From positions 62,001 through 126,000 of the forward strand of contig NZ_JBGCCU010000022.1 in the NCBI RefSeq assembly GCF_041261445.1: DNA of 64,000 nucleotides, in the 5' to 3' direction. The number at the start of each line of letters is the position of its first letter. The stretch's first letter is position 1. Position numbers and translations under genes: made by a program. The notes beneath the pieces are model-generated. The model saw nothing but the letters and a program-made list of their open reading frames with translations, ran no database searches and was not told the origin of the DNA. This DNA is from Catenulispora sp. EB89. GTDB taxonomy: Bacteria; Actinomycetota; Actinomycetes; Streptomycetales; Catenulisporaceae. Positions 1 to 64,000 of the stretch are shown here, one piece after another.

Positions 1-933
1 GGCAGCGACGCCGCGACCGTCCTGACCTGGATCGCCGCCCACACCGAGCGCATGGACGTGGGCTCGGCGGTCTTCCAGATCCCGGCCCGCACCCCGGCCA
101 TGACCGCGATGACCGCCGCCACCCTGGACACCCTGTCGAACGGCCGCTTCCGCCTGGGCCTGGGCGTGTCCGGCCCGCAGGTCTCCGAAGGTTGGCACGG
201 CGTCCCCTTCGCCGCGCCGCTGGGCCGCACCCGCGAGTACGTGGCCATCGTCCGCAAGGCCCTGACCCGCGAACGCCTCACCTACGACGGCAAGCACTAC
301 ACGCTGCCGCTGCCCGGCGGCCCCGGCAAGCCGGTGAAGCTGACCGTCCACCCGGTCCGCGAGACCATCCCGGTCTACCTGGCCGCGATCGGCCCGAAGA
401 ACCTGGAGCTGACCGGCGAGATCGGCGACGGCTGGCTCCCGGTCTTCTTCAGCCCCGAGCACGCCGGCGAGCACCTGGAGCACATCCGCGCCGGCCGCGC
501 CAAGGCCGGCAAGACCGGCCTGGACGGCTTCGACATCGCCCCGACCGTCCCGACGGTCATCGGCGACGACGTCCAGCTGTGCGCGGACCTGGTCCGCTGG
601 TACGCGGCCCTGTACATCGGCGGCATGGGCAGCAAGGAACAGAACTTTTACAACCAGCTGGCATGCCGCATGGGCTACGAGAAGGAAGCCGACGAGGTCC
701 AGCAGAAGTACCTGGCCAAGGACTACGCCGGCGCCGCCGCGGCGGTCCCGTTCGAGTTCATCGACCGCACGAGCCTGATCGGCCCGAAGGAGCGCATCGC
801 CGAGCGGATGGTCGCGTACAAGGAGGCCGGCGTGACCACGCTGAGCGTGGCGGCGGCCTTCGGCGACCTGGAGACCCGGATCGGGATCGTGCGCACGGCG
901 GTGGAGGCGGCCGAGGAGGCCGGTATCGGGTGA
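1..933 (+). CDS. LLM-class F420-dependent oxidoreductase, 5' partial
   Basis: The reading frame is open from the first base of the window, so the gene starts upstream; about 310 residues are visible. The protein is a luciferase-like (bacterial luciferase superfamily) oxidoreductase: the stretch RLGLGVSGPQVSEGW near the front, a PVYLAAIGPKNLELTGE segment and a GDGWLPVFFSPEH segment are typical of actinobacterial members that use cofactor F420 for hydride transfer. The substrate cannot be read from sequence. An internal ATG at 52 is not the true start because the family sequence (AATVLTWIAAHTERM) continues upstream. The gene ends 107 bp before the next one and shows no operon link to it. Confidence 0.9.
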   Translation, partial: GSDAATVLTWIAAHTERMDVGSAVFQIPARTPAMTAMTAATLDTLSNGRFRLGLGVSGPQVSEGWHGVPFAAPLGRTREYVAIVRKALTRERLTYDGKHYTLPLPGGPGKPVKLTVHPVRETIPVYLAAIGPKNLELTGEIGDGWLPVFFSPEHAGEHLEHIRAGRAKAGKTGLDGFDIAPTVPTVIGDDVQLCADLVRWYAALYIGGMGSKEQNFYNQLACRMGYEKEADEVQQKYLAKDYAGAAAAVPFEFIDRTSLIGPKERIAERMVAYKEAGVTTLSVAAAFGDLETRIGIVRTAVEAAEEAGIG

Positions 934-1028
934 TCCGGCGGTTGGATCCGGTGATCTCGGGGCCTGAGAATCGGGTAAGGACCCTGGCTGTCCAGGAGAA
1001 GGTCATCGACGTGCTACCGGATCGTCAT

Positions 1029-1034
1029 TAAAAT
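1029..1034 (+). promoter_or_regulatory. candidate -10 element for leaderless gene at 1041
   Basis: The hexamer TAAAAT lies exactly 6 nt before the GTG at 1041, the spacing expected when transcription begins at the start codon. No Shine-Dalgarno sequence precedes that GTG. The same hexamer-6 nt-start geometry recurs at several other genes in this window. Confidence 0.45.
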
Positions 1035-1040
1035 TTCGAT

Positions 1041-1856
1041 GTGCCGACCGCGAGTTCCCCAGGTGTCGAGTCCGTGATCGACGCGATAGCCGAGTACGAG
1101 CTGAGATATCGCGACCGCACCGAGGAAGGGGAGTGCAGCGAGGAGGAGCTCCTGGAACTTCTCGACAGCTACCTGCCGGACCTGGTCTACGCCTTCGATA
1201 GTAAGGTCCCCCCGCCGCGCGAGCGCAGGGGGGCCTTGGCGCTGGACAAGGAGTACTACGAGTGGCACAAGATCACCAGCGGCGACCCCGAGACCCGCCG
1301 CGCCGCCGTGATCCGCTCCTACCTGGCCACCGAGACAGAGCGCCGGGGGCAGTTCCGCATCAGCCGCTCTCAGAACAGCCGCCTGGCCGACCACTTCGAC
1401 GCCATGGGCAAGGAGTTCATAGAGCTCGGCATGCCGGGACACGCGGCAGTGGCATATCAGAGCGCGGCCGACCTGTACCTGCCGCTTCAACAGAAGTCAC
1501 GGCGTGAACGTGCTCTGCTGAACTGGCGCCGGGCCCAGCACCTGGCGCGTCCCAGCGGCTTCCAGCGCTTCTTCGAAGGCATCTACGACGGCGTCTGCGG
1601 GTACGGATACCGTCCGTTCCGGATGCTGGGGTGGATGGCCGTCACGCTGGCGGTGTTCAGCGTGGTGGTGTGGCTGTCCGGCGGGCCCGGGTACGTGAGG
1701 TCGTTACACGGGTGTCTGATCGACTTCCTGAACCCGCTCTCGTTCGGCGACCTGGACAGTGCCTTCAGTGACCCGGCGCAGGTGTTGCTGATCATCGAGA
1801 GCTACGTCGGAAGCATCTCGATGGCCATCTTCTTCGCGTTCCTGGTCAGGGATTAG
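1041..1856 (+). CDS. membrane protein with helical cytoplasmic domain and 2-TM channel-like C-terminus (mirror-locus end gene, left)
   Basis: A 271-aa protein that I cannot name. Residues about 15-175 are charged and helical (acidic EEGECSEEELLELL near 30-40, then a TPR-like helical stretch about 105-170). Two hydrophobic helices follow: about 194-213 after the motif GYGYRPFR (187-194), and about 247-269. Between them the sequence NPLSFGD (231-237) sits where a K+-channel selectivity filter (T-x-G-Y-G-D) would be, but the filter residues are not kept. The protein at 13494-14390 shares the GYGY-P-R, NP-x-x-x-GD and E-x-Y-x-G-x-I elements and closes the other side of the mirrored locus. The GTG start at 1041 is favoured by a -10-like TAAAAT 6 nt upstream; a later GTG at 1074 is possible. 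It overlaps the convergent GNAT gene by 11 nt. Confidence 0.8.
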   Translation: MPTASSPGVESVIDAIAEYELRYRDRTEEGECSEEELLELLDSYLPDLVYAFDSKVPPPRERRGALALDKEYYEWHKITSGDPETRRAAVIRSYLATETERRGQFRISRSQNSRLADHFDAMGKEFIELGMPGHAAVAYQSAADLYLPLQQKSRRERALLNWRRAQHLARPSGFQRFFEGIYDGVCGYGYRPFRMLGWMAVTLAVFSVVVWLSGGPGYVRSLHGCLIDFLNPLSFGDLDSAFSDPAQVLLIIESYVGSISMAIFFAFLVRD

Positions 1857-2370
1857 CAGGGTAAGGATTCTTCACCAGCGACCGGTGCAGCACCTTGCGG
1901 GGCTCGCCGGTCCCGTAGTAGTCCGGCTGTTCGTCACCCTGCTGAGCGAACCCGAACCTCTGGTAGAGGCGGTAGGCGGCTTGGTTGTCGGGCCGCACGG
2001 TGATGTAGGCATCGGAGACATGTGCCTCCATCATCAACTCCAGCGCCCGCTGCATCAGCTGCCGCCCCACGCCTTTGCCCTGGTCCCGTTCGCTGACCGC
2101 CAGGCCCATCAGCCAGGCCTCGGTGTTGTCCGAGTTCGGACACACCAGAGCGTAGCCGGTCAGGTCGCCCTCGTATTCCGCGACCCACCAAGTCCTGCGG
2201 AACAGAACATACAGCGACTTCAGATAGACCATCGAGTAGGCCACGTCCTTGAAGACCTCTTTGTCGAGAACCTCAAGGGCGGCCAGATCGTCCTCCGCGA
2301 CGGGACGTAGGCGTACGTTGCCGGACGTTCTGGGATCGACAGAACTATGCGTCGCGGAGTTGGTGGTCAC
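1846..2370 (-). CDS. GNAT family N-acetyltransferase (arm A)
   Basis: A 174-aa GCN5-related acetyltransferase, transferring acetyl from acetyl-CoA to an unknown amine. The acetyl-CoA pyrophosphate loop is visible as RDQGKGVG following GLAVSE, and the C-terminal NQAAYRLYQRFGF helix is standard. The GTG at 2370 is chosen because an AGG-containing ribosome site lies just upstream; the frame is open back to an ATG at 2457 but that extra N-terminus (MPRAGSMPLKVV) does not look like a GNAT. It is the last gene of the leftward arm, 158 nt downstream of the SCO2521-like gene, so it may be co-transcribed with the arm or have its own promoter. The opposite arm also ends in GNAT genes. Confidence 0.85.
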   Translation of the reverse strand: MTTNSATHSSVDPRTSGNVRLRPVAEDDLAALEVLDKEVFKDVAYSMVYLKSLYVLFRRTWWVAEYEGDLTGYALVCPNSDNTEAWLMGLAVSERDQGKGVGRQLMQRALELMMEAHVSDAYITVRPDNQAAYRLYQRFGFAQQGDEQPDYYGTGEPRKVLHRSLVKNPYPANP

Positions 2371-2528
2371 GCACACCTCGTCTGAAGTCGGACGTTTACA
2401 GGTCGCTGATAGGGGGTATGGGACCACCTTCAAGGGCATGCTACCGGCACGCGGCACCGCTGCGTAGGGAAGTCACTCTTTTCAGTGTCCGTGGCTCGGC
2501 TCACGCTTGGTTCGCAAGCGTCGCGCCC

Positions 2529-3527
2529 CTAGAAGCGCCGGGGCGGCCTGATCTTCACCTGGTCCCTGAGGTCGCGGATCCGCGCGACCTGACGCTCGAA
2601 CAACCGCGTGTAGTGTGTCCGGCTCTCCATAGCTTCCCACAACGCCTTCATATCTGAGTTGAGGTGAGTGGGTGGCATCCAAAGTGGAACCAACTCGTTA
2701 AGGGCGAACAGGAGAGAATCCAGCGGATCGCGGTCGCGGGCGATGTCCGTCTCGGCCCGGGGCACGATGACGTCCTGCACGGTGGTCAACAGCCACTCGT
2801 GCAGGGCGAACTCCTCGCAGAAGCGGATCAGCGTCGGGAGATCCTCCGGTGCGCCGGTCAGCCGGATGACGTGGAAGTTCGGCAGGTCGCTCTTGGCTAT
2901 GCCGACCGTCGGCTTGGCGTCCGGCGTCAGGGTCGCGGCCCACCGGACCACGGCGGTGCCGGCCCGCAGCGCGGTGGTGTGGTTCAGGGTCTCGCTCTGC
3001 TGCACGTCGTCGATGATGCGGTCGCTGATCGAGGCCAGGTCCAGGCCGCGGGCCGGCGAGATGTCGGCCAGGTAGCCGTCGATGACGTTGTGCGGGCTCG
3101 GCGAGCCCAGGACCTCCACGACACCCTGGTGCCGCAGGTAGTGCCGCCACTCGCGGCGTTCCTTGGAGGTCGCCTCGGTGAGCGCCACATGTGCGGTGCC
3201 CTGCAGGATCCGGCCGTTGGTGACCACCGCGTGGCTCAATACGGTGCCGATGGCCCGGCCCCGGCCCTCGCGGGCCACGTGCAGCCGGCAGTCCACCCCG
3301 GTGACCTGCTCCGGGGAGACGACGCGGCGGACCGGCCGGTCCACCTTGCTCACCGGGGAGCCCGGGGTGAGCTGCATCAGGGCGACGCTCGCCGAGGGGG
3401 ACAGCGTGCCCAGGTTCTGGATCAGGCACGTGCGCACCTCGCCGAAGCCCAACCAGGGCTGCGTGCCGTCGTCGTGGACGGCCGGGCTCCGGTCCCGATC
3501 AGTCGTTGTGCGTGACATGGACGTCAT
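2529..3527 (-). CDS. SCO2521-like protein (arm A)
   Basis: A 332-aa protein of unknown function; the family name is recalled from the Streptomyces coelicolor SCO2521-SCO2524 gene set, not looked up. No signal peptide, transmembrane helix or known catalytic motif is visible. Shared with the arm B copy (11323-12303) are VVSPxxxxGxDCRL near residue 67-80, IGTxxxxAV, a LQG-A-V block, HYxxHxGV (about 129-136) and a C-terminal helical part with ALHEWLL and a long RxxDxV tail. The start overlaps the upstream SCO2522-like gene by 29 nt (ATG 3527; a second in-frame ATG is at 3518), which indicates translational coupling in a four-gene operon. Confidence 0.75.
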   Translation of the reverse strand: MTSMSRTTTDRDRSPAVHDDGTQPWLGFGEVRTCLIQNLGTLSPSASVALMQLTPGSPVSKVDRPVRRVVSPEQVTGVDCRLHVAREGRGRAIGTVLSHAVVTNGRILQGTAHVALTEATSKERREWRHYLRHQGVVEVLGSPSPHNVIDGYLADISPARGLDLASISDRIIDDVQQSETLNHTTALRAGTAVVRWAATLTPDAKPTVGIAKSDLPNFHVIRLTGAPEDLPTLIRFCEEFALHEWLLTTVQDVIVPRAETDIARDRDPLDSLLFALNELVPLWMPPTHLNSDMKALWEAMESRTHYTRLFERQVARIRDLRDQVKIRPPRRF

Positions 3528-4536
3528 CGAAGAACAAGTGGCTCACCCGACCGACGGGATTGTCGGGTAACGTGACCGGATTCGTCTCATCCCGGGCCCG
3601 GTCGGCGGTCTGCTTCAGGACCTTTCCGTCGAACCGCAGGTGGTCGACGATGATCTCGGCGGCGTGTTCGGCCGCCCGGAAGTGCGGCGGGAGTAGGGAA
3701 AGCACCTGATACGCGGCGAACGGGGCCGCATCCGGCGTCAGCTGGGTGATGCTCGGCAGCTGCGACCAAAGCTCCGGCAGGGCCTCGTTGGATCCGAACC
3801 GGTACGGTTTGGCCACCGCTTTACCGGCGTTGCGCAACAGGCCCAGCCGCAGCAGTTGCCACACCGCCGAAAGCAGTGAACACGAGTACTGCCGTTCGGC
3901 TTGCGGCATGGACTTGTCGACGCTCCACAGTTCGATGTCGACGAACACCGAGTGCTTGTACTTTCCGAACTCCTCAGGCGGATCCCAGTCCGGAGCATCC
4001 ATCGCCACCGCGACGGCGGGGGAGCGTTCGCCGTTGGACAGCCAGCCGGTCTGCGCCGTCGGCGGCCGGGAACCGTTGGCACCGACCGCGGCCTCCTCCA
4101 CGATCAGCCCGGCGACGATGTCCGCCAGCGCACTCCGGTCGCGCGGCCCGGAGTGCGGCCGCTCGCAGGCGATTGCGCAGCCGGCCTCCCGCGCCAGGTA
4201 GTCGATCCGGAATCCGGCCTGGTCGGCGGCGGCGGTGACGATGTCGACCACCTCCGAGGGCTTGGGCTGCTCCAGGCTCGAACTCGACGGCGTGTAGTCG
4301 TCGACCAGGAAGCAGGTGCTGATGCGGGCGTTGCGGCCGAACCGCTTGTGGATCCGCTTGCCCGCCGCCTCCAGCCACGGTGCCGCCTGCTCCAGCTGCC
4401 GGGCGATCTTGCGGTCGCCGTCGGCGAAGTCGTCCAGATACAGGTGCCCGGTCTCGATCGAGAGGTGGCCCAGCGGCACCGCTTCCACCTTCGTGCTCTG
4501 GGTCACCTCGTCGTATCTCACGTCCACGGCCGTCAC
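3499..4536 (-). CDS. SCO2522-like protein (arm A)
   Basis: A 345-aa soluble protein of unknown biochemistry. It aligns along its length with the arm B copy (10301-11323): LGHLSIETGHLYLDD near the N-terminus, STCFLVDDY, IDYLAREAGCA, RPPTAQTGWLSNG, HSVFVDIELW, RQYSCSLLSAVWQLLRLGLL and APFAAYQVLSLLP. The invariant CFLxDDY and RQYSC blocks suggest a functional site, though no enzyme fold is obvious to me. The GTG start at 4536 overlaps the stop of the P-loop gene as GTGA and has GGGAAGGA about 5 nt upstream. The frame continues open upstream to 5055, but that part lies over the P-loop gene and is not coding. Confidence 0.75.
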   Translation of the reverse strand: MTAVDVRYDEVTQSTKVEAVPLGHLSIETGHLYLDDFADGDRKIARQLEQAAPWLEAAGKRIHKRFGRNARISTCFLVDDYTPSSSSLEQPKPSEVVDIVTAAADQAGFRIDYLAREAGCAIACERPHSGPRDRSALADIVAGLIVEEAAVGANGSRPPTAQTGWLSNGERSPAVAVAMDAPDWDPPEEFGKYKHSVFVDIELWSVDKSMPQAERQYSCSLLSAVWQLLRLGLLRNAGKAVAKPYRFGSNEALPELWSQLPSITQLTPDAAPFAAYQVLSLLPPHFRAAEHAAEIIVDHLRFDGKVLKQTADRARDETNPVTLPDNPVGRVSHLFFDDVHVTHND

Positions 4537-5453
4537 AGTCCTTCCCAGAATCTCTCGTCCGACAGTTTCGCGGCGAGGTCCTCGAAGGCCTGCACGGTGG
4601 CCTGGTTGGCGATCTTCAGTCCGCTGACGTCGGAGTCGTCGATCACCTGCTCGCTCCACTGGAGCATCGGGTCGTAGGGGATCTGCCCGGCCAGGCGAGC
4701 CCGGCCCATGCGGAGCTTGTCGGCCTGCTCGCGCAGCCTCTGGTCGTAGCGGCGCAGCCAGGCGCCCTGCGCCGGGCGGGTCACCGACTCCTGATCCACT
4801 CCCAGGTCCACGACGGCGGTGCGGACGTAGCGAACGGAGTTGTTCAGCTTCAGGGGATCGTGGCCGCGGCGCTCGCCGGCCTTGAGTAGCCCCTTCTCGC
4901 CGAACACCAGGCCGTGCGCGGCCAGGATGTGCTGCTTGGTCCAGCGGTGGAAGACCAGCCAGCGGCTGGTCAGGGCCCTGAGTTCGAGCCGGGCGGTGGC
5001 TTCCAGGACCAGGTCGACGGCGTACGAGCGGCCCGCGGACAGGTCCACGATGCACAGGTCGAACTCCCGGTCCAACTTCAGGAACAGCTGCGCGCAGCGG
5101 GCCGGCATGTCGGCGCTGATCGAGAACTCCCCGCCGTCCTTGTCTCCGGGCAGCAGGACCAAGCGGCCTGCTCCGGAGATGCGCGGCAGGTCGCGCAGTG
5201 TGTCGCTGTCGGAGTGCAGCGCCGTGTCCAGCTGCTGGGCCTCAGTGTGCTTGGTGAAGTACGAGTGCAGACCCGAGGCGTCCACGCCGCGCTCGGCCTT
5301 CGGCACGTCGAAGATCGCGCCGGCGGTCGGCGATCCGAAGTCGAAGTCGAGATAGGCGACCGTCTCACCCTGCAACGCCCGTCGGTAGGCCATGTTGCAA
5401 CTGGTCACCGAACGCCCCGTGCCTCCCTTGTCGGAGGTAGCGAATATCAGCAC
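4533..5453 (-). CDS. SCO2523-like variant P-loop protein, ParA/MinD-like (arm A)
   Basis: A 306-aa protein with a ParA/MinD/ArsA-type fold. It begins with a hydrophobic strand and the loop DKGGTGRS (residues 8-15): the deviant Walker A signature lysine (K9) is kept, but the second lysine that normally contacts nucleotide phosphates is arginine (R14). A switch-like block DFDFGSPT (36-43) and a Walker B/switch II-like CIVDLSAGRS follow, then RWLVFHRWTKQH. The same R14 substitution in the arm B copy argues for selection rather than error. The GTG start at 5453 lies one base after the stop of the SCO2524-like gene, with AGGAG upstream. There is no ParB or parS-like neighbour, so plasmid partition is unlikely. 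Whether it binds or hydrolyses ATP is open. Confidence 0.85.
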   Translation of the reverse strand: MLIFATSDKGGTGRSVTSCNMAYRRALQGETVAYLDFDFGSPTAGAIFDVPKAERGVDASGLHSYFTKHTEAQQLDTALHSDSDTLRDLPRISGAGRLVLLPGDKDGGEFSISADMPARCAQLFLKLDREFDLCIVDLSAGRSYAVDLVLEATARLELRALTSRWLVFHRWTKQHILAAHGLVFGEKGLLKAGERRGHDPLKLNNSVRYVRTAVVDLGVDQESVTRPAQGAWLRRYDQRLREQADKLRMGRARLAGQIPYDPMLQWSEQVIDDSDVSGLKIANQATVQAFEDLAAKLSDERFWEGL

Positions 5454-5454
5454 G

Positions 5455-7293
5455 TCATGCGCTCCTGCTCGCTGCCTGGCGGGCGAAGGCCAGTTGGTCC
5501 AGGTCCCTGAGCACCTTGTCGGCCAGCGCCGCGGCGGTGGCCGGCCGTTCGGCGATCAGCCGTTCGGCGCGGTTCAGTGACTGCTCCGCCTCCCGCAGCA
5601 GCTTCTGTTCCTGGGAGCCGCCGGCCGTCGGCGTGGTCAGCCGTTCCTGGTCCAGGATGTGCCGGGCTTCGGCGATCTTGGCAGTGGCCTCGTCGACCTG
5701 ACCCTGGTCGGCCAGCGGCGGGGCGCTGATCAGCGTCGCGGCGGCGACGAAGACCTCGATGGCACGCTCGGTCATGTCCCAGGCGGGCGTGGCCGGCGCG
5801 GTCGCGACGCCGGGGTACAGGTTGGCGGGGTGGTCCCACAGCCCGTCGGGCTGCTGGTGTCGTCGGGCGAGCAGGTGCTCCACCACCGCGTCCGTGATCT
5901 CGATGAGGCGGGCCCGGTTGCGCCGGCTGGTGCTGACCCTGGCGACCCGCAGCGCGGTCTTGCCCAGCGTGGCGGCGAAGCCGTTGTAGGACCAGGCCAG
6001 CGCCGGCCCTTCCTTCTCCGATCCCTTCAAGGGCATCAGGACGCCGGGTTCGTGCAACAGGACCCCGCGGTCGTCCTCCGCCGCGCGCCGGCTCACCAGA
6101 CCGCGCTGGCCCAGTTCCTCCAGCACCGCGACACTCTTCCCGATGGTGCCGGTGTTGCCGCCGCCCTGCTGGGACAACGCGACGATGGAGAGCACCAGCT
6201 CGGTGAAGTAGGGCGAGCTCTGGCCGTCGGTGGACTGCCACGGCACGTCCTCGATCGGCCAGCGGGGGCCGGCGCCGAAGGTCGCGATCGTGGCCCAGTA
6301 CTGCAGGGCCAGACCCCAGCGCAGACTCAGGGCCTCACGCAGGGACTGCTGCTCGGACGTCAACAGCCCCTGGCGGGTGGTGCGGACGGAGAAGAGGTCG
6401 GACAGACCGTCGAGGGCGTTGACTGTGAAGTGCAGGACCGGACGGGATTCGGCGACGCCGTGCGGCTGGTTCACGCCTTCGGCGGATGGCAGATCGATGT
6501 CGGTGGCGTCCTGCGCCACCCCCCAGGCCCAACCGCACTCGAAGAAGCGCTCCGGATAGTCGCGCAGCATCCGCTCGTTCTCCGCCGGCAGCCCGAAGGT
6601 CAGCTCCGGGAGCTTGTCGCGCACCGGCTGCAGCTGGTCGCGCAGGTCCTGGGTCAGCGTGCGGCCCACGACCCGGCCCTGGCTGACCGTGCGCAGCAGG
6701 ACGGCTTCGGCGACCGAGTCGGGGTCCAGGACGTTGACCACGAAGGAACGCAGCAGGCCCACCATGGCCGCGGTCAGGCGGGTGTCCATGGCCAGGATGG
6801 CGGTGTCGATCCGACTCTGCAGGTCGCGCCGCTCGACCGTGCGCTGGAACTCGCGCAGGAAGCCCTTCGCCGACAGACAGAGGGTGACGGAGATCGAGTA
6901 CGACTCGGTGACGTCGAAGTCCAGCTGCTCGGGCTTCACCTCGGCGCCCGGCTCCTCGGTCAGCAGGTAGGAGCCGCCGCTGAAGGTCGGGCCGTCCTCG
7001 TCGGTGTAGCGCGCGACGTAGGTCTCCAGCGCCTCCAGCATCCGCATCGGGATGTCCAGGCCGCTGCCCATGGGCCTGAGCACCGCGAGCATGTCGTCCT
7101 CGATGGCGTCCGGACGGTCCAGGCGGAAGCCGGGGACTTCGGTGGCGGGGTAGAGCAGGACGAGGATCTGCTCGGCGTCGCTGATGCTGTTGGAGGCGTA
7201 GCGACCACCCCAGGCCCACTCCCCGCTGCTGAACGTCGAGCGCGCGAAAGCCCGCCACGTGTCCAGGATGTGTTGTCGTGGGTTCGTTCTCAA
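5455..7293 (-). CDS. SCO2524-like protein (arm A)
   Basis: A 612-aa protein of unknown function and the first gene of the leftward operon. The TTG at 7293 is preferred: it follows GGGGCGGAAG and makes the N-terminus (LRTNPRQHILDTW) match the arm B start (MRIEPRKQILDIW) exactly. An ATG at 7350 would add 19 residues but has no ribosome site. Blocks shared with arm B include GEWAWGG, SDAEQILVL, FECGWAWGVA, SRPVLHFTVNALDG, SLRWxL...YW and WPIEDVPW-x-TDGQ. The central part is helical; the last 100 residues are charged and probably coiled-coil. No transmembrane segment is seen. It is likely the large scaffold or effector subunit of the four-gene system, which is inference. Confidence 0.75.
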   Translation of the reverse strand: MRTNPRQHILDTWRAFARSTFSSGEWAWGGRYASNSISDAEQILVLLYPATEVPGFRLDRPDAIEDDMLAVLRPMGSGLDIPMRMLEALETYVARYTDEDGPTFSGGSYLLTEEPGAEVKPEQLDFDVTESYSISVTLCLSAKGFLREFQRTVERRDLQSRIDTAILAMDTRLTAAMVGLLRSFVVNVLDPDSVAEAVLLRTVSQGRVVGRTLTQDLRDQLQPVRDKLPELTFGLPAENERMLRDYPERFFECGWAWGVAQDATDIDLPSAEGVNQPHGVAESRPVLHFTVNALDGLSDLFSVRTTRQGLLTSEQQSLREALSLRWGLALQYWATIATFGAGPRWPIEDVPWQSTDGQSSPYFTELVLSIVALSQQGGGNTGTIGKSVAVLEELGQRGLVSRRAAEDDRGVLLHEPGVLMPLKGSEKEGPALAWSYNGFAATLGKTALRVARVSTSRRNRARLIEITDAVVEHLLARRHQQPDGLWDHPANLYPGVATAPATPAWDMTERAIEVFVAAATLISAPPLADQGQVDEATAKIAEARHILDQERLTTPTAGGSQEQKLLREAEQSLNRAERLIAERPATAAALADKVLRDLDQLAFARQAASRSA

Positions 7294-7524
7294 AGCTTCC
7301 GCCCCTGCCCTGACCTGCCCCGATTGCGCGTGCTCGGCCCCATGTCGCATGCGGGATCAGCACCGCGTTGTCTGCCAGCCAGAGCCCCTACCCACGATGA
7401 CGAGTTCTGATACATCCAGGTGGCGGGATTCCGGTGAGTCGCGCGGGGCTGCGGCGTGCGCCTATAGCATGGTGACCAGGAAACAGAGCTCTGACATGGT
7501 GATCTTCTCGGCTGGGAGGCCGCG
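7294..7524. promoter_or_regulatory. divergent intergenic region at the centre of the mirrored locus
   Basis: This 231-bp stretch separates the first genes of the two arms and must carry both promoters. For the rightward arm a ribosome site GGGAGG (7514-7519) precedes the GTG at 7525, and a TATAGC hexamer at 7463-7468 is a weak -10 candidate without a clear -35 partner. I see no strong palindrome. Its base composition is less GC-rich than the flanking genes. Confidence 0.5.
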
Positions 7525-9381
7525 GTGCGGATCGAACCACGGAAGCAGATTCTGGATATCTGGCGCTACATGCTGGAGTACTGCTACGTCGACGGCGAGT
7601 GGGTTTGGGGCGGTCGCGCCAAATCCAATCCCATCGCCGACGCCGAGCAGTTACTGTGCTTGTTCTGGCCGATGACGCAGATCGCCACGTTCAGCGTGCA
7701 CGATTCCGACGAGACACAGGCCGACGTGGCCGCCGCGCTGCGGCCGCTGGGTGAGGCGACCCGCATCCCGCGGACGCTCGTCGAGATCGCCCTGGAGTAC
7801 TTCAAGAACCACACCGATGCGGACGACGAGCCCCGGTTCGGGGCCGGCAGCTATCTCCAGGCCCTGGACCCGAACGCCACGGTGCCGACGGACGCCTCGA
7901 CGCAGGAACTCGAGGTCGTCGACGCGTATTCGATGTCGATCACTCTGTGCCTGTCGCTGCTGTTCTTCGTGGACTCGCGCCTGGAGCTGGAGATCCAGGC
8001 CAAGCACCGGGAGAACCTGCGGGACCTGCAACGCCGGGCCTCGCGGCGGCTGACCGCGGCGATGGTCGGCATGCTGCGCAGTTTCGTCATCAACTCGGTG
8101 ACCGTCGACTCCGACCCGGGCCGCGCCATCATCGAGATGCTACGGCAGGGCGACAGCACCGACGCCGAGATGGCGAAACGGCTGGCTGAGCGCTTCGAGC
8201 GCCTGCGTACCCAGATCACGACCTCCCTGCGCCTGGGTTTGTCCGACGACGCGAAGCCCGAGAAGGACCAACTCTTCGAGTGCGGGTGGACCTGGGGTAT
8301 CGCCAACGGTTCGAAGCCGATCGAGGAGGACTATGCCGTAGGGCTCAAGGTCTCGGAGAAGACCGGCTACGCGCAGTCCCGACCCTGGCTGTACTTCACC
8401 GTGAACGCGCTCGACGGCATCGTCGACTTCACCTCGCGCCGTGCCGCCGCCCTGAACGTCATGGACGACGGCCAGCGCGACCTCGCCGACGCGTTGTCCC
8501 TGCGCTGGGAGCTGACACAGCGCTATTGGTCGACGGTCGCCCGCTTCGACGCTGAGCGGTGGCCGCTGGAGGACATCCCCTGGCGTACCAGTGACGGCCA
8601 GGAGTCCGACTACTACTCGCTCCTGGTCATGTCCGTGCTGATCCAGGACCTGGTCGCGAGAACCGCCACCGACGCCGACCTGCTCAAGGCGATCGGCATC
8701 CTCCAGGAGCTGGCGCAGCGCGGCCGGATCACCCGCCGGATGTCCGAGGGCGACGAGGCGCTCGCGCTGCACTACCCGGGTGTGCCGCAAGGTCTGGGCG
8801 GCAGCGACGAGGCCGTCGGCACCGCACTGGTGTTGTTCACTTCGGACTACGCGCCGCTGATCATCAAACGGTCCCTCCAGGCCGCGCAGCTGACCGACGA
8901 TGTCGAGGCCCGCGAGGCGCTCATGGGCCTGGCCGAGGCGGCGATGGACCACCTGTACGAGCGGCGGATGACGCGCAACGGCGACCCGATCGAGCTCTGG
9001 GACGATCTCAGTGCCTTCCCCGGGATGACGGGCGTCAAGTTCGAGCAGCCGTCGTGGTATCTGACCGAGCGCGTGGTCGAGGCGCTGGTCGCCACCGCGA
9101 TCGCGTTCGAGCAGGAACCGCCGCGCAGCCCGGTGTTGTACGAGCATCTGCTCAGGCTCCTCAACGAGGCGGACCACGTCTACAACCGGGAGCTGCTGCG
9201 GTCGAACGTCTTCGAGAAAACGGCACTGCGTGACCGTCTGGAGGAGATCGGAACATTGATCGCGCGAGCTCGTGAGCTCAGCCGACGCCGCACGAGCACC
9301 GCGATCGCCAAGACGGAGGAGGCACTGCGGCTGCTGGACGCGCTGGAAGTGGCTCGTCTCGATGCCGGCCGGAGCCGCTGA
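7525..9381 (+). CDS. SCO2524-like protein (arm B)
   Basis: A 618-aa paralogue of the protein encoded at 5455-7293 and first gene of the rightward operon. The GTG start follows GGGAGG with 5-nt spacing. Conserved blocks are GEWVWGG, ADAEQLLCL, FECGWTWGIA, SRPWLYFTVNALDG, SLRWELTQRYW and WPLEDIPW-x-TSDGQ; regions between them are poorly conserved, so the copies diverged long ago or were acquired separately. The C-terminus (about 545-618) is rich in E, R and L and looks coiled-coil. It has no membrane segment and no recognisable enzyme motif. The next gene starts 1 nt after its stop. Confidence 0.75.
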   Translation: MRIEPRKQILDIWRYMLEYCYVDGEWVWGGRAKSNPIADAEQLLCLFWPMTQIATFSVHDSDETQADVAAALRPLGEATRIPRTLVEIALEYFKNHTDADDEPRFGAGSYLQALDPNATVPTDASTQELEVVDAYSMSITLCLSLLFFVDSRLELEIQAKHRENLRDLQRRASRRLTAAMVGMLRSFVINSVTVDSDPGRAIIEMLRQGDSTDAEMAKRLAERFERLRTQITTSLRLGLSDDAKPEKDQLFECGWTWGIANGSKPIEEDYAVGLKVSEKTGYAQSRPWLYFTVNALDGIVDFTSRRAAALNVMDDGQRDLADALSLRWELTQRYWSTVARFDAERWPLEDIPWRTSDGQESDYYSLLVMSVLIQDLVARTATDADLLKAIGILQELAQRGRITRRMSEGDEALALHYPGVPQGLGGSDEAVGTALVLFTSDYAPLIIKRSLQAAQLTDDVEAREALMGLAEAAMDHLYERRMTRNGDPIELWDDLSAFPGMTGVKFEQPSWYLTERVVEALVATAIAFEQEPPRSPVLYEHLLRLLNEADHVYNRELLRSNVFEKTALRDRLEEIGTLIARARELSRRRTSTAIAKTEEALRLLDALEVARLDAGRSR

Positions 9382-9382
9382 C

Positions 9383-10300
9383 ATGATGGTTTTCGCCTCG
9401 TCCGACAAGGGCGGTACCGGCCGGTCCGTGACCAGCTGCAATCTGGCCTACCGGCTTTCGTTGCTGGGTTACGATGTGGCTTATCTGGATTTTGACTTCG
9501 GTTCCCCCACCGCCGGTGCGATCTTCGAGATCTCCAGTCTGGAGCGCGGCACTGCCGAGGGTGGTCTGCATTCTTATATCCTCGGCAGAGTCGCGAAGCC
9601 GATGCGTGTGGACATCAGGGCTGTCACAGAACGCAATGATATGAAGACGCGTCCTCCGGGTTCGGGTAAACTGATGCTGTATCCCGGCGATGACGGAGGT
9701 GCAGAGTTCGCTTTGACGAAGCCGCACATCAAGAAGGCTATAGCGCTCTTCGAGCAGGTCGAAAGAGAATTCGACGTCTGCATCGTGGACCTGAGTGCCG
9801 GACGGTCGTCGGCGCTCGACATGTCTTTGCAGGCGGTTTCCCCGAACGTCCGCCCGCGCAGTGCCGATCCGGTAAGGTGGCTGCTGTTCCACCGCTGGAC
9901 CACTCAGCACGTGATCGCGGCCAGCGGACTGCTGTTCGGAACGAACGGGATCATCTCCTGCGCCGCCAACGCGGGATTCGGCGCGTCGGAATTCACGGAT
10001 CTGGTCCGGACCATCCGCACCGCGGTACCCGACAGCACTGCCTTCGGCACCAACGCCGTGCCCGAGCAGGAAGCCTGGCTCCGCGAGAGTGATGACATCC
10101 TCAAAGGCCTGGCGAAGACCCGCCATCTCGGGCAGGATTTGCTTGCTGGCACCACACCGTTGGAGCCGATGCTGCTCTGGCGGGAGCAGGTCATCTTGGA
10201 CGTCGACGTCAAGCGCAACCTGGCGAAGCAGGCGACGACCGACGCGTTCGACAAGCTGGCTCACAAGGTGATCAACAGCCACGCCTGGGAAGGCTTCTAA
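9383..10300 (+). CDS. SCO2523-like variant P-loop protein, ParA/MinD-like (arm B)
   Basis: A 305-aa paralogue of the arm A P-loop protein. The loop SSDKGGTGRS (residues 6-15) again carries arginine instead of the Walker A lysine, followed by LDFDFGSPTAGAIFE, CIVDLSAGRSSA and RWLLFHRWTTQH. The start is the first ATG of an ATGATG pair immediately after the upstream stop, with GGAG about 9 nt before it; the frame is open further upstream only as overlap with the previous gene. Codons such as TAT, GAT, TTT and GTT are more frequent here (9450-9850) than in arm A, so this half of the arm may have a different origin. It presumably works with the adjacent SCO2522/2521/2524-like proteins. Confidence 0.85.
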   Translation: MMVFASSDKGGTGRSVTSCNLAYRLSLLGYDVAYLDFDFGSPTAGAIFEISSLERGTAEGGLHSYILGRVAKPMRVDIRAVTERNDMKTRPPGSGKLMLYPGDDGGAEFALTKPHIKKAIALFEQVEREFDVCIVDLSAGRSSALDMSLQAVSPNVRPRSADPVRWLLFHRWTTQHVIAASGLLFGTNGIISCAANAGFGASEFTDLVRTIRTAVPDSTAFGTNAVPEQEAWLRESDDILKGLAKTRHLGQDLLAGTTPLEPMLLWREQVILDVDVKRNLAKQATTDAFDKLAHKVINSHAWEGF

Positions 10301-11323
10301 ATGGTGACATATACGTCGTCCCAGGCCGCCGAACCGCCAGCTCCGGTCTTTAGCGAACATCATCGGGATATGGCGGTAAAGCAACTGTCGCTTTCTCATC
10401 TGTCGGTCGAAGTCGGCCATTTCTACATGGAAGACCTCGAGGGCGATGAAGAGCCGATCCTGACCCAGTTCGAGCGAGTCAAACCGTGGCTGGAAGCGGC
10501 CAAGGCATCGGTGATCTCCGGAGACAGCAAGCCGCGCGTCAGTACGTGTTTTCTTATTGACGACTATTTCCAGTCCTGGCCCGATGCTCCCGAAATTATG
10601 GAGAGGTTGTTGCGCCTGTCGATGCGGGCGGGAGTGACCATCGACTATGTCGCCAGGGAATCCGCGTGTGCGCGTCGCAAGGACGGGTTCGCCGTGGCCG
10701 AGCTGCTGGCCACCAGGCTGCTGGAAGAACCGGAACCGGATCACGACACAGGTGGCCGTCCGCCGACCATCGCCACTGGGTGGCTCTCCAACGGCAGACC
10801 CGCCCGTCAGGCCACCATCCTGAACGCGATGGAGGCCCACACCTGGGAAGCGCCGCTGGAGTACGGCAAGCGCAATCACTCGATCTACGTGGACGTCGAA
10901 CTTTGGCGGGACGACGCGGAACCGGGAGCGGACCGCGAGGACGCTCTGAGTCGGCGGCAGTACTCCTGCCCTTTTCTGGCTGCGGTCTGGCAGCTCGTCC
11001 GGCTCGGACTGTTGCGCAAGGACGGCATCCCGGCGTTGGAAGTCACCGATTTCGACGGCGAGTGGAAGGCGGAGTGGAGCCATTTTCCCGACATCATCAA
11101 GGTGAACCCCAACGCCGCGCCGTTCTACGCGTATCAATCACTGAGCATCATGCCGCAGAACTTCCTGCCCATCGAGACCGCGGTGCGGAACATCGTCGAC
11201 CATTTCGTGTTCGAGCGGGACGTCATGGCCAAGCTGGACCGGCGCGCACAGCAGGAGAACGTCTCGGTGCCGGACGTCATCTCCCAGCGGATGAGCCATC
11301 ACTTCCTGCCAGGCGGGAAGTGA
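10301..11323 (+). CDS. SCO2522-like protein (arm B)
   Basis: A 340-aa paralogue of the arm A protein at 3499-4536. Conserved blocks in order: LSHLSVEVGHFYMEDL, PWLEAAKA, VSTCFLIDDY, IDYVARESACA, RPPTIATGWLSNG, HSIYVDVELW, RQYSCPFLAAVWQL, APFYAYQSLSIMP and NIVDHF. The ATG start abuts the TAA of the P-loop gene and GGGAAGG lies about 7 nt upstream. A later ATG at 10370 would remove 23 poorly conserved residues and is an alternative. No membrane segments. Function unknown. Confidence 0.75.
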   Translation: MVTYTSSQAAEPPAPVFSEHHRDMAVKQLSLSHLSVEVGHFYMEDLEGDEEPILTQFERVKPWLEAAKASVISGDSKPRVSTCFLIDDYFQSWPDAPEIMERLLRLSMRAGVTIDYVARESACARRKDGFAVAELLATRLLEEPEPDHDTGGRPPTIATGWLSNGRPARQATILNAMEAHTWEAPLEYGKRNHSIYVDVELWRDDAEPGADREDALSRRQYSCPFLAAVWQLVRLGLLRKDGIPALEVTDFDGEWKAEWSHFPDIIKVNPNAAPFYAYQSLSIMPQNFLPIETAVRNIVDHFVFERDVMAKLDRRAQQENVSVPDVISQRMSHHFLPGGK

Positions 11324-12303
11324 TGGCGCGACCCGTTGCGCCGTCGTCAGAAACGACATCGCCGCACCAGCCGCAGGTCGTCCTCGGAGCGGTGACGACC
11401 GGCCTCCTGAACACCTCGGAGCCGCTTCCCCTGGATGCCGCTCGACAGGCGCTGGCGCTGGTCCCCGGTGTCGAAGCCGACTGGCGGCAGTATCCCGTGG
11501 AGCAGGTGGTGTCTCCTGACTTGTACCTCGGCTTGGACTGCCGGTTGGCCGTCAGCTCCGGTTCCCCACCGAGGATCATCGGGACCGCGCGCGCCCGTGC
11601 GGTCCTGACCGCGGGGCACTTCCTGCAAGGCTCGGCGCGCGTGGATGTCCTGCTCGGCGCATCGAAAAGACGACTGCCCTGGTCCCACTACATGGCCCAC
11701 ACCGGGGTTGCTGAAGCGATCAACAAGGCCCGCCCCGCCGACATCGTGACGGGATTCCTGGAGGACCGGCCGGCGAAGTCCATTCTGGACCTCGGCAACA
11801 CCGGTGCGCACGTGATGTCTCTCCTGGACGAGGTGCCACAGATTGACAGACGGGCCCGGCTCAAGACGCAGACCCACCGGCTGCTGTGGGCGGCGCTGGT
11901 TCAGGAGGACGTCGAACCGGACGGTCACGTCGAGGCTGGTGACGACGGCGTTTTCCGGGTCCAGATGTCCATGCCGTCGGAACTGCTGCCGGATTTCATG
12001 GAAATGTGCGAGATCCTCGCACTGCACCACTGGCTGCTGGCCGCACTGAAGAATGCCTTCGATCGCTCATCGCGCACGGGACCGAGCGCGGAGCGCGAAC
12101 TCGAGGCGGCGTTGAGCTATCTCGGGCATGTCTGGAACCCGAAGGCGCATCTGCCCCATGCGATGCGGTGGTTCTGGGACGCGTTGGAAGACGCGGCCCA
12201 ACTGTCTTGGGAATGGCAGACAACTTTGACGCGTGTTAGGGACAAGGTGTCGCTGTTGACACGAAAAGCCATCGAAGAGACTCTACTCAGAGAGGTTCTA
12301 TAG
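11323..12303 (+). CDS. SCO2521-like protein (arm B)
   Basis: A 326-aa paralogue of the protein at 2529-3527, beginning at the ATG that shares one base with the preceding stop (TGATG), with GGCGGGAAG upstream. The frame is open far to the left only because of the high GC content. Shared blocks: VVSPDLYLGLDCRL, IIGTARARAV, FLQGSARV, HYMAHTGVAE, ILALHHWLL and a helical RVRDKV tail. Function unknown; it closes the core four-gene set of the arm. Confidence 0.75.
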   Translation: MARPVAPSSETTSPHQPQVVLGAVTTGLLNTSEPLPLDAARQALALVPGVEADWRQYPVEQVVSPDLYLGLDCRLAVSSGSPPRIIGTARARAVLTAGHFLQGSARVDVLLGASKRRLPWSHYMAHTGVAEAINKARPADIVTGFLEDRPAKSILDLGNTGAHVMSLLDEVPQIDRRARLKTQTHRLLWAALVQEDVEPDGHVEAGDDGVFRVQMSMPSELLPDFMEMCEILALHHWLLAALKNAFDRSSRTGPSAERELEAALSYLGHVWNPKAHLPHAMRWFWDALEDAAQLSWEWQTTLTRVRDKVSLLTRKAIEETLLREVL

Positions 12304-12325
12304 GGCTCTATAGTCAGGGGACGGG

Positions 12326-12769
12326 GTGGGGGACCCGCTGTCAGTACGGACGGCGTGTGAGAAGGATCTGCCGCGAATCGCAGAGCTCGAAGACCTGGTC
12401 TTCGAGGGGACCGGCTTCAACCGGTCCACTCTGACGCAACTCTTCGGCCCGTCGGGGGCGACCTGGCTGGTGGCGGAGGACGGGGAGGGCATGTGGGGCT
12501 ATTCATTCAGCGTTCGGGCCACCGACGACCCCGAGGTCGGGTGGATCCTGGCGCTGGGAGTGCATCCCGAGCGGCGGGGGCTGCACATCGGTCTGCGACT
12601 GCTGGACGAGTCCATCCTGGAGTTGCAGAACAAGGGGATCAGCACGATCAAACTCACGGTCAAGCCGCACAACAAGCCGGCGTATGACATGTACATCCGC
12701 GCCGGATTCCAGGACACCGGTCAGTGGAAGGACGGCGACCTCGGTGACGGGAGCGTCGCAAGATACTGA
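12326..12769 (+). CDS. GNAT family N-acetyltransferase (arm B, first)
   Basis: A 147-aa acetyltransferase. The acetyl-CoA loop is RRGLHIGLRLL after ALGVHPE, and NKPAYDMYIRAGF is the usual C-terminal helix. The GTG start lies 22 nt after the SCO2521-like stop with a purine-rich AGGGGACGGG before it, so it is almost certainly in the operon. Its N-terminus (DLPRIAELEDLVF) resembles that of the next GNAT gene (DLRRIAELEAKAF), indicating a tandem duplication. Substrate unknown; the repeated pairing of this system with GNAT genes suggests a modification step. Confidence 0.85.
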   Translation: MGDPLSVRTACEKDLPRIAELEDLVFEGTGFNRSTLTQLFGPSGATWLVAEDGEGMWGYSFSVRATDDPEVGWILALGVHPERRGLHIGLRLLDESILELQNKGISTIKLTVKPHNKPAYDMYIRAGFQDTGQWKDGDLGDGSVARY

Positions 12770-12973
12770 CCCTGCTTCTACCGGTCGTGTGACCGTGAGT
12801 CACCTTCAAAAGTGGCACGGTGGTCAGGGGGCGCGTGACGTGCGTCTTAGCTCTCATCGTCGCGAGGTCTCGACGGGGATACCTCATCTGACGCTTTCGG
12901 CAAGCCTGAACCGGGTACACCCGGAGAGGAGATCGTTTGGGCAATGGATGAGGACTCCTGGAGGAGAGACTTC

Positions 12974-13519
12974 GTGAACGAGCTTCCCTCTCCGCGGCTG
13001 CGCGGTGTCAAGAAGAATGACCTGCGCAGGATCGCCGAGTTGGAAGCGAAAGCGTTCGGTTCCTACGGCGTGATCGACAACGATCTCAAGGTGATGTTCG
13101 ATCCGTCGGGGCCACTGTGGATGCTGGCCGAGGACGACGAGGCGATCTGGGGCTACTCGGTTAACCTCCGAGCCGCAGACCCGACCGTGGGGTGGATCGC
13201 GGGGATGGCCATCCATCCCGCCCGCCAACGGCACGGCTGGGGGCAGCTTCTGTTGCAGGCGACCATTGACCGCCTGCATGACTACGACATGAGAGTGATC
13301 CGGCTGCTGGTCAAGCCGAGCAACAAGGTGGCCCGCCGGCTTTACGAGAATTTCGGCTTCATCGACACCGGCGAGCGCGACAATCACTTCGGGCCAGAAG
13401 AACCGCGGATGCTCATGTCTTTGCTGCTCGACCATCCGGTTGCTTCGCCTCGAATCCGACCGGAAGTGCCGGCGGATCCGGATGCCTTCGCCGTCACAGG
13501 CGGAACCACTTGCGAATGA
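12974..13519 (+). CDS. GNAT family N-acetyltransferase (arm B, second)
   Basis: A 181-aa acetyltransferase with the loop RQRHGWGQLLL after GMAIHPA and a C-terminal NKVARRLYENFGF helix. The GTG at 12974 is preferred over the in-frame ATG at 12944 because GGAGGAG lies 7 nt before it and the resulting N-terminus matches the neighbouring GNAT. It lies 204 nt downstream of the first GNAT and may have its own promoter. About 25 proline-rich residues extend past the GNAT fold at the C-terminus, and the gene overlaps the convergent membrane-protein gene by 26 nt. Confidence 0.85.
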   Translation: MNELPSPRLRGVKKNDLRRIAELEAKAFGSYGVIDNDLKVMFDPSGPLWMLAEDDEAIWGYSVNLRAADPTVGWIAGMAIHPARQRHGWGQLLLQATIDRLHDYDMRVIRLLVKPSNKVARRLYENFGFIDTGERDNHFGPEEPRMLMSLLLDHPVASPRIRPEVPADPDAFAVTGGTTCE

Positions 13520-14390
13520 GCAGCACGAAGAACACGTTTCGTAGGATATCGCCGGTATAGGTCTCCACTTCCAGCGGCGTTTCCCACGTTGGCGAGATGC
13601 TCTTCACATCTCCCAAGCCTATCGGGTTCACGAAGTTCTGGAGAGTCATGAAAAGCGCGTCGCCGCGCGTGGCTCCCGGATTACGGGTCAGATGCAGCAG
13701 ATAGACGGCGAACCCGGCGATGACGACCACGATCCAGACTAGCAACCGCATCGGCTTGTACCCATATCCGACCAACCACCGCAATGGCAACCCGACGAAG
13801 CGCATCGGATGCCACCACGGATACGTTCTGCGGTGTGCCTCGAGCTGCCAGTACTTACAGCGGTCTTCGGCTTGCGCGTCCCTGATACGCGAGTGGACGG
13901 TTGCTGCCTCGTCGAAGGCCCGCTCCGCGAACAGGGAAAACCCCATGGATAGCAGACTTTTACCGGTTCGCTCGAGTGATTCGGCGATGACGCGGCCCTC
14001 AGCGCGGCTCAGGAAAACTCGGCCGTTTGCCTCCGAGCGGGCAGCCAGCAAGGTGGCTATCAGGTCGGCGTACGGTTGGCTGAGGCGAGGGGTGCCGTCG
14101 TAGAACTCTTCGAGGACGAGTGGCCCCGGGCGGGTGGAGGACGCCGCCCTGGCAAAGCTTTGCTGCACCCTGACGTTGATGTGGTCGAACTCTGCGACCG
14201 CCTCCTGCTCCCTGGAGCTGCCGTGTACACGGCTGTAGTCCGCCGGCTCCGACCGTAGGCGCGGCAGCCTCGTCCGTTTGTAGCGCTGGCCGCGCTCCAG
14301 ATCCTCAGCAATGCTGGCCGCGCGTGACTCGACCGCGGATTTGAACGTGGCCAGCCGTGCTTCGCCGCCCTGCTCGGTAGTCCCTACCAC
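13494..14390 (-). CDS. membrane protein with helical cytoplasmic domain and 2-TM channel-like C-terminus (mirror-locus end gene, right)
   Basis: A 298-aa counterpart of the gene at 1041-1856, placed convergently at the other end of the mirrored locus. Residues 1-205 are charged and helical. The block FLSRAEGRVIAESLERTGKS (126-145) corresponds to FRISRSQNSRLADHFDAMGK in the left protein. GYGYKPMRLLVW (208-219) leads into helix 1 (about 214-233); NPIGLGD (255-261) occupies the pore-loop position, and helix 2 (about 275-293) contains E-x-Y-x-G-x-I. The protein resembles a 2-TM ion channel with a degenerate filter; ion conduction is not demonstrated. GTG start at 14390 is uncertain because no clear ribosome site precedes it. 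Confidence 0.75.
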   Translation of the reverse strand: MVGTTEQGGEARLATFKSAVESRAASIAEDLERGQRYKRTRLPRLRSEPADYSRVHGSSREQEAVAEFDHINVRVQQSFARAASSTRPGPLVLEEFYDGTPRLSQPYADLIATLLAARSEANGRVFLSRAEGRVIAESLERTGKSLLSMGFSLFAERAFDEAATVHSRIRDAQAEDRCKYWQLEAHRRTYPWWHPMRFVGLPLRWLVGYGYKPMRLLVWIVVVIAGFAVYLLHLTRNPGATRGDALFMTLQNFVNPIGLGDVKSISPTWETPLEVETYTGDILRNVFFVLLIRKWFRL

Positions 14391-14456
14391 GTCTGGCCTG
14401 CGCGTCGCCGATCCACCGCATCCCCCTGCGAACAGCCGTGACCGACTTCGAGTATG

Positions 14457-15257
14457 TCAGAACCGGTACTCGAAAGGCGTCGTCACGCTCAAAGCCCGGA
14501 ACCCCAGCCGCTCCAGGATCGGCCGGCTCATGTCCGACGCGTCCACCTGCAAGTACTCGCACCCCAGCTCCACAGCCACCTCCATCCGTCGTGCCACCAG
14601 CGCGCGGTAGATGCCGCGGCCGCGCCAGCCCGGGGCGGTGCCGCCGCCCCAGAGGCTGGCGAAGCCGGTGCCGGGGTGGAGGAGCATGCGGGCGGCGCTC
14701 ACCGGGCGGTCGCCGGCCATGGCCAGCCAGGTCCAGACCGTGTCCGGGTCGTCGGCCAGGCGGGCCAGGGCGCGGGCGCGGGCTCGGTCGCCGCCGCTGC
14801 CGAAGGCCGCGTCGGCGGCTTCGGCGACCAGGTCGGCGTCGGCTTCGGTGGTGACCGGGCGGAGGGTGACGCCGTCGGGGAGGGGCACCGCCAGGCCGGC
14901 GGCGGACAGCTGTGTGATCTCCGCCACGAACAGGGTCTCGGGGTCGTCGGCCACGAAGCCGGCGGCGCGCAGGCGGGCGTCCAGGTCGGCGGGTTCGTCG
15001 TGGCGGTAGTGCTTCCACTCGAAGTCGGCGCCGAGGGTGCGGAAGTAGGCGATCTGCTTCTGGATCGCGGCGTCGGCGGTGGCGGCGTCCAGGTCGCTGT
15101 ACAGGACTCCGTGCCAGTCCGTGGGGTGTGCTCCGAGCTGGCGGACGACGCCGTCGGCCTTCTCGACGCGCGCGCCGGGTTCGTCGGGTTCGGCGGTGGC
15201 CCGCATGCGCACGTCGAAGGTTGCGAGCAGGTCCTTGTCCGGGGTGGGGGAGGTCAC
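14457..15257 (-). CDS. GNAT family N-acetyltransferase
   Basis: A 266-aa protein whose C-terminal half is a GNAT fold: PLPDGVTLRPV begins the domain, GGGTAPGWRGRGIYRALV carries the acetyl-CoA loop (R-G-R-G-I) and YLQVDASDMSRPILERLGF is the final strand-helix. The N-terminal 110 residues may be a degenerate second GNAT domain. The GTG start is followed by TSPTPDKDLLATFD. It is convergent with the right end of the mirrored locus but separated by 66 nt and not obviously part of it. Substrate unknown. Confidence 0.85.
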   Translation of the reverse strand: MTSPTPDKDLLATFDVRMRATAEPDEPGARVEKADGVVRQLGAHPTDWHGVLYSDLDAATADAAIQKQIAYFRTLGADFEWKHYRHDEPADLDARLRAAGFVADDPETLFVAEITQLSAAGLAVPLPDGVTLRPVTTEADADLVAEAADAAFGSGGDRARARALARLADDPDTVWTWLAMAGDRPVSAARMLLHPGTGFASLWGGGTAPGWRGRGIYRALVARRMEVAVELGCEYLQVDASDMSRPILERLGFRALSVTTPFEYRF

Positions 15258-15354
15258 GGGGCCAGCCCACCACTGGCGCCGGGCTACGGCAAACGGTTAA
15301 CGGGATTAGAACAGGCGGTGGTGGCGCTGATACCGTCGTAAGTGCTGACTACCT

Positions 15355-15552
15355 CGGACGGGAGAGACCCCCCGTGGGGCGCCGAAGGAGCAACCCTCCC
15401 CGGAAACTCTCAGGCAAACGGACCGTTCGAGCAGGCAACTCTGGAAAGCAGGGCCGAGCAGCAGGGAAGCCCTCACCGAAGGTGTAAGCCGTGGGCGCGG
15501 CAGGACTGCCCGCCCCCGGTGAAACTCTCAGGTTCCATGACAGAGGGGGAGG
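15355..15552 (+). ncRNA. tandem glycine riboswitch (gcvT element)
   Basis: Two glycine aptamers lie in series before gcvP. Aptamer 1 has CGGGAGAGACC at 15359-15369, GGCGCCGAAGGAGCAA at 15378-15393, and GGAAACTCTCAGGCAAACGG ending near 15421. Aptamer 2 has CAACTCTGGAAAGCAGGG from 15436, CACCGAAGGTGTAAGCC at 15474-15490 and GGTGAAACTCTCAGG at 15518-15532, then the closing CAGAGGGGGAG to 15551. The paired CCGAAGG and AAACTCTCAGG signatures are diagnostic of the family, which binds glycine cooperatively and usually switches glycine-cleavage genes on. The expression platform is probably in the 60 nt before the gcvP start. Confidence 0.95.
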
Positions 15553-15619
15553 CCGGATCCGCGGGAGGCGCGAATCCACCACCCGACGTCTAAGAGCGTC
15601 CGCCTGAGAGGCCACAACA

Positions 15620-18646
<3,027 letters not shown>

Positions 18647-18708
18647 TGGTTTCGAGGGTTGATGGTTCGGTGAGCGCGGTGGCGTTCAGGTTGTAATGCG
18701 AGTGCTTG

Positions 18709-18747
18709 GCGCGCCGCAGACCGAGTTCGTGGTCTGCGGGGCGCTTT
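18709..18747. terminator. bidirectional terminator between gcvP and an MFS gene
   Basis: A perfect 9-bp inverted repeat CCGCAGACC (18714-18722) and GGTCTGCGG (18731-18739), flanked by GCGC on both sides, with a short T run on the plus strand. It lies between two convergent stop codons. Confidence 0.75.
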
Positions 18748-18774
18748 GCTGTCGGCGCGGGCCTCCGACGTGAG

Positions 18775-20064
18775 TTAGGCGGCCAGGGGCACAGCTTCGC
18801 CGTGCGCTTCGGCCGCGTCGACTGGCTGTGCGGCGGTGCTTCGGGCGCGCCAGGCGCGGGTGACGGTGGCGGCTAGGAGTACTGGGGCCGCGGCGATGGT
18901 GAAGCAGGCGGAGAGTGGGAGGCGGGCCAGGGCTGGGCCCATGGCCGCGTAGCCGGCGGAGGAGCCGGCGTTGAAGGCGTTGTTGACCCACATGCCGGCG
19001 CTGGTGCGGGTTTGGGTGGTGGCGAGTTCGTCGGCGACGAGGTAGGCGCAGGTCATCAAGGGGGAGATGAAGATGCCTGAGGCGGTGGTGATGGCGGTCA
19101 GGACCCAGACGTTCGGGGCCAGGGCCGCGGCTGCCACGGTCAGGCCGAGGGCGGCGGTCAGCAGGGGCAGGCGGCTGCGGTTGGGGATGCGCCAGGTGAT
19201 CGTGCCGTAGGCGAGGCCGCCGAGGATGCTGCCGACGGACATGCCGGCGTCGGCCCAGGCGATCGCCGAGGGTTGGTGGTGGCGCATCGCGAACGCCACG
19301 ATGGCCAGGCTCTGCGCGCCGAGGCCCAGGCCGAGGCCGGTGGCGGCGAAGACGGGCTCGGCGATGCGGGACAGGGTACGGCGCTCGGTGCGGTGGGGGC
19401 GGCCGGCCCTCCGACCGATGCGTGACGCGTCGGCTGGCTTGGGCTGAGTGGTGGCCGTGGTCTGGGCCGCGACCGTGCTGATCACCGGGGATGTCATCAG
19501 CGCCACCGTGCCGACGGCGACCAGCACCGCGCTCAGCAGCACGCCGAACGCCGGGTTCGCGACCAGGATCAGCACCCCGACCAGCAGCGGCCCGCTGACG
19601 CCGATCACCTCCTCGACGACCTTGTCCAGGCTGAACGCGCGCTGCATCAGCGCCTGGTCGTCGCCGCACATCGTGCGCCACAGGGTGCGCATCGTCGGGC
19701 CGAGCGGCGGAGCCGTGGCTCCGGCCGCGAGGGCCAGGGCTTCCAGGAGCCACAGCGGGGCGCCGGGGCGCCAGGTAGCGGCCGTCAGGCTCAGCAGTGC
19801 GCCGGCGTACGCCAGCGCCAGGGGGAGCAGGGCCGGACGGATGCCGTGGCGGTCGATCAGGCGGGCACGGACTGGTGCCAGGCCCGCGACCGACAGCGCG
19901 AAGACCGCCACCACCGCGCCCGCGCGGCCGACGGAGCCGTGGCCGGCCGCCAGCGCGAGGGTCAGGGACAGGACGACCGTGCCGTAGGACAGCCGTCCGA
20001 TGAAAGCCGTCGCGAAAGTGCGCGCGGCAAAGGGCAGGCGGAGTACCGCCAGGTACGAAGACAA
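18775..20064 (-). CDS. MFS transporter
   Basis: A 429-aa integral membrane protein with about 12 hydrophobic helices and a central cytoplasmic loop rich in R, T and P (about 205-235), as in drug-efflux-type major facilitator proteins. The sequence RARLIDRHGIRPALL after helix 2 is a variant of the G-x-x-x-D-R-x-G-R-R/K loop motif. The TTG start at 20064 has GAGGAA about 10 nt upstream and gives a normal N-terminus (MSSYLAVLRLP). The substrate cannot be inferred. The gene stands alone, convergent with gcvP. Confidence 0.85.
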   Translation of the reverse strand: MSSYLAVLRLPFAARTFATAFIGRLSYGTVVLSLTLALAAGHGSVGRAGAVVAVFALSVAGLAPVRARLIDRHGIRPALLPLALAYAGALLSLTAATWRPGAPLWLLEALALAAGATAPPLGPTMRTLWRTMCGDDQALMQRAFSLDKVVEEVIGVSGPLLVGVLILVANPAFGVLLSAVLVAVGTVALMTSPVISTVAAQTTATTQPKPADASRIGRRAGRPHRTERRTLSRIAEPVFAATGLGLGLGAQSLAIVAFAMRHHQPSAIAWADAGMSVGSILGGLAYGTITWRIPNRSRLPLLTAALGLTVAAAALAPNVWVLTAITTASGIFISPLMTCAYLVADELATTQTRTSAGMWVNNAFNAGSSAGYAAMGPALARLPLSACFTIAAAPVLLAATVTRAWRARSTAAQPVDAAEAHGEAVPLAA

Positions 20065-20243
20065 GGGAGTGGTTCCTCACCGGGAGATCATGTGCAGGGA
20101 CGCCGACGGACCGCGTCACGGCCGGTGGCCGGGGCGGTTGACGTGGGCCCTTACGCACATGAGGTGTGGAACATGGTGCTGATGATAGCGAACCGCGGTG
20201 CGGAAGCGAGTCTTTTTGTCCGCGGGGTGCGCGGTAGCAGGGC

Positions 20244-21011
20244 TCAGGCATCGTGTCGTCCGATCAGGAACAGTGCGACGGCCAGCGCGACGGCTGCGTA
20301 GGCCGCGCACACCAGGAGCGAGACCGTCGGGGAGAAGGTGTCGGCCTGTGGGCGCAGCGACACCGCACTCGTCGCCGCACGTTGCAGCCCGAAGCGCATC
20401 AGCTCGTGCCGCATGTTCTGCGGTAGGTGATCCAGAACCTGCGGGAGCAGGAAGACCAGCGTGAACAGCATCGCGATCGCGCCGGCCGTGGCGCGCATGA
20501 TGGCGCCGAGCGAGGTGGCCAGGACCGTGATCAGCATGAGGTAGAGCACGGCGTACGCCACGCCGCGGAACACCCCCGGGTCGCCGAGGGACACGCCGCC
20601 GTGGCCGCCGGACATCAGGGCCTGGCTCAGGCCGAAGGACAGGCCGAGGATGGCCGTGCCGGCTGCCAGCGCGACCGCCATGGCCACTGCTGCCTTGGCG
20701 ATCAGTACCTTGCGGCGCTGCGGGGTGGTGGCGAAGGTCGTCCGGATCAGGCCGGTGCCGTATTCGGAGCTGATCGCCAGGACGCCCAGGACGCCGATGA
20801 CCAGCTGCGCGAAGACCGCGCCGAACAGCGGCGCGGACACCGGGTCGAACGCGGCGCGGTCGGCGGCGGTCATCGTCGGCCAGTCGCGGCCGGTGCTGTC
20901 GGCCACCGAGTATGCCGTGGCCAGGACCAGCACCGTGGCGGCGGCCAGCGAGAGGTAGGTCGAGCGCACGGAGCGCAGCTTGATCCATTCGGCGTGCAGC
21001 AACTCAGGCAT
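20244..21011 (-). CDS. ABC transporter permease
   Basis: A 255-aa permease of the ABC-2 type with six hydrophobic helices, starting MPELLHAEWIKLRSVRSTY, a typical actinobacterial opening. Its ATG lies inside the last codons of the upstream ATPase gene (8-nt overlap), so the two are translationally coupled. Together they form an exporter of unknown substrate. Divergent histidine kinase and response regulator genes next door probably regulate it, as in many antibiotic-resistance ABC modules. Confidence 0.9.
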   Translation of the reverse strand: MPELLHAEWIKLRSVRSTYLSLAAATVLVLATAYSVADSTGRDWPTMTAADRAAFDPVSAPLFGAVFAQLVIGVLGVLAISSEYGTGLIRTTFATTPQRRKVLIAKAAVAMAVALAAGTAILGLSFGLSQALMSGGHGGVSLGDPGVFRGVAYAVLYLMLITVLATSLGAIMRATAGAIAMLFTLVFLLPQVLDHLPQNMRHELMRFGLQRAATSAVSLRPQADTFSPTVSLLVCAAYAAVALAVALFLIGRHDA

Positions 21012-21915
21012 GGGTCACTCCTCGGTAGTCGACCGCGTCGCGGGTCAGGTCCATGAACACGTCCTCCAGCGAGGCATGCCGCGCGGACAGCTCGTGCACC
21101 GGCAGTCCGGCCGCGGCGGCCGCGTCGCCGATCTCGTCAACGCCCGCGCCGGTGACGATCAGGGCGTCGGCGCCCTCGTACTCGACGCCGGCGCCGCGGG
21201 CCCGCAGCAGCTCGGCCAGGCGGCTGCGGGCGGGGGAGCGGACGTGCACCCGGGCCGCGGCGTGCTCGGTCAGGAAGCGCTCGACGCCGGTGTCGGCGAT
21301 CAGCCGGCCTCGGCCGATCACCACCAGGTGGTCGGCGGTCAGCGCGGTCTCGGCCAGCAGATGGCTGGAGACGAACACCGTGCGCCCCTCGGTCGCCAGC
21401 GACCTCATCAGGGTCCGGATCCACACGATGCCCTCCGGGTCCAGGCCGTTGCCCGGTTCGTCGAACAGCAGGACCGCGGGATCGCCGAGCAGGGCCCCGG
21501 CGATGCCGAGCCGCTGCTTCATACCCAGCGAGAATTCCCCGGCGCGCCGGGTCGCGGCCTGGGCCAGGCCGACCCGTTCCAGGACCTCGTCGACCCGGCG
21601 GCGCGCGACGCGGCCGGCCACCGCCAGCGCGGTGAGGTGCGCGCGGGCCGAGCGGCCCGGGTGCACGGCGCCGGCGTCGAGCAGCGCCCCGACCTGGTGG
21701 GACGGGTGCCGCAGGGTGGGGTAGGGGCGGCCGTCGATCAGGGCCGTGCCGTGGTCGGGGCGCTCCAGGCCGAGCAGGGCGCGCAGCGTGGTGGACTTGC
21801 CCGAGCCGTTGGGTCCGAGGAATCCGGTGACGCGGCCGGGGTGGACCGTGAACGTCAGGTCCTCGACCGCGGTGGTCCGGCCGAAGCGCTTGGCGAGTCC
21901 GATGACTTCGATCAT
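21004..21915 (-). CDS. ABC transporter ATP-binding protein
   Basis: A 303-aa ATPase subunit: Walker A GPNGSGKST (residues about 34-42), signature FSLGMKQRL, Walker B AVLLFDEPGNGLDP and the H-loop in VFVSSHLLAE. The C-terminal 80 residues form an accessory domain common in drug-exporting ABC-2 systems. The ATG at 21915 has GGGAG 6 nt upstream; the frame is open further left but without family similarity. It is co-transcribed with the permease. Confidence 0.93.
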   Translation of the reverse strand: MIEVIGLAKRFGRTTAVEDLTFTVHPGRVTGFLGPNGSGKSTTLRALLGLERPDHGTALIDGRPYPTLRHPSHQVGALLDAGAVHPGRSARAHLTALAVAGRVARRRVDEVLERVGLAQAATRRAGEFSLGMKQRLGIAGALLGDPAVLLFDEPGNGLDPEGIVWIRTLMRSLATEGRTVFVSSHLLAETALTADHLVVIGRGRLIADTGVERFLTEHAAARVHVRSPARSRLAELLRARGAGVEYEGADALIVTGAGVDEIGDAAAAAGLPVHELSARHASLEDVFMDLTRDAVDYRGVTHA

Positions 21916-22074
21916 GATGTCTCCCTTCGGATCCCAAGGTCCCAGCCGGATGCGGTCGGCCGCGTCGGAGTGTGGGGCGGTTTTTCTGCGTACCCCCGTG
22001 GTCGGATCCGCGGGCCCGTGTACTCCCAGGGGATGACGGCGCGCAGGCCGATGCCCGCCGCCCCCGCCCCGGGC

Positions 22075-22080
22075 TACTGT
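22075..22080 (+). promoter_or_regulatory. candidate -10 element for leaderless histidine kinase gene
   Basis: TACTGT lies exactly 6 nt before the ATG at 22087, with no Shine-Dalgarno sequence between. The same hexamer and spacing precede the gene at 60433 on the other strand. Confidence 0.45.
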
Positions 22081-22086
22081 CGGATC

Positions 22087-23370
22087 ATGACCAGCACGGC
22101 CCTGCCACCCCTGACCCGCCGCATGAGTCTGCGCGACCTCGTCGCCGTCGACTCCGCGGTCGGCGCGCTGGTGTGCGGGCTGGCGCTGCTCACCTGGTTC
22201 GAGGGGCACGAGCCGGTGGTCGAGATCCCGGATCCGGTGCGGGTGCTGCTCATCGTGGTCCTCGGCGCCGCCATCGGCGCGCGCCGGCTATGTCCGTGGG
22301 CTGCGTTGTGGGCGGTGTCGCTGGGCGCGCCGGTGATGTCGCTGGAGTCGCAGGCCTTTCCGTGGGCGGTGCCGCCGGCGATGATGCTCGTCCTGTACAC
22401 GCTCGCCGCCGCGGTGCCCCGGCGGCAGGCCGTCCGCGCGCTCGGGATCATGCTCGGCTGCTCGGTCGCGATGCTGGTCGTGCTCGACGTGGGCCTCAGG
22501 CGGTGGGCCGCGGATCCGGCGCAGGCCCCGCACGAGATGCGGGCCGCGGTCTTCGCCGTGACCCTCCTGGCCCTGCCGCTGACCGGGGTGTGGATGATCG
22601 GCGTGGCGGTCGGCGCGAGCCGCGCCTACACCGCCGGGTTGCAGGCACAGGCCGAGCAGCGGGCCCGGGAGCAGGTCGTGGAGGAGCGGCTGCGGATAGC
22701 CCGCGAGCTGCACGACATCGTCGCGCACAGCATGTCGCTGATCACCGTCCAGGCCTCGGTGGCCGGCTTCGTCGGCCGGGAGCAGCCCGACGAGGCGGTC
22801 AAAGCCCTGGCCTCGATCGAGCAGACCGGCCGCACGGCCCTGCACGACATGCGCCGGCTGCTCGGCATGCTCCGCGACGGCGACGGCCGGCAACAGGGCC
22901 CGGAGCTGCTGCCGGCGCCGGGCCTGACCGACCTCGACGACCTGGTGGCCCGGACCGCCGCGTCCGGGATCCGGGTCGAGCTCAAGGTGTCCGGGGAACG
23001 GATCGAGACCTCGACCCCGCTCGAGCTCGCCGTGTACCGCATCGTCCAGGAGGCCCTGACCAACGTGATCAAGCATGCCGACGCGACCCGCGCCCGCGTC
23101 GTCCTCGACTACGGCGGGGACGCGATAGGGATCATCGTGGTCGATGACGGTCGGGGCGCACCCGCCGGCGTCGAAGCCGGCGTTGGGGCCGGGACCGGGA
23201 CCGGGCCCGGGAACGGGGGCGGGGCCGCCGCGGCCGCCGTGCAGCCCGGCCACGGCCTGGTCGGCATGCACGAACGCGTCGCGGCCTACGGCGGCGAGTT
23301 CCAGGCCGGCCCGCTGCCCGGCGGCGGATTCCGCGTCGTGGCACGGATTCCCCTGGAGGCGGCCCGATGA
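22087..23370 (+). CDS. sensor histidine kinase (NarL/DesK type)
   Basis: A 427-aa membrane kinase. Residues 1-185 hold about five to six hydrophobic helices; the HisKA_3 dimerisation helix follows, with the phospho-accepting histidine H209 in RIARELHDIVAHSMSL. The ATP-binding domain shows ALTNVIKHADA (N box) and VVDDGRGAP (G1), but the ATP lid is extended by a Gly/Ala/Pro/Thr-rich stretch of about 30 residues before GHGLVGMHER (G2). The ATG at 22087 is favoured by a TACTGT hexamer 6 nt upstream (leaderless); an ATG at 22033 would add 18 residues. It overlaps its response regulator by ATGA and diverges from the ABC exporter it probably controls. Confidence 0.92.
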   Translation: MTSTALPPLTRRMSLRDLVAVDSAVGALVCGLALLTWFEGHEPVVEIPDPVRVLLIVVLGAAIGARRLCPWAALWAVSLGAPVMSLESQAFPWAVPPAMMLVLYTLAAAVPRRQAVRALGIMLGCSVAMLVVLDVGLRRWAADPAQAPHEMRAAVFAVTLLALPLTGVWMIGVAVGASRAYTAGLQAQAEQRAREQVVEERLRIARELHDIVAHSMSLITVQASVAGFVGREQPDEAVKALASIEQTGRTALHDMRRLLGMLRDGDGRQQGPELLPAPGLTDLDDLVARTAASGIRVELKVSGERIETSTPLELAVYRIVQEALTNVIKHADATRARVVLDYGGDAIGIIVVDDGRGAPAGVEAGVGAGTGTGPGNGGGAAAAAVQPGHGLVGMHERVAAYGGEFQAGPLPGGGFRVVARIPLEAAR

Positions 23371-24023
23371 TCCGAGTCCTGATCGCCGACGACCAGACCC
23401 TGCTGCGCGGCAGCCTGCGGCTGCTGCTGGACTCGCAGGCCGACCTGACCGTGGTCGCCGAGGCCGCGAACGGCAACGAGGCCGTCGAGCGGGCCTGCAG
23501 CGAGCTGCCCGACGTGGTGCTCATGGACATCCGGATGCCGGAGCTCGACGGCCTGGCCGCGACCCGCGCGATCGCCGAGCGGCACCCTCACGTCCGGGTC
23601 CTGGTCCTGACCACCTTCGACCTCGACGAGTACGTCTACGGCGCGCTGCGGGCCGGCGCGAGCGGCTTCCTGCTGAAGGACACCCCACCGGCCGACCTCG
23701 TCGCGGCCATCCGCGTGGTCGCGGCGGGCGAGGCGTTGCTCGCACCAGGCATCACGAAGCGCCTGATCGAGGAGTTCGCCCGCATCCCGGAGCCGGGGCG
23801 CCGACCGACCACCGAGCTGTCGGTGATCACCGATCGGGAGAAGGACGTCCTGGAACTCATCGGCAGGGGCCTGACCAACCAGGAGATCGCGCTCCGCCTG
23901 ATCCTCAGCCCGGCGACGGTGAAGACGCACGTCAGCAGGCTGCTGACGAAGCTCGGCGCGCGGGATCGGGCGCAGCTGGTGATCGTCGCCTACGAGAGCG
24001 GACTGATCGTCGCCACCCGGTGA
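23367..24023 (+). CDS. NarL/LuxR-family response regulator
   Basis: A 218-aa response regulator. The receiver domain has the acidic pair D8-D9, phosphorylation site D54 in VLMDIRMPELDG, T82 and K104. The C-terminal LuxR-type helix-turn-helix is VLELIGRGLTNQEIALRL followed by SPATVKTHVSRLLTKLGARDR. Partner of the kinase immediately upstream (4-nt overlap). Probable targets are the divergent ABC exporter genes, which is inference from position. Confidence 0.95.
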   Translation: MIRVLIADDQTLLRGSLRLLLDSQADLTVVAEAANGNEAVERACSELPDVVLMDIRMPELDGLAATRAIAERHPHVRVLVLTTFDLDEYVYGALRAGASGFLLKDTPPADLVAAIRVVAAGEALLAPGITKRLIEEFARIPEPGRRPTTELSVITDREKDVLELIGRGLTNQEIALRLILSPATVKTHVSRLLTKLGARDRAQLVIVAYESGLIVATR

Positions 24024-24075
24024 GGCGCCGGAGGGCTGAGAAGCCGAGGCCGAGGGTCAGGGCTCAGCGGTGTGG

Positions 24076-24081
24076 CACGAT
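24076..24081 (+). promoter_or_regulatory. candidate -10 element for leaderless phosphotransferase gene
   Basis: CACGAT (in TGTGGCACGAT) ends 6 nt before the ATG at 24088. This matches the geometry of other leaderless candidates in the window, although the hexamer is a poor consensus match. Confidence 0.3.
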
Positions 24082-24087
24082 CTTGGA

Positions 24088-24834
24088 ATGACCGGCGAAC
24101 CGATGACAGGCGGCGTGAACACGGTCCTCCGCATCGGCGACCGCGTGCACCGACCGGCAGGGGAGTGGACGCCGGCCGTGCACGCCGTGCTGGAGCACCT
24201 GGCCGCCAAGGGCTTCAGCGGAGCACCCAGGACCCACGGCTTCGACGCCGAGGGACGCGAGGTCCTCGATTTCGTGCCCGGCGACGTCCCGGGGTCCGAG
24301 GCCGTCGTCTCCGACGAAGCGCTGGCCGAGGTCGGAGCCCTGCTGCGCGGCCTCCACGACGCGACCGCCGACTTCGTCCCACCACCGCGAGCCACGTGGT
24401 ATTTCGAGCCCCGCGAGCCGTCCGAGGTGATCTGCCACGGCGACGTGGCCCCCTACAACACCGTCTTCCGCGACGGCCGTCCCGTTTCCTTGATCGACTT
24501 CGACACCGCGCATCCCGCGCCGCGGGTCTGGGACGTCGCCTACGCGGCCTACCGCTTCGTCCAGCTCGTCGAGGACGGCGCACCGCCCAAGGAACAAGCC
24601 CGGCGCCTGGCGCTCTTCGTTGACGCCTACGACCTCGGCGCGCGCGACCGGACCGCGCTGCTCGACACCGTCATCGCCCGCCTGGAGCACCTGGTCGGCT
24701 TCATGCGCCGGCAGGCCGCCGCGGGCCATCCGGCGTTCGCCCAGCACGTCGCCGAGGGTCACGATCGCTACTACCTGGGGAACATCGCTCACCTCAAGCG
24801 GCATCGCGCCGTACTTGAAGGCGCTGTGAAGTAG
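24088..24834 (+). CDS. phosphotransferase, APH/choline-kinase-like
   Basis: A 248-aa kinase-fold protein. The Brenner motif is ICHGDVAPYNTVF, and the metal-binding segment is SLIDFDTAHPAPRVWDVAYA, both standard for aminoglycoside-phosphotransferase-like enzymes. The substrate could be an antibiotic, an amino alcohol or a sugar; the N-terminus (TVLRIGDRVHRPAGEWTPAVHAVL) matches unassigned actinobacterial family members. The ATG at 24088 is chosen over a GTG at 24070 on promoter spacing. Confidence 0.88.
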   Translation: MTGEPMTGGVNTVLRIGDRVHRPAGEWTPAVHAVLEHLAAKGFSGAPRTHGFDAEGREVLDFVPGDVPGSEAVVSDEALAEVGALLRGLHDATADFVPPPRATWYFEPREPSEVICHGDVAPYNTVFRDGRPVSLIDFDTAHPAPRVWDVAYAAYRFVQLVEDGAPPKEQARRLALFVDAYDLGARDRTALLDTVIARLEHLVGFMRRQAAAGHPAFAQHVAEGHDRYYLGNIAHLKRHRAVLEGAVK

Positions 24835-24845
24835 CGCTATGCAGG

Positions 24846-24863
24846 GAATCAGAACTCTGATTC
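24846..24863. repeat. 18-bp palindrome
   Basis: GAATCAGA-AC-TCTGATTC is a perfect 8+8 inverted repeat with a 2-bp centre, 11 bp after the phosphotransferase stop and at the edge of the amidohydrolase remnant. The short centre suits a protein-binding site better than a hairpin terminator. Confidence 0.5.
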
Positions 24864-25680
24864 TCTATCGGCTGGAGAGCCTCCCATGGACGACCTGAAC
24901 GCACCGGCGACCGGACAGACGAACGTCAACTCCAGGCGACGATCGCGAACCTGCTCGCCGCCCCCGACGGCGACGTAGCCACCGTCGACGACGTCGTGGC
25001 CCGCCTGACGGCCTGGGCCGACACCGGCCCCGGCCGGCGCTCGCAGTGGGTCCTCGGCTTCGGATACGACGACGCGATGCTGGTCGGGAAGAACCATCCC
25101 GCCGCCGTCGACCTGGACTTGGTCCCCACCGACAAACCGACCCTGGCCGTCCACCAGTCCTTCCACCTCGGAGCGGTCAACTCCGCCGGCCTGCGGCTGC
25201 TGGGCTTCACCCACGAGACGCCGGACCCCGAAGGCGGCGTCATCCGCCGCATCAGCGGTTCCGGCGAACCCGGCTGGGTGCCGCCGCACGGCGTCCCCAA
25301 CGGCGTGCTGGAGGAATCCGCCTTCAACATCGCCTACGCGCAGGCCGGCGCGGGCATCGCGCTGGAGGACCAGGCCGGGTTCTTCGAGCGCGGGCGCCAG
25401 GTGGCGAACCGCTACGGCTTCACCACGGTCCAGGACGGCGGCGTCGATCTGCCGGTGCTGGACTTCATGCGCGACGAGGCGCGGGCCGCGACTACATCCA
25501 CGGCGGCCTGCGTACCGCCGGCGTGAAGATGTTCCTGGACGGCTCGCCCCAGGGCCGCACCGCCTGGCTGACCAAGCCGTACCGCACTCCGCCGGCGGGA
25601 CAGCCGGCGGGCTACCGCGGCTATCCGGCCATCGCCGACCAGGCGGCGGTCAACGCGCAGGTGAGGCAGGCCGGGACTCG
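24861..25680 (+). pseudogene. amidohydrolase (YtcJ-like) pseudogene
   Basis: A broken amidohydrolase-family-3 gene. The frame carrying QWVLGFGYDDAMLV, HQSFHLGAVNSAGLRLLG and TPDPEGGVIRRISGSGEPG runs from about 24861 to 25490. Then the similarity jumps to the next frame (YIHGGLRTAGVKMFLDGSPQGRTAW) at about 25490-25680, so one indel is present near 25490. The N-terminal metal-binding HxH region is missing and there is no start codon with a ribosome site. The C-terminal half of the roughly 550-aa enzyme is missing because the next gene's end interrupts it. It cannot encode a working enzyme. Confidence 0.85.
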
Positions 25681-25687
25681 GCAGCTT

Positions 25688-26563
25688 TCAGCAGGTCTTT
25701 GCGATGTCCAGGATCTGCTGATGAATGCTCGGGGCGGAGAACAAGGCAGTAATGGTGTCTCCGCCCCGACCCTCGGACAGCTCGCTGTAGGCGCCGCCGG
25801 CTTCCCGAACGATCGGCACGAGAGGGGCGACGTCCCAGGGCCCTGCGCCCGCCAGCAGGAAGGCATCGAGCCGGCCGGTGGCGACGAGTAGCGCACCGTG
25901 GCAGGTCCCGGACCCGGTCGAGGGCTTGCGGATGACGGCGGAAATGACAGAAGAGGCGGAGGCAGTCGGGCCGTCCCATTCCACTGCCGGAACCGTGCTC
26001 CGAGCCTGAGCGGCCACGCGCGCGGCGAGCCGCCGGTCGCCAGCGCTCAGCCGCGCGGGCGGAGGCCAGATGCCGATGGCGGCGTCTTGAAGGCTGGTGG
26101 CGGCTGTGACGGCGAGCGGGGAGGCCGAGGTGTGCGGGTCCATCGGCAGAGCGGCGCTCCAGGCTCCTGCTCCAGGCACGGCCCACCATCGCCTGGCACA
26201 GGCCGGGGCCGAGACCATGCCGAGCAGTACGGTGTCGCCGTCGGCCAGGGCGATCAGCGTGCCCCATTCGGGCTCGCCGGCCAGGAAGCTGGCCGTGCCG
26301 TCGATGGGATCGACGATCCAGCGTCGGCGGGACCGGCCGTGCGCGCCGAACTCCTCGCCGAGGAAGGCGTCCGTGGGGCTGGCCGCGGTGATCAGCGTGC
26401 GAAGGGTGTGTTCGACCTCGTGGTCGGCGGCGCTGACCGGGCTGCCGCCGGCCTTGGCCCGCTGCCAGGCGACGTCGCCGGTGCGGAAATGGCGCATGGC
26501 CACGGCATCGGCGCGGTCCGCCGCCTGATGGGCCAGATGAAGGTCGGTATGGGCGACGTTCAT
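25688..26563 (-). CDS. inositol monophosphatase family protein
   Basis: A 291-aa Mg-dependent phosphatase. Motifs: GEEFG (69-73), DPIDGT (85-90) and WDVAPL (243-248), which bind the metals and phosphate. Actinobacterial members act on inositol phosphate, histidinol phosphate or PAP; the context does not decide. The ATG at 26563 (MNVAHTDLHLA) has a GGGGG-rich ribosome site; upstream residues in the open frame are proline/arginine-rich noise. Its 3' end adjoins the amidohydrolase remnant, which looks cut by this gene. Confidence 0.9.
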   Translation of the reverse strand: MNVAHTDLHLAHQAADRADAVAMRHFRTGDVAWQRAKAGGSPVSAADHEVEHTLRTLITAASPTDAFLGEEFGAHGRSRRRWIVDPIDGTASFLAGEPEWGTLIALADGDTVLLGMVSAPACARRWWAVPGAGAWSAALPMDPHTSASPLAVTAATSLQDAAIGIWPPPARLSAGDRRLAARVAAQARSTVPAVEWDGPTASASSVISAVIRKPSTGSGTCHGALLVATGRLDAFLLAGAGPWDVAPLVPIVREAGGAYSELSEGRGGDTITALFSAPSIHQQILDIAKTC

Positions 26564-26781
26564 GGCGCTGCCCCCGGATCTGGGCCGTTCACGGATCCAC
26601 GGGGCGAGCGATCGACGCGTCGAGCCCCGGGCCGGCCTCGAAGGGTGTGTGATCTCGATCGGGGGCGCCGCGGGTCCGTTTCTGGCCGGACCCGGATGTC
26701 CCCGAGGAGGTCGTTGCTGTGCGACGAGCTGTGGCGAACTGTGAGTCGAGCGGTAACAACAGTGGATCGATCGACGCGGCC

Positions 26782-27015
26782 TCAGGACGCGGAGCGGTCC
26801 GTCGGGCGGTGCGGCGCGATCGCCTGGCCGTCGGGGAGCAGTTCGCCGGTGTCGTCGAACAGCACGATCCCGTTGCACAGCAGCGACCAGCCCTGCTCCG
26901 GGTGCGCGACCACGACCAGCGCGGCGTCCCGGTCGCTGGCGGCGGCGCCGGGACAGCAGGGGTGGTGGTGGCACGCGTGCGCGGAGCCGGGTCGGGAGGC
27001 GGTCATCGTCGTCAT
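26782..27015 (-). CDS. DUF5999 family protein
   Basis: A 77-aa small protein. The core HPEQGWSLLCNGIVLFDDTG followed by ELLPDGQAIAPHRP is the signature of a conserved actinobacterial family (DUF5999 as I recall). A Cys/His-rich segment (CHHHPCC) precedes it and could bind metal. The ATG at 27015 (MTTMTASRPG) follows GAAGAAG; the longer open frame up to 27210 is not family-like. Function unknown. Confidence 0.8.
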   Translation of the reverse strand: MTTMTASRPGSAHACHHHPCCPGAAASDRDAALVVVAHPEQGWSLLCNGIVLFDDTGELLPDGQAIAPHRPTDRSAS

Positions 27016-27297
27016 GGTGGTTCTTCTTCGTCCTCGGGGCGGCCTTGCGGTGGGGCCGCCGTGGTGTGGTCTGAACCTCGGTTTTCGCCGGTGGTCTGAA
27101 CCAGTGCTCCTAGTGTCGCGCGTCACACGGCTCAGCGCAGGGAAATCCGGTGAGGTGACTCGGGCATTCGGGGAATGTAGTGCTCTGGTGTGGCGCCGGA
27201 GCCCGGTCACGTAGTCACTACTGACTAGACGCGACCGAGCTGTCAGCGGTTCGTCGCTCTGAGCTCTCTTTGAGCTTTCTGCTGGTCGGTGTTTGCT

Positions 27298-27318
27298 CTT
27301 AGGGACGGCTTCCCTAAG
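27298..27318. repeat. inverted repeat (hairpin)
   Basis: A perfect 8-bp stem, CTTAGGGA and TCCCTAAG, around a 5-nt loop. It is 155 nt from the VWA stop codon, so it could be an operator or a distal terminator for that gene. Confidence 0.5.
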
Positions 27319-27414
27319 GGTGATCCTGGGTTATCTGACGGACACACGGCGTGTCGCCGGACGTGCCGGAGGCGCGGGACGGATCGCCGCCCGCGCCACC
27401 GGATGGCTCATCCG

Positions 27415-27458
27415 GAGACACGGTGACACGAGACACGAGACACGGTGACACGAGACAC
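27415..27458. repeat. perfect 22-bp tandem duplication
   Basis: The 22-bp unit GAGACACGGTGACACGAGAC plus AC occurs twice in direct succession, 14 bp downstream of the VWA gene's stop. Each unit contains internal ACACG and GACAC repeats, so replication slippage is a likely origin. Confidence 0.85.
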
Positions 27459-27472
27459 GGCGGCTCGGTGCC

Positions 27473-29338
27473 TCACTGGTCCGACAGCCGCCCCGCGAAG
27501 CCCGCGATGACCGCCGAGCCGATGTCCGCCGGCGTGTCGGCGTGCAGCGCCTGGCCGTTCGAGGCCGCGGTGATCTTCGACAGGGTGGTGAGGTCCACGC
27601 CGCTGCCCAGCGCCACGATCATGACCCGCACCGGGTGGTTCGGGTTGGCCGTCTTCAGCGCGTCGAGCTTGGCGATGAGCTGGTCGGCGGTCATCGAGTT
27701 CAGACCATCGTCCTTGCCGTCGGTGAACACCACGATCGCGTTGGACTCGTTAGGCGCCCAGCCGGTCAGCACCGTCTTGTACGCGTCCAGGATGGTGTCG
27801 TACAGCCCGTTGCGGCTGCCCGGCTGGATCGCGAGCTGCTGCAGCGCCGCGTTCAGTGCCGCGCGCCGGTTCGGGTAATTGCCCACCGGCGCCGACAGCG
27901 GGCCCATCGGGACCAGCTCGTTGTGCACGGTGCCGCCGCCGTCGGCGGTGTCCTTGGTGGTGAACGTCCACAGCCCCAGCTGGGAGCTGTCGCCGAACAG
28001 CGGCAGCCCGGCCAGGCAGGCCGCGGCGGTGATCTGCAGCCGGCTCAGCGGGGCCTGGGAGGTCGGGTCGACCTGGCCGGGCACGGCCATCCCCATCGAG
28101 CCGGAGACGTCCATGACCACCAGGCCGCGGGTCTGCTCGCTGGTCACGTTCCACACCGACAGCGCGGTGCCGGCCGCGGTGTGCGTGGTGTCGGCCGGCG
28201 CCAGCGCGGGCACGGCCGGGTTGACGCCGTTCGCGGCGGTCAGGATGCCGCCCGCGGCGCCCTTCGGGTCCCGGAACCCGGCCTTCTGCAGGGTGTTGAC
28301 GGCCGCCGGGCTCTGCAGCACGCTCTGGAACTCGGCCGCGGCCTTGGCGTGCGCGGCGTCCAGGTTGGCGCTGATCGTGTACGGATAATCCATCATCATC
28401 GTGCCCAGACCCGGGTCCGCGGGATACAGCGCGACCAGCGGGGTGGCCGGGCTGGCGGTGTTGTACGCGGCGATCTTCTGCTCCGTCGACGGGAACGCCG
28501 CCACGCCGCCGGCGCCCGCGGCGGTCGCGCCGTCCGAGGGCAGGCTGGTGAGCAACGCGCTCATCGAGCTGGACACCGAGGTGCTCATGACCCGGTAGAC
28601 CAGCGTGAGGTTCTGCAGAGCCTGCGCCTGCTTGGTCTTGTCAGCTCCGGCCGGGCCCAGCACAGCGGCGCGCAGCATGGTGATCGCGGCGAGACCGGGC
28701 CCTGAGGTGGTCGGGTCCGGAACGGCGGTCTGGAGCTTGTTGCTCTTGAAGTTGGCGAGCAGGTCGCTCCAGCCGAACGGCTTGCCCGGCCAGCCGTTCG
28801 CGGCGGCCACCGGCTTGGGCATGCCGATCACCAGCGGGCTGGTCGCGATCGGCGTCGGGTTGGCCGCCAGCGACTTCACGCCGTTGCCGTGCGCCACGTC
28901 GATCCACATGCTGCTGTCCGGGATCCACACGTCCGGCGCGCTGGTGACGTCGCCGCCCTTGGCGGTGCCGGCCAGGAACGCCGCCACGGCCGAGGCCTCG
29001 GCGCTGGTGACGTTGACGTGCACGCACGGGTCCGACATCCCGTCGGCGACCGCCTTGACTGCGGTGTAGACGTCGGGGTTGGCGTCGACGTTCAGCGTGG
29101 TCGGCGCGGCGCACGACCCGCTGGAAGCCGCCGGGGTGTGACCGCTGCCGCCGGCGTTGCTCGTGGAGTCGTGCTTCTTCGTGTACAGCACGTATCCGCC
29201 GCCCGCGGCGAGCACGAGCGCCGCCCCGAGCGCCACGAGCCCGGTCGGGAACGACGATCCGCCGGAGCCGCCCCCGCGGCCGCGGGAGGAGTTGCTGGGG
29301 CCCTCATAGGACCGGTGCCTGCCTGCCACGGGGGTCAC
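27473..29338 (-). CDS. VWA domain-containing membrane-anchored substrate-binding protein
   Basis: A 621-aa protein with a basic N-terminus and one hydrophobic helix (about 30-53, FPTGLVALGAALVLAAGGGY), probably anchoring it outside the membrane. Residues about 75-390 resemble an extracellular solute-binding domain (DPCVHVNVTSAEASAV; APDVWIPDSSMWIDVA). The C-terminal half is a von Willebrand factor A domain with the MIDAS motif DVSGSM and AIVVFTDGKDD. This fusion is common in actinobacteria and its ligand is unknown. Start is a GTG. It is divergent from the glutamate-cysteine ligase gene, separated by a 115-bp region with repeats. Confidence 0.88.
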   Translation of the reverse strand: MTPVAGRHRSYEGPSNSSRGRGGGSGGSSFPTGLVALGAALVLAAGGGYVLYTKKHDSTSNAGGSGHTPAASSGSCAAPTTLNVDANPDVYTAVKAVADGMSDPCVHVNVTSAEASAVAAFLAGTAKGGDVTSAPDVWIPDSSMWIDVAHGNGVKSLAANPTPIATSPLVIGMPKPVAAANGWPGKPFGWSDLLANFKSNKLQTAVPDPTTSGPGLAAITMLRAAVLGPAGADKTKQAQALQNLTLVYRVMSTSVSSSMSALLTSLPSDGATAAGAGGVAAFPSTEQKIAAYNTASPATPLVALYPADPGLGTMMMDYPYTISANLDAAHAKAAAEFQSVLQSPAAVNTLQKAGFRDPKGAAGGILTAANGVNPAVPALAPADTTHTAAGTALSVWNVTSEQTRGLVVMDVSGSMGMAVPGQVDPTSQAPLSRLQITAAACLAGLPLFGDSSQLGLWTFTTKDTADGGGTVHNELVPMGPLSAPVGNYPNRRAALNAALQQLAIQPGSRNGLYDTILDAYKTVLTGWAPNESNAIVVFTDGKDDGLNSMTADQLIAKLDALKTANPNHPVRVMIVALGSGVDLTTLSKITAASNGQALHADTPADIGSAVIAGFAGRLSDQ

Positions 29339-29360
29339 GATCCCTTTCGTTGCTGAATGT

Positions 29361-29396
29361 CCGACAGTAGTCTGAGTTTCTGAGTTGGTATGTCGG
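29361..29396. promoter_or_regulatory. candidate operator in divergent promoter region
   Basis: CCGACA (29361-29366) and TGTCGG (29391-29396) form an inverted repeat enclosing a perfect tandem 8-mer TCTGAGTT-TCTGAGTT (29371-29386). The site lies between the divergent VWA gene (start 29338) and ligase gene (start 29454), where a shared regulator could bind. Confidence 0.4.
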
Positions 29397-29453
29397 TGTG
29401 ATGACGGCGTCCCGCGCTACTACTGCGGGCCAAGACGGCAAAGGGGCGCGCCT

Positions 29454-30941
29454 GTGGGCGAGCGTGTGGTCGCGACCGAATTCACCGGGGCGGATCGGAC
29501 ACGGTTCCGGGAACGGTTGCGCGCAGGCTTCGAAGTGTTCCGCCGCATGCTGGCCGAGGACCGGTTCGAGCGCGGCCGCACGCTGATGGGCGTGGAGCTG
29601 GAGCTGGACCTGGTCGACCCGATCGGCCGGCCGGTGATGGTGAACGAGGACGTGCTCTCGCGCATCGCCAGCCGCGACTTCCAGACCGAGCTGGGCCAGT
29701 TCAACCTGGAGGTGAACATCGCCCCGCACAAGCTGGTCGGGACGGTGTTCTCCGAGCTGGCCGAGGAGCTGCGCACCTCGCTGGCCTACGCCGACCGCCA
29801 GGCGCGCGCCGCCGGCGCCAGGATCCTGATGATCGGCATCCTGCCGACCCTGGACGAGGCGCACATGGTGGTCGAGAACTTCTCCGCCGAGGACCGCTAC
29901 TTCCTGCTCAACGACGAGATCGCGCAGGTCCGGGGCGAGGACTTCCTGGTGCAGATCGACGGCGTGGAGCGGCTGCGCACCACGTTCGCCTCGATCATGC
30001 CCGAGGCCTGCAACACCTCGGTGCAGTTCCATTTGCAGGTCTCGCCGGAGACCTTCGCCCCGGCCTGGAACGCCGCGCAGGCCCTGGCCGGGGTGCAGGT
30101 GGCGCTCGGGGCGAACTCGCCGTTCCTGTTCGGCCGGGAGCTGTGGGCCGAGACCCGGATCCCGCTGTTCGAGCAGGCCACCGACTTCCGGGTGGAGGAG
30201 CTGGCGGCGCAGGGTGTGCGGCCGCGGGTGTGGTTCGGGGAGCGCTGGATCTCCTCGCCGCTGGACCTGTTCGAGGAGAACCTGCGGTATTTCACGGCGC
30301 TGTTGCCGGTGTCCTCCGACGAGGACCCCGAGAAGGTACTGGCCGAGGGCGGGATTCCGCATCTGCCGGAGCTGAAGCTGCACAACGGCACCGTGTACCG
30401 CTGGAACCGGCCGGTCTACGACGTGGCGCGCGGCAAGCCGCATCTGCGGGTGGAGAACCGGGTGCTGCCGGCCGGCCCGACGGTCGTGGACGTGCTGGCC
30501 AACGCCGCGTTCTTCTACGGCTGCGTGAAGGCGCTGATGGAGGACCCCGATCCGGTGTGGGGCCATCTGGACTTCGCCGACGCCGCGCGCAACCTGCACC
30601 ACGCGGCGCGTTTCGGCCTGGCCGCCGAGCTGGCGTGGCGCACGGACCGGTACAGCGGCCCGGTTCCCGTGCGGGAGCTGGTGCTCACCGAGCTGCTGCC
30701 GGCGGCGCGCCGCGGGCTGGACGCCCTGGGCATCGATCCGCGCGACCGGGACGAGTTCCTGGGGATCATCGAGGGCCGGTGCGTCACCGGACGCAACGGG
30801 GCGACCTGGCTGTCCGGGGAGTTCCACCGGCTGGTCGACGACGAGGGCGTGGAGCGGGCCACGGCTCTGGAGCGGCTGACGATCGCCTATTCGGACCTGA
30901 TGCTCACCGGCGCGCCGGCGCACACCTGGACGCCGGGCTGA
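29454..30941 (+). CDS. GCS2-type glutamate--cysteine ligase family protein
   Basis: A 495-aa member of the GCS2 family, ATP-dependent carboxylate-amine ligases that join the glutamate side chain to an amine. Residues 45-53 (MGVELELDL) carry the catalytic glutamates, NLEVNIAPH and TSVQFHLQV are substrate or metal blocks, and ENRVLPAGPTVVDVLANAAF is typical. The GTG at 29454 follows AAAGGGG; an earlier start at 29385 would add non-family residues. The physiological product is uncertain, since actinomycetes use mycothiol, and some members make gamma-glutamylcysteine for ergothioneine (egtA-like). No other egt genes are nearby. Confidence 0.88.
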   Translation: MGERVVATEFTGADRTRFRERLRAGFEVFRRMLAEDRFERGRTLMGVELELDLVDPIGRPVMVNEDVLSRIASRDFQTELGQFNLEVNIAPHKLVGTVFSELAEELRTSLAYADRQARAAGARILMIGILPTLDEAHMVVENFSAEDRYFLLNDEIAQVRGEDFLVQIDGVERLRTTFASIMPEACNTSVQFHLQVSPETFAPAWNAAQALAGVQVALGANSPFLFGRELWAETRIPLFEQATDFRVEELAAQGVRPRVWFGERWISSPLDLFEENLRYFTALLPVSSDEDPEKVLAEGGIPHLPELKLHNGTVYRWNRPVYDVARGKPHLRVENRVLPAGPTVVDVLANAAFFYGCVKALMEDPDPVWGHLDFADAARNLHHAARFGLAAELAWRTDRYSGPVPVRELVLTELLPAARRGLDALGIDPRDRDEFLGIIEGRCVTGRNGATWLSGEFHRLVDDEGVERATALERLTIAYSDLMLTGAPAHTWTPG

Positions 30942-31358
30942 GCCCGGGTCCGGGCCGGTTCGCCGCCGCCGCATAGGTGCGCCTCTCGTCTGGTCTTTCG
31001 GTGTGGTCAAGGCCGTGGTCAGAGCTTTAGTCAAGGGGTGTGCGTCCGCATATGCGCCGCTGCTGCGGAACAGTAGTTCGGCCGTGAACCGGCGGACAAG
31101 AGACAGCGGGTTTTACCGGTTGTCCGCGCCCACTTTGTTACTTGAAGGTAACCGTGGGTTCGGAAGCGGTGACGTCAGGTCTACCGATCATGGCCGAAGG
31201 CCCGTTCAGGGCCGTACAGGTCCGATCGGGCTCGTTCAGCGCTTCGGCTGCGATGATGCGTTACGGCAGTCGAAGTCGGCAGCCGACGACGGCGGTCGAT
31301 GACGGCGGTCGGATACGTCAGTCGGAGACGACGCAGCGGACGAGGGTGAGGAGCCGGC
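30942..31358. other. 417-bp intergenic region, no gene seen
   Basis: Only weak structure is visible: a short inverted repeat GTTAC-ttgaag-GTAAC near 31138 and a near-perfect 13-bp tandem GACGGCGGTCGAT/GACGGCGGTCGGA near 31288. The last part must hold the promoter of the CPBP gene. Confidence 0.6.
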
Positions 31359-32168
31359 GTGGCGGTGGTGGACGAGGGCGTGGTGCCCACGGGGGGCGGG
31401 CCGGTGTCCGAGGCGCGATGGCGGACGCTGCTGCGGTTCGAGGTCCTGGTGGTGCTGGCGCTGTCGTTCGGCCAGTCGGCGGTGTACTCGTTCGTGTCGA
31501 TCATCGCGAAGCTGACCGCGAAGCAGGCGCTGAACCAGCAGGCGGCCGGGCTGAACGCCTCGCAGTCCTCGCGGCCCTGGCTGGACTTCACCTACCAGGT
31601 GCTCGACCTCGGGTTCAGCGTCGCGATCGTGGCGCTGGTGGCGTATCTGCTGCTGCGGGACAACGCCTCGCTGCGCACGCTCGGGTTCGACCTGTCCGGC
31701 GGCTGGCGGGACTGGGCCCGGGGCGCCGTGGTGGCGGCCGGGATCGGCTCGGCGGGGCTGGGGCTGTACGTGGTCGCGCACGCCCTGAACCTCAACGCGA
31801 CGGTGATCCCGACCACGCTGCCGGACGTGTGGTGGCGGGTGCCGGTCCTGCTGCTGGACGCGTTCCGGAACGGGGTCACCGAGGAGGTCGTGGTCCTGGG
31901 GTACCTGCTGCGCCGGTTCGAGCAGCTGGGGTTCTCCCGGACCAGGTCGGAGATCATGTCCTCGCTGGTGCGCGGGTCGTACCACCTGTACCAGGGTTTC
32001 GGCGGGTTCGTCGGGAACTTCGTCATGGGGCTGATCTTCTGCCGGGCCTACCGGCGCTGGGGCCGGGTGATGCCGCTGGTGGTGGCGCACGGGCTGATCG
32101 ACAGTGTGACCTTCGTCGGGTGGCTGTACTGGGCGCACTACCTCGGGATCCCGGGGGCTCCGAAGTGA
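31359..32168 (+). CDS. CPBP family intramembrane glutamic endopeptidase
   Basis: A 269-aa polytopic membrane protein with about seven to eight helices. The three CPBP motifs are present: EE (175-176) in NGVTEEVVVLGYLLRR, H209 in RGSYHLYQGFGG, and H244/D248 in PLVVAHGLIDSV. Such enzymes (Rce1/Abi type) cleave inside the membrane or act in protein modification. The GTG start has GAGGAG about 6 nt upstream. No neighbouring peptide substrate is apparent. Confidence 0.92.
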   Translation: MAVVDEGVVPTGGGPVSEARWRTLLRFEVLVVLALSFGQSAVYSFVSIIAKLTAKQALNQQAAGLNASQSSRPWLDFTYQVLDLGFSVAIVALVAYLLLRDNASLRTLGFDLSGGWRDWARGAVVAAGIGSAGLGLYVVAHALNLNATVIPTTLPDVWWRVPVLLLDAFRNGVTEEVVVLGYLLRRFEQLGFSRTRSEIMSSLVRGSYHLYQGFGGFVGNFVMGLIFCRAYRRWGRVMPLVVAHGLIDSVTFVGWLYWAHYLGIPGAPK

Positions 32169-32213
32169 CGCCGGTTCGGCTAATCTGACGCATCGTCAGA
32201 AAAGGAGGACGCG

Positions 32214-32570
32214 ATGGCGGACGCAATGGCGGACGAGAAGGCTCTGAGCGTGGCGTCGGTGTTCCCGGCGGCGCGGCTGGCGGACGGCGTGCGGTTCCTG
32301 GCGGCGGTGCTGGGCATCGAGCCGACCTTCGTCGACGGCGAGCGCTGGGCCCAGTTCGACCTGGGCGGTGCGCGCCTGGCGCTGGCCTCCGGGGCCGAGT
32401 CGTCGGGGGCGGCGCAGGTGATGGTGAAGGTCGCGGACGCGGCGGGGACCGCCGAGCGGCTGGCGGCAGCCGGCTACGACGTCGCCGGCCCGGTCGCCGG
32501 TCCGCATGAGGTGCGGTTCTCGGTGACCGGGCCGGATGGGTGGTCGGTGGTCGTCTACGAGCCGGTCTGA
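32214..32570 (+). CDS. VOC (glyoxalase/bleomycin-resistance) family protein
   Basis: A 118-aa single-unit vicinal-oxygen-chelate protein: opening LSVASVFPAARLADGVRFLAA is trimmed of metal ligands, with WAQFDLGGARLALASG in the middle and VRFSVTGPDGWSVVVYEP at the end. Several usual metal-binding residues are not evident, so a binding role is possible. Start ATG has a perfect AAAGGAGG 5 nt upstream. Confidence 0.85.
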   Translation: MADAMADEKALSVASVFPAARLADGVRFLAAVLGIEPTFVDGERWAQFDLGGARLALASGAESSGAAQVMVKVADAAGTAERLAAAGYDVAGPVAGPHEVRFSVTGPDGWSVVVYEPV

Positions 32571-32634
32571 GGCCCGCTGTCCGGTCGACGGACCTCTGTG
32601 AGGCTCGCCGGTCGTGCTACTGGTGCGTCGAGCT

Positions 32635-33447
32635 CTAAGCCGCCGGAATGGCTGGCGCTTGTACTACCGGGGCGACCGGGGCGGTCTCGATCGTGGTGTC
32701 CAGCGGCAGCGGTTCGACCAGGTGCGGCTCGACGGTCATGACCGCCGGGGCCGGCTCCAGCGTCGGCTCCAGGGCCGCGGTGGTGGCGCGGTCGAGGTAG
32801 CGCTGCAGGCGGGCCTCCAGGTTGGCCTTCGCGGCCGGCCACTCGGCGCGGACGATGGAGAACAGGGCGCTGTCGCGCACGCCTCCGTCGGCGGCCGGGA
32901 AGTGCGCCCGCTTGATGCCCTCGAACTGCGCGCCCAGGGCGCTGATCGCGGCCCGGCTGCGGGTGTTGCGCACGTCGGTCTTGAGGCTGACGCGGTGCAC
33001 GTCCCAGGTCTCGAAAGCGTAGGTGAGCATCATCAGCTTGGCCTCGGTGTTGATGCCGGTGCGCTGGGCCGAGGGGTGCAGCCAGGTGGAGCCGATCTCG
33101 GCGGCGTCCGGTCGGCCGTCGGGGTTGACGTGCCCGTGCCGGGGCGGCCAGACCCCGGCCCGCCAGTACTCGAGTTCGCGCAGGCGGGAGGTGCCCACGA
33201 TGCGTTCCTCGCCGGTCAGCGGATCGATCGCGATGGTGGTGAAGGGGACGGCGACACCGGCGGCGAAGTCCGAGGTCGCCAGGGCCACGTACCGGACGAC
33301 TGCGTCGTGGTCGCGCGGCACGTAGGTGAAGTCGTACGTGGACCGGTCGGCGACGGCCGCGAACAGCAGGCCGTCGATGTGGTCCGGTCGCATGAGCTCC
33401 AGGCGGCACAGGTTGCCGTGGAGCGTGACGGGGGAACGCATGCGCAT
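32635..33447 (-). CDS. GNAT family N-acetyltransferase (RimJ/RimL-like) with C-terminal tail
   Basis: A protein of about 270 aa. GNLCRLELMRPDHIDGL, IVGTSRLRELEYW, EIGSTWLHPSAQRTGINTEA (acetyl-CoA loop) and NTRSRAAISALGAQFEGI place it with the ribosomal-protein acetyltransferase-like GNATs. The last 50 residues (Pro/Ala/Thr/Val-rich, EPTLEPAPAVMTVEP) are a disordered tail not part of the fold. The start is unclear: ATG 33447 is used; GTG 33483 would add 12 residues. Confidence 0.87.
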   Translation of the reverse strand: MRMRSPVTLHGNLCRLELMRPDHIDGLLFAAVADRSTYDFTYVPRDHDAVVRYVALATSDFAAGVAVPFTTIAIDPLTGEERIVGTSRLRELEYWRAGVWPPRHGHVNPDGRPDAAEIGSTWLHPSAQRTGINTEAKLMMLTYAFETWDVHRVSLKTDVRNTRSRAAISALGAQFEGIKRAHFPAADGGVRDSALFSIVRAEWPAAKANLEARLQRYLDRATTAALEPTLEPAPAVMTVEPHLVEPLPLDTTIETAPVAPVVQAPAIPAA

Positions 33448-33905
33448 ATCATCCACGACCTGACGGTCTGCGTCGTGCGACACGACAGGTTGGCACTCTT
33501 GCGGGGTAACGGCGCAGGTCAGGGCGCTGGTTCGCGGGGCCGCCGGGAGCGCTCGGCGGGGGTCGGGGGCGGACCGCGGCGGGGCCGGCCGACCGAGGCA
33601 TGTCGCGTGGGTTTCGGGTATGCGGCCGGTTGGTGTCCGGGGCGTGATCCGGCGGTACTTGAGGCTTCGGATCGGGGGCTGGCGCGGGGTTCGGCGAAGG
33701 TCCAGGTCGGACGCGGGCGGGTCGCGCGCGGGCCGCCGTACGGACTCGGTCCGGACTTGATCCGGTGTGGTGACTGGCGTGCGGCGGGGGTAGTGCCGGA
33801 TACTCCCGTTGTCGTCCGGTTGTCGGCCGGTGTGATTTTCTTTGGTGGTTCCTCGGCGAGGGTCGCCGGGTGGGGATAGTGGCTCGATTTTTGGGAGAGG
33901 CTAGC
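33448..33905. other. 458-bp divergent intergenic region
   Basis: It separates the GNAT gene from the SEL1-repeat gene. No supportable gene, strong palindrome or RNA structure was found. The T-rich segment GTGATTTTCTTTGGTGG near 33832 may be part of the SEL1 gene promoter. Confidence 0.5.
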
Positions 33906-35057
33906 GTGGCCGAGGTAGAGCAGCAGTTCGGCGGCGGGGCGGATGAGGCCGACGGGCTCCAGGTCGGTGGCGCCGATGCGGTGACGGAACTGGAGACGCA
34001 GGCGCCGTCCGCGGCGTTCGACGCCGACCCGGTGGTGGCGGCGGGGTTCGTGGCCTTCGAGGCCGGGGACCTGGAGGCGGCCGAGGCGGTGTTCGCCCCG
34101 GCGGCCGGCGGCGGCAGCCGCGCGGCGATGTTCGGCCTGGGCCTGGTGTATCAGGCCCGTGACGACTTCGACCAGGCGGTGCGCTGGTACGCGGCGGCGG
34201 CCGAACTCGGCGAGGCCGAGGCCGCGAACAACCTGGGCACGTTGCTGGCGGTGCGCGGCGAGAACGACGCCGCGGTGGCCTGGCTGAGCCAGGCGGTCGC
34301 GCTGGGCTCGTCGGAGGCCGCGGTGAACCTGGGGCGCATGAACCACTGGGACAACCCGGCCGAGGCCGAGTTCTGGTACCGCCGCGGCGCCGAGGCCGAA
34401 GTCGGCTCGGCGATGGCGAACATCGGCGTCCTGGCCCAGCGCCGCGGCGACCTGGTGCAGGCCGCCGAGTGGTACCGCAAGGCGGTGGAGGCCGGCGAGG
34501 TCCGCGCGGTGAACAACCTGGGCAACGTCCTGCTGATGCAGGGCGAGGTCGAGGAGGCGATGGACTGCTTCAAGCGCGGCGCCGAGGGCGGCGACGGCCA
34601 CGCGCAGGTGAACTTCGCCCTGCTGTCCCTGGCCCGCGGCGAGGTCGAGGAGGCCCTCGCGGCCGCCGAGCGCGGCCGGGAGTCCGACGCGCCGGGCGCC
34701 GAGGTCGTCTACGGCCAGGTGCTGCTGGCCACCGGCGACCAGCAGGGCGCCGCGGAGGCCTTCCAGCGTGCGATGAACGCCGGCGACCCGTCGGGCGCCT
34801 ACGCCCTCGGCGTGGTGGCGGCCCAGACCGGCGCCCTGATCGACGCCGAGCGCCTGTTCCTGGCCGCCGCCAACGCCGGACACGTCCCGGCGATGTGGAA
34901 CTCGGCGGTGCTGCTCCAGCAGAGCGGCAAGACCGAGGCGGCACTGCCGTGGTTCGAGGCCGCCGCGGCCGCGGGGCACCCGGAGGCGCAGGCGGTGCTG
35001 TCGGGGGCGATCTCGGTCCAGCCCGGGGGCGACGGCGGGGGCGTGGCGACGGCTTAG
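33906..35057 (+). CDS. SEL1/tetratricopeptide repeat protein
   Basis: A 383-aa protein made of repeated helix pairs of about 34-36 residues from residue 45 to 370; examples are AVRWYAAAAELGEAEAANNLG, trimmed here, AAEWYRKAVEAGEVRAVNNLG and ALPWFEAAAAAGHPEAQAVL. Such scaffolds mediate protein-protein contacts. The N-terminal 40 residues are acidic and probably unstructured. GTG 33906 is preferred because GGGAGAGG lies 5 nt upstream; an earlier GTG at 33870 lacks one. A strong terminator follows. Partner unknown. Confidence 0.88.
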   Translation: MAEVEQQFGGGADEADGLQVGGADAVTELETQAPSAAFDADPVVAAGFVAFEAGDLEAAEAVFAPAAGGGSRAAMFGLGLVYQARDDFDQAVRWYAAAAELGEAEAANNLGTLLAVRGENDAAVAWLSQAVALGSSEAAVNLGRMNHWDNPAEAEFWYRRGAEAEVGSAMANIGVLAQRRGDLVQAAEWYRKAVEAGEVRAVNNLGNVLLMQGEVEEAMDCFKRGAEGGDGHAQVNFALLSLARGEVEEALAAAERGRESDAPGAEVVYGQVLLATGDQQGAAEAFQRAMNAGDPSGAYALGVVAAQTGALIDAERLFLAAANAGHVPAMWNSAVLLQQSGKTEAALPWFEAAAAAGHPEAQAVLSGAISVQPGGDGGGVATA

Positions 35058-35075
35058 GTCGCTGTCAGACGCGAG

Positions 35076-35109
35076 GGGCCGGCTGCGCGAGGGTTCGCGC
35101 GGCCGGCCC
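35076..35109 (+). terminator. terminator of SEL1-repeat gene
   Basis: A 15-bp stem with a single T-G pair, GGGCCGGC-t-GCGCGA paired with TCGCGC-g-GCCGGCCC around loop GGGT, begins 18 nt after the stop codon. Confidence 0.85.
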
Positions 35110-35201
35110 TTGACGTTGTCTCAACAGGCTTAGCCATGAGGGCTTAGGTGAGCTTCGACGCCGAGCGGCCTCGTCCGTTCTTCGTTGAAAGGATGCAATA
35201 C

Positions 35202-35687
35202 ATGGCAATCTGGGATCAGCGGACGCCCGAAGACGTCATCATGTACGTCGCAATGACGCAGGGCTATCTCAACGAAGCGATCACGCACTACGGAGCTCGG
35301 ATCAGCTGGGCGGAGGCTGGAAACACCCATATAGGGAACCGCCTGACCTTCGAGCAGATGCAAGCTCTCGTCCCGCAGTTCGCCGCCTCGGCCGCCGATC
35401 TGATCAATCGCGACATGATCGAGGTTCGCGAACCGCTCGACGGCAACTGGGACGACGCGCCACAGCTCAGCCGCGCTGAGATCGACGCAGTACTGGCCGA
35501 TCCCGCCACATGGCTGCAGTCTCCGGACACACACGAGAACATCCGCATGATCTGGGTCTTGACCACCGATCACGCTGACCGACTCATCGCCGAACGAACC
35601 CCGGCTCCGGGAGGCGACTCCCTCAGGGCATACGGGGCCGGGGCGGCTCAGGCCGCCGCCTTCCCCTCCTTGACGTCGGAGGCGTAA
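35202..35687 (+). CDS. hypothetical protein
   Basis: A 161-aa soluble, acidic protein that I do not recognise. It starts MAIWDQRTPEDVIMYVAMTQ and contains LTFEQMQALVPQFAASAADL and LSRAEIDAVLADPATWLQ. The ATG at 35202 follows GAAAGGA with 7-nt spacing; ATG 35193 and 35148 are in frame but less well placed. Composition is less GC-biased than the flanks, and the 3' end overlaps the convergent acyltransferase gene by 40 nt, so it may be a late insertion. Confidence 0.7.
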   Translation: MAIWDQRTPEDVIMYVAMTQGYLNEAITHYGARISWAEAGNTHIGNRLTFEQMQALVPQFAASAADLINRDMIEVREPLDGNWDDAPQLSRAEIDAVLADPATWLQSPDTHENIRMIWVLTTDHADRLIAERTPAPGGDSLRAYGAGAAQAAAFPSLTSEA

Positions 35688-36337
35688 ACCGCCCGGTACT
35701 CCTGCCCCGACAGCTTCTGGATCTCCTCGATCACCTCGTCGGTGATCGCCCGGCGCACCAGTGCCGGCTTCCCCAGCGCCTTGGCGGCGGCCAGGTCCAG
35801 GGGGGCGCCGATGCGGATGGTCACGCGGCTCAGGCGGGGGATCTTCTTGCCGGGGGGCTGGACGCGGTCGGTGCCGACGATGCCGATCGGGATGATCGGG
35901 GCGCCTGAGCGCAGGGCGATCTCGGCGATGCCGGTGCGGCCGCGGTAGAGCTTGCCGTCGGGGGAGCGTGTGCCCTCCGGGTAGATGCCGAACAGGTCGC
36001 CCGCCTCCAGGACCGCCACGGCGCCTTCCAGGGCCGCGGTGGTGGCGTTGCGGGTGCCGGAGCGGTCGATGGGGACGGCGCCGGCGAACCGGGCGTAGAA
36101 GTACTTGTTCCACATCCCCTTCAGGCCGCGGGTGTTGAAGTACTCGGCCTTGGCGATGAAGGTCACGTGGCGGGGGACCACCACCGGGATGAAGAAGGAG
36201 TCTGAGAACGACAGGTGGTTCGCGGCCAGGATGGCGGCCCCGGTGGCGGGGATGTTCTCCAGGCCCTCGACGCGCGGCCGGTAGACGAGCTTCACGAGGG
36301 GTTCGACGAAGAATTTCGCCGCCTGGTACACGGACAT
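35648..36337 (-). CDS. 1-acyl-sn-glycerol-3-phosphate acyltransferase family protein (PlsC-like)
   Basis: A 229-aa acyltransferase. The catalytic H-x4-D motif is NHLSFSD (H41, D46), the substrate motif is PEGTRS (120-125), and PIIPIGIVGTD is block IV. It transfers an acyl group to lysophosphatidate or a related lysolipid at the membrane. Length and N-terminus (YQAAKFFVEPLVKLVYRPRVEG) match actinobacterial members, several of which exist per genome. Confidence 0.92.
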   Translation of the reverse strand: MSVYQAAKFFVEPLVKLVYRPRVEGLENIPATGAAILAANHLSFSDSFFIPVVVPRHVTFIAKAEYFNTRGLKGMWNKYFYARFAGAVPIDRSGTRNATTAALEGAVAVLEAGDLFGIYPEGTRSPDGKLYRGRTGIAEIALRSGAPIIPIGIVGTDRVQPPGKKIPRLSRVTIRIGAPLDLAAAKALGKPALVRRAITDEVIEEIQKLSGQEYRAVYASDVKEGKAAA

Positions 36338-36556
36338 CTGCGCGCTGACCTCATTCTTCTTCGCCGCGGCGGGTCGGTGGGGACGCCGTCGAGACTAGCG
36401 GATCGCCTGGGGCGGTCGGGGCCGACCGCACGTGTGCGGAAAGGGTAGGGCGGGGGTGCTGCGGGGGTTCGGTCGGGGGTCGGTTTGCGGGGCTTGGCGC
36501 GGGGTGGTTCGCGGCGGCGTGGCGCCGGCCGGTTCGCGGGCGGATCCGGCGACGCC

Positions 36557-37390
36557 TCAGGGCGCCGGATGTACCCGCAGCAGCCCCTCCTGCACGACCG
36601 TCGCCACCAGCGTGCCCTCCCGCGTGAACAGCCGGCCGGTGGCCAGCCCGCGGGCGCCGGAGGCCGAGGGCGAGGCCTGGTCGTAGAGCAGCCACTGGTC
36701 GGCGCGCGCCGGGCGGTGGAACCAGATCGCGTGGTCCAGCGAGGCGATCTGCACCTCTTTGTGCGGCAGCAGCTTGTGCCGGATGAGCGTGGTGGACAGC
36801 AGCGTCAGGTCCGAGACGTAGGCGAGGACCGCGGTGTGCAGGTGCGGGTCGTCCGGCAGCGGTGCGGAGGTGCGCAGCCATACCTGCCGCCGTTCCGGGC
36901 CGGTGTCCGGGACCCGCCGGATGTCGAAGGCGGTCCAGCGCCGGTAGAGGATGTTCCACAGCGCGTCCTCGCCGTCGTCGGCGGGGCTGGTCGGGATCGC
37001 CGGCAGCTCCTCCGGGTCCGGGGCGTCCGGGCGCGGGTCGGCGTGGTCCAGGCCGGGCTCGGGGATCTGGTACGAGGCCGACATGACGAAGATGTTGCGG
37101 CCGTGCTGGCGGGCCACGACCCGCCGGGTGGAGAACGACCGGCCGGTGCGCGAGCGGTCGACCTCGTACACGATCGGCGCGGCCGGGTCGCCGGGGAGCA
37201 GGAAGTACCCGTGCAGGGAGTGCACGCTGCGGTCCGGCTCGACCGTGGCCGTGGCGGCGGACAGGGCCTGGCCCAGGACCTGTCCGCCGAAGACGCGCTG
37301 CACGTCGGTGTCGGGCGAGGCGCCGCGGAACAGGTCGTCCTCGATCCTCTCCAGCTCGAGCAGGTCCATGAGGGACTCGAAGGTGGCCAA
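36557..37390 (-). CDS. acyl-CoA thioesterase (TesB-like)
   Basis: A 277-aa double-hotdog thioesterase II. The blocks FRGASPDTDVQRVFGGQVLG, VHSLHGYFLLPGDP, YEVDRSRTGRSFSTRRV and SLDHAIWFHRPARADQWLLY are characteristic, as are the C-terminal GLATGRLFTREGTLVATVVQ and EG. It hydrolyses acyl-CoA to free acid and CoA. The start is a TTG at 37390 with GGGAG upstream. Confidence 0.93.
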   Translation of the reverse strand: MATFESLMDLLELERIEDDLFRGASPDTDVQRVFGGQVLGQALSAATATVEPDRSVHSLHGYFLLPGDPAAPIVYEVDRSRTGRSFSTRRVVARQHGRNIFVMSASYQIPEPGLDHADPRPDAPDPEELPAIPTSPADDGEDALWNILYRRWTAFDIRRVPDTGPERRQVWLRTSAPLPDDPHLHTAVLAYVSDLTLLSTTLIRHKLLPHKEVQIASLDHAIWFHRPARADQWLLYDQASPSASGARGLATGRLFTREGTLVATVVQEGLLRVHPAP

Positions 37391-37491
37391 GGGGTGACTC
37401 CCGGGGGCGGATCCATCTCACCTGACGGTGGCGGTGCGGATTTGAGGGGCGGATTGAGTTTAGGCGCCGGACGGGGCCGTCGTCGGCGTGG

Positions 37492-38175
37492 CTACTCGGT
37501 GAGGTCGGTCACGGGCGGCCCGAACCTCGGCAGCAGGTCCACGATCGGCTCCGGGTCGCCGGTCCAGCCTGCGGCCAGCATCTGGGCCCGGGACCGGCGC
37601 CCGATCAGGATGCGGGAGAGTTCGAAGTCGGAGGTGGCCAGTGCCGCCGTGGGCGCGCAGTCCTGCTCCCCGAACCGCCAGCTGCCCGAGCCGGTGGCCA
37701 GCTCGATCGGCGGATTCCCGGCTTCCTCCCAGCCGCTGCGCTTGAACTTGGTCAGCAGGGTCGCCACGAACACGGCCTCGGGCGTGTCGCGCGCCTCCCG
37801 CCGGCCGAGCGCGCCGCGGATGTCGTGGCTGTGATGGAAGAGGTCGATCACGGCGATCACCGCGGGCCGCCCGGCCGGCTCGTCCAGGAACGCCTCCATC
37901 CCGGGCCCGTTGGCGCCCCACTCCTCGACGATCTCGGCCAGCGAGCGCCCCCGGCGCGCCGCGAGGTGTCCGGCGGTCCACGCGGTGCTGTCCGGCTGGG
38001 CCGCGATCCCGGCCGGGACGTCGGCGCTGATCCCGGCCAGGTGCGCGTAGGTGTCCAGCACGCTCCAGCCCGGCAGCGCGGGCACCGGCGTGCCGGCCTG
38101 CTCCGGGCTCAGATCCGCGGCCAACTCCGTGAGCTCGGCGCGGATGACACGGTAGTGCTCTCCGGCGGTGGTCAT
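37492..38175 (-). CDS. maleylpyruvate-isomerase-N/DinB-superfamily protein
   Basis: A 227-aa four-helix-bundle protein of the DinB/mycothiol-dependent superfamily. It begins HYRVIRAELTELAADLSPEQ, with VPALPGWSVLDTYAHLAGIS (metal histidine in AHLAG) and DLFHHSHDIRGALG (further metal ligands). Members use mycothiol or are of unknown activity. ATG start at 38175 has GGAGAG close by. It is divergent from the YbhB gene. Confidence 0.85.
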   Translation of the reverse strand: MTTAGEHYRVIRAELTELAADLSPEQAGTPVPALPGWSVLDTYAHLAGISADVPAGIAAQPDSTAWTAGHLAARRGRSLAEIVEEWGANGPGMEAFLDEPAGRPAVIAVIDLFHHSHDIRGALGRREARDTPEAVFVATLLTKFKRSGWEEAGNPPIELATGSGSWRFGEQDCAPTAALATSDFELSRILIGRRSRAQMLAAGWTGDPEPIVDLLPRFGPPVTDLTE

Positions 38176-38256
38176 GCTGGCCGTCTCGCCTTCTGTAGGG
38201 TTGAGGGTGGCAGATCCATCAATAGTCGATGATGTCGTTGGACGGGAGTGGTGCGC

Positions 38257-38796
38257 GTGTCGTCGCCCTATGACACCTCGGAGCAGGTGCCGTCATTCAC
38301 GGTGAGCTCCTCCGAATTCAAGCCCGGGGAACGCCTCGCCCCCGAGCACGGCTCGGCGATCTTCGAGGTCCCCGGGGGCCGCGAGACCTCGCCGCAGCTG
38401 TCCTGGGGCCCGGTCCCCGAGGGCACCAGGAGCATCTCGGTGACGATGTTCGACCCCGACGCCCCGATCCCCTCCGGGTTCTGGCACTGGGGCCTGGCCG
38501 ACCTCCCCGCCGACACCACCGAGCTCCCCGCGGGCGCCGGCGCCGGCGACGGCTCGCTCCCGGGCGAGGCGTTCCACGTCCCGAACGAGATCGGCATGCA
38601 CCAGTACGTCGGCTTCGGCCCGCCGCCCGGCACCGGCCGGCACCGCTACTACTTCGCGGTGCACGCCCTGGACGTGGACTCGGTCCGCGACCTCGGCGTC
38701 ACCCCGGACACCACGCCGGCGGTGCTGCACTTCATGATGCGCGGGCACGAGCTGGGGCGCGGGATTCTGCAGGGGTGGGCCAGCGCCGACGAGTAG
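38257..38796 (+). CDS. YbhB/YbcL family Raf kinase inhibitor-like protein
   Basis: A 179-aa PEBP-fold protein. Motifs: TSPQLSWGPVPEGTRSISVT, MFDPDAP (ligand site), GFWHWGLADLPADT, YVGFGPPPGTGRHRYYFAVH and a terminal GWASADE. The fold binds phosphate-like ligands; bacterial roles are unknown. GTG 38257 is chosen for an upstream GGGAG; GTG 38248 is an alternative. Confidence 0.92.
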   Translation: MSSPYDTSEQVPSFTVSSSEFKPGERLAPEHGSAIFEVPGGRETSPQLSWGPVPEGTRSISVTMFDPDAPIPSGFWHWGLADLPADTTELPAGAGAGDGSLPGEAFHVPNEIGMHQYVGFGPPPGTGRHRYYFAVHALDVDSVRDLGVTPDTTPAVLHFMMRGHELGRGILQGWASADE

Positions 38797-38803
38797 GGAC
38801 GGA

Positions 38804-39150
38804 GTGCTGCCGGTGGCTGCCTGGTACGGCGGCACACCGGCGGCGGCCGGATGCGGCGGGCCGGCAGCTGTCGCGAGCGGCGGCGCATCGGCGGCGGCCG
38901 GATGCGGCGCGCCGGCACCTGTCGCGAGCGGCGGCACGCTGGTGGCTGCCGGGAGCGGCGGCGCATTGGCGGCGGCCGGATGCGGCGCGCGTCGGCAGCT
39001 GTCGCGAATGGCGGCACGCTGGTGGCTGCCTCGTACGGCTGCACGCCAGCGGCGGCCAGGCATGGCGGCGCATCGGCGTCGTCGGCGGCGGCCAGGCGCG
39101 TCGGGGCATTGGCGCCATTGCGCGCGGCGCTCGGCACGACCGCCTGCTGA
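38804..39150 (+). repeat. GC-rich imperfect tandem repeat encoding an Ala/Gly repeat (frameshifted)
   Basis: Units of about 51 bp, each made of two similar 24-27-bp halves, recur from just after the YbhB stop: GCGGCGGCCGGATGCGGC at 38850, 38891 (shifted) and 38970, alternating with GTCGCGAGCGGCGGC-type and GTGGCTGCC-type halves. Read from a GTG at 38804 they give AAAGCGAPAPVASGGTLVAA-type peptide repeats. At about 38988-38990 a unit is 2 bp too long; the repeat peptide continues in another frame (VANGGTLVAASYGCTPAAAR) to about 39150. It may be a decaying low-complexity gene or a non-coding expansion. Confidence 0.7.
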
Positions 39151-39375
39151 AGCGCCGAGGCGAGCTGGCGCTCGGCGTCGGCGCGGGAGCGCTGGGCCGC
39201 GAGGGCCGGTCGGGGCGAAGGTGCCCCGGTCGGCCGATCGCCTGCCGGTCGCGGCGAGGCTTCCCCGGTCGACCGTTCGCCGGCCGGGACCGCAGTCGCC
39301 AAGGCGCCAGTTGTCAGCAGCGTGCCGTATACATACATATAAGGGGTGCTTCATCTCCAGCCATATGAGATGACA

Positions 39376-40587
39376 TCACCGCCCCGGCGCCCCAGTCGGC
39401 GCCGCCCCCAACGTCCGGAACGTGATCCCGGCCCGCGTCAGCCGCTCGATGAGCGCCTCACCCATCGCAGTAGCCGTCGTCTGCTGCCCTGCGGTCGCCG
39501 GCAGGTCGTCGAAGGCCAGGCACAGCGCCGACTCGGCGAGCATCTTCGCGGTCTCGCCGTAGCCCGGGTCGCCGCCGGAGACCTCGGTGACCAGCGTCCG
39601 GCCCCCGGCCTCGGCGCGCAGTCGCAGCGTGAACCAGCTGGCCGCGCGGCGTGCCTCGTCAGGGCCCTGTCCCGGCTTGACCACCTTGCCCACCGCCTGT
39701 CGCAGTGGTTTGACCTGCGCGGCCAGCGCCAGCCCGGCGACCAGGGACAGGGCGCCCAGCGCGATCGGCAGTCGGCGCACGGCGGCGAAGTGCCCGTAGC
39801 GGAAGTCGGGTCCGTACTCCGGAAGTGCGGCGGCGCTGCGCAGCGCGATCTGCGTGTCGATCACCGGCAGCGGTGCGATCCAGGCGTGCGCGGTCGCGTC
39901 GTGGCGCGGCGGGCCGGCCAGGACGCCGAAGCGCCGCCCCGGCTGAGCAGGCTCGGCGGACCGGCGGGCCTTGGCCGTGCGCGCCATCGCCTTGGGTCGG
40001 GACATCGCCGCCATCGCCGAGGCCAGCGTCCCGCCGGAGAACGTGCCCTTGACCCGGATGAAGCCCGACACCCGCACCGGACCGGTCTGCGGCCCGAGCT
40101 CGCGCATCGTGTACAGCACGCCGAGGTCGGTCGGGATGCTGTCGAAGCCGCAGCAGTGGACCAGGCGCGCGCCGGTCTCCACGGCGCGGGCGTTGTGCTT
40201 GAGGTACATGGCGTCGACGAACTCGGGCTCGCCGGTCAGGTCGACGTAGTCGCACCCGGCCTCGGCGCAGGCGGCCACCAGCGGCTCGCCGTAGTGCAGG
40301 TAGGGCCCGACGGTGCTGATCACCACGCGGGTGCGCTCGGCGAGCTCGCGCAGCGAGACCCGGTCCGCGGCGTCGGCGATCAGCAGGGGCAGGCCCTTGA
40401 GCTCCGGCCGGGTCGCGGCCAGCCGGTCGCGCACCGCCTGCAGCTTCGCCGCCGAACGCCCGGCCAGCGCCCAGCGCGTGCCGGCCGGGGCGTGCTCGGC
40501 GAGATAGTCGGCGACCAGGGATCCGGTGAAGCCGGTGGCTCCGAACAGGACCAGGTCGAAGGGCTTACCCGGGGTCGGGTCGGGCAT
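39376..40587 (-). CDS. saccharopine dehydrogenase-like / trans-acting enoyl reductase family protein
   Basis: A 403-aa NAD(P)-binding protein. The Rossmann loop GATGFTG (16-22) follows DLVLF, and ISTVGPYLHYGEPLVAACAE and DYVDLTGEPEFVDAM with GARLVHCCGFDSIPTDLG are characteristic of the family that includes the mycobacterial trans-acting enoyl reductase Rv2953. A hydrophobic helix near 285-305 (LPIALGALSLVAGLALAA) may attach it to the membrane. The ATG at 40587 has AAAGGTGGG upstream. Substrate here is unknown; no polyketide synthase is adjacent. Confidence 0.88.
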   Translation of the reverse strand: MPDPTPGKPFDLVLFGATGFTGSLVADYLAEHAPAGTRWALAGRSAAKLQAVRDRLAATRPELKGLPLLIADAADRVSLRELAERTRVVISTVGPYLHYGEPLVAACAEAGCDYVDLTGEPEFVDAMYLKHNARAVETGARLVHCCGFDSIPTDLGVLYTMRELGPQTGPVRVSGFIRVKGTFSGGTLASAMAAMSRPKAMARTAKARRSAEPAQPGRRFGVLAGPPRHDATAHAWIAPLPVIDTQIALRSAAALPEYGPDFRYGHFAAVRRLPIALGALSLVAGLALAAQVKPLRQAVGKVVKPGQGPDEARRAASWFTLRLRAEAGGRTLVTEVSGGDPGYGETAKMLAESALCLAFDDLPATAGQQTTATAMGEALIERLTRAGITFRTLGAAPTGAPGR

Positions 40588-40705
40588 CGGGCCCACCTTT
40601 CTTACTACCAGTCGGTAACTAGGTGGCTCCACCCTAGAGGGCCGTCGGCCGCGCAGCCAGAGCCGCGCGGCTGAGGATCAAATGGCGAGGATCGAATGCA
40701 AACCG

Positions 40706-41626
40706 TCATCGCTTCCGCGCGACCAGCATCTGCCCGGTCACCAGCGCCCCCAGCGCGACGGCGAACCCCGCGGCCTGCGGCCCGGTCAGCGACTGGTGCA
40801 GCACGACGAACCCGGCGACCGTGGCCACCATCGGGTTGGCCAGGCTCAGCAGCGACAGAGACGTCGGCGCCAGACGCTCGATGCCGCGGAACCACAGCGT
40901 GTACGCCACTGCGGTGCCCACGACGCCGATGTACGTGAACCCGGCGAGGTTCTTGGCGGTCAGCGTGTCCGGCAGCCCCTCGGAGACCAGCGTCATCGGC
41001 AGCAGGATCAGCCCGCCGAACACCAGCTGCCAGGTCGCCAGCACCATCGGCGTGGCGCCTTCCGGCCGTCCCCACCTGCGGCCCAGCACCACGGCCAGCG
41101 CCATCAGCGCGGTGGCCACCAGCATCGCCACCACGCCGAGCGGATCCAGCCGGGCCTTGGCGGTCAGCGTCATCAGTGCCACGCCGCCGGTGCCGACGAT
41201 CGCCGCGCCCAGGACCGCGTTGTGCGGCCGCTGACGCAGGATCAGGATGCTGAACCCCGCCACCAGCAGCGGCTGCACCGAGCCGAGCGTCGAGGCCACG
41301 CCGCCGGGCAGCCGGTAGGCGGCGAAGAACAGCAGGGGGAAGAAGGCCCCGAAGTTCAGCGTCCCGAGCACCGCGGTCTTCCACCACCAGCTGCCCTTCG
41401 GCAGTCGGCGCACGAACGCCAGCAGGATCAGCCCGGCCGGCAGCGCCCGCATCGTCGCGGCGAGCATCGGGCGGTGGTCGGGGAGCAGTTCGGAGGTGAC
41501 CACGTAGGTGGTGCCCCAGCTGGCCGGCGCGAGGACGGACAGCAGCAGGTCGCGGGCGGTGCCGGTCGAGGACGACGGCGTGTGCGCGACGGTCGGCGCG
41601 GCGGTTGCGGTGGCGATGGCGGTCAT
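40706..41626 (-). CDS. EamA/DMT family transporter
   Basis: A 306-aa membrane protein with ten hydrophobic helices in two EamA repeats (first SWGTTYVVTSELLP, second SLSLLSLANPMVATVAGFVV). Such proteins export metabolites such as amino acids. The ATG follows GGGGAGAA. It is divergent from a marR gene, with a palindromic site between them, the classic arrangement in which the MarR protein represses the transporter. Confidence 0.92.
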   Translation of the reverse strand: MTAIATATAAPTVAHTPSSSTGTARDLLLSVLAPASWGTTYVVTSELLPDHRPMLAATMRALPAGLILLAFVRRLPKGSWWWKTAVLGTLNFGAFFPLLFFAAYRLPGGVASTLGSVQPLLVAGFSILILRQRPHNAVLGAAIVGTGGVALMTLTAKARLDPLGVVAMLVATALMALAVVLGRRWGRPEGATPMVLATWQLVFGGLILLPMTLVSEGLPDTLTAKNLAGFTYIGVVGTAVAYTLWFRGIERLAPTSLSLLSLANPMVATVAGFVVLHQSLTGPQAAGFAVALGALVTGQMLVARKR

Positions 41627-41650
41627 GTGGAGTTCTCCCCTGGTTCTTCC

Positions 41651-41683
41651 ACACTAACAATCTTAATCTTGAGAGTGTTAACA
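41651..41683. promoter_or_regulatory. candidate MarR operator
   Basis: In the 97-bp region between the DMT and marR genes, ACACT (41651-41655) and AGTGT (41674-41678) form a dyad around an AT-rich core, and TGTTAACA (41676-41683) is a perfect palindrome. The AT-richness contrasts with the surrounding DNA and would also supply both -10 elements. Confidence 0.55.
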
Positions 41684-41723
41684 TTGAGGGAAACTAGCAC
41701 ATTCCCTCGAGAAGGAGCCGTCG

Positions 41724-42224
41724 ATGGCCGACGCCGTGGACGCGATCATCGCGATGTGGGCGCGGGAGAAGCCCGAGCTCGACGCCACGCCGATGGGCAT
41801 CGTCGGGCGCATCAGCCGCCTGTCACGGCTGCTGGACAAGGAGCTGAAGGACTTCTTCGCCGAATACGGCCTGGAGTTCTGGGAGTTCGACGTCCTGGCG
41901 ACCCTGCGCCGCTCCGGCGCCCCGTACGAGCTGTCGCCGGGGGCGCTGCTGCGCACCGCGATGGTCACCTCCGGCGCCATCACCAACCGCGTGGACCGTA
42001 TGGAGGCCAAGGGTTTGGTGGAGCGGCTGCGCGACCCCGGCGACCGTCGCGGCGTCCGGATCCATCTCACGTCCGCAGGGCTGGAACTCATCGACGAACT
42101 GATGCCGTTGCACGTCGCCAACGAGCGGCGGCTGCTGGCCGTCCTGGCCGGCGACGACCGCGACACCCTCACCGACCTGCTGCGCACCCTGGCCGCCGGC
42201 CTCGGCGACACCTCCCTGGGATAA
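41724..42224 (+). CDS. MarR family transcriptional regulator
   Basis: A 166-aa winged-helix regulator. The DNA-recognition helix region is LSPGALLRTAMVTSGAITNR, followed by VDRMEAKGLVERLRDPGDRRG (wing) trimmed here to its parts. GAAGGAG lies 8 nt before the ATG. It is probably an autorepressor and repressor of the divergent DMT transporter; the ligand is unknown. Confidence 0.93.
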   Translation: MADAVDAIIAMWAREKPELDATPMGIVGRISRLSRLLDKELKDFFAEYGLEFWEFDVLATLRRSGAPYELSPGALLRTAMVTSGAITNRVDRMEAKGLVERLRDPGDRRGVRIHLTSAGLELIDELMPLHVANERRLLAVLAGDDRDTLTDLLRTLAAGLGDTSLG

Positions 42225-42241
42225 GCCCGTAACCCTTTTGC

Positions 42242-42247
42242 GATAAT
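42242..42247 (+). promoter_or_regulatory. candidate extended -10 element for leaderless DUF1992 gene
   Basis: TGCGATAAT (extended -10 with hexamer GATAAT) ends 5 nt before the ATG at 42253, and no ribosome site is present. Confidence 0.5.
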
Positions 42248-42252
42248 GGGGT

Positions 42253-42663
42253 ATGAGCACCTGGCATGAGCGATTCGCCTCCGGCATCGACAAGCATGTG
42301 CGCGATGCCGAGAAGGACGGAGCCTTCGAGGACAACCCTTTGGTCGGCAAGCCGCTGCCCGGCGACAGCCAGCCGTACCGCGAAGACTGGTGGATCACGC
42401 AGAAGGTCGCGCAGGAACGCGTCGGCGCGCACGCGCTGCCCCTGCCGCTGGCTTTGCGACGCGAGGCGCAGGATCTGCGCAAAGGGCTGATCGAGGATCG
42501 GCTCGCCGCGTCCGAAGCCGTGTTGCGGGCTGCGATCGCGGACTACGACGTGCGCTCCGACGCCGCGCGGCGGACGCCGCAGCCGGGGCCGTCGGTGGTG
42601 ATTCCGCGGGTGGACGCGGATGAGGCCGTCGAGGCGTGGCGGCAGGCGCGCGACGCGAAGTGA
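42253..42663 (+). CDS. DUF1992 / DnaJ homologue subfamily C28-like protein
   Basis: A 136-aa soluble protein with the DUF1992 signature: AEKDGAFEDNPLVGKPLPGD, EDWWITQKVAQERVG and LPLALRREAQDLRKG. The domain also occurs in eukaryotic DnaJC28; its role is unknown. The start is probably leaderless. Its last codon overlaps the recombinase GTG (GTGA), so the two are coupled. Confidence 0.88.
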   Translation: MSTWHERFASGIDKHVRDAEKDGAFEDNPLVGKPLPGDSQPYREDWWITQKVAQERVGAHALPLPLALRREAQDLRKGLIEDRLAASEAVLRAAIADYDVRSDAARRTPQPGPSVVIPRVDADEAVEAWRQARDAK

Positions 42664-43694
42664 GCGATTCGGTGAGTTTCGAAGCGGGCCCGATGGGCTC
42701 GGCGGGCGCGGCGGATTCCGTGGGTTCCGCCGGCTCGGCCGTCGTCGTGTCCGTGGTCCCCGGCGCGCTGGCGGCGGCCGGCCCGCAGGGCGCCGGCCCG
42801 AACGCCGAGCAGGTCGCGACGTTGTTCCTGCTCACCTACAAGCCGACCACCGCCTCGGCCTACGCGGTCGATCTGAAGCAGTGGTTCGCGTGGTGCGCGC
42901 TGTTCGACGTCGATCCCTTCGACGCGGTCCGCGCGCATGTCGACGCCTGGACCGTGCATCTCGGCGACGACGGCCGGGCGCGTCCGGCGACCCTCGCGCG
43001 CAAGATCAGCGCCGTGCGCAACTTCTACGCCTACGCCGTCGACTCCGGCTACGCCGCCAAGAGCCCGGTGCCGGCCAAGGACAAGGCGCTCCACCTGCCC
43101 AAGGTCTCGCGCAAGTCGCAGACGCTGGGCCCGGACCGCGAGGAGTCGGCGGCGATGCTCGCGGCGGCGGCGAAGCGTGGGGTGCGGGACGAGGCTGTCG
43201 TCGCCGTCCTGCTGTATCAGGGCCTTCGGGTCTCGGAGCTGTGCGGCATCGATGTGGAGGACCTGTCCTCGCAGCGCGGGCACCGCGTCGTGCGGTTGCG
43301 GCGCAAGGGCGGCGAGGAGCAGGACCAGGCGATCGCGCCGCCGGCTGCCGGATGTCTGGACGCGTGGCTGGCCGAGCGTGCCGCGGACTCCGCCGTCGCT
43401 CCCGGCTCCGGGCCGGTGTTCGTCGGAGCCGAGGGTGCGCGGCTGACGCGGTATCAGGTGGAGTGGATCGTCGAGAGCTGCGCGCAGGCGGCGGGGATCG
43501 ACAAGAAGATCAGTCCGCACTCGCTGCGTCACGCCTGCACCACGCTGCTGCTTGATGCAGGGGTTCCCCTGCGCGACATCCAGGTGTATATGGGACATGC
43601 GAACTCGGCCACGACCGAGCGGTACGACCTTGGGCGTCAACATCTTGATAAATCGCCCGCGTATGCATTGTCCGGGGTGTTTGCGCGAGACTGA
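42660..43694 (+). CDS. tyrosine-type recombinase/integrase (XerC/D-like)
   Basis: A 344-aa site-specific recombinase. The core-binding domain spans about 50-145 and the catalytic domain 155-335 with R190 (GLRVSEL), K216 (RKGGEE), H287 and R290 (HSLRHACTT), H313 (GHANS) and the nucleophile Y322 (TERYDLG). All active-site residues are present. A 45-residue Ser/Gly/Ala-rich N-terminus precedes the fold. The GTG at 42660 overlaps the DUF1992 stop. There is no excisionase, tRNA or phage gene beside it, so it looks like a chromosomal solitary integrase rather than part of an island. Confidence 0.9.
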   Translation: MSDSVSFEAGPMGSAGAADSVGSAGSAVVVSVVPGALAAAGPQGAGPNAEQVATLFLLTYKPTTASAYAVDLKQWFAWCALFDVDPFDAVRAHVDAWTVHLGDDGRARPATLARKISAVRNFYAYAVDSGYAAKSPVPAKDKALHLPKVSRKSQTLGPDREESAAMLAAAAKRGVRDEAVVAVLLYQGLRVSELCGIDVEDLSSQRGHRVVRLRRKGGEEQDQAIAPPAAGCLDAWLAERAADSAVAPGSGPVFVGAEGARLTRYQVEWIVESCAQAAGIDKKISPHSLRHACTTLLLDAGVPLRDIQVYMGHANSATTERYDLGRQHLDKSPAYALSGVFARD

Positions 43695-43704
43695 GATCGT
43701 GATC

Positions 43705-44499
43705 ATGACTGAGGACGTCGTCGAGCGGCTGCGGGCCGCCGGGTGCGTGTTCGCCGAGGACGAGGCGGAGCTGTTGGTGCAGGCCGTGAAGGACGAAGTG
43801 GAGCCTTCTTCGCGGCTGGCGGCGCTGGTGGCTCGGCGCTGCGCCGGCGAGCCGCTGGAGCACGTCGTGGGGTGGGCCGAGTTCTGCGGGCTGCGGATCG
43901 CGGTCGGGCCGGGCGTGTTCGTGCCGCGGCGGCGCTCCGAGTTCCTGGTCGAACTCGCCCTGGACCTGGGGCGCGAGGCGCGTGCGATCGTGGACATGTG
44001 CTGCGGTTCGGCGCCGTTCGCGACGGTGCTGGCGACGCGATTGCCACGTGCCGAGGTGCACGCCGCCGATATCGACGCGGGGCAGCTGGAGTACGCGCGG
44101 CGCAATCTCGGGCCGTTCGCGGGGCGGTCCCGGGTGCACGAGGGCGACCTGTTCGAGGCGCTGCCCGAGCGGTTGCGGGGGAGCGTGGATCTGCTGGTGG
44201 TGAACGCGCCGTATGTGCCGACGGGGGCGATCGCCACGCTGCCGGCTGAGGCGCGGGCCTTCGAGCCGCTGGGGAGTCTGGACGGCGGGGCCGATGGGCT
44301 GGCCGTGCACCGGCGGGTCGCGGCCGAGGCTCCGGCGTGGCTCGCGGCGCGTGGGCATCTGCTGATCGAGACAAGTGAGGCGCAGGCTGAGCCGATGCTG
44401 GAGGCGTTCGGGGAGGCTGGGTTGAAGGCGTGGATCGCGCAGGATCAGGAGTTGGAGGCGACGGTGGTTATCGGGCGGCAGCCGGAGTCGGGGAGCTGA
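43705..44499 (+). CDS. putative protein N5-glutamine methyltransferase (PrmC/HemK-like)
   Basis: A 264-aa class I SAM methyltransferase. DMCCGSA (97-103) is the SAM loop and NAPY (167-170) replaces the NPPY motif that positions glutamine in canonical PrmC. VGWAEFCGLRIAVGPGVFVP and the R-R-R-S-E segment are typical of an actinobacterial PrmC-like subfamily. The substrate is therefore not certain to be release factors. ATG 43705 is used, with a GTG 6 nt earlier possible. Confidence 0.85.
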   Translation: MTEDVVERLRAAGCVFAEDEAELLVQAVKDEVEPSSRLAALVARRCAGEPLEHVVGWAEFCGLRIAVGPGVFVPRRRSEFLVELALDLGREARAIVDMCCGSAPFATVLATRLPRAEVHAADIDAGQLEYARRNLGPFAGRSRVHEGDLFEALPERLRGSVDLLVVNAPYVPTGAIATLPAEARAFEPLGSLDGGADGLAVHRRVAAEAPAWLAARGHLLIETSEAQAEPMLEAFGEAGLKAWIAQDQELEATVVIGRQPESGS

Positions 44500-44701
44500 G
44501 GCGTAAGCCATGATGGCTCTCGTTACGGGTGCCAATCGGCTGCGTACAGACGGCGGTCCGACCGGCGGGTTCTTCCGGGACGGCAAGGCCATCGCCTGGT
44601 AGGGCTGTTTCCGGCGAGGGCATAAATGCCGCCTCGGCGGCGCGTGCGGCTCGGGTACGTTCGAGCCGACAGCGTCGTCGCAGGCCAAGGAGGGTCCACT
44701 G

Positions 44702-45322
44702 ATGCCGATCTCGGACACGGACCCGGACCTGGACTTGGATGCCGACCCGGGCGAGCGCCTTCTGCGGCTGCTCGACGCGCGGCCGGAGGTCGCACGCACC
44801 CTGGACCTGGTCGCCGACTTCGACGTCACCCGCCGCTACCAGGCCGAACGCCTCGTGATCCCGGCCGGCCTGCCCCTGCTCCCGATCGCCGCCGACGGCA
44901 CCGGCGGCACGTACTACCTGGTCGGCGACCCGAAGGAAGCGCGCCGGCCGGTGCTCTACGCGGACGGCCAGGGCTGCGGCACGCTGATCGCCGAAGACCT
45001 CGCCGAGGCACTGGCCATCTTCATCACCCTGGGCTTCTGGCACGAGGCCGGCCACGGCTTCCCGCTGGAGACCACCGAGGAGAACCTGCGCGCCTCCGAA
45101 CCGGACATCGACACGATCCGCGCCGACCTCTACACGGCGACCGGCATCGCCCCGCTCACCGCCGACCAGGCCCGCGACCGCCTGCTGGCAGCCGCGGCGC
45201 GCACCGCCTCGGACTACGTCGCGATGGCCGACTTCCCCGGCGCCCGGCCGTACCACCTGCTGTTCGCGCCGCCGCGGGGGATCGCGGGTATTTCTCGGGC
45301 GGTGGGGGCGGCGAGCCAGTAG
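44702..45322 (+). CDS. hypothetical protein, possibly SUKH-like
   Basis: A 206-aa acidic protein. Asp-rich start (DTDPDLDLDADPGERLL), then LPLLPIAADGTGGTYYLVGD and RPVLYADGQGCGTLIAEDLA, a strand pattern reminiscent of SMI1/KNR4 (SUKH) immunity-type domains, but I cannot confirm this. AGGAGGG lies 7 nt before the ATG. A very stable hairpin follows. It stands alone, with no toxin gene adjacent. Confidence 0.75.
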   Translation: MPISDTDPDLDLDADPGERLLRLLDARPEVARTLDLVADFDVTRRYQAERLVIPAGLPLLPIAADGTGGTYYLVGDPKEARRPVLYADGQGCGTLIAEDLAEALAIFITLGFWHEAGHGFPLETTEENLRASEPDIDTIRADLYTATGIAPLTADQARDRLLAAAARTASDYVAMADFPGARPYHLLFAPPRGIAGISRAVGAASQ

Positions 45323-45430
45323 CTTCGGGCACTGATGGTTTCTGTCGCGCTGCTGCTGACTACCTCATGACCCCGCCGCGGTCGTGGCCGCCGAGAAGTT
45401 TCCGCGCGCGCCGAACCTCCCGAACACGTC

Positions 45431-45461
45431 TGTGGGGCCGCCCGCATCGGGCGGCCCCACA
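45431..45461. terminator. bidirectional terminator
   Basis: A perfect 14-bp stem TGTGGGGCCGCCCG / CGGGCGGCCCCACA with loop CAT lies between two convergent genes (stops at 45322 and 45483). No T run is present, which is usual for actinobacterial terminators. Confidence 0.85.
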
Positions 45462-45482
45462 GGATGTCATCGGCGTCCGGGC

Positions 45483-45608
45483 TCAGACCGTCTTGCGACG
45501 GCGCTCCTTCTTGGCGAGGCGCACGAGGCGGGCCTCGGCGGCCTGCTTGTGGAGGTCGGCCAGGCGGGCGTGGGCGGCGGCCAGTTCGTAGGTCGAGGCG
45601 AAGTTCAT
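45483..45608 (-). CDS. 41-aa basic helical small protein
   Basis: A short gene starting at the ATG at 45608 with AAGGAG 6 nt upstream, the strongest ribosome site nearby. The peptide is one predicted amphipathic helix: MNFASTYELAAAHARLADLH followed by a Lys/Arg-rich end (KKERRRKTV, net strongly positive). It resembles small actinobacterial proteins of unknown role that could bind nucleic acid. A lower-GC promoter region lies upstream at 45610-45720, and the 45431-45461 hairpin ends it. Confidence 0.75.
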   Translation of the reverse strand: MNFASTYELAAAHARLADLHKQAAEARLVRLAKKERRRKTV

Positions 45609-45791
45609 CGTTGACTCCTTGGATCCTTGTGATCGCTTCGGCTGTATGCCTTCGATTATAAGGACTGTGGGGGCTGGAGTCCAATCGATTGAAGGCGAAA
45701 ATCGGTTGCGCACCTGCGGATATCGATTTGGCGTGAAGTTCGTGCGACGCTGAGGGGAACCAGGGTGGGAAACCGGGCGAAAGGTCGAGCC

Positions 45792-46280
45792 GTGAGTGGT
45801 GCTCAGGCCAGTGGGGGCTTACCCCTGGATGGCGCGTATGCCAACATCCGGCTGCGTCCCGTCGGGGTGGCGGACGTGCCGTTGTTCTTCGAGTACCAGC
45901 GGGATCCGCTCGCGGCCCGCATGGCGGCCGCGACGCCGGTCGCGCGACGTGATCACGACGCGCTGTGGCGCGCGATCCTCGCCGACCCGGCGATCCTGGC
46001 GCGCACGGTCGTGGTCGACGGGGAGGTGGCCGGCTCCCTCACGTCCTGGACCCAGTGGGAGCAGCGCCAGCTCGGCTACTGGTTCGGCCGCGACCACTGG
46101 GGCCGCGGCGTCGCCACCACTGCGCTGGCGCTGTTCCTGGGGGAGATGACGGTCCGGCCGGTCCACGCCTACGTCGCCGGGCACAACGGCGCCTCGCGGC
46201 GTGTGCTGGAGAAGTGCGGCTTCCGGCCGGACGGGATCGAGGGGGACGGGAGCCTGCTCGGCTACGTGCTCGAACTCTGA
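45792..46280 (+). CDS. GNAT family N-acetyltransferase (RimJ-like)
   Basis: A 162-aa acetyltransferase: IRLRPVGVADVPLFFEYQRD opening, LGYWFGRDHWGRGVATTALA with the acetyl-CoA loop (W-G-R-G-V-A), and HNGASRRVLEKCGFRPDG. The GTG at 45792 follows AAAGG; GTG 45765 is an earlier alternative. It converges with the epimerase gene, with a 27-nt gap. Confidence 0.9.
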   Translation: MSGAQASGGLPLDGAYANIRLRPVGVADVPLFFEYQRDPLAARMAAATPVARRDHDALWRAILADPAILARTVVVDGEVAGSLTSWTQWEQRQLGYWFGRDHWGRGVATTALALFLGEMTVRPVHAYVAGHNGASRRVLEKCGFRPDGIEGDGSLLGYVLEL

Positions 46281-46307
46281 ACGATCTGTATCGGGAAGAA
46301 AGCGAAA

Positions 46308-47273
46308 CTACTGACCGGCCTCGGCCAGTGCCTTCGCCTCTTCCTCCTCGGTGAACCCGAACGTCAGCGCCGGCGTCCCGCGCTCGCGGTCCCACGCCAG
46401 CACGTCGGCGACCGTGGTCTCGAACGGCGTCTGCGGCATCCCGGCCGCCACGGCGCGCGCCGGGTCCCGCTGCATGACGTTCCACTCCTCCCGGTCGCGG
46501 ATCAGCGGGAAGAACGAGCCCTGCGCGTCCTGTTCCGGCACCGGCACGATCTCCACCTCCGTCCCGGCGGCCCGCGCACAGGTGTGGATCAGGTCGGCCA
46601 GCGTGATCGGGGTGGCCGGGCCGATCGCGTTGTAGGCGCCGCCGCGGTCGTCCTCGATCAGGCGCACCATCAGGCGGGCCGAGTCGCGCACGTCGATGAG
46701 CTGGATCGGCTGCTCCGGGTGGCCCGGCAGGGCGAGGCGGCCGCCTCGGGTCGCGCGGCGGACGTAGTAGGTCAGGCCGTTCTGCGGATCGTGCGGGCCG
46801 GCGGCCTTGCCGAGGCGCACGATGCTCGCGTGCTCGCCGAAGCGCGCCTGGACGTCGTCCTCGCACGCCACCTTCAGCGGGCCGTACGTCTCCTCGAACA
46901 GCTCCTCGGTGTCGCGCACCGGCTCGCGGCGCGGCGTGTCCTCGGTCGACCCGGGCGCGACGCCCTGGCGCGGGTAGACGGCGTGGCTAGAGACGAACAC
47001 GTAGCGGCCGACGCGGTCGCCGAGGGCGTCCATGGCGTTGTTGACCTGGCGGGGGACGTAGCCGGACGAGTCCACGACCGCGTCCCAGTCGCCGCTTGCC
47101 AGGGCCGAGTAGTCGTCGGTGTCCCGGTCGCCGACCAGGCGCGGGACCTGCGGGAACAAGGCGGCGCCGGAGCGTCCGCGGCTGAAGATGGTCACCTCGT
47201 GGCCGTGGGCGAGGGCGTCCTCGACCACGGCGCGTCCGACGAAGCCGGTACCGCCCAACATCAGAATGCGCAT
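46308..47273 (-). CDS. NAD-dependent epimerase/dehydratase-family reductase
   Basis: A 321-aa extended short-chain dehydrogenase. MRILMLGGTGFVG gives the Rossmann motif (7-13) and SSHAVYP the active-site serine region, with Y replaced or shifted relative to YxxxK (ETYGPLKVACE carries Y-x-x-x-K). LGKAAGPHDPQN and QLIDVRDSARLMV follow. The substrate is probably a nucleotide sugar or similar. The ATG at 47273 is the standard family start; it diverges from an arsR-type gene. Confidence 0.9.
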   Translation of the reverse strand: MRILMLGGTGFVGRAVVEDALAHGHEVTIFSRGRSGAALFPQVPRLVGDRDTDDYSALASGDWDAVVDSSGYVPRQVNNAMDALGDRVGRYVFVSSHAVYPRQGVAPGSTEDTPRREPVRDTEELFEETYGPLKVACEDDVQARFGEHASIVRLGKAAGPHDPQNGLTYYVRRATRGGRLALPGHPEQPIQLIDVRDSARLMVRLIEDDRGGAYNAIGPATPITLADLIHTCARAAGTEVEIVPVPEQDAQGSFFPLIRDREEWNVMQRDPARAVAAGMPQTPFETTVADVLAWDRERGTPALTFGFTEEEEAKALAEAGQ

Positions 47274-47363
47274 TCTGGCGAGCTTACTGAGGGGTCTGCG
47301 GAGCGCGATCTGTTTTTTCGGCCGGGCGGCGGTTGGCGGTTGACGTCCGGAGATGTGAAGCAA

Positions 47364-47369
47364 TACTTT
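47364..47369 (+). promoter_or_regulatory. candidate -10 element within a dyad, for leaderless arsR gene
   Basis: TACTTT ends 6 nt before the ATG at 47376. It overlaps an imperfect dyad TGAAGCAATACTTTCA (47356-47371), which could be the operator through which the regulator represses itself and the MFS gene. Confidence 0.45.
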
Positions 47370-47375
47370 CAGATT

Positions 47376-48074
47376 ATGGTGGGGGAGCGCGAAGAGCGCG
47401 AAGAACAGGCGGAACGCGGCCGATTCGGCGACGTGGTCGTCACCGATCCGCGGATGATGCGGGCGCTGGCGCACCCGGCACGCCTGACGATCATGGACAT
47501 CCTGCGCCGCGAGGGCCCGTCCAGCGCCACGGAACTGGCCCCGCGCGCCGGCATCAGCCCCTCGGCCGCGAGCTGGCACCTCCGGCACCTGGCGAGCTTC
47601 GGCCTGGTCCGCGACGGCGAACCGCACCCCGACGGCCGCGCCCGGCGCTGGGAGGCCGCGGTGCCCGGGTTCCGTTTCGACGTGCCCGCCGACGCCGACA
47701 ACGCCGAGGGCTACACCGCGGCGCGCACGCTGGCGCGGGAGATGATGGCGCACGCGCAGGGCAAGGTGGCCCGCTGGCTGACCGAGGTCGAGCCGGAGCT
47801 GGACGCGGAGTGGAGCCGGGTCGCGGGGGTCTCGGACACCGGGGTCGATGTGGACGCCGCGGAGTTGGCGGCGATCATGGACGGGATCGAGACGGTGCTC
47901 GCGCCGTATGTGAATCGGGAGGCCGGGGAACGGCCTGCGGGGAGTCGGCGGGTGCGGTTGGTGCGGTTCGTGTTGCCGGAAGGGCAGGGGCAGGGCACTG
48001 ATACCGAGGCGGAGTCGCGCACTGCGAATGCGGACCCTGATACGGGGTCGACCGGCATCGGCGGCGGCGTATGA
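47376..48074 (+). CDS. ArsR-family winged-helix regulator
   Basis: A 232-aa regulator. The helix-turn-helix domain spans about 25-95: RALAHPARLTIMDILRREGP, SATELAPRAGISPSAASWHL and RHLASFGLVRDG. No metal-binding cysteines are seen, so it senses a small molecule or protein. The C-terminal 130 residues are helical and acidic. Start chosen on leaderless spacing; a GTG at 47355 is an alternative. It overlaps the MFS gene by ATGA, forming an operon in which the regulator probably represses the transporter. Confidence 0.88.
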   Translation: MVGEREEREEQAERGRFGDVVVTDPRMMRALAHPARLTIMDILRREGPSSATELAPRAGISPSAASWHLRHLASFGLVRDGEPHPDGRARRWEAAVPGFRFDVPADADNAEGYTAARTLAREMMAHAQGKVARWLTEVEPELDAEWSRVAGVSDTGVDVDAAELAAIMDGIETVLAPYVNREAGERPAGSRRVRLVRFVLPEGQGQGTDTEAESRTANADPDTGSTGIGGGV

Positions 48075-49423
48075 CGGCCGGCTCCGCGACCGAGGCTGAA
48101 GTGCCCGCCGCCGCGCCCCATGACCCCCATGACCCCCAAGACCCCCGCTTCCGTCGCTTCTGGCTCGGCGACACCGTCTCCCAGCTCGGCGACCGGGTCA
48201 CCGAGCTCGCGCTTCCGCTGATCGCCTCCGTGACGCTGAAAGCCTCCGCCGCCGAAGCATCGGCGCTCGCCGCCGTGACCTGGACGCCGAATCTGCTCGG
48301 CGTCTTCCTCGGGGCGTGGGTGGACCGGCAGCGCCGGAAGCGCCGCCTGATGATCGGTGCCGATCTGGCCCGTGCCGTTGTCCTGGTGAGCCTGCCGGTC
48401 GCGGCGGCGTTCCATGCCGTGACGCTCGGCCAGCTCTATGTCGTCGCGGCGCTGTGCGGGACTGCGGCGGTGCTGTTCAACACCTCGTATCCGTCCTTCT
48501 TCGCGCGGCTGGTGCCGCGCTCGCGATATGTGTCCGCGAACAGCAAGCTCGCCGGCACCCGCTCCGCCTCCTTCATGGTCGGGCCCGCAGCCGGCGGGGT
48601 GCTGATCGCGGCGACGTCCGCGCCGTTCGCCGTGCTGGCCGACTCGGTGTCGTTCCTGTTCTCGGCGCTGGCGATCAGCCGCGTCCGGATCGCCGAGCCG
48701 CAGCCGCAGCCGCAGCCGCAGCCGAAGCAGCCGCAGGAGTCAGAGCAGGAGTCAGCCGAGCTCTCCCTCGCCCGCCGCGCCAAAGAAGGCATCCTCTACA
48801 TAGCCCGCGAGCCCATCCTGAGATCCACGCTCGCCTGCGCGACCACGGTCAACTTCTTCACCTTCGTCGCCAACACCAGCCTCCTGGTCCTGTTCGCGAA
48901 CCGCGTGCTGCACCTGTCCGGCGGCGTCGTCGGCGTCGCCCTGGGCATCGGGGCGAGCGGCGCGCTGCTGGGCGCGGTCCTCGCGCCGAGGCTCGCGCGC
49001 CGGATCGGCGTCGGACGCGGCGTCGCCGTCGGCGCCGTGCTGTTCCCGGCGCCGATCGCGCTCGTCGCCGTGGCGCACGGCTCGGTGTGGCTGTGCGCGC
49101 TGGTCCTGGGCCTCGCCGAGTTCCTGGGCGGCCTCGGGGTGATGCTGTTCGACGTCAACCTCAACTCGCTGCAGACCGCCGTCATCCACGACGCCGTCCG
49201 CAGCCGCGTCTCCGGCGCCTACACCACCGTCAACTACGGCGTCCGTCCCCTCGGCGCCGTCGTCGGCGGCGTGCTGGCCGGCACGGTCGGGATGCGGCCG
49301 ACGCTGCTCGTCGCGGCCGTCGGCGGGGCGATGTCAGCGCTCTGGCTGCTGACCTCGCCGGTCCTGGGGATCCGTTCTCTCGACCATCTTCAGCCAGGCA
49401 CGCCTCAGCCAGGCCTGCTTTAG
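48071..49423 (+). CDS. MFS transporter (ArsR-linked exporter)
   Basis: A 450-aa 12-helix protein of the type RFRRFWLGDTVSQLGDRVTE. The loop after helix 2 is GAWVDRQRRKRRLMIGADL. The central cytoplasmic loop (about 208-235) contains a Pro-Gln repeat encoded by CCGCAG triplet repeats (about 48699-48740), a potential slippage site that keeps the frame. The N-terminus has a repeated HDP motif (PHDPHDPQDP). It is coupled to the upstream arsR gene. Its last codons lie in a 15-bp tandem repeat. Substrate unknown. Confidence 0.9.
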   Translation: MTAGSATEAEVPAAAPHDPHDPQDPRFRRFWLGDTVSQLGDRVTELALPLIASVTLKASAAEASALAAVTWTPNLLGVFLGAWVDRQRRKRRLMIGADLARAVVLVSLPVAAAFHAVTLGQLYVVAALCGTAAVLFNTSYPSFFARLVPRSRYVSANSKLAGTRSASFMVGPAAGGVLIAATSAPFAVLADSVSFLFSALAISRVRIAEPQPQPQPQPKQPQESEQESAELSLARRAKEGILYIAREPILRSTLACATTVNFFTFVANTSLLVLFANRVLHLSGGVVGVALGIGASGALLGAVLAPRLARRIGVGRGVAVGAVLFPAPIALVAVAHGSVWLCALVLGLAEFLGGLGVMLFDVNLNSLQTAVIHDAVRSRVSGAYTTVNYGVRPLGAVVGGVLAGTVGMRPTLLVAAVGGAMSALWLLTSPVLGIRSLDHLQPGTPQPGLL

Positions 49424-49451
49424 CCAGGCGCGCTCTAGCCAGGCGCGCCGG
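49392..49451. repeat. four 15-bp tandem repeats covering two convergent stop codons
   Basis: The unit AGCCAGGCNCGCNNN occurs four times without gaps. The MFS stop (49421-49423) and the TetR gene stop (49435-49437, opposite strand) both fall at the TAG/CTA made by the unit junction, so repeat-number change would change the tail of both proteins. Confidence 0.85.
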
Positions 49452-50037
49452 GCGAGCCCTCGCCGGACCCGGAACCGTCCGCCAGCGACCGGATCGCGGG
49501 CCGCAGCAGCCCGACGACCTGCTCCGGGTCGGCCTCCGCCAGCGCGTCCGTCTTCAACAGGTGCCGGGAGACCGTGATGCCGAGCACCACGGCGCTGATG
49601 ATCGCCGCCCGGAGGTCCGCGTCCTCGGCGGGGATCGCCTGCGCGATCTGCGCCTGGTAACGGACCGCGGCGGTACCGACGGCGTCGGCAGCCTCCGGGT
49701 TGGTCAGCATCGAGCGCAGGATGGTCAGCGAGGCGACCGGCTCGTTCGCCAGCCGCTCGGCGAGCCCGGCCAGGATGTGTTCGGCGGCCTGCCCGGGCGC
49801 GGCGTCGATCTCCGGCAGCGGGGCGGCGTCGACCACGCGCTGGAAGAGCGCCTGCTTCGACCCGAAGTAGTGCATGACCAGGCCCGCGTCCACCTCCGCC
49901 GCGGCCGCCACGGCCCGGATCGTGGTGCGCTCGTATCCGACGTCGAAGAACGACCTGGTCGCGGCGTCGAGGATGCGGGCTTCAGTGCGGCTGCGCTGTT
50001 GCGCGCGGGAGCCGGGCGGCGGGGGAGCGGCGGTCAT
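49435..50037 (-). CDS. TetR/AcrR family regulator
   Basis: A 200-aa regulator: ARILDAATRSFFDVGYERTT, then the recognition helix in IRAVAAAAEVDAGLVMHYFG and SKQALF. The C-terminal ligand domain is of the TetR_C_17 kind by appearance. The ATG start faces the NTF2-like gene across a 90-bp region with two copies of a palindromic operator, so it probably represses itself and that gene. Confidence 0.92.
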   Translation of the reverse strand: MTAAPPPPGSRAQQRSRTEARILDAATRSFFDVGYERTTIRAVAAAAEVDAGLVMHYFGSKQALFQRVVDAAPLPEIDAAPGQAAEHILAGLAERLANEPVASLTILRSMLTNPEAADAVGTAAVRYQAQIAQAIPAEDADLRAAIISAVVLGITVSRHLLKTDALAEADPEQVVGLLRPAIRSLADGSGSGEGSPGAPG

Positions 50038-50040
50038 CGC

Positions 50041-50064
50041 TTCATTCTACGAGCGTTGACCGAA
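50041..50064. promoter_or_regulatory. TetR operator copy 1
   Basis: TTCATTCTAC-GAGC-GTTGACCGAA starts 4 bp upstream of the tetR start codon. It matches operator copy 2 at 20 of 24 positions in the same orientation and is itself an imperfect palindrome. Confidence 0.7.
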
Positions 50065-50085
50065 GGCGCGGTCCGGTCGTAGGGT

Positions 50086-50109
50086 TTCATTGAACAAGCG
50101 TTGAACGAA
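50086..50109. promoter_or_regulatory. TetR operator copy 2
   Basis: TTCATTGAAC-AAGC-GTTGAACGAA is a near-perfect palindrome (10-bp half-sites with two symmetric mismatches each side or fewer) located 19 bp before the NTF2-like gene start. The two operators are 45 bp apart, about four helical turns, which would place bound repressors on one face of the DNA. Confidence 0.75.
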
Positions 50110-50127
50110 CTGCTTGAGGAGAGTTCC

Positions 50128-50538
50128 ATGTCCACATCCCGCACACCTGCCGAGCTCCTGGACCGTCGCCGCCAGGTGATCCTCGACGGCGACGCCGAAG
50201 GCTTCGCCGCCCTGTTCGCCCCCGACGCCGTGATCGACATGCCCTTCGAGGGGACGCCGGACGCTCCGCTGCGCATCGAGGGCCAGGAGGCCATCCGCGA
50301 TTACGCGCAGCGCATGATGAACTCGCCGGTGCGCATCGAAGAGTTCGACGTGACCGCACTCCACCAGACACAGGACTCTGAGGTGCTCGTCGTCGAGATG
50401 CGCACGATCGGGACCGTCACCACGACCGGCAAGCCGTTCAGCGTGACGTCGGTCCAGATCCTCCACCTTCGCGACGGCCTCATCACGCTGTTCCGCGCGT
50501 ACGGCGACCCCCGCGTCCTGGCACAGGCCGGCCGCTAA
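50128..50538 (+). CDS. nuclear transport factor 2 (SnoaL-like) family protein
   Basis: A 136-aa cone-shaped alpha+beta fold protein: [40 protein letters not shown] and [20 protein letters not shown] are typical of SnoaL-like proteins used as isomerases, hydrolases or binding proteins. ATG 50128 has GAGGAGAG upstream. It is regulated, by position, by the divergent TetR protein, and its stop overlaps the xylulokinase stop by 4 nt. Confidence 0.9.
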
Positions 50539-52007
50539 GCGTCCCGGTATTCGTGGTACCGCTCCCGCAGCCACGGCACCGGCTCGGCCTCGGACCGCTC
50601 CGCCTCGCAGGGGCCCCACGCCGGCGGCTCGTCCGCGCCGCTCGTGCTGAGCATGCCGCTGCCGCTCAACGCCCAAGCCGCCTGCATGGCGGCACCGTCC
50701 GCGACGTAGTCGGTGGCGCGCGGCACCAGCACCGGCCGGCCCAGAATCGCCGGCGCTATCGCCCGCACCGCCTCCGACCGTGACGCGCCTCCGACCAGCA
50801 GGATGCGCTCCACCGGGACGCCGACCGCCGTCAGCGCGTCCAGACCGTCGGCCAAACCGCACAGCACGCCCTCGATGTAGGCGCGGGCCAGGTGAGCGGG
50901 GGTGGAGTTGGTCAGGCGCAGGCCGTGCAGGGTGCCGGTGGCGTCCGGACGGTTCGGCGTCCGCTCGCCTTCCAGGTACGGGATCAGCGTCAGGCCGTCG
51001 GCTCCGGCCGGGGCCGACAACGCCAGCCGCGACAGTTCCCCGAGGCTCACGCCGAGCAGCGCGGCGGCCGCGTCCAGGACCCGCGCGGCGTTGAGCGTGC
51101 AGACCAGCGGCAGATATCGGCCGGTGGCGTCGGCGAAGCCCGCGACCGCGCCGGTCGGGTCGGCCGTCGGGGCGTCGCAGCACGCGAACACCGTGCCGGA
51201 GGTGCCTATCGACACCACCACGTCGCCCGGCCGCGCGCCCAGGCCCAGCGCCGCGGCCGCGTTGTCGCCGGCCCCGGCGGCGACCAGCAGCGGGTTCAGT
51301 CCGGCCGCGCCGAGCCGGATGCGCGGGGAGTCCGCCGGGGCGAAGCCGGCCGAGGGCTGCAGGATCCGCGCAGGCTCGGACGGGCCGAGGACGGCGGGCA
51401 CCAGCGGCTGCCGACCGAAGGCCAGTTCCAGCAGGTCCGGGCGGTAGGCGCCGGCGGCCGCGGAGTAGTAGCCGGTGCCGGAGGCGTCGCTGCGGTCGGT
51501 GGTCAGGGTCCTGATGTCGCGGCCGTCGGTCAGCTTCCAGGTCAGCCAGTCGTGCGGCAGGCAGACCGCCGCGGTGGACTTGGCGCGCGCCGGCTCGTGC
51601 TCGGCGAGCCAGCGCAGCTTGGCGACGGTCAGCGAGGCGACCGGGACGGTGCCGACGGCGTCCGCCCACGCCGCCGCGCCGAGTTCGGCGACCAGGTCGG
51701 CGGCGGCGCGCGCGGACCGGGTGTCGTTCCACAGCAGCCCCGGGCGCACCACCGCGCCCTCGTCGTCCAGGCACACCATGCCGTGCTGCTGCCCGGCGAT
51801 CGAGACCGCGGCGACGTCCTCCAGCCCGCCGGCCTCGGCCACGGCCTGCCCGAGGGCCTCCCACCAGGCCGAGGGGTGGACCTCGGTGCCGTCCGGGTGC
51901 GCCGCCGAGCCCCGGCGGACCACGGCGCCGGTGCCGGCCTCGCGGATCACCACCTGGCACCACCGCGTCGCGGAATCGACGCCCGCGACCAGGGCATTAC
52001 GGGTCAT
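50535..52007 (-). CDS. xylB: xylulokinase
   Basis: A 490-aa FGGY-family sugar kinase that phosphorylates D-xylulose with [19 protein letters not shown] is the N-terminal phosphate loop region, [13 protein letters not shown] and LLWNDTRS bind sugar, the FGGY signature region is near [15 protein letters not shown], and [14 protein letters not shown] is the adenosine motif. Length fits. No xylA or xylose regulator is adjacent, and a related pentulose or polyol is possible as substrate. Confidence 0.88.
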
Positions 52008-52198
52008 TGACAGGCACTCCCGGCGCGACGTTGCGAATCATTCGACACGTGAACTTAGCATCGCCGCGCGGTGTCCGGCGGGGCCCCCGGCGCCGCGGCC
52101 ACCGCCGCCGACCAGGTATCAGTCCTCGATGATCATCGGCTACGCTGATCCACACGCGGGACGCCCACCGCGCGAGGCCGCCACCGGGAGGGTCGAAA

Positions 52199-53041
52199 GT
52201 GACCGACGAGTCGATCAGCGAGGACGGCGCCGCGCGGCTGCCGGACTGGACACCTCCGGACATAGACCGCAGCAAGGCCCATCCCGCGCGCATCTACGAC
52301 TACCTGCTCGGCGGCAAGGACAACTTCGACGTCGACCGCGAGGCCGCCGAGGTCGCGCTGAAGCTGATGCCCGAGCTGCGCGGCATGGCCCGGGTCAACC
52401 GCGCCTTCCTGGGCCGCGCGGTCCGGCACCTCGCCGAGGCCGGCATCACGCAGTTCCTGGACATCGGCACCGGCATCCCCGGCCCCGGCAACACCGGCGA
52501 GATCGCCCGGAGCATCCACCCCGACGCCCGCGTGGTCTACGTCGACTACGACCCGATCGTCTCCGCGCACTCCCGGGCGCTGCTGGCCGGCGCCGACCCG
52601 GAGCTGACCGCGATCGTGCAGGCCGACGTCCGCGAGCCGAAGACCATCCTGGACAACGGCACCGTGCACGCGGTCCTGGACTTCGACAAGCCGGTCGCGG
52701 TCCTGATGGTCGCCGTCCTGCACTTCGTCTCCGACGCCGAGGACGCCCACGGCATCGCGGCGCAGTTCGTCGACGTCCTGGCCCCCGGCAGCGCCCTCGC
52801 CGTCTCGCACGCCTCCGAGGGCCACGTGCCCGGCAAGTTCGGCGCCGCCCGCAAGGGCTGGAACAACGCCACCTCCCAGCTGGTCCTGCGCGACCGCGAG
52901 GAGATCGCCGGATTCTTCACCGGCACCGAGCTGCTGGACCCCGGCGTGGTGATCATCCCCGGCTGGCGGCCGGACCAGGAGCTCACTGATGAGGAGCGGT
53001 CGCTGGACTACGGACACGCGGCGGTCGGGATCAAGCGGTAG
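52199..53041 (+). CDS. SAM-dependent methyltransferase (PF04672/DUF574 type)
   Basis: A 280-aa actinobacterial SAM methyltransferase. The family N-terminus is LPDWTPPDIDRSKAHPARIY followed by DYLLGGKDNFDVDRE; the SAM loop is FLDIGTGIPGPGNT, then VVYVDYDPIVSAHS and LMVAVLHFV. Substrates of this expanded family are unknown. The GTG start has GGGAGGG upstream. A fragment of a paralogue lies at 55836-55898. A long hairpin follows. Confidence 0.92.
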   Translation: MTDESISEDGAARLPDWTPPDIDRSKAHPARIYDYLLGGKDNFDVDREAAEVALKLMPELRGMARVNRAFLGRAVRHLAEAGITQFLDIGTGIPGPGNTGEIARSIHPDARVVYVDYDPIVSAHSRALLAGADPELTAIVQADVREPKTILDNGTVHAVLDFDKPVAVLMVAVLHFVSDAEDAHGIAAQFVDVLAPGSALAVSHASEGHVPGKFGAARKGWNNATSQLVLRDREEIAGFFTGTELLDPGVVIIPGWRPDQELTDEERSLDYGHAAVGIKR

Positions 53042-53063
53042 GGGCGAACAGGGGCGTCGACCG

Positions 53064-53116
53064 AAAGGCGAACACTTCTTCGCGAACGGGGGTTCGCAAA
53101 GAGGCGTTCGCCTTTT
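53064..53116. terminator. long concentric hairpin: terminator and/or ArsR operator
   Basis: AAAGGCGAAC (53064-53073) is perfectly repeated in inverted form as GTTCGCCTTT (53106-53115); inside, GCGAAC (53082-53087) and GTTCGC (53092-53097) form a second inverted repeat with exactly the same centre. The bases between also largely pair, giving a stem of about 24 bp with loop GGGG and a trailing TTTT. It lies 22 nt after the methyltransferase stop and ends 13 nt before the next start, so it can act both as a terminator and as a regulator site. Confidence 0.75.
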
Positions 53117-53121
53117 ATCGT
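53116..53121 (+). promoter_or_regulatory. candidate -10 element for arsR-type gene
   Basis: TATCGT ends 7 nt before the ATG at 53129 and directly overlaps the right edge of the long dyad, so a protein bound there would block transcription. No ribosome site is seen. Confidence 0.35.
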
Positions 53122-53128
53122 GCGGTGC

Positions 53129-53725
53129 ATGCCAGCCGAACAGCCGGATCCTGATCCCTTGGCGCCGCATCCCGAGCGCGACATCGTGCTCGACACCACG
53201 GCGCTGCGCGTCCTGGCGCACCCGATGCGCCTGAGCTTCCTGCACTACCTGCGCGACCACGGCCCGGCCACCGGCCGCAGCCTCGCCGGGCACTTCGCCC
53301 TCGACTCCGGCGCGGTCAGCTACCACCTGCGCAAGCTCGCGGCGGGCGGGTTGATCGAGGAGGACGTCGAGCGCGGCACGCGGCGCGACCGGTGGTGGCG
53401 GGTCGCGCGGCCGGCGCTGTATCACGATCCTGCCACGCACCCGAGCGGTGACGGTCAGGAGGATAGCCGCACCTATCTGCACTCGACGCTCCTTGCTTAC
53501 GGTGACGCGCTTCGGCGTTACGCGGCCGAGGTTCCGCATCTCGGCGAGGACTGGCTGAACGTCACGATGACCAGCGAGCGCTCCCTGCGGCTGGCGCCGA
53601 CCCAGCTCACCGAGCTCAAGAGGGAACTCGTGGCGACGATCGACCGCTATCGCGACCTGCCCGAGCTGCCTGACTCGCGGCCGGTGTCGATCCACATTCA
53701 CGCGCTGCCACCGCCGGAACGATGA
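53129..53725 (+). CDS. ArsR-like winged-helix regulator
   Basis: A 198-aa regulator. TALRVLAHPMRLSFLHYLRD, ATGRSLAGHFALDSGAVSYHL and RKLAAGGLIEEDVERGTRRD, cut here into parts, form the winged helix; the rest is helical. It resembles the ArsR/HTH_20 regulators that sit before MFS genes in actinobacteria. The stop overlaps an ATG (ATGA) at 53722 that begins a chain of micro-ORFs leading to the MFS gene. The dyad at 53064-53115 is the probable operator. Confidence 0.88.
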   Translation: MPAEQPDPDPLAPHPERDIVLDTTALRVLAHPMRLSFLHYLRDHGPATGRSLAGHFALDSGAVSYHLRKLAAGGLIEEDVERGTRRDRWWRVARPALYHDPATHPSGDGQEDSRTYLHSTLLAYGDALRRYAAEVPHLGEDWLNVTMTSERSLRLAPTQLTELKRELVATIDRYRDLPELPDSRPVSIHIHALPPPER

Positions 53726-53838
53726 CCGCGAACCGCGCGGCGTCCTGCGCTCGGCCACCGGCCGCAGCCTCGCCTGGCCGCACGATGAGCGGCGGCGTCC
53801 TGCGCTGGGCCAAGGCCTGCACTCGCGTGGACACGTGA
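53722..53838 (+). CDS. upstream ORF 1 (38 aa) in relay before MFS gene
   Basis: Begins at the ATG overlapping the arsR stop and ends at a TGA whose last base is the first base of the next ATG (TGATG). Its second half is MSGGVLRWAKACTRVDT, a copy of the MFS N-terminus (MSGAVLRW). Whether the peptide is made or only serves reinitiation is unknown. Confidence 0.4.
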   Translation: MTANRAASCARPPAAASPGRTMSGGVLRWAKACTRVDT

Positions 53839-53943
53839 TGAGCGGCGGCGTCCTGCGTTGGGTCAAGGCCTGCACTCGCGCGGACACGCGATGAGCGGCG
53901 CTGTCCTGCGCTGGGCCAAGGCCTGCACTCGCGTGGACACGCG
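53785..53943 (+). repeat. three exact-length 53-bp tandem repeats of the MFS start region
   Basis: Units begin ATGAGCGGCG at 53785, 53838 and 53891, and the fourth start at 53944 is the true MFS gene, whose first 24 bp match the unit before it diverges. Units differ by only a few substitutions. A weaker, older copy may be present at 53741-53784. Because 53 is not divisible by 3, each unit changes frame. Confidence 0.95.
53838..53894 (+). CDS. upstream ORF 2 (18 aa)
   Basis: MSGGVLRWVKACTRADTR, starting at the shared base of TGATG and ending at a TGA that overlaps the next ATG as ATGA. Encoded by repeat unit 2. Confidence 0.4.
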   Translation: MSGGVLRWVKACTRADTR

Positions 53944-53947
53944 ATGA
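53891..53947 (+). CDS. upstream ORF 3 (18 aa)
   Basis: MSGAVLRWAKACTRVDTR, encoded by repeat unit 3; its TGA overlaps the MFS start codon as ATGA. It is the last step of the possible translational relay. Confidence 0.4.
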   Translation: MSGAVLRWAKACTRVDTR

Positions 53948-55191
53948 GCGGCGCTGTCCTGCGCTGGATCGTGGCCTACACCTGCTCGGTCGGCGGCGAC
54001 TCCGTCTACTTCGTCACCTTGTCCTGGGCCGCCTCGCGGTCGCTCGGGCCCGCGGCGGCCGGGACCGTGCTGGCCATCGGTGCGGTGCCCCGGGCGGTGC
54101 TGATGCTCGGCGGCGGTGTGGTCGCCGACCGGTTCGGGCCGTGGCGGGTGCTGATCGGCAGCGATCTCGTGCGCTGCGTGCTGGTCTCGGCGGCGGCGCC
54201 GGCGGTCGTCGGGCACGTTCGGCTGGCGGTGCTCGTGGCGCTCGCGGTCGGGTTCGGCGTCGTCGACGCGCTGTTCATGCCCGCCGTCGGAGCGCTTCCG
54301 CCGGTGTTGGTCGCGCCGGACCAGCTGGCGCGGGTGCAAGGGACGCGGGTCCTGGCGGTGCGGGCCGCGAACCTGGCCGGGCCGGTGCTGGCCGGTCTCG
54401 CGCTCGGCCTCGGCGGGGCTCCCGGGGCGTTCCTGGTGGCCGGCGCGCTGTTCGGCGCGTCGCTGGTGATGCTCATGACGCTGCGCATTTCGCGCCGCGC
54501 TGCCGTCGTAGCCGGGCCGGGACAGAGCCTGCGGAGCCAGTTCGGCGAAGGGCTGCGCTACGTCCGGCAGCACGCCGAACTGCGCCGCCTGGTGATCGTC
54601 ATCGGGCTGAGCGAGCTGTGCTTCAGCGGCCCGATCGCCGCCGCCGTGGTCATGCTGGTCGCCGAGCGGCACTGGAGCGGTGCGACGGCGGGCTGGATCC
54701 TCGGGGCGTTCAGCGTCGGCGGCGCGGCGGTCGCGGGGGTCGTGGCGGCGCTCGCCGAGCGGATCGACCGGCCGCGCCTGACGGTCGCCGGCTCGCTGGT
54801 ACTCACAGCGGTGCTGCTGCTCGTCTGGGGCGCGTTCGGACGCGTCGGCGCGGTCGCGGTGTCCGCCGTCCTCGGCGCGACCACCGGTGTGACGACGGTC
54901 GTCGCCAACGCGCGGTTGCAGACGGCGACGGCCCCGCAGTTCCTCGGCCGGGTCACGTCGGTGACGACGCTGTGCACGCTGGGTCTCAGCCCTCTGCTGT
55001 TCCCCCTGGTCGGCGTGGTGTCCGCGGCGTGGGGGAGCGGGGCGTTCTTCGCCTTGTGCGCCGTGGTGTGCGTGGTGGCCGCCGCGATCAGTTCCCGGTC
55101 TGCGCCGTCTGGGCGACCGACAACCGCTCCCGCGGATGCGCTCCCGACTCCAGCTCGTCCACGAACGCCACCGCGTAGTCCTCGGCGCTGA
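53944..55191 (+). CDS. MFS transporter
   Basis: A 415-aa 12-helix protein starting MSGAVLRWIVAYTCSVGGD. GGGVVADRFGPWRVLIGSD is the loop 2-3 motif, and PQFLGRVTSVTTL a typical late segment. It is in the same orientation as the arsR-type gene and probably controlled by it, through three micro-ORFs created by 53-bp repeats. The last 30 residues (RPTTAPADALPTPARPRTPP) are Pro/Thr/Arg-rich and are encoded over the end of the convergent oxidoreductase gene (104-nt overlap), suggesting that the native stop was lost and the frame now reads through. Confidence 0.88.
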   Translation: MSGAVLRWIVAYTCSVGGDSVYFVTLSWAASRSLGPAAAGTVLAIGAVPRAVLMLGGGVVADRFGPWRVLIGSDLVRCVLVSAAAPAVVGHVRLAVLVALAVGFGVVDALFMPAVGALPPVLVAPDQLARVQGTRVLAVRAANLAGPVLAGLALGLGGAPGAFLVAGALFGASLVMLMTLRISRRAAVVAGPGQSLRSQFGEGLRYVRQHAELRRLVIVIGLSELCFSGPIAAAVVMLVAERHWSGATAGWILGAFSVGGAAVAGVVAALAERIDRPRLTVAGSLVLTAVLLLVWGAFGRVGAVAVSAVLGATTGVTTVVANARLQTATAPQFLGRVTSVTTLCTLGLSPLLFPLVGVVSAAWGSGAFFALCAVVCVVAAAISSRSAPSGRPTTAPADALPTPARPRTPPRSPRR

Positions 55192-55747
55192 TGCTGCTCG
55201 CGTCCGGCAGGAGCTCGTCGCCGATGCCGAGGCGGAAGGCGCCGGTGCGCTCGCCGGGGCCGACTTCCGGGGCGGGAGAGATGTAGGTCCAGGTCGGCAG
55301 CGTCGGGTCGGCGCGCAGCGAGTCCAGAACGGCGGCGTGCGCCAGCGCCTCGGGCTTGTACATCGCGGGGAAGTCGGGCAGGTCGCACAGGCGGGTGTCC
55401 GGGGCCACCAGCAGGGAGCCGGCGCCGCCGACGATCACCGTGCGGGGTGCGCCGCCGGCCCGGACGCCGGACAGGAAGTCGGCGTAGAGCTGGACCAGGG
55501 GAGCGCGCGGGTCCGTGCCGTCGCGCGGCGGCACCAGGGCCGAGGCCACCACGTCGGCGCCCCTGACCAGGTCCGCGACCTGGCTCGGGTCGCTCGCGTC
55601 GCCGACCGCCGCGGTCACCTGGCCGTCGACGCCCTCCGGCGCCCGGCCCGACCGCGAGACCGCGGTGACGTTGTGTCCCCGGGACGCCGCCTCCGCGGCG
55701 ATCCGCGAGCCCATCATGCCGGTCGCGCCGAACACCACGATGTCCAC
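55088..55747 (-). CDS. NAD(P)-binding oxidoreductase (NmrA/SDR-like)
   Basis: A 219-aa Rossmann protein: MDIVVFGATGMMGSRI (motif 7-13), VTAVSRSGRAPEG, TVIVGGAGSLLV and YISPAPEVGPGERTGAFRLG match actinobacterial NAD(P)H-binding reductases. Length is normal for the family, so its C-terminus, which overlaps the MFS gene, is probably the genuine one. The ATG start at 55747 lies next to a region of gene remnants. Confidence 0.9.
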   Translation of the reverse strand: MDIVVFGATGMMGSRIAAEAASRGHNVTAVSRSGRAPEGVDGQVTAAVGDASDPSQVADLVRGADVVASALVPPRDGTDPRAPLVQLYADFLSGVRAGGAPRTVIVGGAGSLLVAPDTRLCDLPDFPAMYKPEALAHAAVLDSLRADPTLPTWTYISPAPEVGPGERTGAFRLGIGDELLPDASSISAEDYAVAFVDELESGAHPRERLSVAQTAQTGN

Positions 55748-55835
55748 AGCAACTCCCTATCGAACGTCCGTTCCATGGCATGTCCCGTGCCTTCTCAATT
55801 GGACATCGGCGCTGCTCGCGGTGCCACCGCGATTG

Positions 55836-55898
55836 CTGCCGGACTGGCTCCCCCCGGAGATCGACCAGACCAAGCCCCATCCCGCCCGGATGTACGAC
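55836..55898 (+). pseudogene. fragment of a PF04672-type methyltransferase gene
   Basis: LPDWLPPEIDQTKPHPARMY plus D matches the N-terminal block LPDWTPPDIDRSKAHPARIY of the intact methyltransferase at 52199-53041. The family sequence stops right after it (DPDDRGANPGG...), so only about 21 codons survive. No valid start precedes it. Confidence 0.8.
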
Positions 55899-55968
55899 CC
55901 GGACGACCGTGGCGCGAACCCGGGAGGGCTTCAATTTGGCTGGCAGCCCTGACGCCGGCCCCCGGGAC

Positions 55969-56157
55969 CTAATTTTCTGACGCCCCCGCGAGTCGCAACC
56001 TCAGCAGAGTGGTGCTCGAGACGGGCAGCCGTTTGAAGACCAGTTCGGCGTGGTTGAGCGGGGCTTCCAGGCCGTCCCGGTGCTTCCCGCCGATGACGTC
56101 GAGGACGATGTCGTACGGGTCGTGGTCGGCGAATTCCTTGATGACTACTGCCTTCAC
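55969..56157 (-). pseudogene. remnant of a zinc-binding alcohol dehydrogenase/quinone reductase gene with internal deletion
   Basis: A 62-codon frame joins two distant parts of the MDR enzyme: MKAVVIKEFA is the usual N-terminus, and DPYDIVLDVIGGKH comes from the cofactor-domain region normally more than 150 residues later, followed by LNHAELVFKRLPVSSTTLLR. An in-frame internal deletion and C-terminal loss explain it. It cannot form the fold. Confidence 0.75.
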
Positions 56158-56187
56158 GACTGTTCCATTCAGGGAAGGGGCGCAGGA

Positions 56188-56812
56188 CTACCGCGCGGGG
56201 TTGTTCGAGTTCTTGAGGTCGGCCACCAACTGGCGGGCCAGGTGGGTGGCGGAGGCGGGGTTTTGGCCGGTGTAGACATTGCGGTCGACGACGGTGAACG
56301 GCCGCAGCGGGATGCGACCCTTTTCATAGACGGCGCCGTCTGCGCGCAGCCGGTCTTCGAGCAGCCACTGGGCTCTGCGGCCGAAGCTGTTGAGCTTCTC
56401 CTCGAAGTTCGACAGTGCCGTCATCCGGTAGCCGTCGAAGGGCCAGGTGCCGTCGGCGTTCCTCGCGGCGAACGTCGCGGCGGGCCCGTGGCACAGCAGC
56501 GCCAGTGGCTTGCCGAAGTGCAGGGCCGCGGTGAGCAGCGCGCCGGACACCGGGTCGGTCGCCAGGTCCTCCATGGGGCCGTGGCCGCCGGGGTAGAAGA
56601 CGAGGTCGAAGTCGGCCGGGTCCGTGCCGGCCAGTACCTCGGGCTGGTCCAGCCGGGGTTTGATCGTGGCGAGGTATTTGGCGACCTCGCGCAGGGTGGT
56701 CGGCCAGCCGGCGGTGAACGACATGGACAGTTTGTCCAGCGTCGGGGTCTTCCCCTCCGGGGTGGCGATCGTGATGTCCCACCCGGTCTCGGTGAAGATC
56801 TTGTGCGGCATC
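56188..56812 (-). CDS. type 1 glutamine amidotransferase domain protein (DJ-1/PfpI), N-terminus altered
   Basis: From the ATG at 56812 the product is 207 aa. DITIATPEGKTPTLDKLSMS, DFDLVFYPGGHGPMEDLA and the nucleophile elbow LALLCHGPAATF (Cys) mark a DJ-1/Hsp31-like protein acting on glyoxal-type damage or as a peptidase. Family similarity extends upstream of the ATG (HPSGYWGEELAMPH, to about 56847), but the expected first strand (MxKKVLIVLTS-type) is absent and replaced by unrelated Pro/Arg-rich sequence up to an ATG at 56964. The 5' end is therefore probably truncated and the gene may be inactive. Confidence 0.65.
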
Positions 56813-56954
56813 GCCAACTCCTCGCCCCAGTAGCCCGAGGGGTGGTGACGGCCCGGCCGTGGAGCCGTGGCCGGCGGAGTTGACCGCTGACCTTCGATCC
56901 CTTGAGACTTGTCGCGGCTTGTCAGGGTGGGGTCACGGTCAAAAGGGGGTCGGT

Positions 56955-59591
56955 ATGCGTGCACGCCGGATCACGACCATGTCGATATCAGCGCTCTCCA
57001 TCGCGGCGCTGGGCGCGCCGATGGCGGCTGCCGCCGACGCCGATCCGACCGCGCCGGTGACGCTTCGCGTGGGTTTCACCGGCACGTGCTCCGACGCCGC
57101 GCCGCGCGCCGACGGTGCTCTGTACTGCACGCTCGCCGGTGCGACCGCCGCCGCCCAGCCCGGCGACTCGGTGCTGGTCGGAAAACTCGGAGCGACGGAC
57201 AAGATCGCCGGCTCGGGCGCACCGGGCAAACCGATCACGGTCTTCAGCCATTACACCGACCAGACGTTCACCGACAACAGCTGGCAGACCGTGGTGAGCG
57301 TCACCGGGCAGCACGACGTCGTGGTCCGTGACATCCGGCTGGGCGGCCTGGACGCCTCCGGCTCGTCGGCGCTGACCGTGAACCACGTCCTGGTCACGCC
57401 GCACTACTTCGTCTCCGGCGACAACGACTCGGCTCCCTTCGCGATACGGCTTTCCGCGACGACTGACTCGACCATCACCGACAGCCACGTCGAGCCTGAC
57501 AACAGCGATGGCACCAACCTGACAGTGGGCATCCTCGTCGAGAACGGGTCGGACCGCACGACGGTCAGCGGCACGATCATCGGCGACGTCTATGGAACCG
57601 GTGTCCAGGTCACCGACTCGAAAGACGTGCGCCTCGTCTCGGACACGGCCGCCGGCAACATCGCCGACGTCGTCCTGTCCGGAGCCTCGACCGGCGCCGT
57701 GGTCGAGAACGACATCCTCGCCGACGGCGACCCCCAGCCGGCCCTCACCGTGGCCGCCACGGCGATCGCCAACACGCTGGTGGGACACAACCTTTTCGGC
57801 AGCACTGATCGGACGACGTCGGTTCTTTGGGGAACCAGTGCGTACGCGACCGGCCAAGCTTTCGACACCGCGCATCTGGGGTCGGCGGACCTGGACGGTG
57901 CGGCGCAGCTCGACACCTCCAACGACCCGGACTGGCCGGCCACGCCCCAGGAGTACTTCGTCGCGCCTTCCTACGGGCTGACCTGGAATTCCCCGGCGAT
58001 CGACTCGGCCGACGCGGCCGCCCCCGGTGAGCCGGCCGTCGACCGGGTCGACGACCCCGACGTGACGGACACCGGATCCGGACCGGTCGGCTACGCCGAC
58101 CGCGGCGCCCGCGAGTTCACGGGCATGCAGACCAGGCCGTTCACCGCCACCGCGGCGCTGGGACTGTCACCGCAGAACTACTTGGACGCCACCGTGTCCA
58201 CCGACGGGATGTTCCAGTGGTCCGGCCCGGTGTCAGCCCTTTATTCCTACGGCGACGGATCCGCCCCGACGAGTCAGAGCACTCACCACTACCCCGCAGC
58301 CGGGACCTACCACGGCACCGTGACGTTCACTGGCGAGAAGGGTGAGACGGCGACAGCGAGTTTCACCGCCTCCCCGGCCCCCACCAAGGTGACGCCGGTG
58401 GTGTCGTCCTTCCAGCCGAACGCCAACGATCCGCACGTGGTCACGATCAACGCTTCCTGGGGACCGGGCGCGACATACGACTTCGAATTCGGTGACGGGC
58501 AGTCGGACAAGGACAACGGCTCCGGAATCTCCGACCACTACTACGCGGCATCCGGCACCTACACCGTCACTGTCACGGTCCGCGACCAGAACGGCTGGAC
58601 AGGCACCGCGTCCAAGCAGGTGACCGTCACCATCCCCGGCGAGGCGCCACCGCCGTCGGCCGGAGCGGGCGGGACCGTCACCCGCGTGGGCGGCCGGGAC
58701 CGCTACGAGACCGCGATCGACGCCTCACTCCGCCAGTTCCCCGGCGGCACTGCGAAGGCCGTCGTCCTGGCCCGCGGCGACGCGTTCGCCGACGCGCTGG
58801 CCGGCGGACCGCTGGCCGCACGCGTCGGCGGCCCGCTGCTGCTGACCGACCCCAAGAACCTCGGCACGCCTACCGCGGCGGAGATCGACCGGGCCCTCGG
58901 CCGCGACCATTCCCGGACCGTCTACCTCCTGGGCGGGGAGTCGGCGATCAGCCCGGCGGTTGAGAAGCAGGTGCGTGCGCTCGGCTACCGGATCGTTCGT
59001 TACGGCGGCGCGAGCCGGTTCGACACCGCGCTGAAGATCGCGCAGGACGGCATGGGCGCCACGGCCACGGTCGTGGTGGCCCGCGGCGACGACTTCGCCG
59101 ACGCGCTGGCGGCCGGACCGCTCGCGGCCAACCGCGGCGCCGTGCTGGTGCTCTCGGACAAGAACCGCATGGATCCGGCCACGGCTGCCTTCGTGCAGGC
59201 CCACCAGACCGTGATCGCGGTCGGCGGGCCGGCTTGGGACGCCGTGGCGAAGCAGGTCCCTGCCGGGGGCAGGCAGATCGAGACTGCCGTCGGCAACGAC
59301 CGTTACGCCACAGCGGCAAACACCGTTCGGCTTTTCCATTTGAGCGCCGTGACCCTGTTCGGTGTGGCGACCGGTACGACTTTCCCGGACGCCCTGTCCG
59401 GCGGCGCGCTGATGGCCGCCGCCGGACAGCCGCTGCTGCTCACGGACCCGCACGCGCTGCCGGCCGACACCGCCCACGAGCTGACCGTCGACGGGAAGCG
59501 CACGGAGAACGTCACCCTGTTCGGCGGGCAGGCGGCGATCTCCGACTTCGTCGAGGAGCAGATCGCCGCATTGGTGGAGCCGCGCCCCTGA
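56955..59591 (+). CDS. secreted cell-wall-binding-repeat protein with beta-helix and PKD domains
   Basis: An 878-aa exported protein. A signal peptide (MRARRITTMSISALSIAALG, cleavage near AAADA) is followed by a right-handed beta-helix region (about 60-330, with DSTITDSHVEPDNSDG and DRTTVSGTIIGDVYGTGVQV), two PKD-like domains (about 400-555; YSYGDGSAP and YDFEFGDGQSD) and three CW_binding_2 repeats starting near 575 (VGGRDRYETAIDAS), 677 (YGGASRFDTALKIA) and 772 (AVGNDRYATAANTV). The repeats attach proteins to cell-wall polymers. The beta-helix suggests polysaccharide binding or cleavage. ATG 56955 has AAAAGGGGG upstream. Confidence 0.92.
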   Translation: MRARRITTMSISALSIAALGAPMAAAADADPTAPVTLRVGFTGTCSDAAPRADGALYCTLAGATAAAQPGDSVLVGKLGATDKIAGSGAPGKPITVFSHYTDQTFTDNSWQTVVSVTGQHDVVVRDIRLGGLDASGSSALTVNHVLVTPHYFVSGDNDSAPFAIRLSATTDSTITDSHVEPDNSDGTNLTVGILVENGSDRTTVSGTIIGDVYGTGVQVTDSKDVRLVSDTAAGNIADVVLSGASTGAVVENDILADGDPQPALTVAATAIANTLVGHNLFGSTDRTTSVLWGTSAYATGQAFDTAHLGSADLDGAAQLDTSNDPDWPATPQEYFVAPSYGLTWNSPAIDSADAAAPGEPAVDRVDDPDVTDTGSGPVGYADRGAREFTGMQTRPFTATAALGLSPQNYLDATVSTDGMFQWSGPVSALYSYGDGSAPTSQSTHHYPAAGTYHGTVTFTGEKGETATASFTASPAPTKVTPVVSSFQPNANDPHVVTINASWGPGATYDFEFGDGQSDKDNGSGISDHYYAASGTYTVTVTVRDQNGWTGTASKQVTVTIPGEAPPPSAGAGGTVTRVGGRDRYETAIDASLRQFPGGTAKAVVLARGDAFADALAGGPLAARVGGPLLLTDPKNLGTPTAAEIDRALGRDHSRTVYLLGGESAISPAVEKQVRALGYRIVRYGGASRFDTALKIAQDGMGATATVVVARGDDFADALAAGPLAANRGAVLVLSDKNRMDPATAAFVQAHQTVIAVGGPAWDAVAKQVPAGGRQIETAVGNDRYATAANTVRLFHLSAVTLFGVATGTTFPDALSGGALMAAAGQPLLLTDPHALPADTAHELTVDGKRTENVTLFGGQAAISDFVEEQIAALVEPRP

Positions 59592-59706
59592 CGCTGCCTC
59601 AAGGAGGTCCGGCGATCAGGGCTGGTCGAAGAACCCGGGCACGCCGAACGCGACCTCTGCGTTCCTGCGGGGCTCGGAAATGCGGATAGGTTGGCTGACC
59701 TGCGGT

Positions 59707-59906
59707 TCAGGCGGCAATCTGGTACTCGTGGGTGAGTCCGCCGAGGATGGCCTTCCGGTGGATCCGGTAGTCCGCGAGGTTGACCGGGGCTGGCGGCCCG
59801 GTCTCGGCTTGGGCCGGGGTCGACTGGCCGAGTGCACGGTGCGGCCTGGCCTCGTTTCGGTGTGCCGGATAGCTGGTCAGGGTCCGGCGCAGGTGTTCTT
59901 CGTTGA
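59707..59906 (-). pseudogene. C-terminal fragment of an IS transposase (integrase core)
   Basis: On the minus strand a 66-codon frame ends HRNEARPHRALGQSTPAQAE, then PVNLADYRIHRKAILGGLTH and EYQIAA before the stop. This is the tail of an rve-type transposase of actinobacterial insertion sequences. No inverted repeats or upstream catalytic domain remain, so it is a scar of an old insertion. Confidence 0.8.
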
Positions 59907-60011
59907 CGTCACGATGCGGATTCCCTCATCGAACACCGCGTCGAACCCGCGGACACGCCGATCCCGACCATGCTGCCGACTACCTGCTCGTCGTCCGTGA
60001 CGGCATAGCCA

Positions 60012-60146
60012 TCAAGCCATCAGCGGCGCACTCGGTGACACGGCGTCGCTGCGCGACGCCCGCACGACCGCGTACCCGGCGGCGTCCAGCGCGGCGGCGA
60101 CAGCACCGCCGAGAGTTCCACTCGCACGGACAACGATGATTTTCAT
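60012..60146 (-). pseudogene. N-terminal fragment of a short-chain dehydrogenase
   Basis: MKIIVVRASGTLGGAVAAAL followed by DAAGYAVVRASRSDAVSPS is the first beta-alpha-beta unit of an SDR (glycine motif ASGTLGG), then a stop after 44 codons. The remaining 150 or more residues are absent. Too short to be functional. Confidence 0.7.
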
Positions 60147-60181
60147 CGTGCCATTGCCGCCCGCGCGTATCGGCGTCCGGC

Positions 60182-60433
60182 TCAGACGACGATGCCCGCG
60201 ACGATGGCGATGACACCGGCCAGCACCAGGAAGGCGCCCAGGACTAAGCGGGTCTCCTTGCTGAGCTCGTGGTGTGCGTCGTCGTCGCGGTAGCGCCACT
60301 TCCCTTCGCCGACCGAGTACTGCCAACTGCGCTTCGGCGTAAACCGGCCGCCGAAGCTGGTACCGACGAAGCCGCTCCCCACCAGGCATCCCACGACAAT
60401 CAGCAGGCTTCCGAGATAGATCCCCGTGATCAC
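60182..60433 (-). CDS. small two-helix membrane protein
   Basis: An 83-aa hypothetical protein with hydrophobic helices at about 5-26 (IYLGSLLIVVGCLVGSGFVG) and 62-83 (LVLGAFLVLAGVIAIVAGIV). The linking segment is polar (YSVGEGKWRYRDDDAHHELS). The GTG start is chosen because a TACTGT hexamer lies exactly 6 nt upstream (leaderless). It is the only apparently intact gene in the surrounding remnant zone. Function unknown. Confidence 0.65.
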   Translation of the reverse strand: MITGIYLGSLLIVVGCLVGSGFVGTSFGGRFTPKRSWQYSVGEGKWRYRDDDAHHELSKETRLVLGAFLVLAGVIAIVAGIVV

Positions 60434-61350
60434 CACTCCACAGTACGCGCGAGTCGCCCCGGCTACTAGGCCATCGGAGCGAATCTGCGGCATCCGGCGC
60501 GGAGAGTGGGACAAAGCCCTGTCACGAGCCCGCTGAGCAGGGTCGCCATGCTGGTCGCGGCGGTTGTGCTGGCCGCGTGGGCGGGTCGGAGAGCACGCAC
60601 CATCCCGTGTCCCGGCCGACACCGACCGCTGCTGTGAGCGTGCCGCTGCATCTTCGGGTGCTGTCTCGCCCGGCGCCTGAACCGGCGCCGCCGCCTGCGC
60701 CGGTCGTCGATCCGGAGACGCTTCCGCAGACGCTCTGGGGAACGTCGCCGGCGACTACGACTACCGCCTGCTCGGGTACTTCGACCTGGACGTGCACGCC
60801 GCGCACCGGCTGCTCGGCACGGGTGCGCAGCGCGCTCGGCTGGTCGGGAACTGTTGCGGCGTCTGAGACTCCCATCTTGGCGATGAACTGCAAGACGTGC
60901 CTGACGCCGCACGCACCTAACGGGCGAGAGAAGCAGCATCATCACCTTCTTGAACCACGTCCTGCAGCGCCACCGCCGCGACGAGCGCGGCGCAGAGCAC
61001 CTCTGTCAGTGAGCTGATGCGCCGTCTTCCCGAGCGCCGGCCCGGGGGAGATGCGGCTGAGTCGGACGAACCATGTCTGAACCTTGACATCGGCCGAAAC
61101 CCTTCGAGGAAAGGGCGAACGCCCACACCCCACCGGTGATCACACACCGCCGACCGTCGAAGGTAACTGCGGCGGGATGACACACGCACGACAATCACCC
61201 GTTGATCGCTTCAAATCACTGGCTGTTCGCATCAAAACACCGACCGGGCCGCTGGTTGGCCCCCTGACCCGTGGTTAGAGTGCGCGCTGAGTCTGTTCCG
61301 GATCATGAAGCGGCACGGTCTGCGGCCGTGCGCGGTCTTTGGGGGATTGG
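60434..61350. other. 917-bp region without a supportable gene
   Basis: Open frames here have no recognisable domain, no ribosome sites and mixed codon bias. A plus-strand stretch ending at 60866 (DYDYRLLGYFDLDVHAAHRL) has a protein-like composition and may be a gene remnant. The segment 61120-61300 is visibly AT-richer and precedes the SpvB/RHS gene, so it probably contains that gene's promoter. Confidence 0.5.
60440..60445 (-). promoter_or_regulatory. candidate -10 element for leaderless small membrane gene
   Basis: TACTGT on the minus strand, 6 nt before the GTG at 60433. It has the same sequence and spacing as the candidate element before the histidine kinase gene. Confidence 0.4.
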
Positions 61351-64000
61351 GTGGCTGACACCGGTCGTTTCATGAGGTCTGACAGGACCCGACGCCGACG
61401 GCGTGAGCGGGTCGTGGCAGTCCTGGCGATTGCAGCGTTGGGTGTGGGGGTGATGTCGTCGCCGTCGAACGGCGCGACGCCCGCACCGCCGAAGTCGAAA
61501 TCGACGTTGGTGAAGTACAAGGGCAAGGCCCGCACGCTGGACTCCACGGTCGCCGGTGCGGCGTGGAAGCCTTCGCCGATCAAAACGCCGCCGCGCCCGA
61601 AGACGTTGGCGTTGACGGCTACCGGGTTCCCCGCCGCGGCCACAGCCGACGTTGCCGTTGCCGCGCATGCATCGACGATGGCGACTCAGGATTCGAACGC
61701 GGCGTCGCCGAGTCTGGTCCAGGCGGCCGGTACGCCGGTTCTCATCGGTGCCCCGGCCTCGCAGGCGGCCCGTAGCGCGGCCTCGGCGGCTGGCTTGGGC
61801 GCTGATGCGACGGCGGTGGTGGCTCCGGCGAAGGTGACGGTGTCGGTCGCTGATCACGCCGCGGCCACCGCCGCCGGTATCAGCGGCGTGGTGGTGTCAC
61901 TCACTCGTTCCGATGGCCAGACCGGCCCGGCCTCAGTCGCTGTGGGCTTGGATTACTCCACGTTCGCCCGGGCGTTCGGCGGTGACCTGCCGGACCGGTT
62001 GCAGCTGGTGGCGTTGCCGTCGTGTGCTTTGACGACGCCGAAGGTGGCTGCGTGCCGTACGCAGACCTCGGTGAAGTTCGTCAACGACGGCGCGGGCAAG
62101 AAGCTGACCGCCACGGTGACGCTGCCGGGCGCCGCGTCGCCTGCGGCTGCTTCGAGTTCGTCGTCCTCTGCGGCGCCGAAGGCGCAGGCGATGGTGCTGG
62201 CGGCGACCTCGACGCCGGCGGGCTCGACCGGTTCTTACAGCGCCACGTCGTTGTCGGCCTCGAACAGTTGGGGCGAGGGCGGCGATACGGGGTCGTTCAC
62301 CTACTCCTATCCGATCGTCACGCCGCCGTCTCTAAGCGGAGCCGGTCCGAGCGTCGCTTTGTCGTATGACTCCGGCAGTGTGGACGGTAAGACCGCGGTG
62401 GAGAACTCGCAGCCGTCGTGGATCGGTGACGGCTGGGACTACGGTCCCGGCTACATTGAGCGGACCTACACACCCTGCGCCAAGGCGATGCCGACAGCCT
62501 TCCCGACCTCGGCTGACAACTGTTTCGCCCGGGACAAGAACGGCAATCTGCTGCCGGCTTTGACGATGTCGTTCGGGTCGCATGGTGGGCAGTTGGTGCC
62601 TCTTAACTCCTCCAACACCTCGTTCGCGCTGCCGACCGATGACGGTACCCGGGTCGACGTGCTCTACGGTCAGATCAACAACGGCACCCGGACTGGTGAG
62701 TTCTACCGTGTGCGTAGCCCTGATGGTTCGGTGGCGTTCTTCGGCGCCATGATTCTGCCGGATTCCAGTGCGATTACCGCGGCGCCGGGGTCGACGGTTC
62801 CGGGCAGCAGTGGTTTGACGGACGGTTCCACGTGGATTGAGCCGGTGTTCAACGATGCTGCCTCGTCGGGGTGTCAGGACCCGACGAAGGTGACCAACCC
62901 GCAACCGGCTGGTTCGAACTGTATGCAGGCGTGGCGGTGGAACGTCGACTATGTCATCGACGCGCACACGAATGTCACGAGGTACAGCTACATCCCGGAG
63001 ACCAACTACTACGGGTTCGGAACCGCCAAGGCTCCGATGTGGTACGAGCGCGGCGGTGTGCTGAAGGAGATCGACTACGGTTTCCAGCTTGCGGATCTGC
63101 AGGGCGGCGCTACTCCGACGCCGGCTGCGAGCGTGGCGTTCAATACCGCGACCCGCTGCGTGGACCCCAACACTGACGGCGTTTATGCTTCCACCTACGG
63201 TGAGGGCGCGCCTGGTTGTGGCGGCGCGTCGTTCGACACAATCGCCTCGGCCAGCATGGTCGACACCCCGGTGGACTTGAACTGCCCCTCCACCGGAACC
63301 GCCAACAACCAGTGTCAGATCCAGTCGCCGTCGTTCTGGACCTCGCGGCGTCTGGCGTCGATCGTCACCCAGGTCGACGTCAACGGCAACCTGCAGCCGG
63401 TCGACCACTGGGATCTGTTCAACCAGTTCCACACACTGGACACCGCGAACTCGCCGATGTGGCTGGCGGCGATCCGCCGCTGCGCGGCCTCGGCGGTCGG
63501 AAACAACGGCCTGTGCCCGGCGGCGAACGGAACTGCCAACCAGCCGGTGCTGCCGGATGTGCAGTTCATCCCGCAGGTTCTGGCGCAGCGTGTTCCGGGT
63601 GTGACCGGTACGAATGTGCCGGCGAACCTGCCTGCCTACCAGCGTGAGCGGATCGCCGAGATCTTCGATGAACTCGGCGCCACCACCGCCGTCACCTACG
63701 ACGACCCGACGCTGAACCCCTCCACCGGCAAGAGCAACTACGCACCTCTTGGCTGTACCGCCCCGCCGGCGACCACCCCGGACTGGCACAACACCCAGCT
63801 GTGCTACCCAGAGTATTGGACCGCACCGGGGACGAGCGGACCGTTCACGGACTGGTTCCAGAAATATGTGGTCACTGGGATCAGCACCCAGGACAACACG
63901 CATGCGCAGAACGCACCGGCGGCGGTGACCACTGCCACCTACGTCTATGGCAGCAGCTCCAGCAGCATCTACAACACCCCCACCGCCAACGGTGCCGGCG
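61351..64000 (+). CDS. secreted SpvB/RHS-type (YD-repeat) giant protein, 3' partial
   Basis: An open frame of at least 883 codons running off the right edge. The N-terminus is a signal peptide: basic SDRTRRRRRERV, hydrophobic VVAVLAIAALGVGVM, then SSPSNGA. After an Ala/Ser/Thr-rich region, FTYSYPIVTPPSLSGAGPSV, ALSYDSGSVDG, QPSWIGDGWDYGPGYIERTY and VRSPDGSVAFFG match the N-terminal shell region of actinobacterial RHS/SpvB-like proteins. Such proteins wrap a C-terminal toxin or effector, which lies outside this window. The GTG at 61351 has GGGGGA 6 nt upstream; an ATG at 61372 is an alternative. A downstream small immunity gene may follow outside the window. Confidence 0.9.
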   Translation, partial: MADTGRFMRSDRTRRRRRERVVAVLAIAALGVGVMSSPSNGATPAPPKSKSTLVKYKGKARTLDSTVAGAAWKPSPIKTPPRPKTLALTATGFPAAATADVAVAAHASTMATQDSNAASPSLVQAAGTPVLIGAPASQAARSAASAAGLGADATAVVAPAKVTVSVADHAAATAAGISGVVVSLTRSDGQTGPASVAVGLDYSTFARAFGGDLPDRLQLVALPSCALTTPKVAACRTQTSVKFVNDGAGKKLTATVTLPGAASPAAASSSSSSAAPKAQAMVLAATSTPAGSTGSYSATSLSASNSWGEGGDTGSFTYSYPIVTPPSLSGAGPSVALSYDSGSVDGKTAVENSQPSWIGDGWDYGPGYIERTYTPCAKAMPTAFPTSADNCFARDKNGNLLPALTMSFGSHGGQLVPLNSSNTSFALPTDDGTRVDVLYGQINNGTRTGEFYRVRSPDGSVAFFGAMILPDSSAITAAPGSTVPGSSGLTDGSTWIEPVFNDAASSGCQDPTKVTNPQPAGSNCMQAWRWNVDYVIDAHTNVTRYSYIPETNYYGFGTAKAPMWYERGGVLKEIDYGFQLADLQGGATPTPAASVAFNTATRCVDPNTDGVYASTYGEGAPGCGGASFDTIASASMVDTPVDLNCPSTGTANNQCQIQSPSFWTSRRLASIVTQVDVNGNLQPVDHWDLFNQFHTLDTANSPMWLAAIRRCAASAVGNNGLCPAANGTANQPVLPDVQFIPQVLAQRVPGVTGTNVPANLPAYQRERIAEIFDELGATTAVTYDDPTLNPSTGKSNYAPLGCTAPPATTPDWHNTQLCYPEYWTAPGTSGPFTDWFQKYVVTGISTQDNTHAQNAPAAVTTATYVYGSSSSSIYNTPTANGAG

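Follow-up and report, generated by a model that had tools for sequence, protein, structure and literature searches.

A paired gene cluster is present at positions 1041-14390 of a 64,000-nt stretch of the genome of Catenulispora sp. EB89, a soil actinomycete (contig NZ_JBGCCU010000022.1, positions 62,001-126,000), hereafter called the window. Two arms diverge from an intergenic centre, and the gene order SCO2524-SCO2523-SCO2522-SCO2521 (A-B-C-D) is common to both. The features are as follows.

1041-1856, + strand: T1 (arm I), membrane protein with a helical N-domain and a predicted pore-like domain with two transmembrane helices (two-TM), 31% identical to T2
1846-2370, - strand: G1 (arm I), GNAT acetyltransferase belonging to the core-linked family; start uncertain, with the ORF open to 2457
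2529-3527, - strand: D1 (arm I), SCO2521 family (NF040565, 275 bits)
3499-4527, - strand: C1 (arm I), SCO2522 family (NF040566, 348 bits), with a class I aminoacyl-tRNA synthetase (aaRS)-like (HUP) fold in the structure model
4533-5453, - strand: B1 (arm I), SCO2523 family MinD/ParA-like P-loop protein (NF040564, 444 bits), KGGTGRS replacing KGGxGKS/T
5455-7293, - strand: A1 (arm I), SCO2524 family (NF040567, 677 bits); start assigned from homologues, with the ORF open to 7350
7294-7524: divergent intergenic centre, 231 bp, with conserved blocks
7525-9381, + strand: A2 (arm II), SCO2524 family (NF040567, 695 bits)
9383-10300, + strand: B2 (arm II), SCO2523 family P-loop protein (NF040564, 418 bits)
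10301-11323, + strand: C2 (arm II), SCO2522 family (NF040566, 349 bits)
11323-12303, + strand: D2 (arm II), SCO2521 family (NF040565, 307 bits)
12326-12769, + strand: G2a (arm II), first GNAT
12944-13519, + strand: G2b (arm II), second GNAT, overlapping T2 by 26 bp
13494-14390, - strand: T2 (arm II), membrane protein with a helical N-domain and a predicted pore-like two-TM domain

All eight core proteins exceed the NCBIfam equivalog cut-offs by whole-protein score (300 bits for SCO2524, 200 for SCO2523 and SCO2522, and 150 for SCO2521), which confirms the families and the shared gene order given in a preliminary description of the locus. The 231-bp centre of that description is likewise borne out, given an A1 start at the TTG at 7293, which agrees with the starts of homologues, and an A2 start at the GTG at 7525. 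The N-terminal motifs of the two SCO2524 proteins are 256 bp apart in the window and at loci L125 and L124. A promoter and terminator scan gave results near chance (2 sites vs 1.3 and 8 vs 5.5), and among the inverted repeats between the arms that were examined, the longest pairs fall within homologous genes. Each arm is closed, as first described, by a convergent and slightly overlapping two-TM gene; the overlap is 11 bp (1846-1856) with the left GNAT and 26 bp (13494-13519) with the last right GNAT. A GNAT follows the core in both arms, but the single GNAT originally assigned to the right arm was an error, as there are two (G2a and G2b, 40% identical). A further GNAT, of a different kind, lies just beyond T2 (14457-15257, - strand).

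The core families are already named, by S. coelicolor locus tags only, and are uncharacterised. All four are common to the window and the S. coelicolor SCO2521-SCO2525 set (NCBIfam NF040564-NF040568). However, neither the SCO2525 methyltransferase nor the DUF6879 membrane protein M was found at the Catenulispora locus, which carries T plus one GNAT (arm I) or two (arm II) and occurs as two adjoining copies. No functional study of the SCO2521-2524 core was found in the open-licence literature searched by tag and family names. What the searches did return was a co-expression result and a growth or morphogenetic role cited for the neighbour SCO2525.

Beside the core there is usually either T or M, two membrane proteins that exclude each other as neighbours; M has an N-terminal TM helix and DUF6879. 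In 77 core arms outside the window, with T scored within 1.5 kb of the core, T is beside the core in 31 and M in 35; no arm has both, and 11 have neither. T adjoins the core in 31 of the 34 T-clade arms outside the window (one of the 31, L124a, has a broken T), and the exchange of T and M maps as one change on the core tree. Of 394 genomes of the class, five yielded full-length T, and each of these bears the core; in the genome of the window, full-length T occurs only at the two locus sites. Kibdelosporangium and other Pseudonocardiaceae have M in the slot, as do many further genomes, some of them presumably Streptomyces; no relative of the M family was found in the PDB. The SCO2525 methyltransferase is present in most M-type loci and was not found beside T-type arms.

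The dedicated GNAT family occurs within 5 kb of the core in 58 of the 77 arms and is not linked in the other 19. Linkage of the neighbouring genes to the core is conserved in Nocardia, in Catenulisporaceae and in genomes of a family designated f19. There are 112 GNAT-domain matches in the 11.9-Mb genome, so about 0.13 would be expected in 13.3 kb, and three are seen. With T or M beside 31 + 35 of the 77 arms and the GNAT near 58, the claim that core, GNATs and membrane proteins form one module is well supported. The co-occurrence check proposed with that claim gave the same answer: neither the GNAT (58/77) nor the two-TM gene (31/77, and 31/34 in the T clade) is rare beside the core elsewhere. 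As a membrane partner T is kept beside T-clade cores, but other lineages use M in its place.

The two arms are anciently diverged, co-maintained copies of the module with a non-sister history, and they are under purifying selection. Arm-to-arm identity is 37.7% for A, 47.0% for B, 41.4% for C, 30.7% for D, 31.2% for T and 26.0-28.7% for the GNATs. This divergence had been taken to speak against a recent duplication, and the A, B and C trees indeed reject the arms as sister copies (AU p = 1.5e-7, 0.003 and 0.0097, respectively); the D tree does not (AU p = 0.19), and with T, testing for a single Catenulispora clade gave a non-significant result (p = 0.275). Arm II groups with Nocardia. The A, B and C trees place the arms alike and D does not resolve their placement, so the disagreement among core trees that had been set beforehand as a test did not occur. 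Both arms are retained in 10 of 10 Catenulispora genomes, in two arrangements.

The earlier suggestion that two specificities are kept side by side is not supported, and is strained by several genomes. One assembled as a single contig (G398) has two cores and one T. Both cores are also kept where the T of arm II is in pieces (G400) and where it is absent from its usual place (G405). In five genomes the T of arm II immediately follows the opposite arm's core.

The Walker A motif of SCO2523 reads KGGTGRS in 80 of 83 rows, with an arginine where the deviant Walker A motif of ParA and MinD, KGGxGK(S/T), has a lysine. B1 matches the CbiA domain (E = 6e-6). SCO2523 also matches the KGGVGR-motif variant AAA ATPase family NF047398 (E = 9e-10), at 39.2 bits for B1 and 34.8 for B2, below that model's cut-off of 90. 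The arginine is shared with NF047398 and with the MinD/ParA-like domains of VMAP and peptide-processing conflict systems, which are predicted to be inactive (PMC7159879); SCO2523 differs in being a stand-alone protein.

Structures were predicted for T and SCO2522. The SCO2522 model adopts the catalytic-domain fold of class I aaRSs, and the protein is probably a HUP-type, class I aaRS-like enzyme. The likeness to class I aaRSs and MshC is one of predicted fold, but hhalign of A, B, C and D detected no sequence similarity to ArgRS (23 rows) or to MshC/CysRS (probability <1% for SCO2522), and the HIGH and KMSKS motifs could not be placed. An S-x-E-x-G-H motif occurs in 75 of 80 rows inside predicted strand 20-30; we considered ExGH as a degenerate HIGH motif and withdrew this reading because it sits mid strand. 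PDB profile searches of A, C and D gave nothing useful (best E = 0.089, A to YacP). G1 is nearest the RimI protein acetyltransferases, at 62.9 bits, below that model's cut-off.

T is predicted to have a pore domain that resembles a channel's but lacks a canonical filter. The model has the TM1-pore helix-TM2 arrangement of voltage-gated-like cation channel pore domains. Across an alignment of 18 T proteins, N255-P256 is invariant at the filter position and the residues after it vary, often reading G-x-G-D; a TVGYG-type potassium-channel selectivity filter is absent. The pore helix of the model and a TM2 glycine, likewise invariant, are kept. The predicted structure bears out the original term 'channel-like' only at the level of the fold. 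A PDB profile search of T gave E = 1.2 or worse, and a Pfam search gave nothing usable. T shares a GYGYRP linker and TM1 with the C-terminal two-TM domain of actinobacterial pentapeptide-repeat membrane proteins (hhalign 96.9%, E = 1.7e-10). However, its N-domain is helical and TPR/SNAP-like where those proteins have the repeat domain, and the pore loop also differs. Partial matches to the T profile occur in its own genome and in 10 of 393 others, two of which were opened. The predicted T also resembles in fold HalA (PDB 9nyi), the channel that Hailong pairs with the nucleotidyltransferase HalB, but the Z-score is middling for helical proteins and HalA gave no sequence match to T in the PDB profile search.

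The best explanation, at a probability of roughly 0.4, is a chromosomal module of an SCO2521-2524 core complex, a dedicated GNAT and a membrane partner, nucleotide-switched and concerned with growth or development. The four core proteins would form a cytoplasmic complex with SCO2523, MinD/ParA-like with its Walker A arginine, as the switch, presumably driven by ATP, and SCO2522 as the probable HUP-type enzyme. This complex may dock on or signal to the membrane partner. The helical domain of T would receive the signal, and the pore-like part with its two TM helices would deliver the output, possibly by gating; in M-type lineages the TM-DUF6879 protein would take that slot. The GNAT, together with SCO2525 in most M-type loci, may modify a component or ligand.

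A less likely possibility is small-molecule synthesis, in which SCO2522 would be an amide ligase like MshC, the product would be tailored by the GNAT together with the SCO2525 methyltransferase, and T or M would be its exporter or receptor. MshD, the model for such a GNAT, is the GNAT of mycothiol synthesis. However, SCO2522 has no sequence-level link to MshC by hhalign and no placeable HIGH or KMSKS, G1 is most like (sub-cut-off) enzymes that act on proteins, and T-type arms were not found with the methyltransferase.

We think it improbable that the locus is an anti-phage or abortive-infection system with T as an effector channel, like HalA in Hailong. A search of PADLOC-DB 2023 with nine proteins (the arm I core, the GNATs, T1 and T2) gave nothing convincing, the matches to GNAT and P-loop proteins being weak and partial (E no better than 2.7e-5), and searches of plasmid, phage and viral-contig collections did not find SCO2523. 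Both arms persist in all ten Catenulispora genomes, M replaces the channel in 35 of 77 arms, and the role cited for SCO2525 is in growth. The purpose is more likely to be growth or development control than phage defence. Cargo of a mobile element was also considered, and was dropped on the same negative SCO2523 search, in collections that are incomplete and with viral contigs searched by exact peptide patterns.

It is similarly doubtful that T is a mere membrane anchor, a dead pore, of a MinD/ParA-like positioning complex. The invariant N255-P256 in place of TVGYG and the ability of M to fill the same place fit an anchor, but the retained pore helix and TM2 glycine would be needless for one. 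That the neighbours are chance companions of the core, as the arms lacking a linked GNAT (19/77) or both T and M (11/77) might suggest, is extremely unlikely given the conserved linkage, the confinement of T to core-bearing genomes in the class sample and the excess of GNATs.

A bolder form of the module reading, which we hold to be unlikely as a whole, is that an aaRS-derived enzyme and an altered MinD/ParA switch make or carry a signal, tuned by the acetyltransferase, that opens T, a pore lacking a canonical filter, or engages M as a DUF6879 receptor, with the two diverged cores of Catenulispora acting on shared pores. If true, SCO2521-2524 would form the heart of an actinobacterial signalling device of a new type. 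Catenulispora, whose two cores go with T and GNAT genes in varying number, amounts to a natural experiment. The exclusivity of T and M, the dedicated acetyltransferase, the probable aaRS-like enzyme and the Walker A variant provide cheap and concrete hypotheses for an orphan system of filamentous bacteria.

The window (contig C22, 62001-126000) lies within an 11.9 Mb genome and carries two cores of SCO2524, SCO2523, SCO2522 and SCO2521 family genes (A, B, C and D), arranged as a left arm I and a right arm II. Each arm also has GNAT acetyltransferase genes (G) and a gene for T, a two-transmembrane (TM) protein with a helical N-domain and a pore-like domain:

1041-1856, plus strand, T1, convergent to the left arm
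1846-2370 or 2457, minus strand, G1, GNAT of the left arm
2529-3527, minus strand, D1, SCO2521-like
3499-4527, minus strand, C1, SCO2522-like
4533-5453, minus strand, B1, SCO2523-like
5455-7293, minus strand, A1, SCO2524-like
7525-9381, plus strand, A2, SCO2524-like
9383-10300, plus strand, B2, SCO2523-like
10301-11323, plus strand, C2, SCO2522-like
11323-12303, plus strand, D2, SCO2521-like
12326-12769, plus strand, G2a, GNAT of the right arm
12944-13519, plus strand, G2b, GNAT of the right arm
13494-14390, minus strand, T2, convergent to the right arm

Each of the eight core proteins scores above its NCBIfam cut-off. The preliminary description had the core followed by a GNAT gene; this is true of both arms, and the right arm has a second GNAT that it did not mention. 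Core proteins of the two arms are 31-47% identical, and SCO2523 shares 92-98% identity with that of named Catenulispora records. The divergent centre (7294-7524) has the same length in three species, and an alignment of four loci shows invariant blocks in it, among them TCTGATACAT and ATAGCATGG, which are possible promoter elements.

We compared 77 loci, consisting of 25 of the 27 loci of named records (two weak non-family matches were dropped) and 52 regions from 49 other genomes (36 of the class above the SCO2523 cut-off and 13 of the family), using neighbourhood profiles that were seeded with the window proteins and extended iteratively. With L034-L038 dropped (species duplicated in the second set) and L044, L119, L122 and L136 skipped (incomplete cores), 79 arms were left, 77 of them outside the window; these counts are not independent because some rows are near copies (e.g. 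L097/L098, L110/L111). In 31 of the 77 arms the core has T within 1.5 kb (the T of one, L124a, is broken), and in 35 it has M, an alternative TM protein with DUF6879. No arm has both, and 11 have neither (L130a, L130b with a flank of 905 bp, L054a, L118, L132 and six Glycomyces arms). A dedicated GNAT is found within 5 kb in 58 arms, which together with the T and M counts bears out the proposed linkage of core, GNAT and membrane protein; the SCO2525 methyltransferase is within 1.5 kb in 28. When the core proteins are concatenated, one branch of the tree (SH-aLRT 100) separates the 36 T-side rows from all others, and the T/M character needs one change. Since no arm has both T and M and one change suffices, we read them as alternative occupants of a single membrane-partner slot.

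The hydrophobic segments of M are N-terminal (8 of 37 members inspected), and DUF6879 matches its C-terminal part in 21 of the 24 members tested (best E 7e-11, with the first member falling just short of the gathering score). Nocardia has T and GNAT after A-B-C-D, on the opposite strand. Most loci of family f2 (same taxonomic order as the window's genome, presumably Streptomycetaceae) and many of family f19 read GNAT, SCO2525, A-B-C-D, M; Kibdelosporangium has the GNAT after M. In Glycomyces (L042, L045-L049) SCO2521 is on the strand opposite A-B-C, and T, M, a linked GNAT and SCO2525 are all absent from the flanks read.

Of the 394 genomes of the class, five encode full-length T, and each of these also bears the core; the 357 in which SCO2523 does not reach the cut-off have none. 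Ten other genomes and a third place in the window's own genome gave partial matches only (about positions 143-226); the two inspected, L143 and L178, are the C-terminal ends of two-TM proteins with pentapeptide repeats. The linked-GNAT profile scores G1 at 210 bits, G2b at 196 and other GNATs at 80 or less. A GNAT tree was built from 61 core-linked rows (profile score of 120 bits or more, which leaves out the pieces of a broken copy at 83-98 bits) and 24 other GNATs of the window's genome, drawn from 28 non-module loci (112 GNAT matches in that genome). The free tree shows three changes between linked and unlinked. A single origin of the core-linked GNATs is compatible with these data, rather than proven by them, because a tree constrained to unite the linked rows improves on the free tree by 14.4 lnL (p-AU 0.8).

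SCO2523 is above the cut-off in 37 of the 394 genomes, and when up to five candidates per genome were scored only the window's own had two such copies. Within the family it is present in 14/14 genomes, and all ten Catenulispora genomes, the window's included, have at least two copies. The pair lies on one contig within ~7 kb in nine of the ten; in G403 the copies are on two contigs. Four genomes (the window's own, G400, G401, G405) have the divergent pair and five (G398, G399, G402, G404, G406) a convergent one, in which the block T_II-GNAT-D-C-B-A and the arm I core have swapped places. The arrangement switched more than once, because the arm I core tree pairs convergent L123 with divergent L124 and convergent L131 with divergent L130 as sisters. 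Next to the module, whether divergent or convergent, lies one more GNAT, from a different subfamily (266 aa, 14457-15257, minus strand); the 13 loci of its orthologue cluster are all Catenulispora and come from all nine other genomes. Partial, highly diverged extra copies occur in G398 (L122, D and B only) and G397 (L136, A-B-A), and sit on very long branches in the SCO2523 tree.

A single clade of Catenulispora arms I and II is rejected for A (AU p 1.5e-7), B (0.003) and C (0.0097), and not for D (0.19; 52 of 79 arms in each test). The earlier argument against a recent duplication stands on the first three proteins. The expectation that all core trees would agree holds for A, B and C, which place the arms alike; D does not discriminate. 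The A, B, C and concatenated trees put arm II with Nocardia and two genomes of family f19 (SH-aLRT 96-100) and arm I with other Catenulisporaceae (82-99); the arm II T is on a long branch without settled position. This pattern fits either an old duplication or the acquisition of arm II from a Nocardia-like source. Purifying selection acts on both arms. Simple Nei-Gojobori counting against the nearest relative, L125 (one species pair, G2a left out), gave dN/dS of 0.05-0.18 for the arm I core and T1, 0.42 for G1, 0.12-0.26 for the arm II core and about 0.30 for G2b and T2.

When the 13 other genomes of the family were searched in full, T of both types, I and II, was found in G399, G401, G403 and G406; the internal TGA reported for the G406 type I match falls at the end of an ORF that reads open. 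G398 is assembled as a single contig and carries two complete cores but one full-length T, which is of type II. In G400 the type I gene is intact and the type II gene fragmented, in G405 a single T lies on a contig different from that of the arms, and G402 and G404 have one T each (contigs or assemblies incomplete). At least one full-length T is present in every Catenulispora genome. In the five convergent genomes T_II lies 162-173 bp behind the core of arm I and is read from the same strand (L121a, L123a, L126a, L129a, L131b; types from the T tree). T is shared between cores and lost more easily than the core. This inventory and the T_II behind the arm I core argue against two insulated specificities with a channel each, the preliminary description having proposed two specificities side by side.

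Several degraded copies lie beside intact cores: the type II T pieces of G400 (L124, 1333-1903), a GNAT split over two frames in G399 (L123, 6689-7121) and a GNAT remnant in G401 (L125, 14648-14895). Nocardia sp. SYP-A9097 (L054, 2972-14925; 17 kb examined) has two complete diverged tandem cores (ABCD-ABCD) with one T and two GNATs after them, and so provides another example of two cores next to a single T.

The anatomy, linkage and history of the module are solid, and it is likely one functional unit at the membrane. No functional study of SCO2521-2524 was found in the open-licence literature searched. For SCO2525, passages of PMC6344877 and PMC3017869 mention a morphogenetic role and SAM dependence, respectively. 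Passages of PMC7159879 describe conflict systems containing MinD/ParA-like domains predicted to be inactive, and the comparison with Hailong rests on parts of PMC12657230 and PMC13275509. As to function, we infer a nucleotide-switched core, which we favour at a probability of about 0.4. A small-molecule pathway ranks below it and is rather unlikely. A defence channel is less probable still, and a dead-pore anchor is equally improbable. The favoured nucleotide-switched core would act on a membrane pore or receptor, and with this membrane partner it would serve growth and development.
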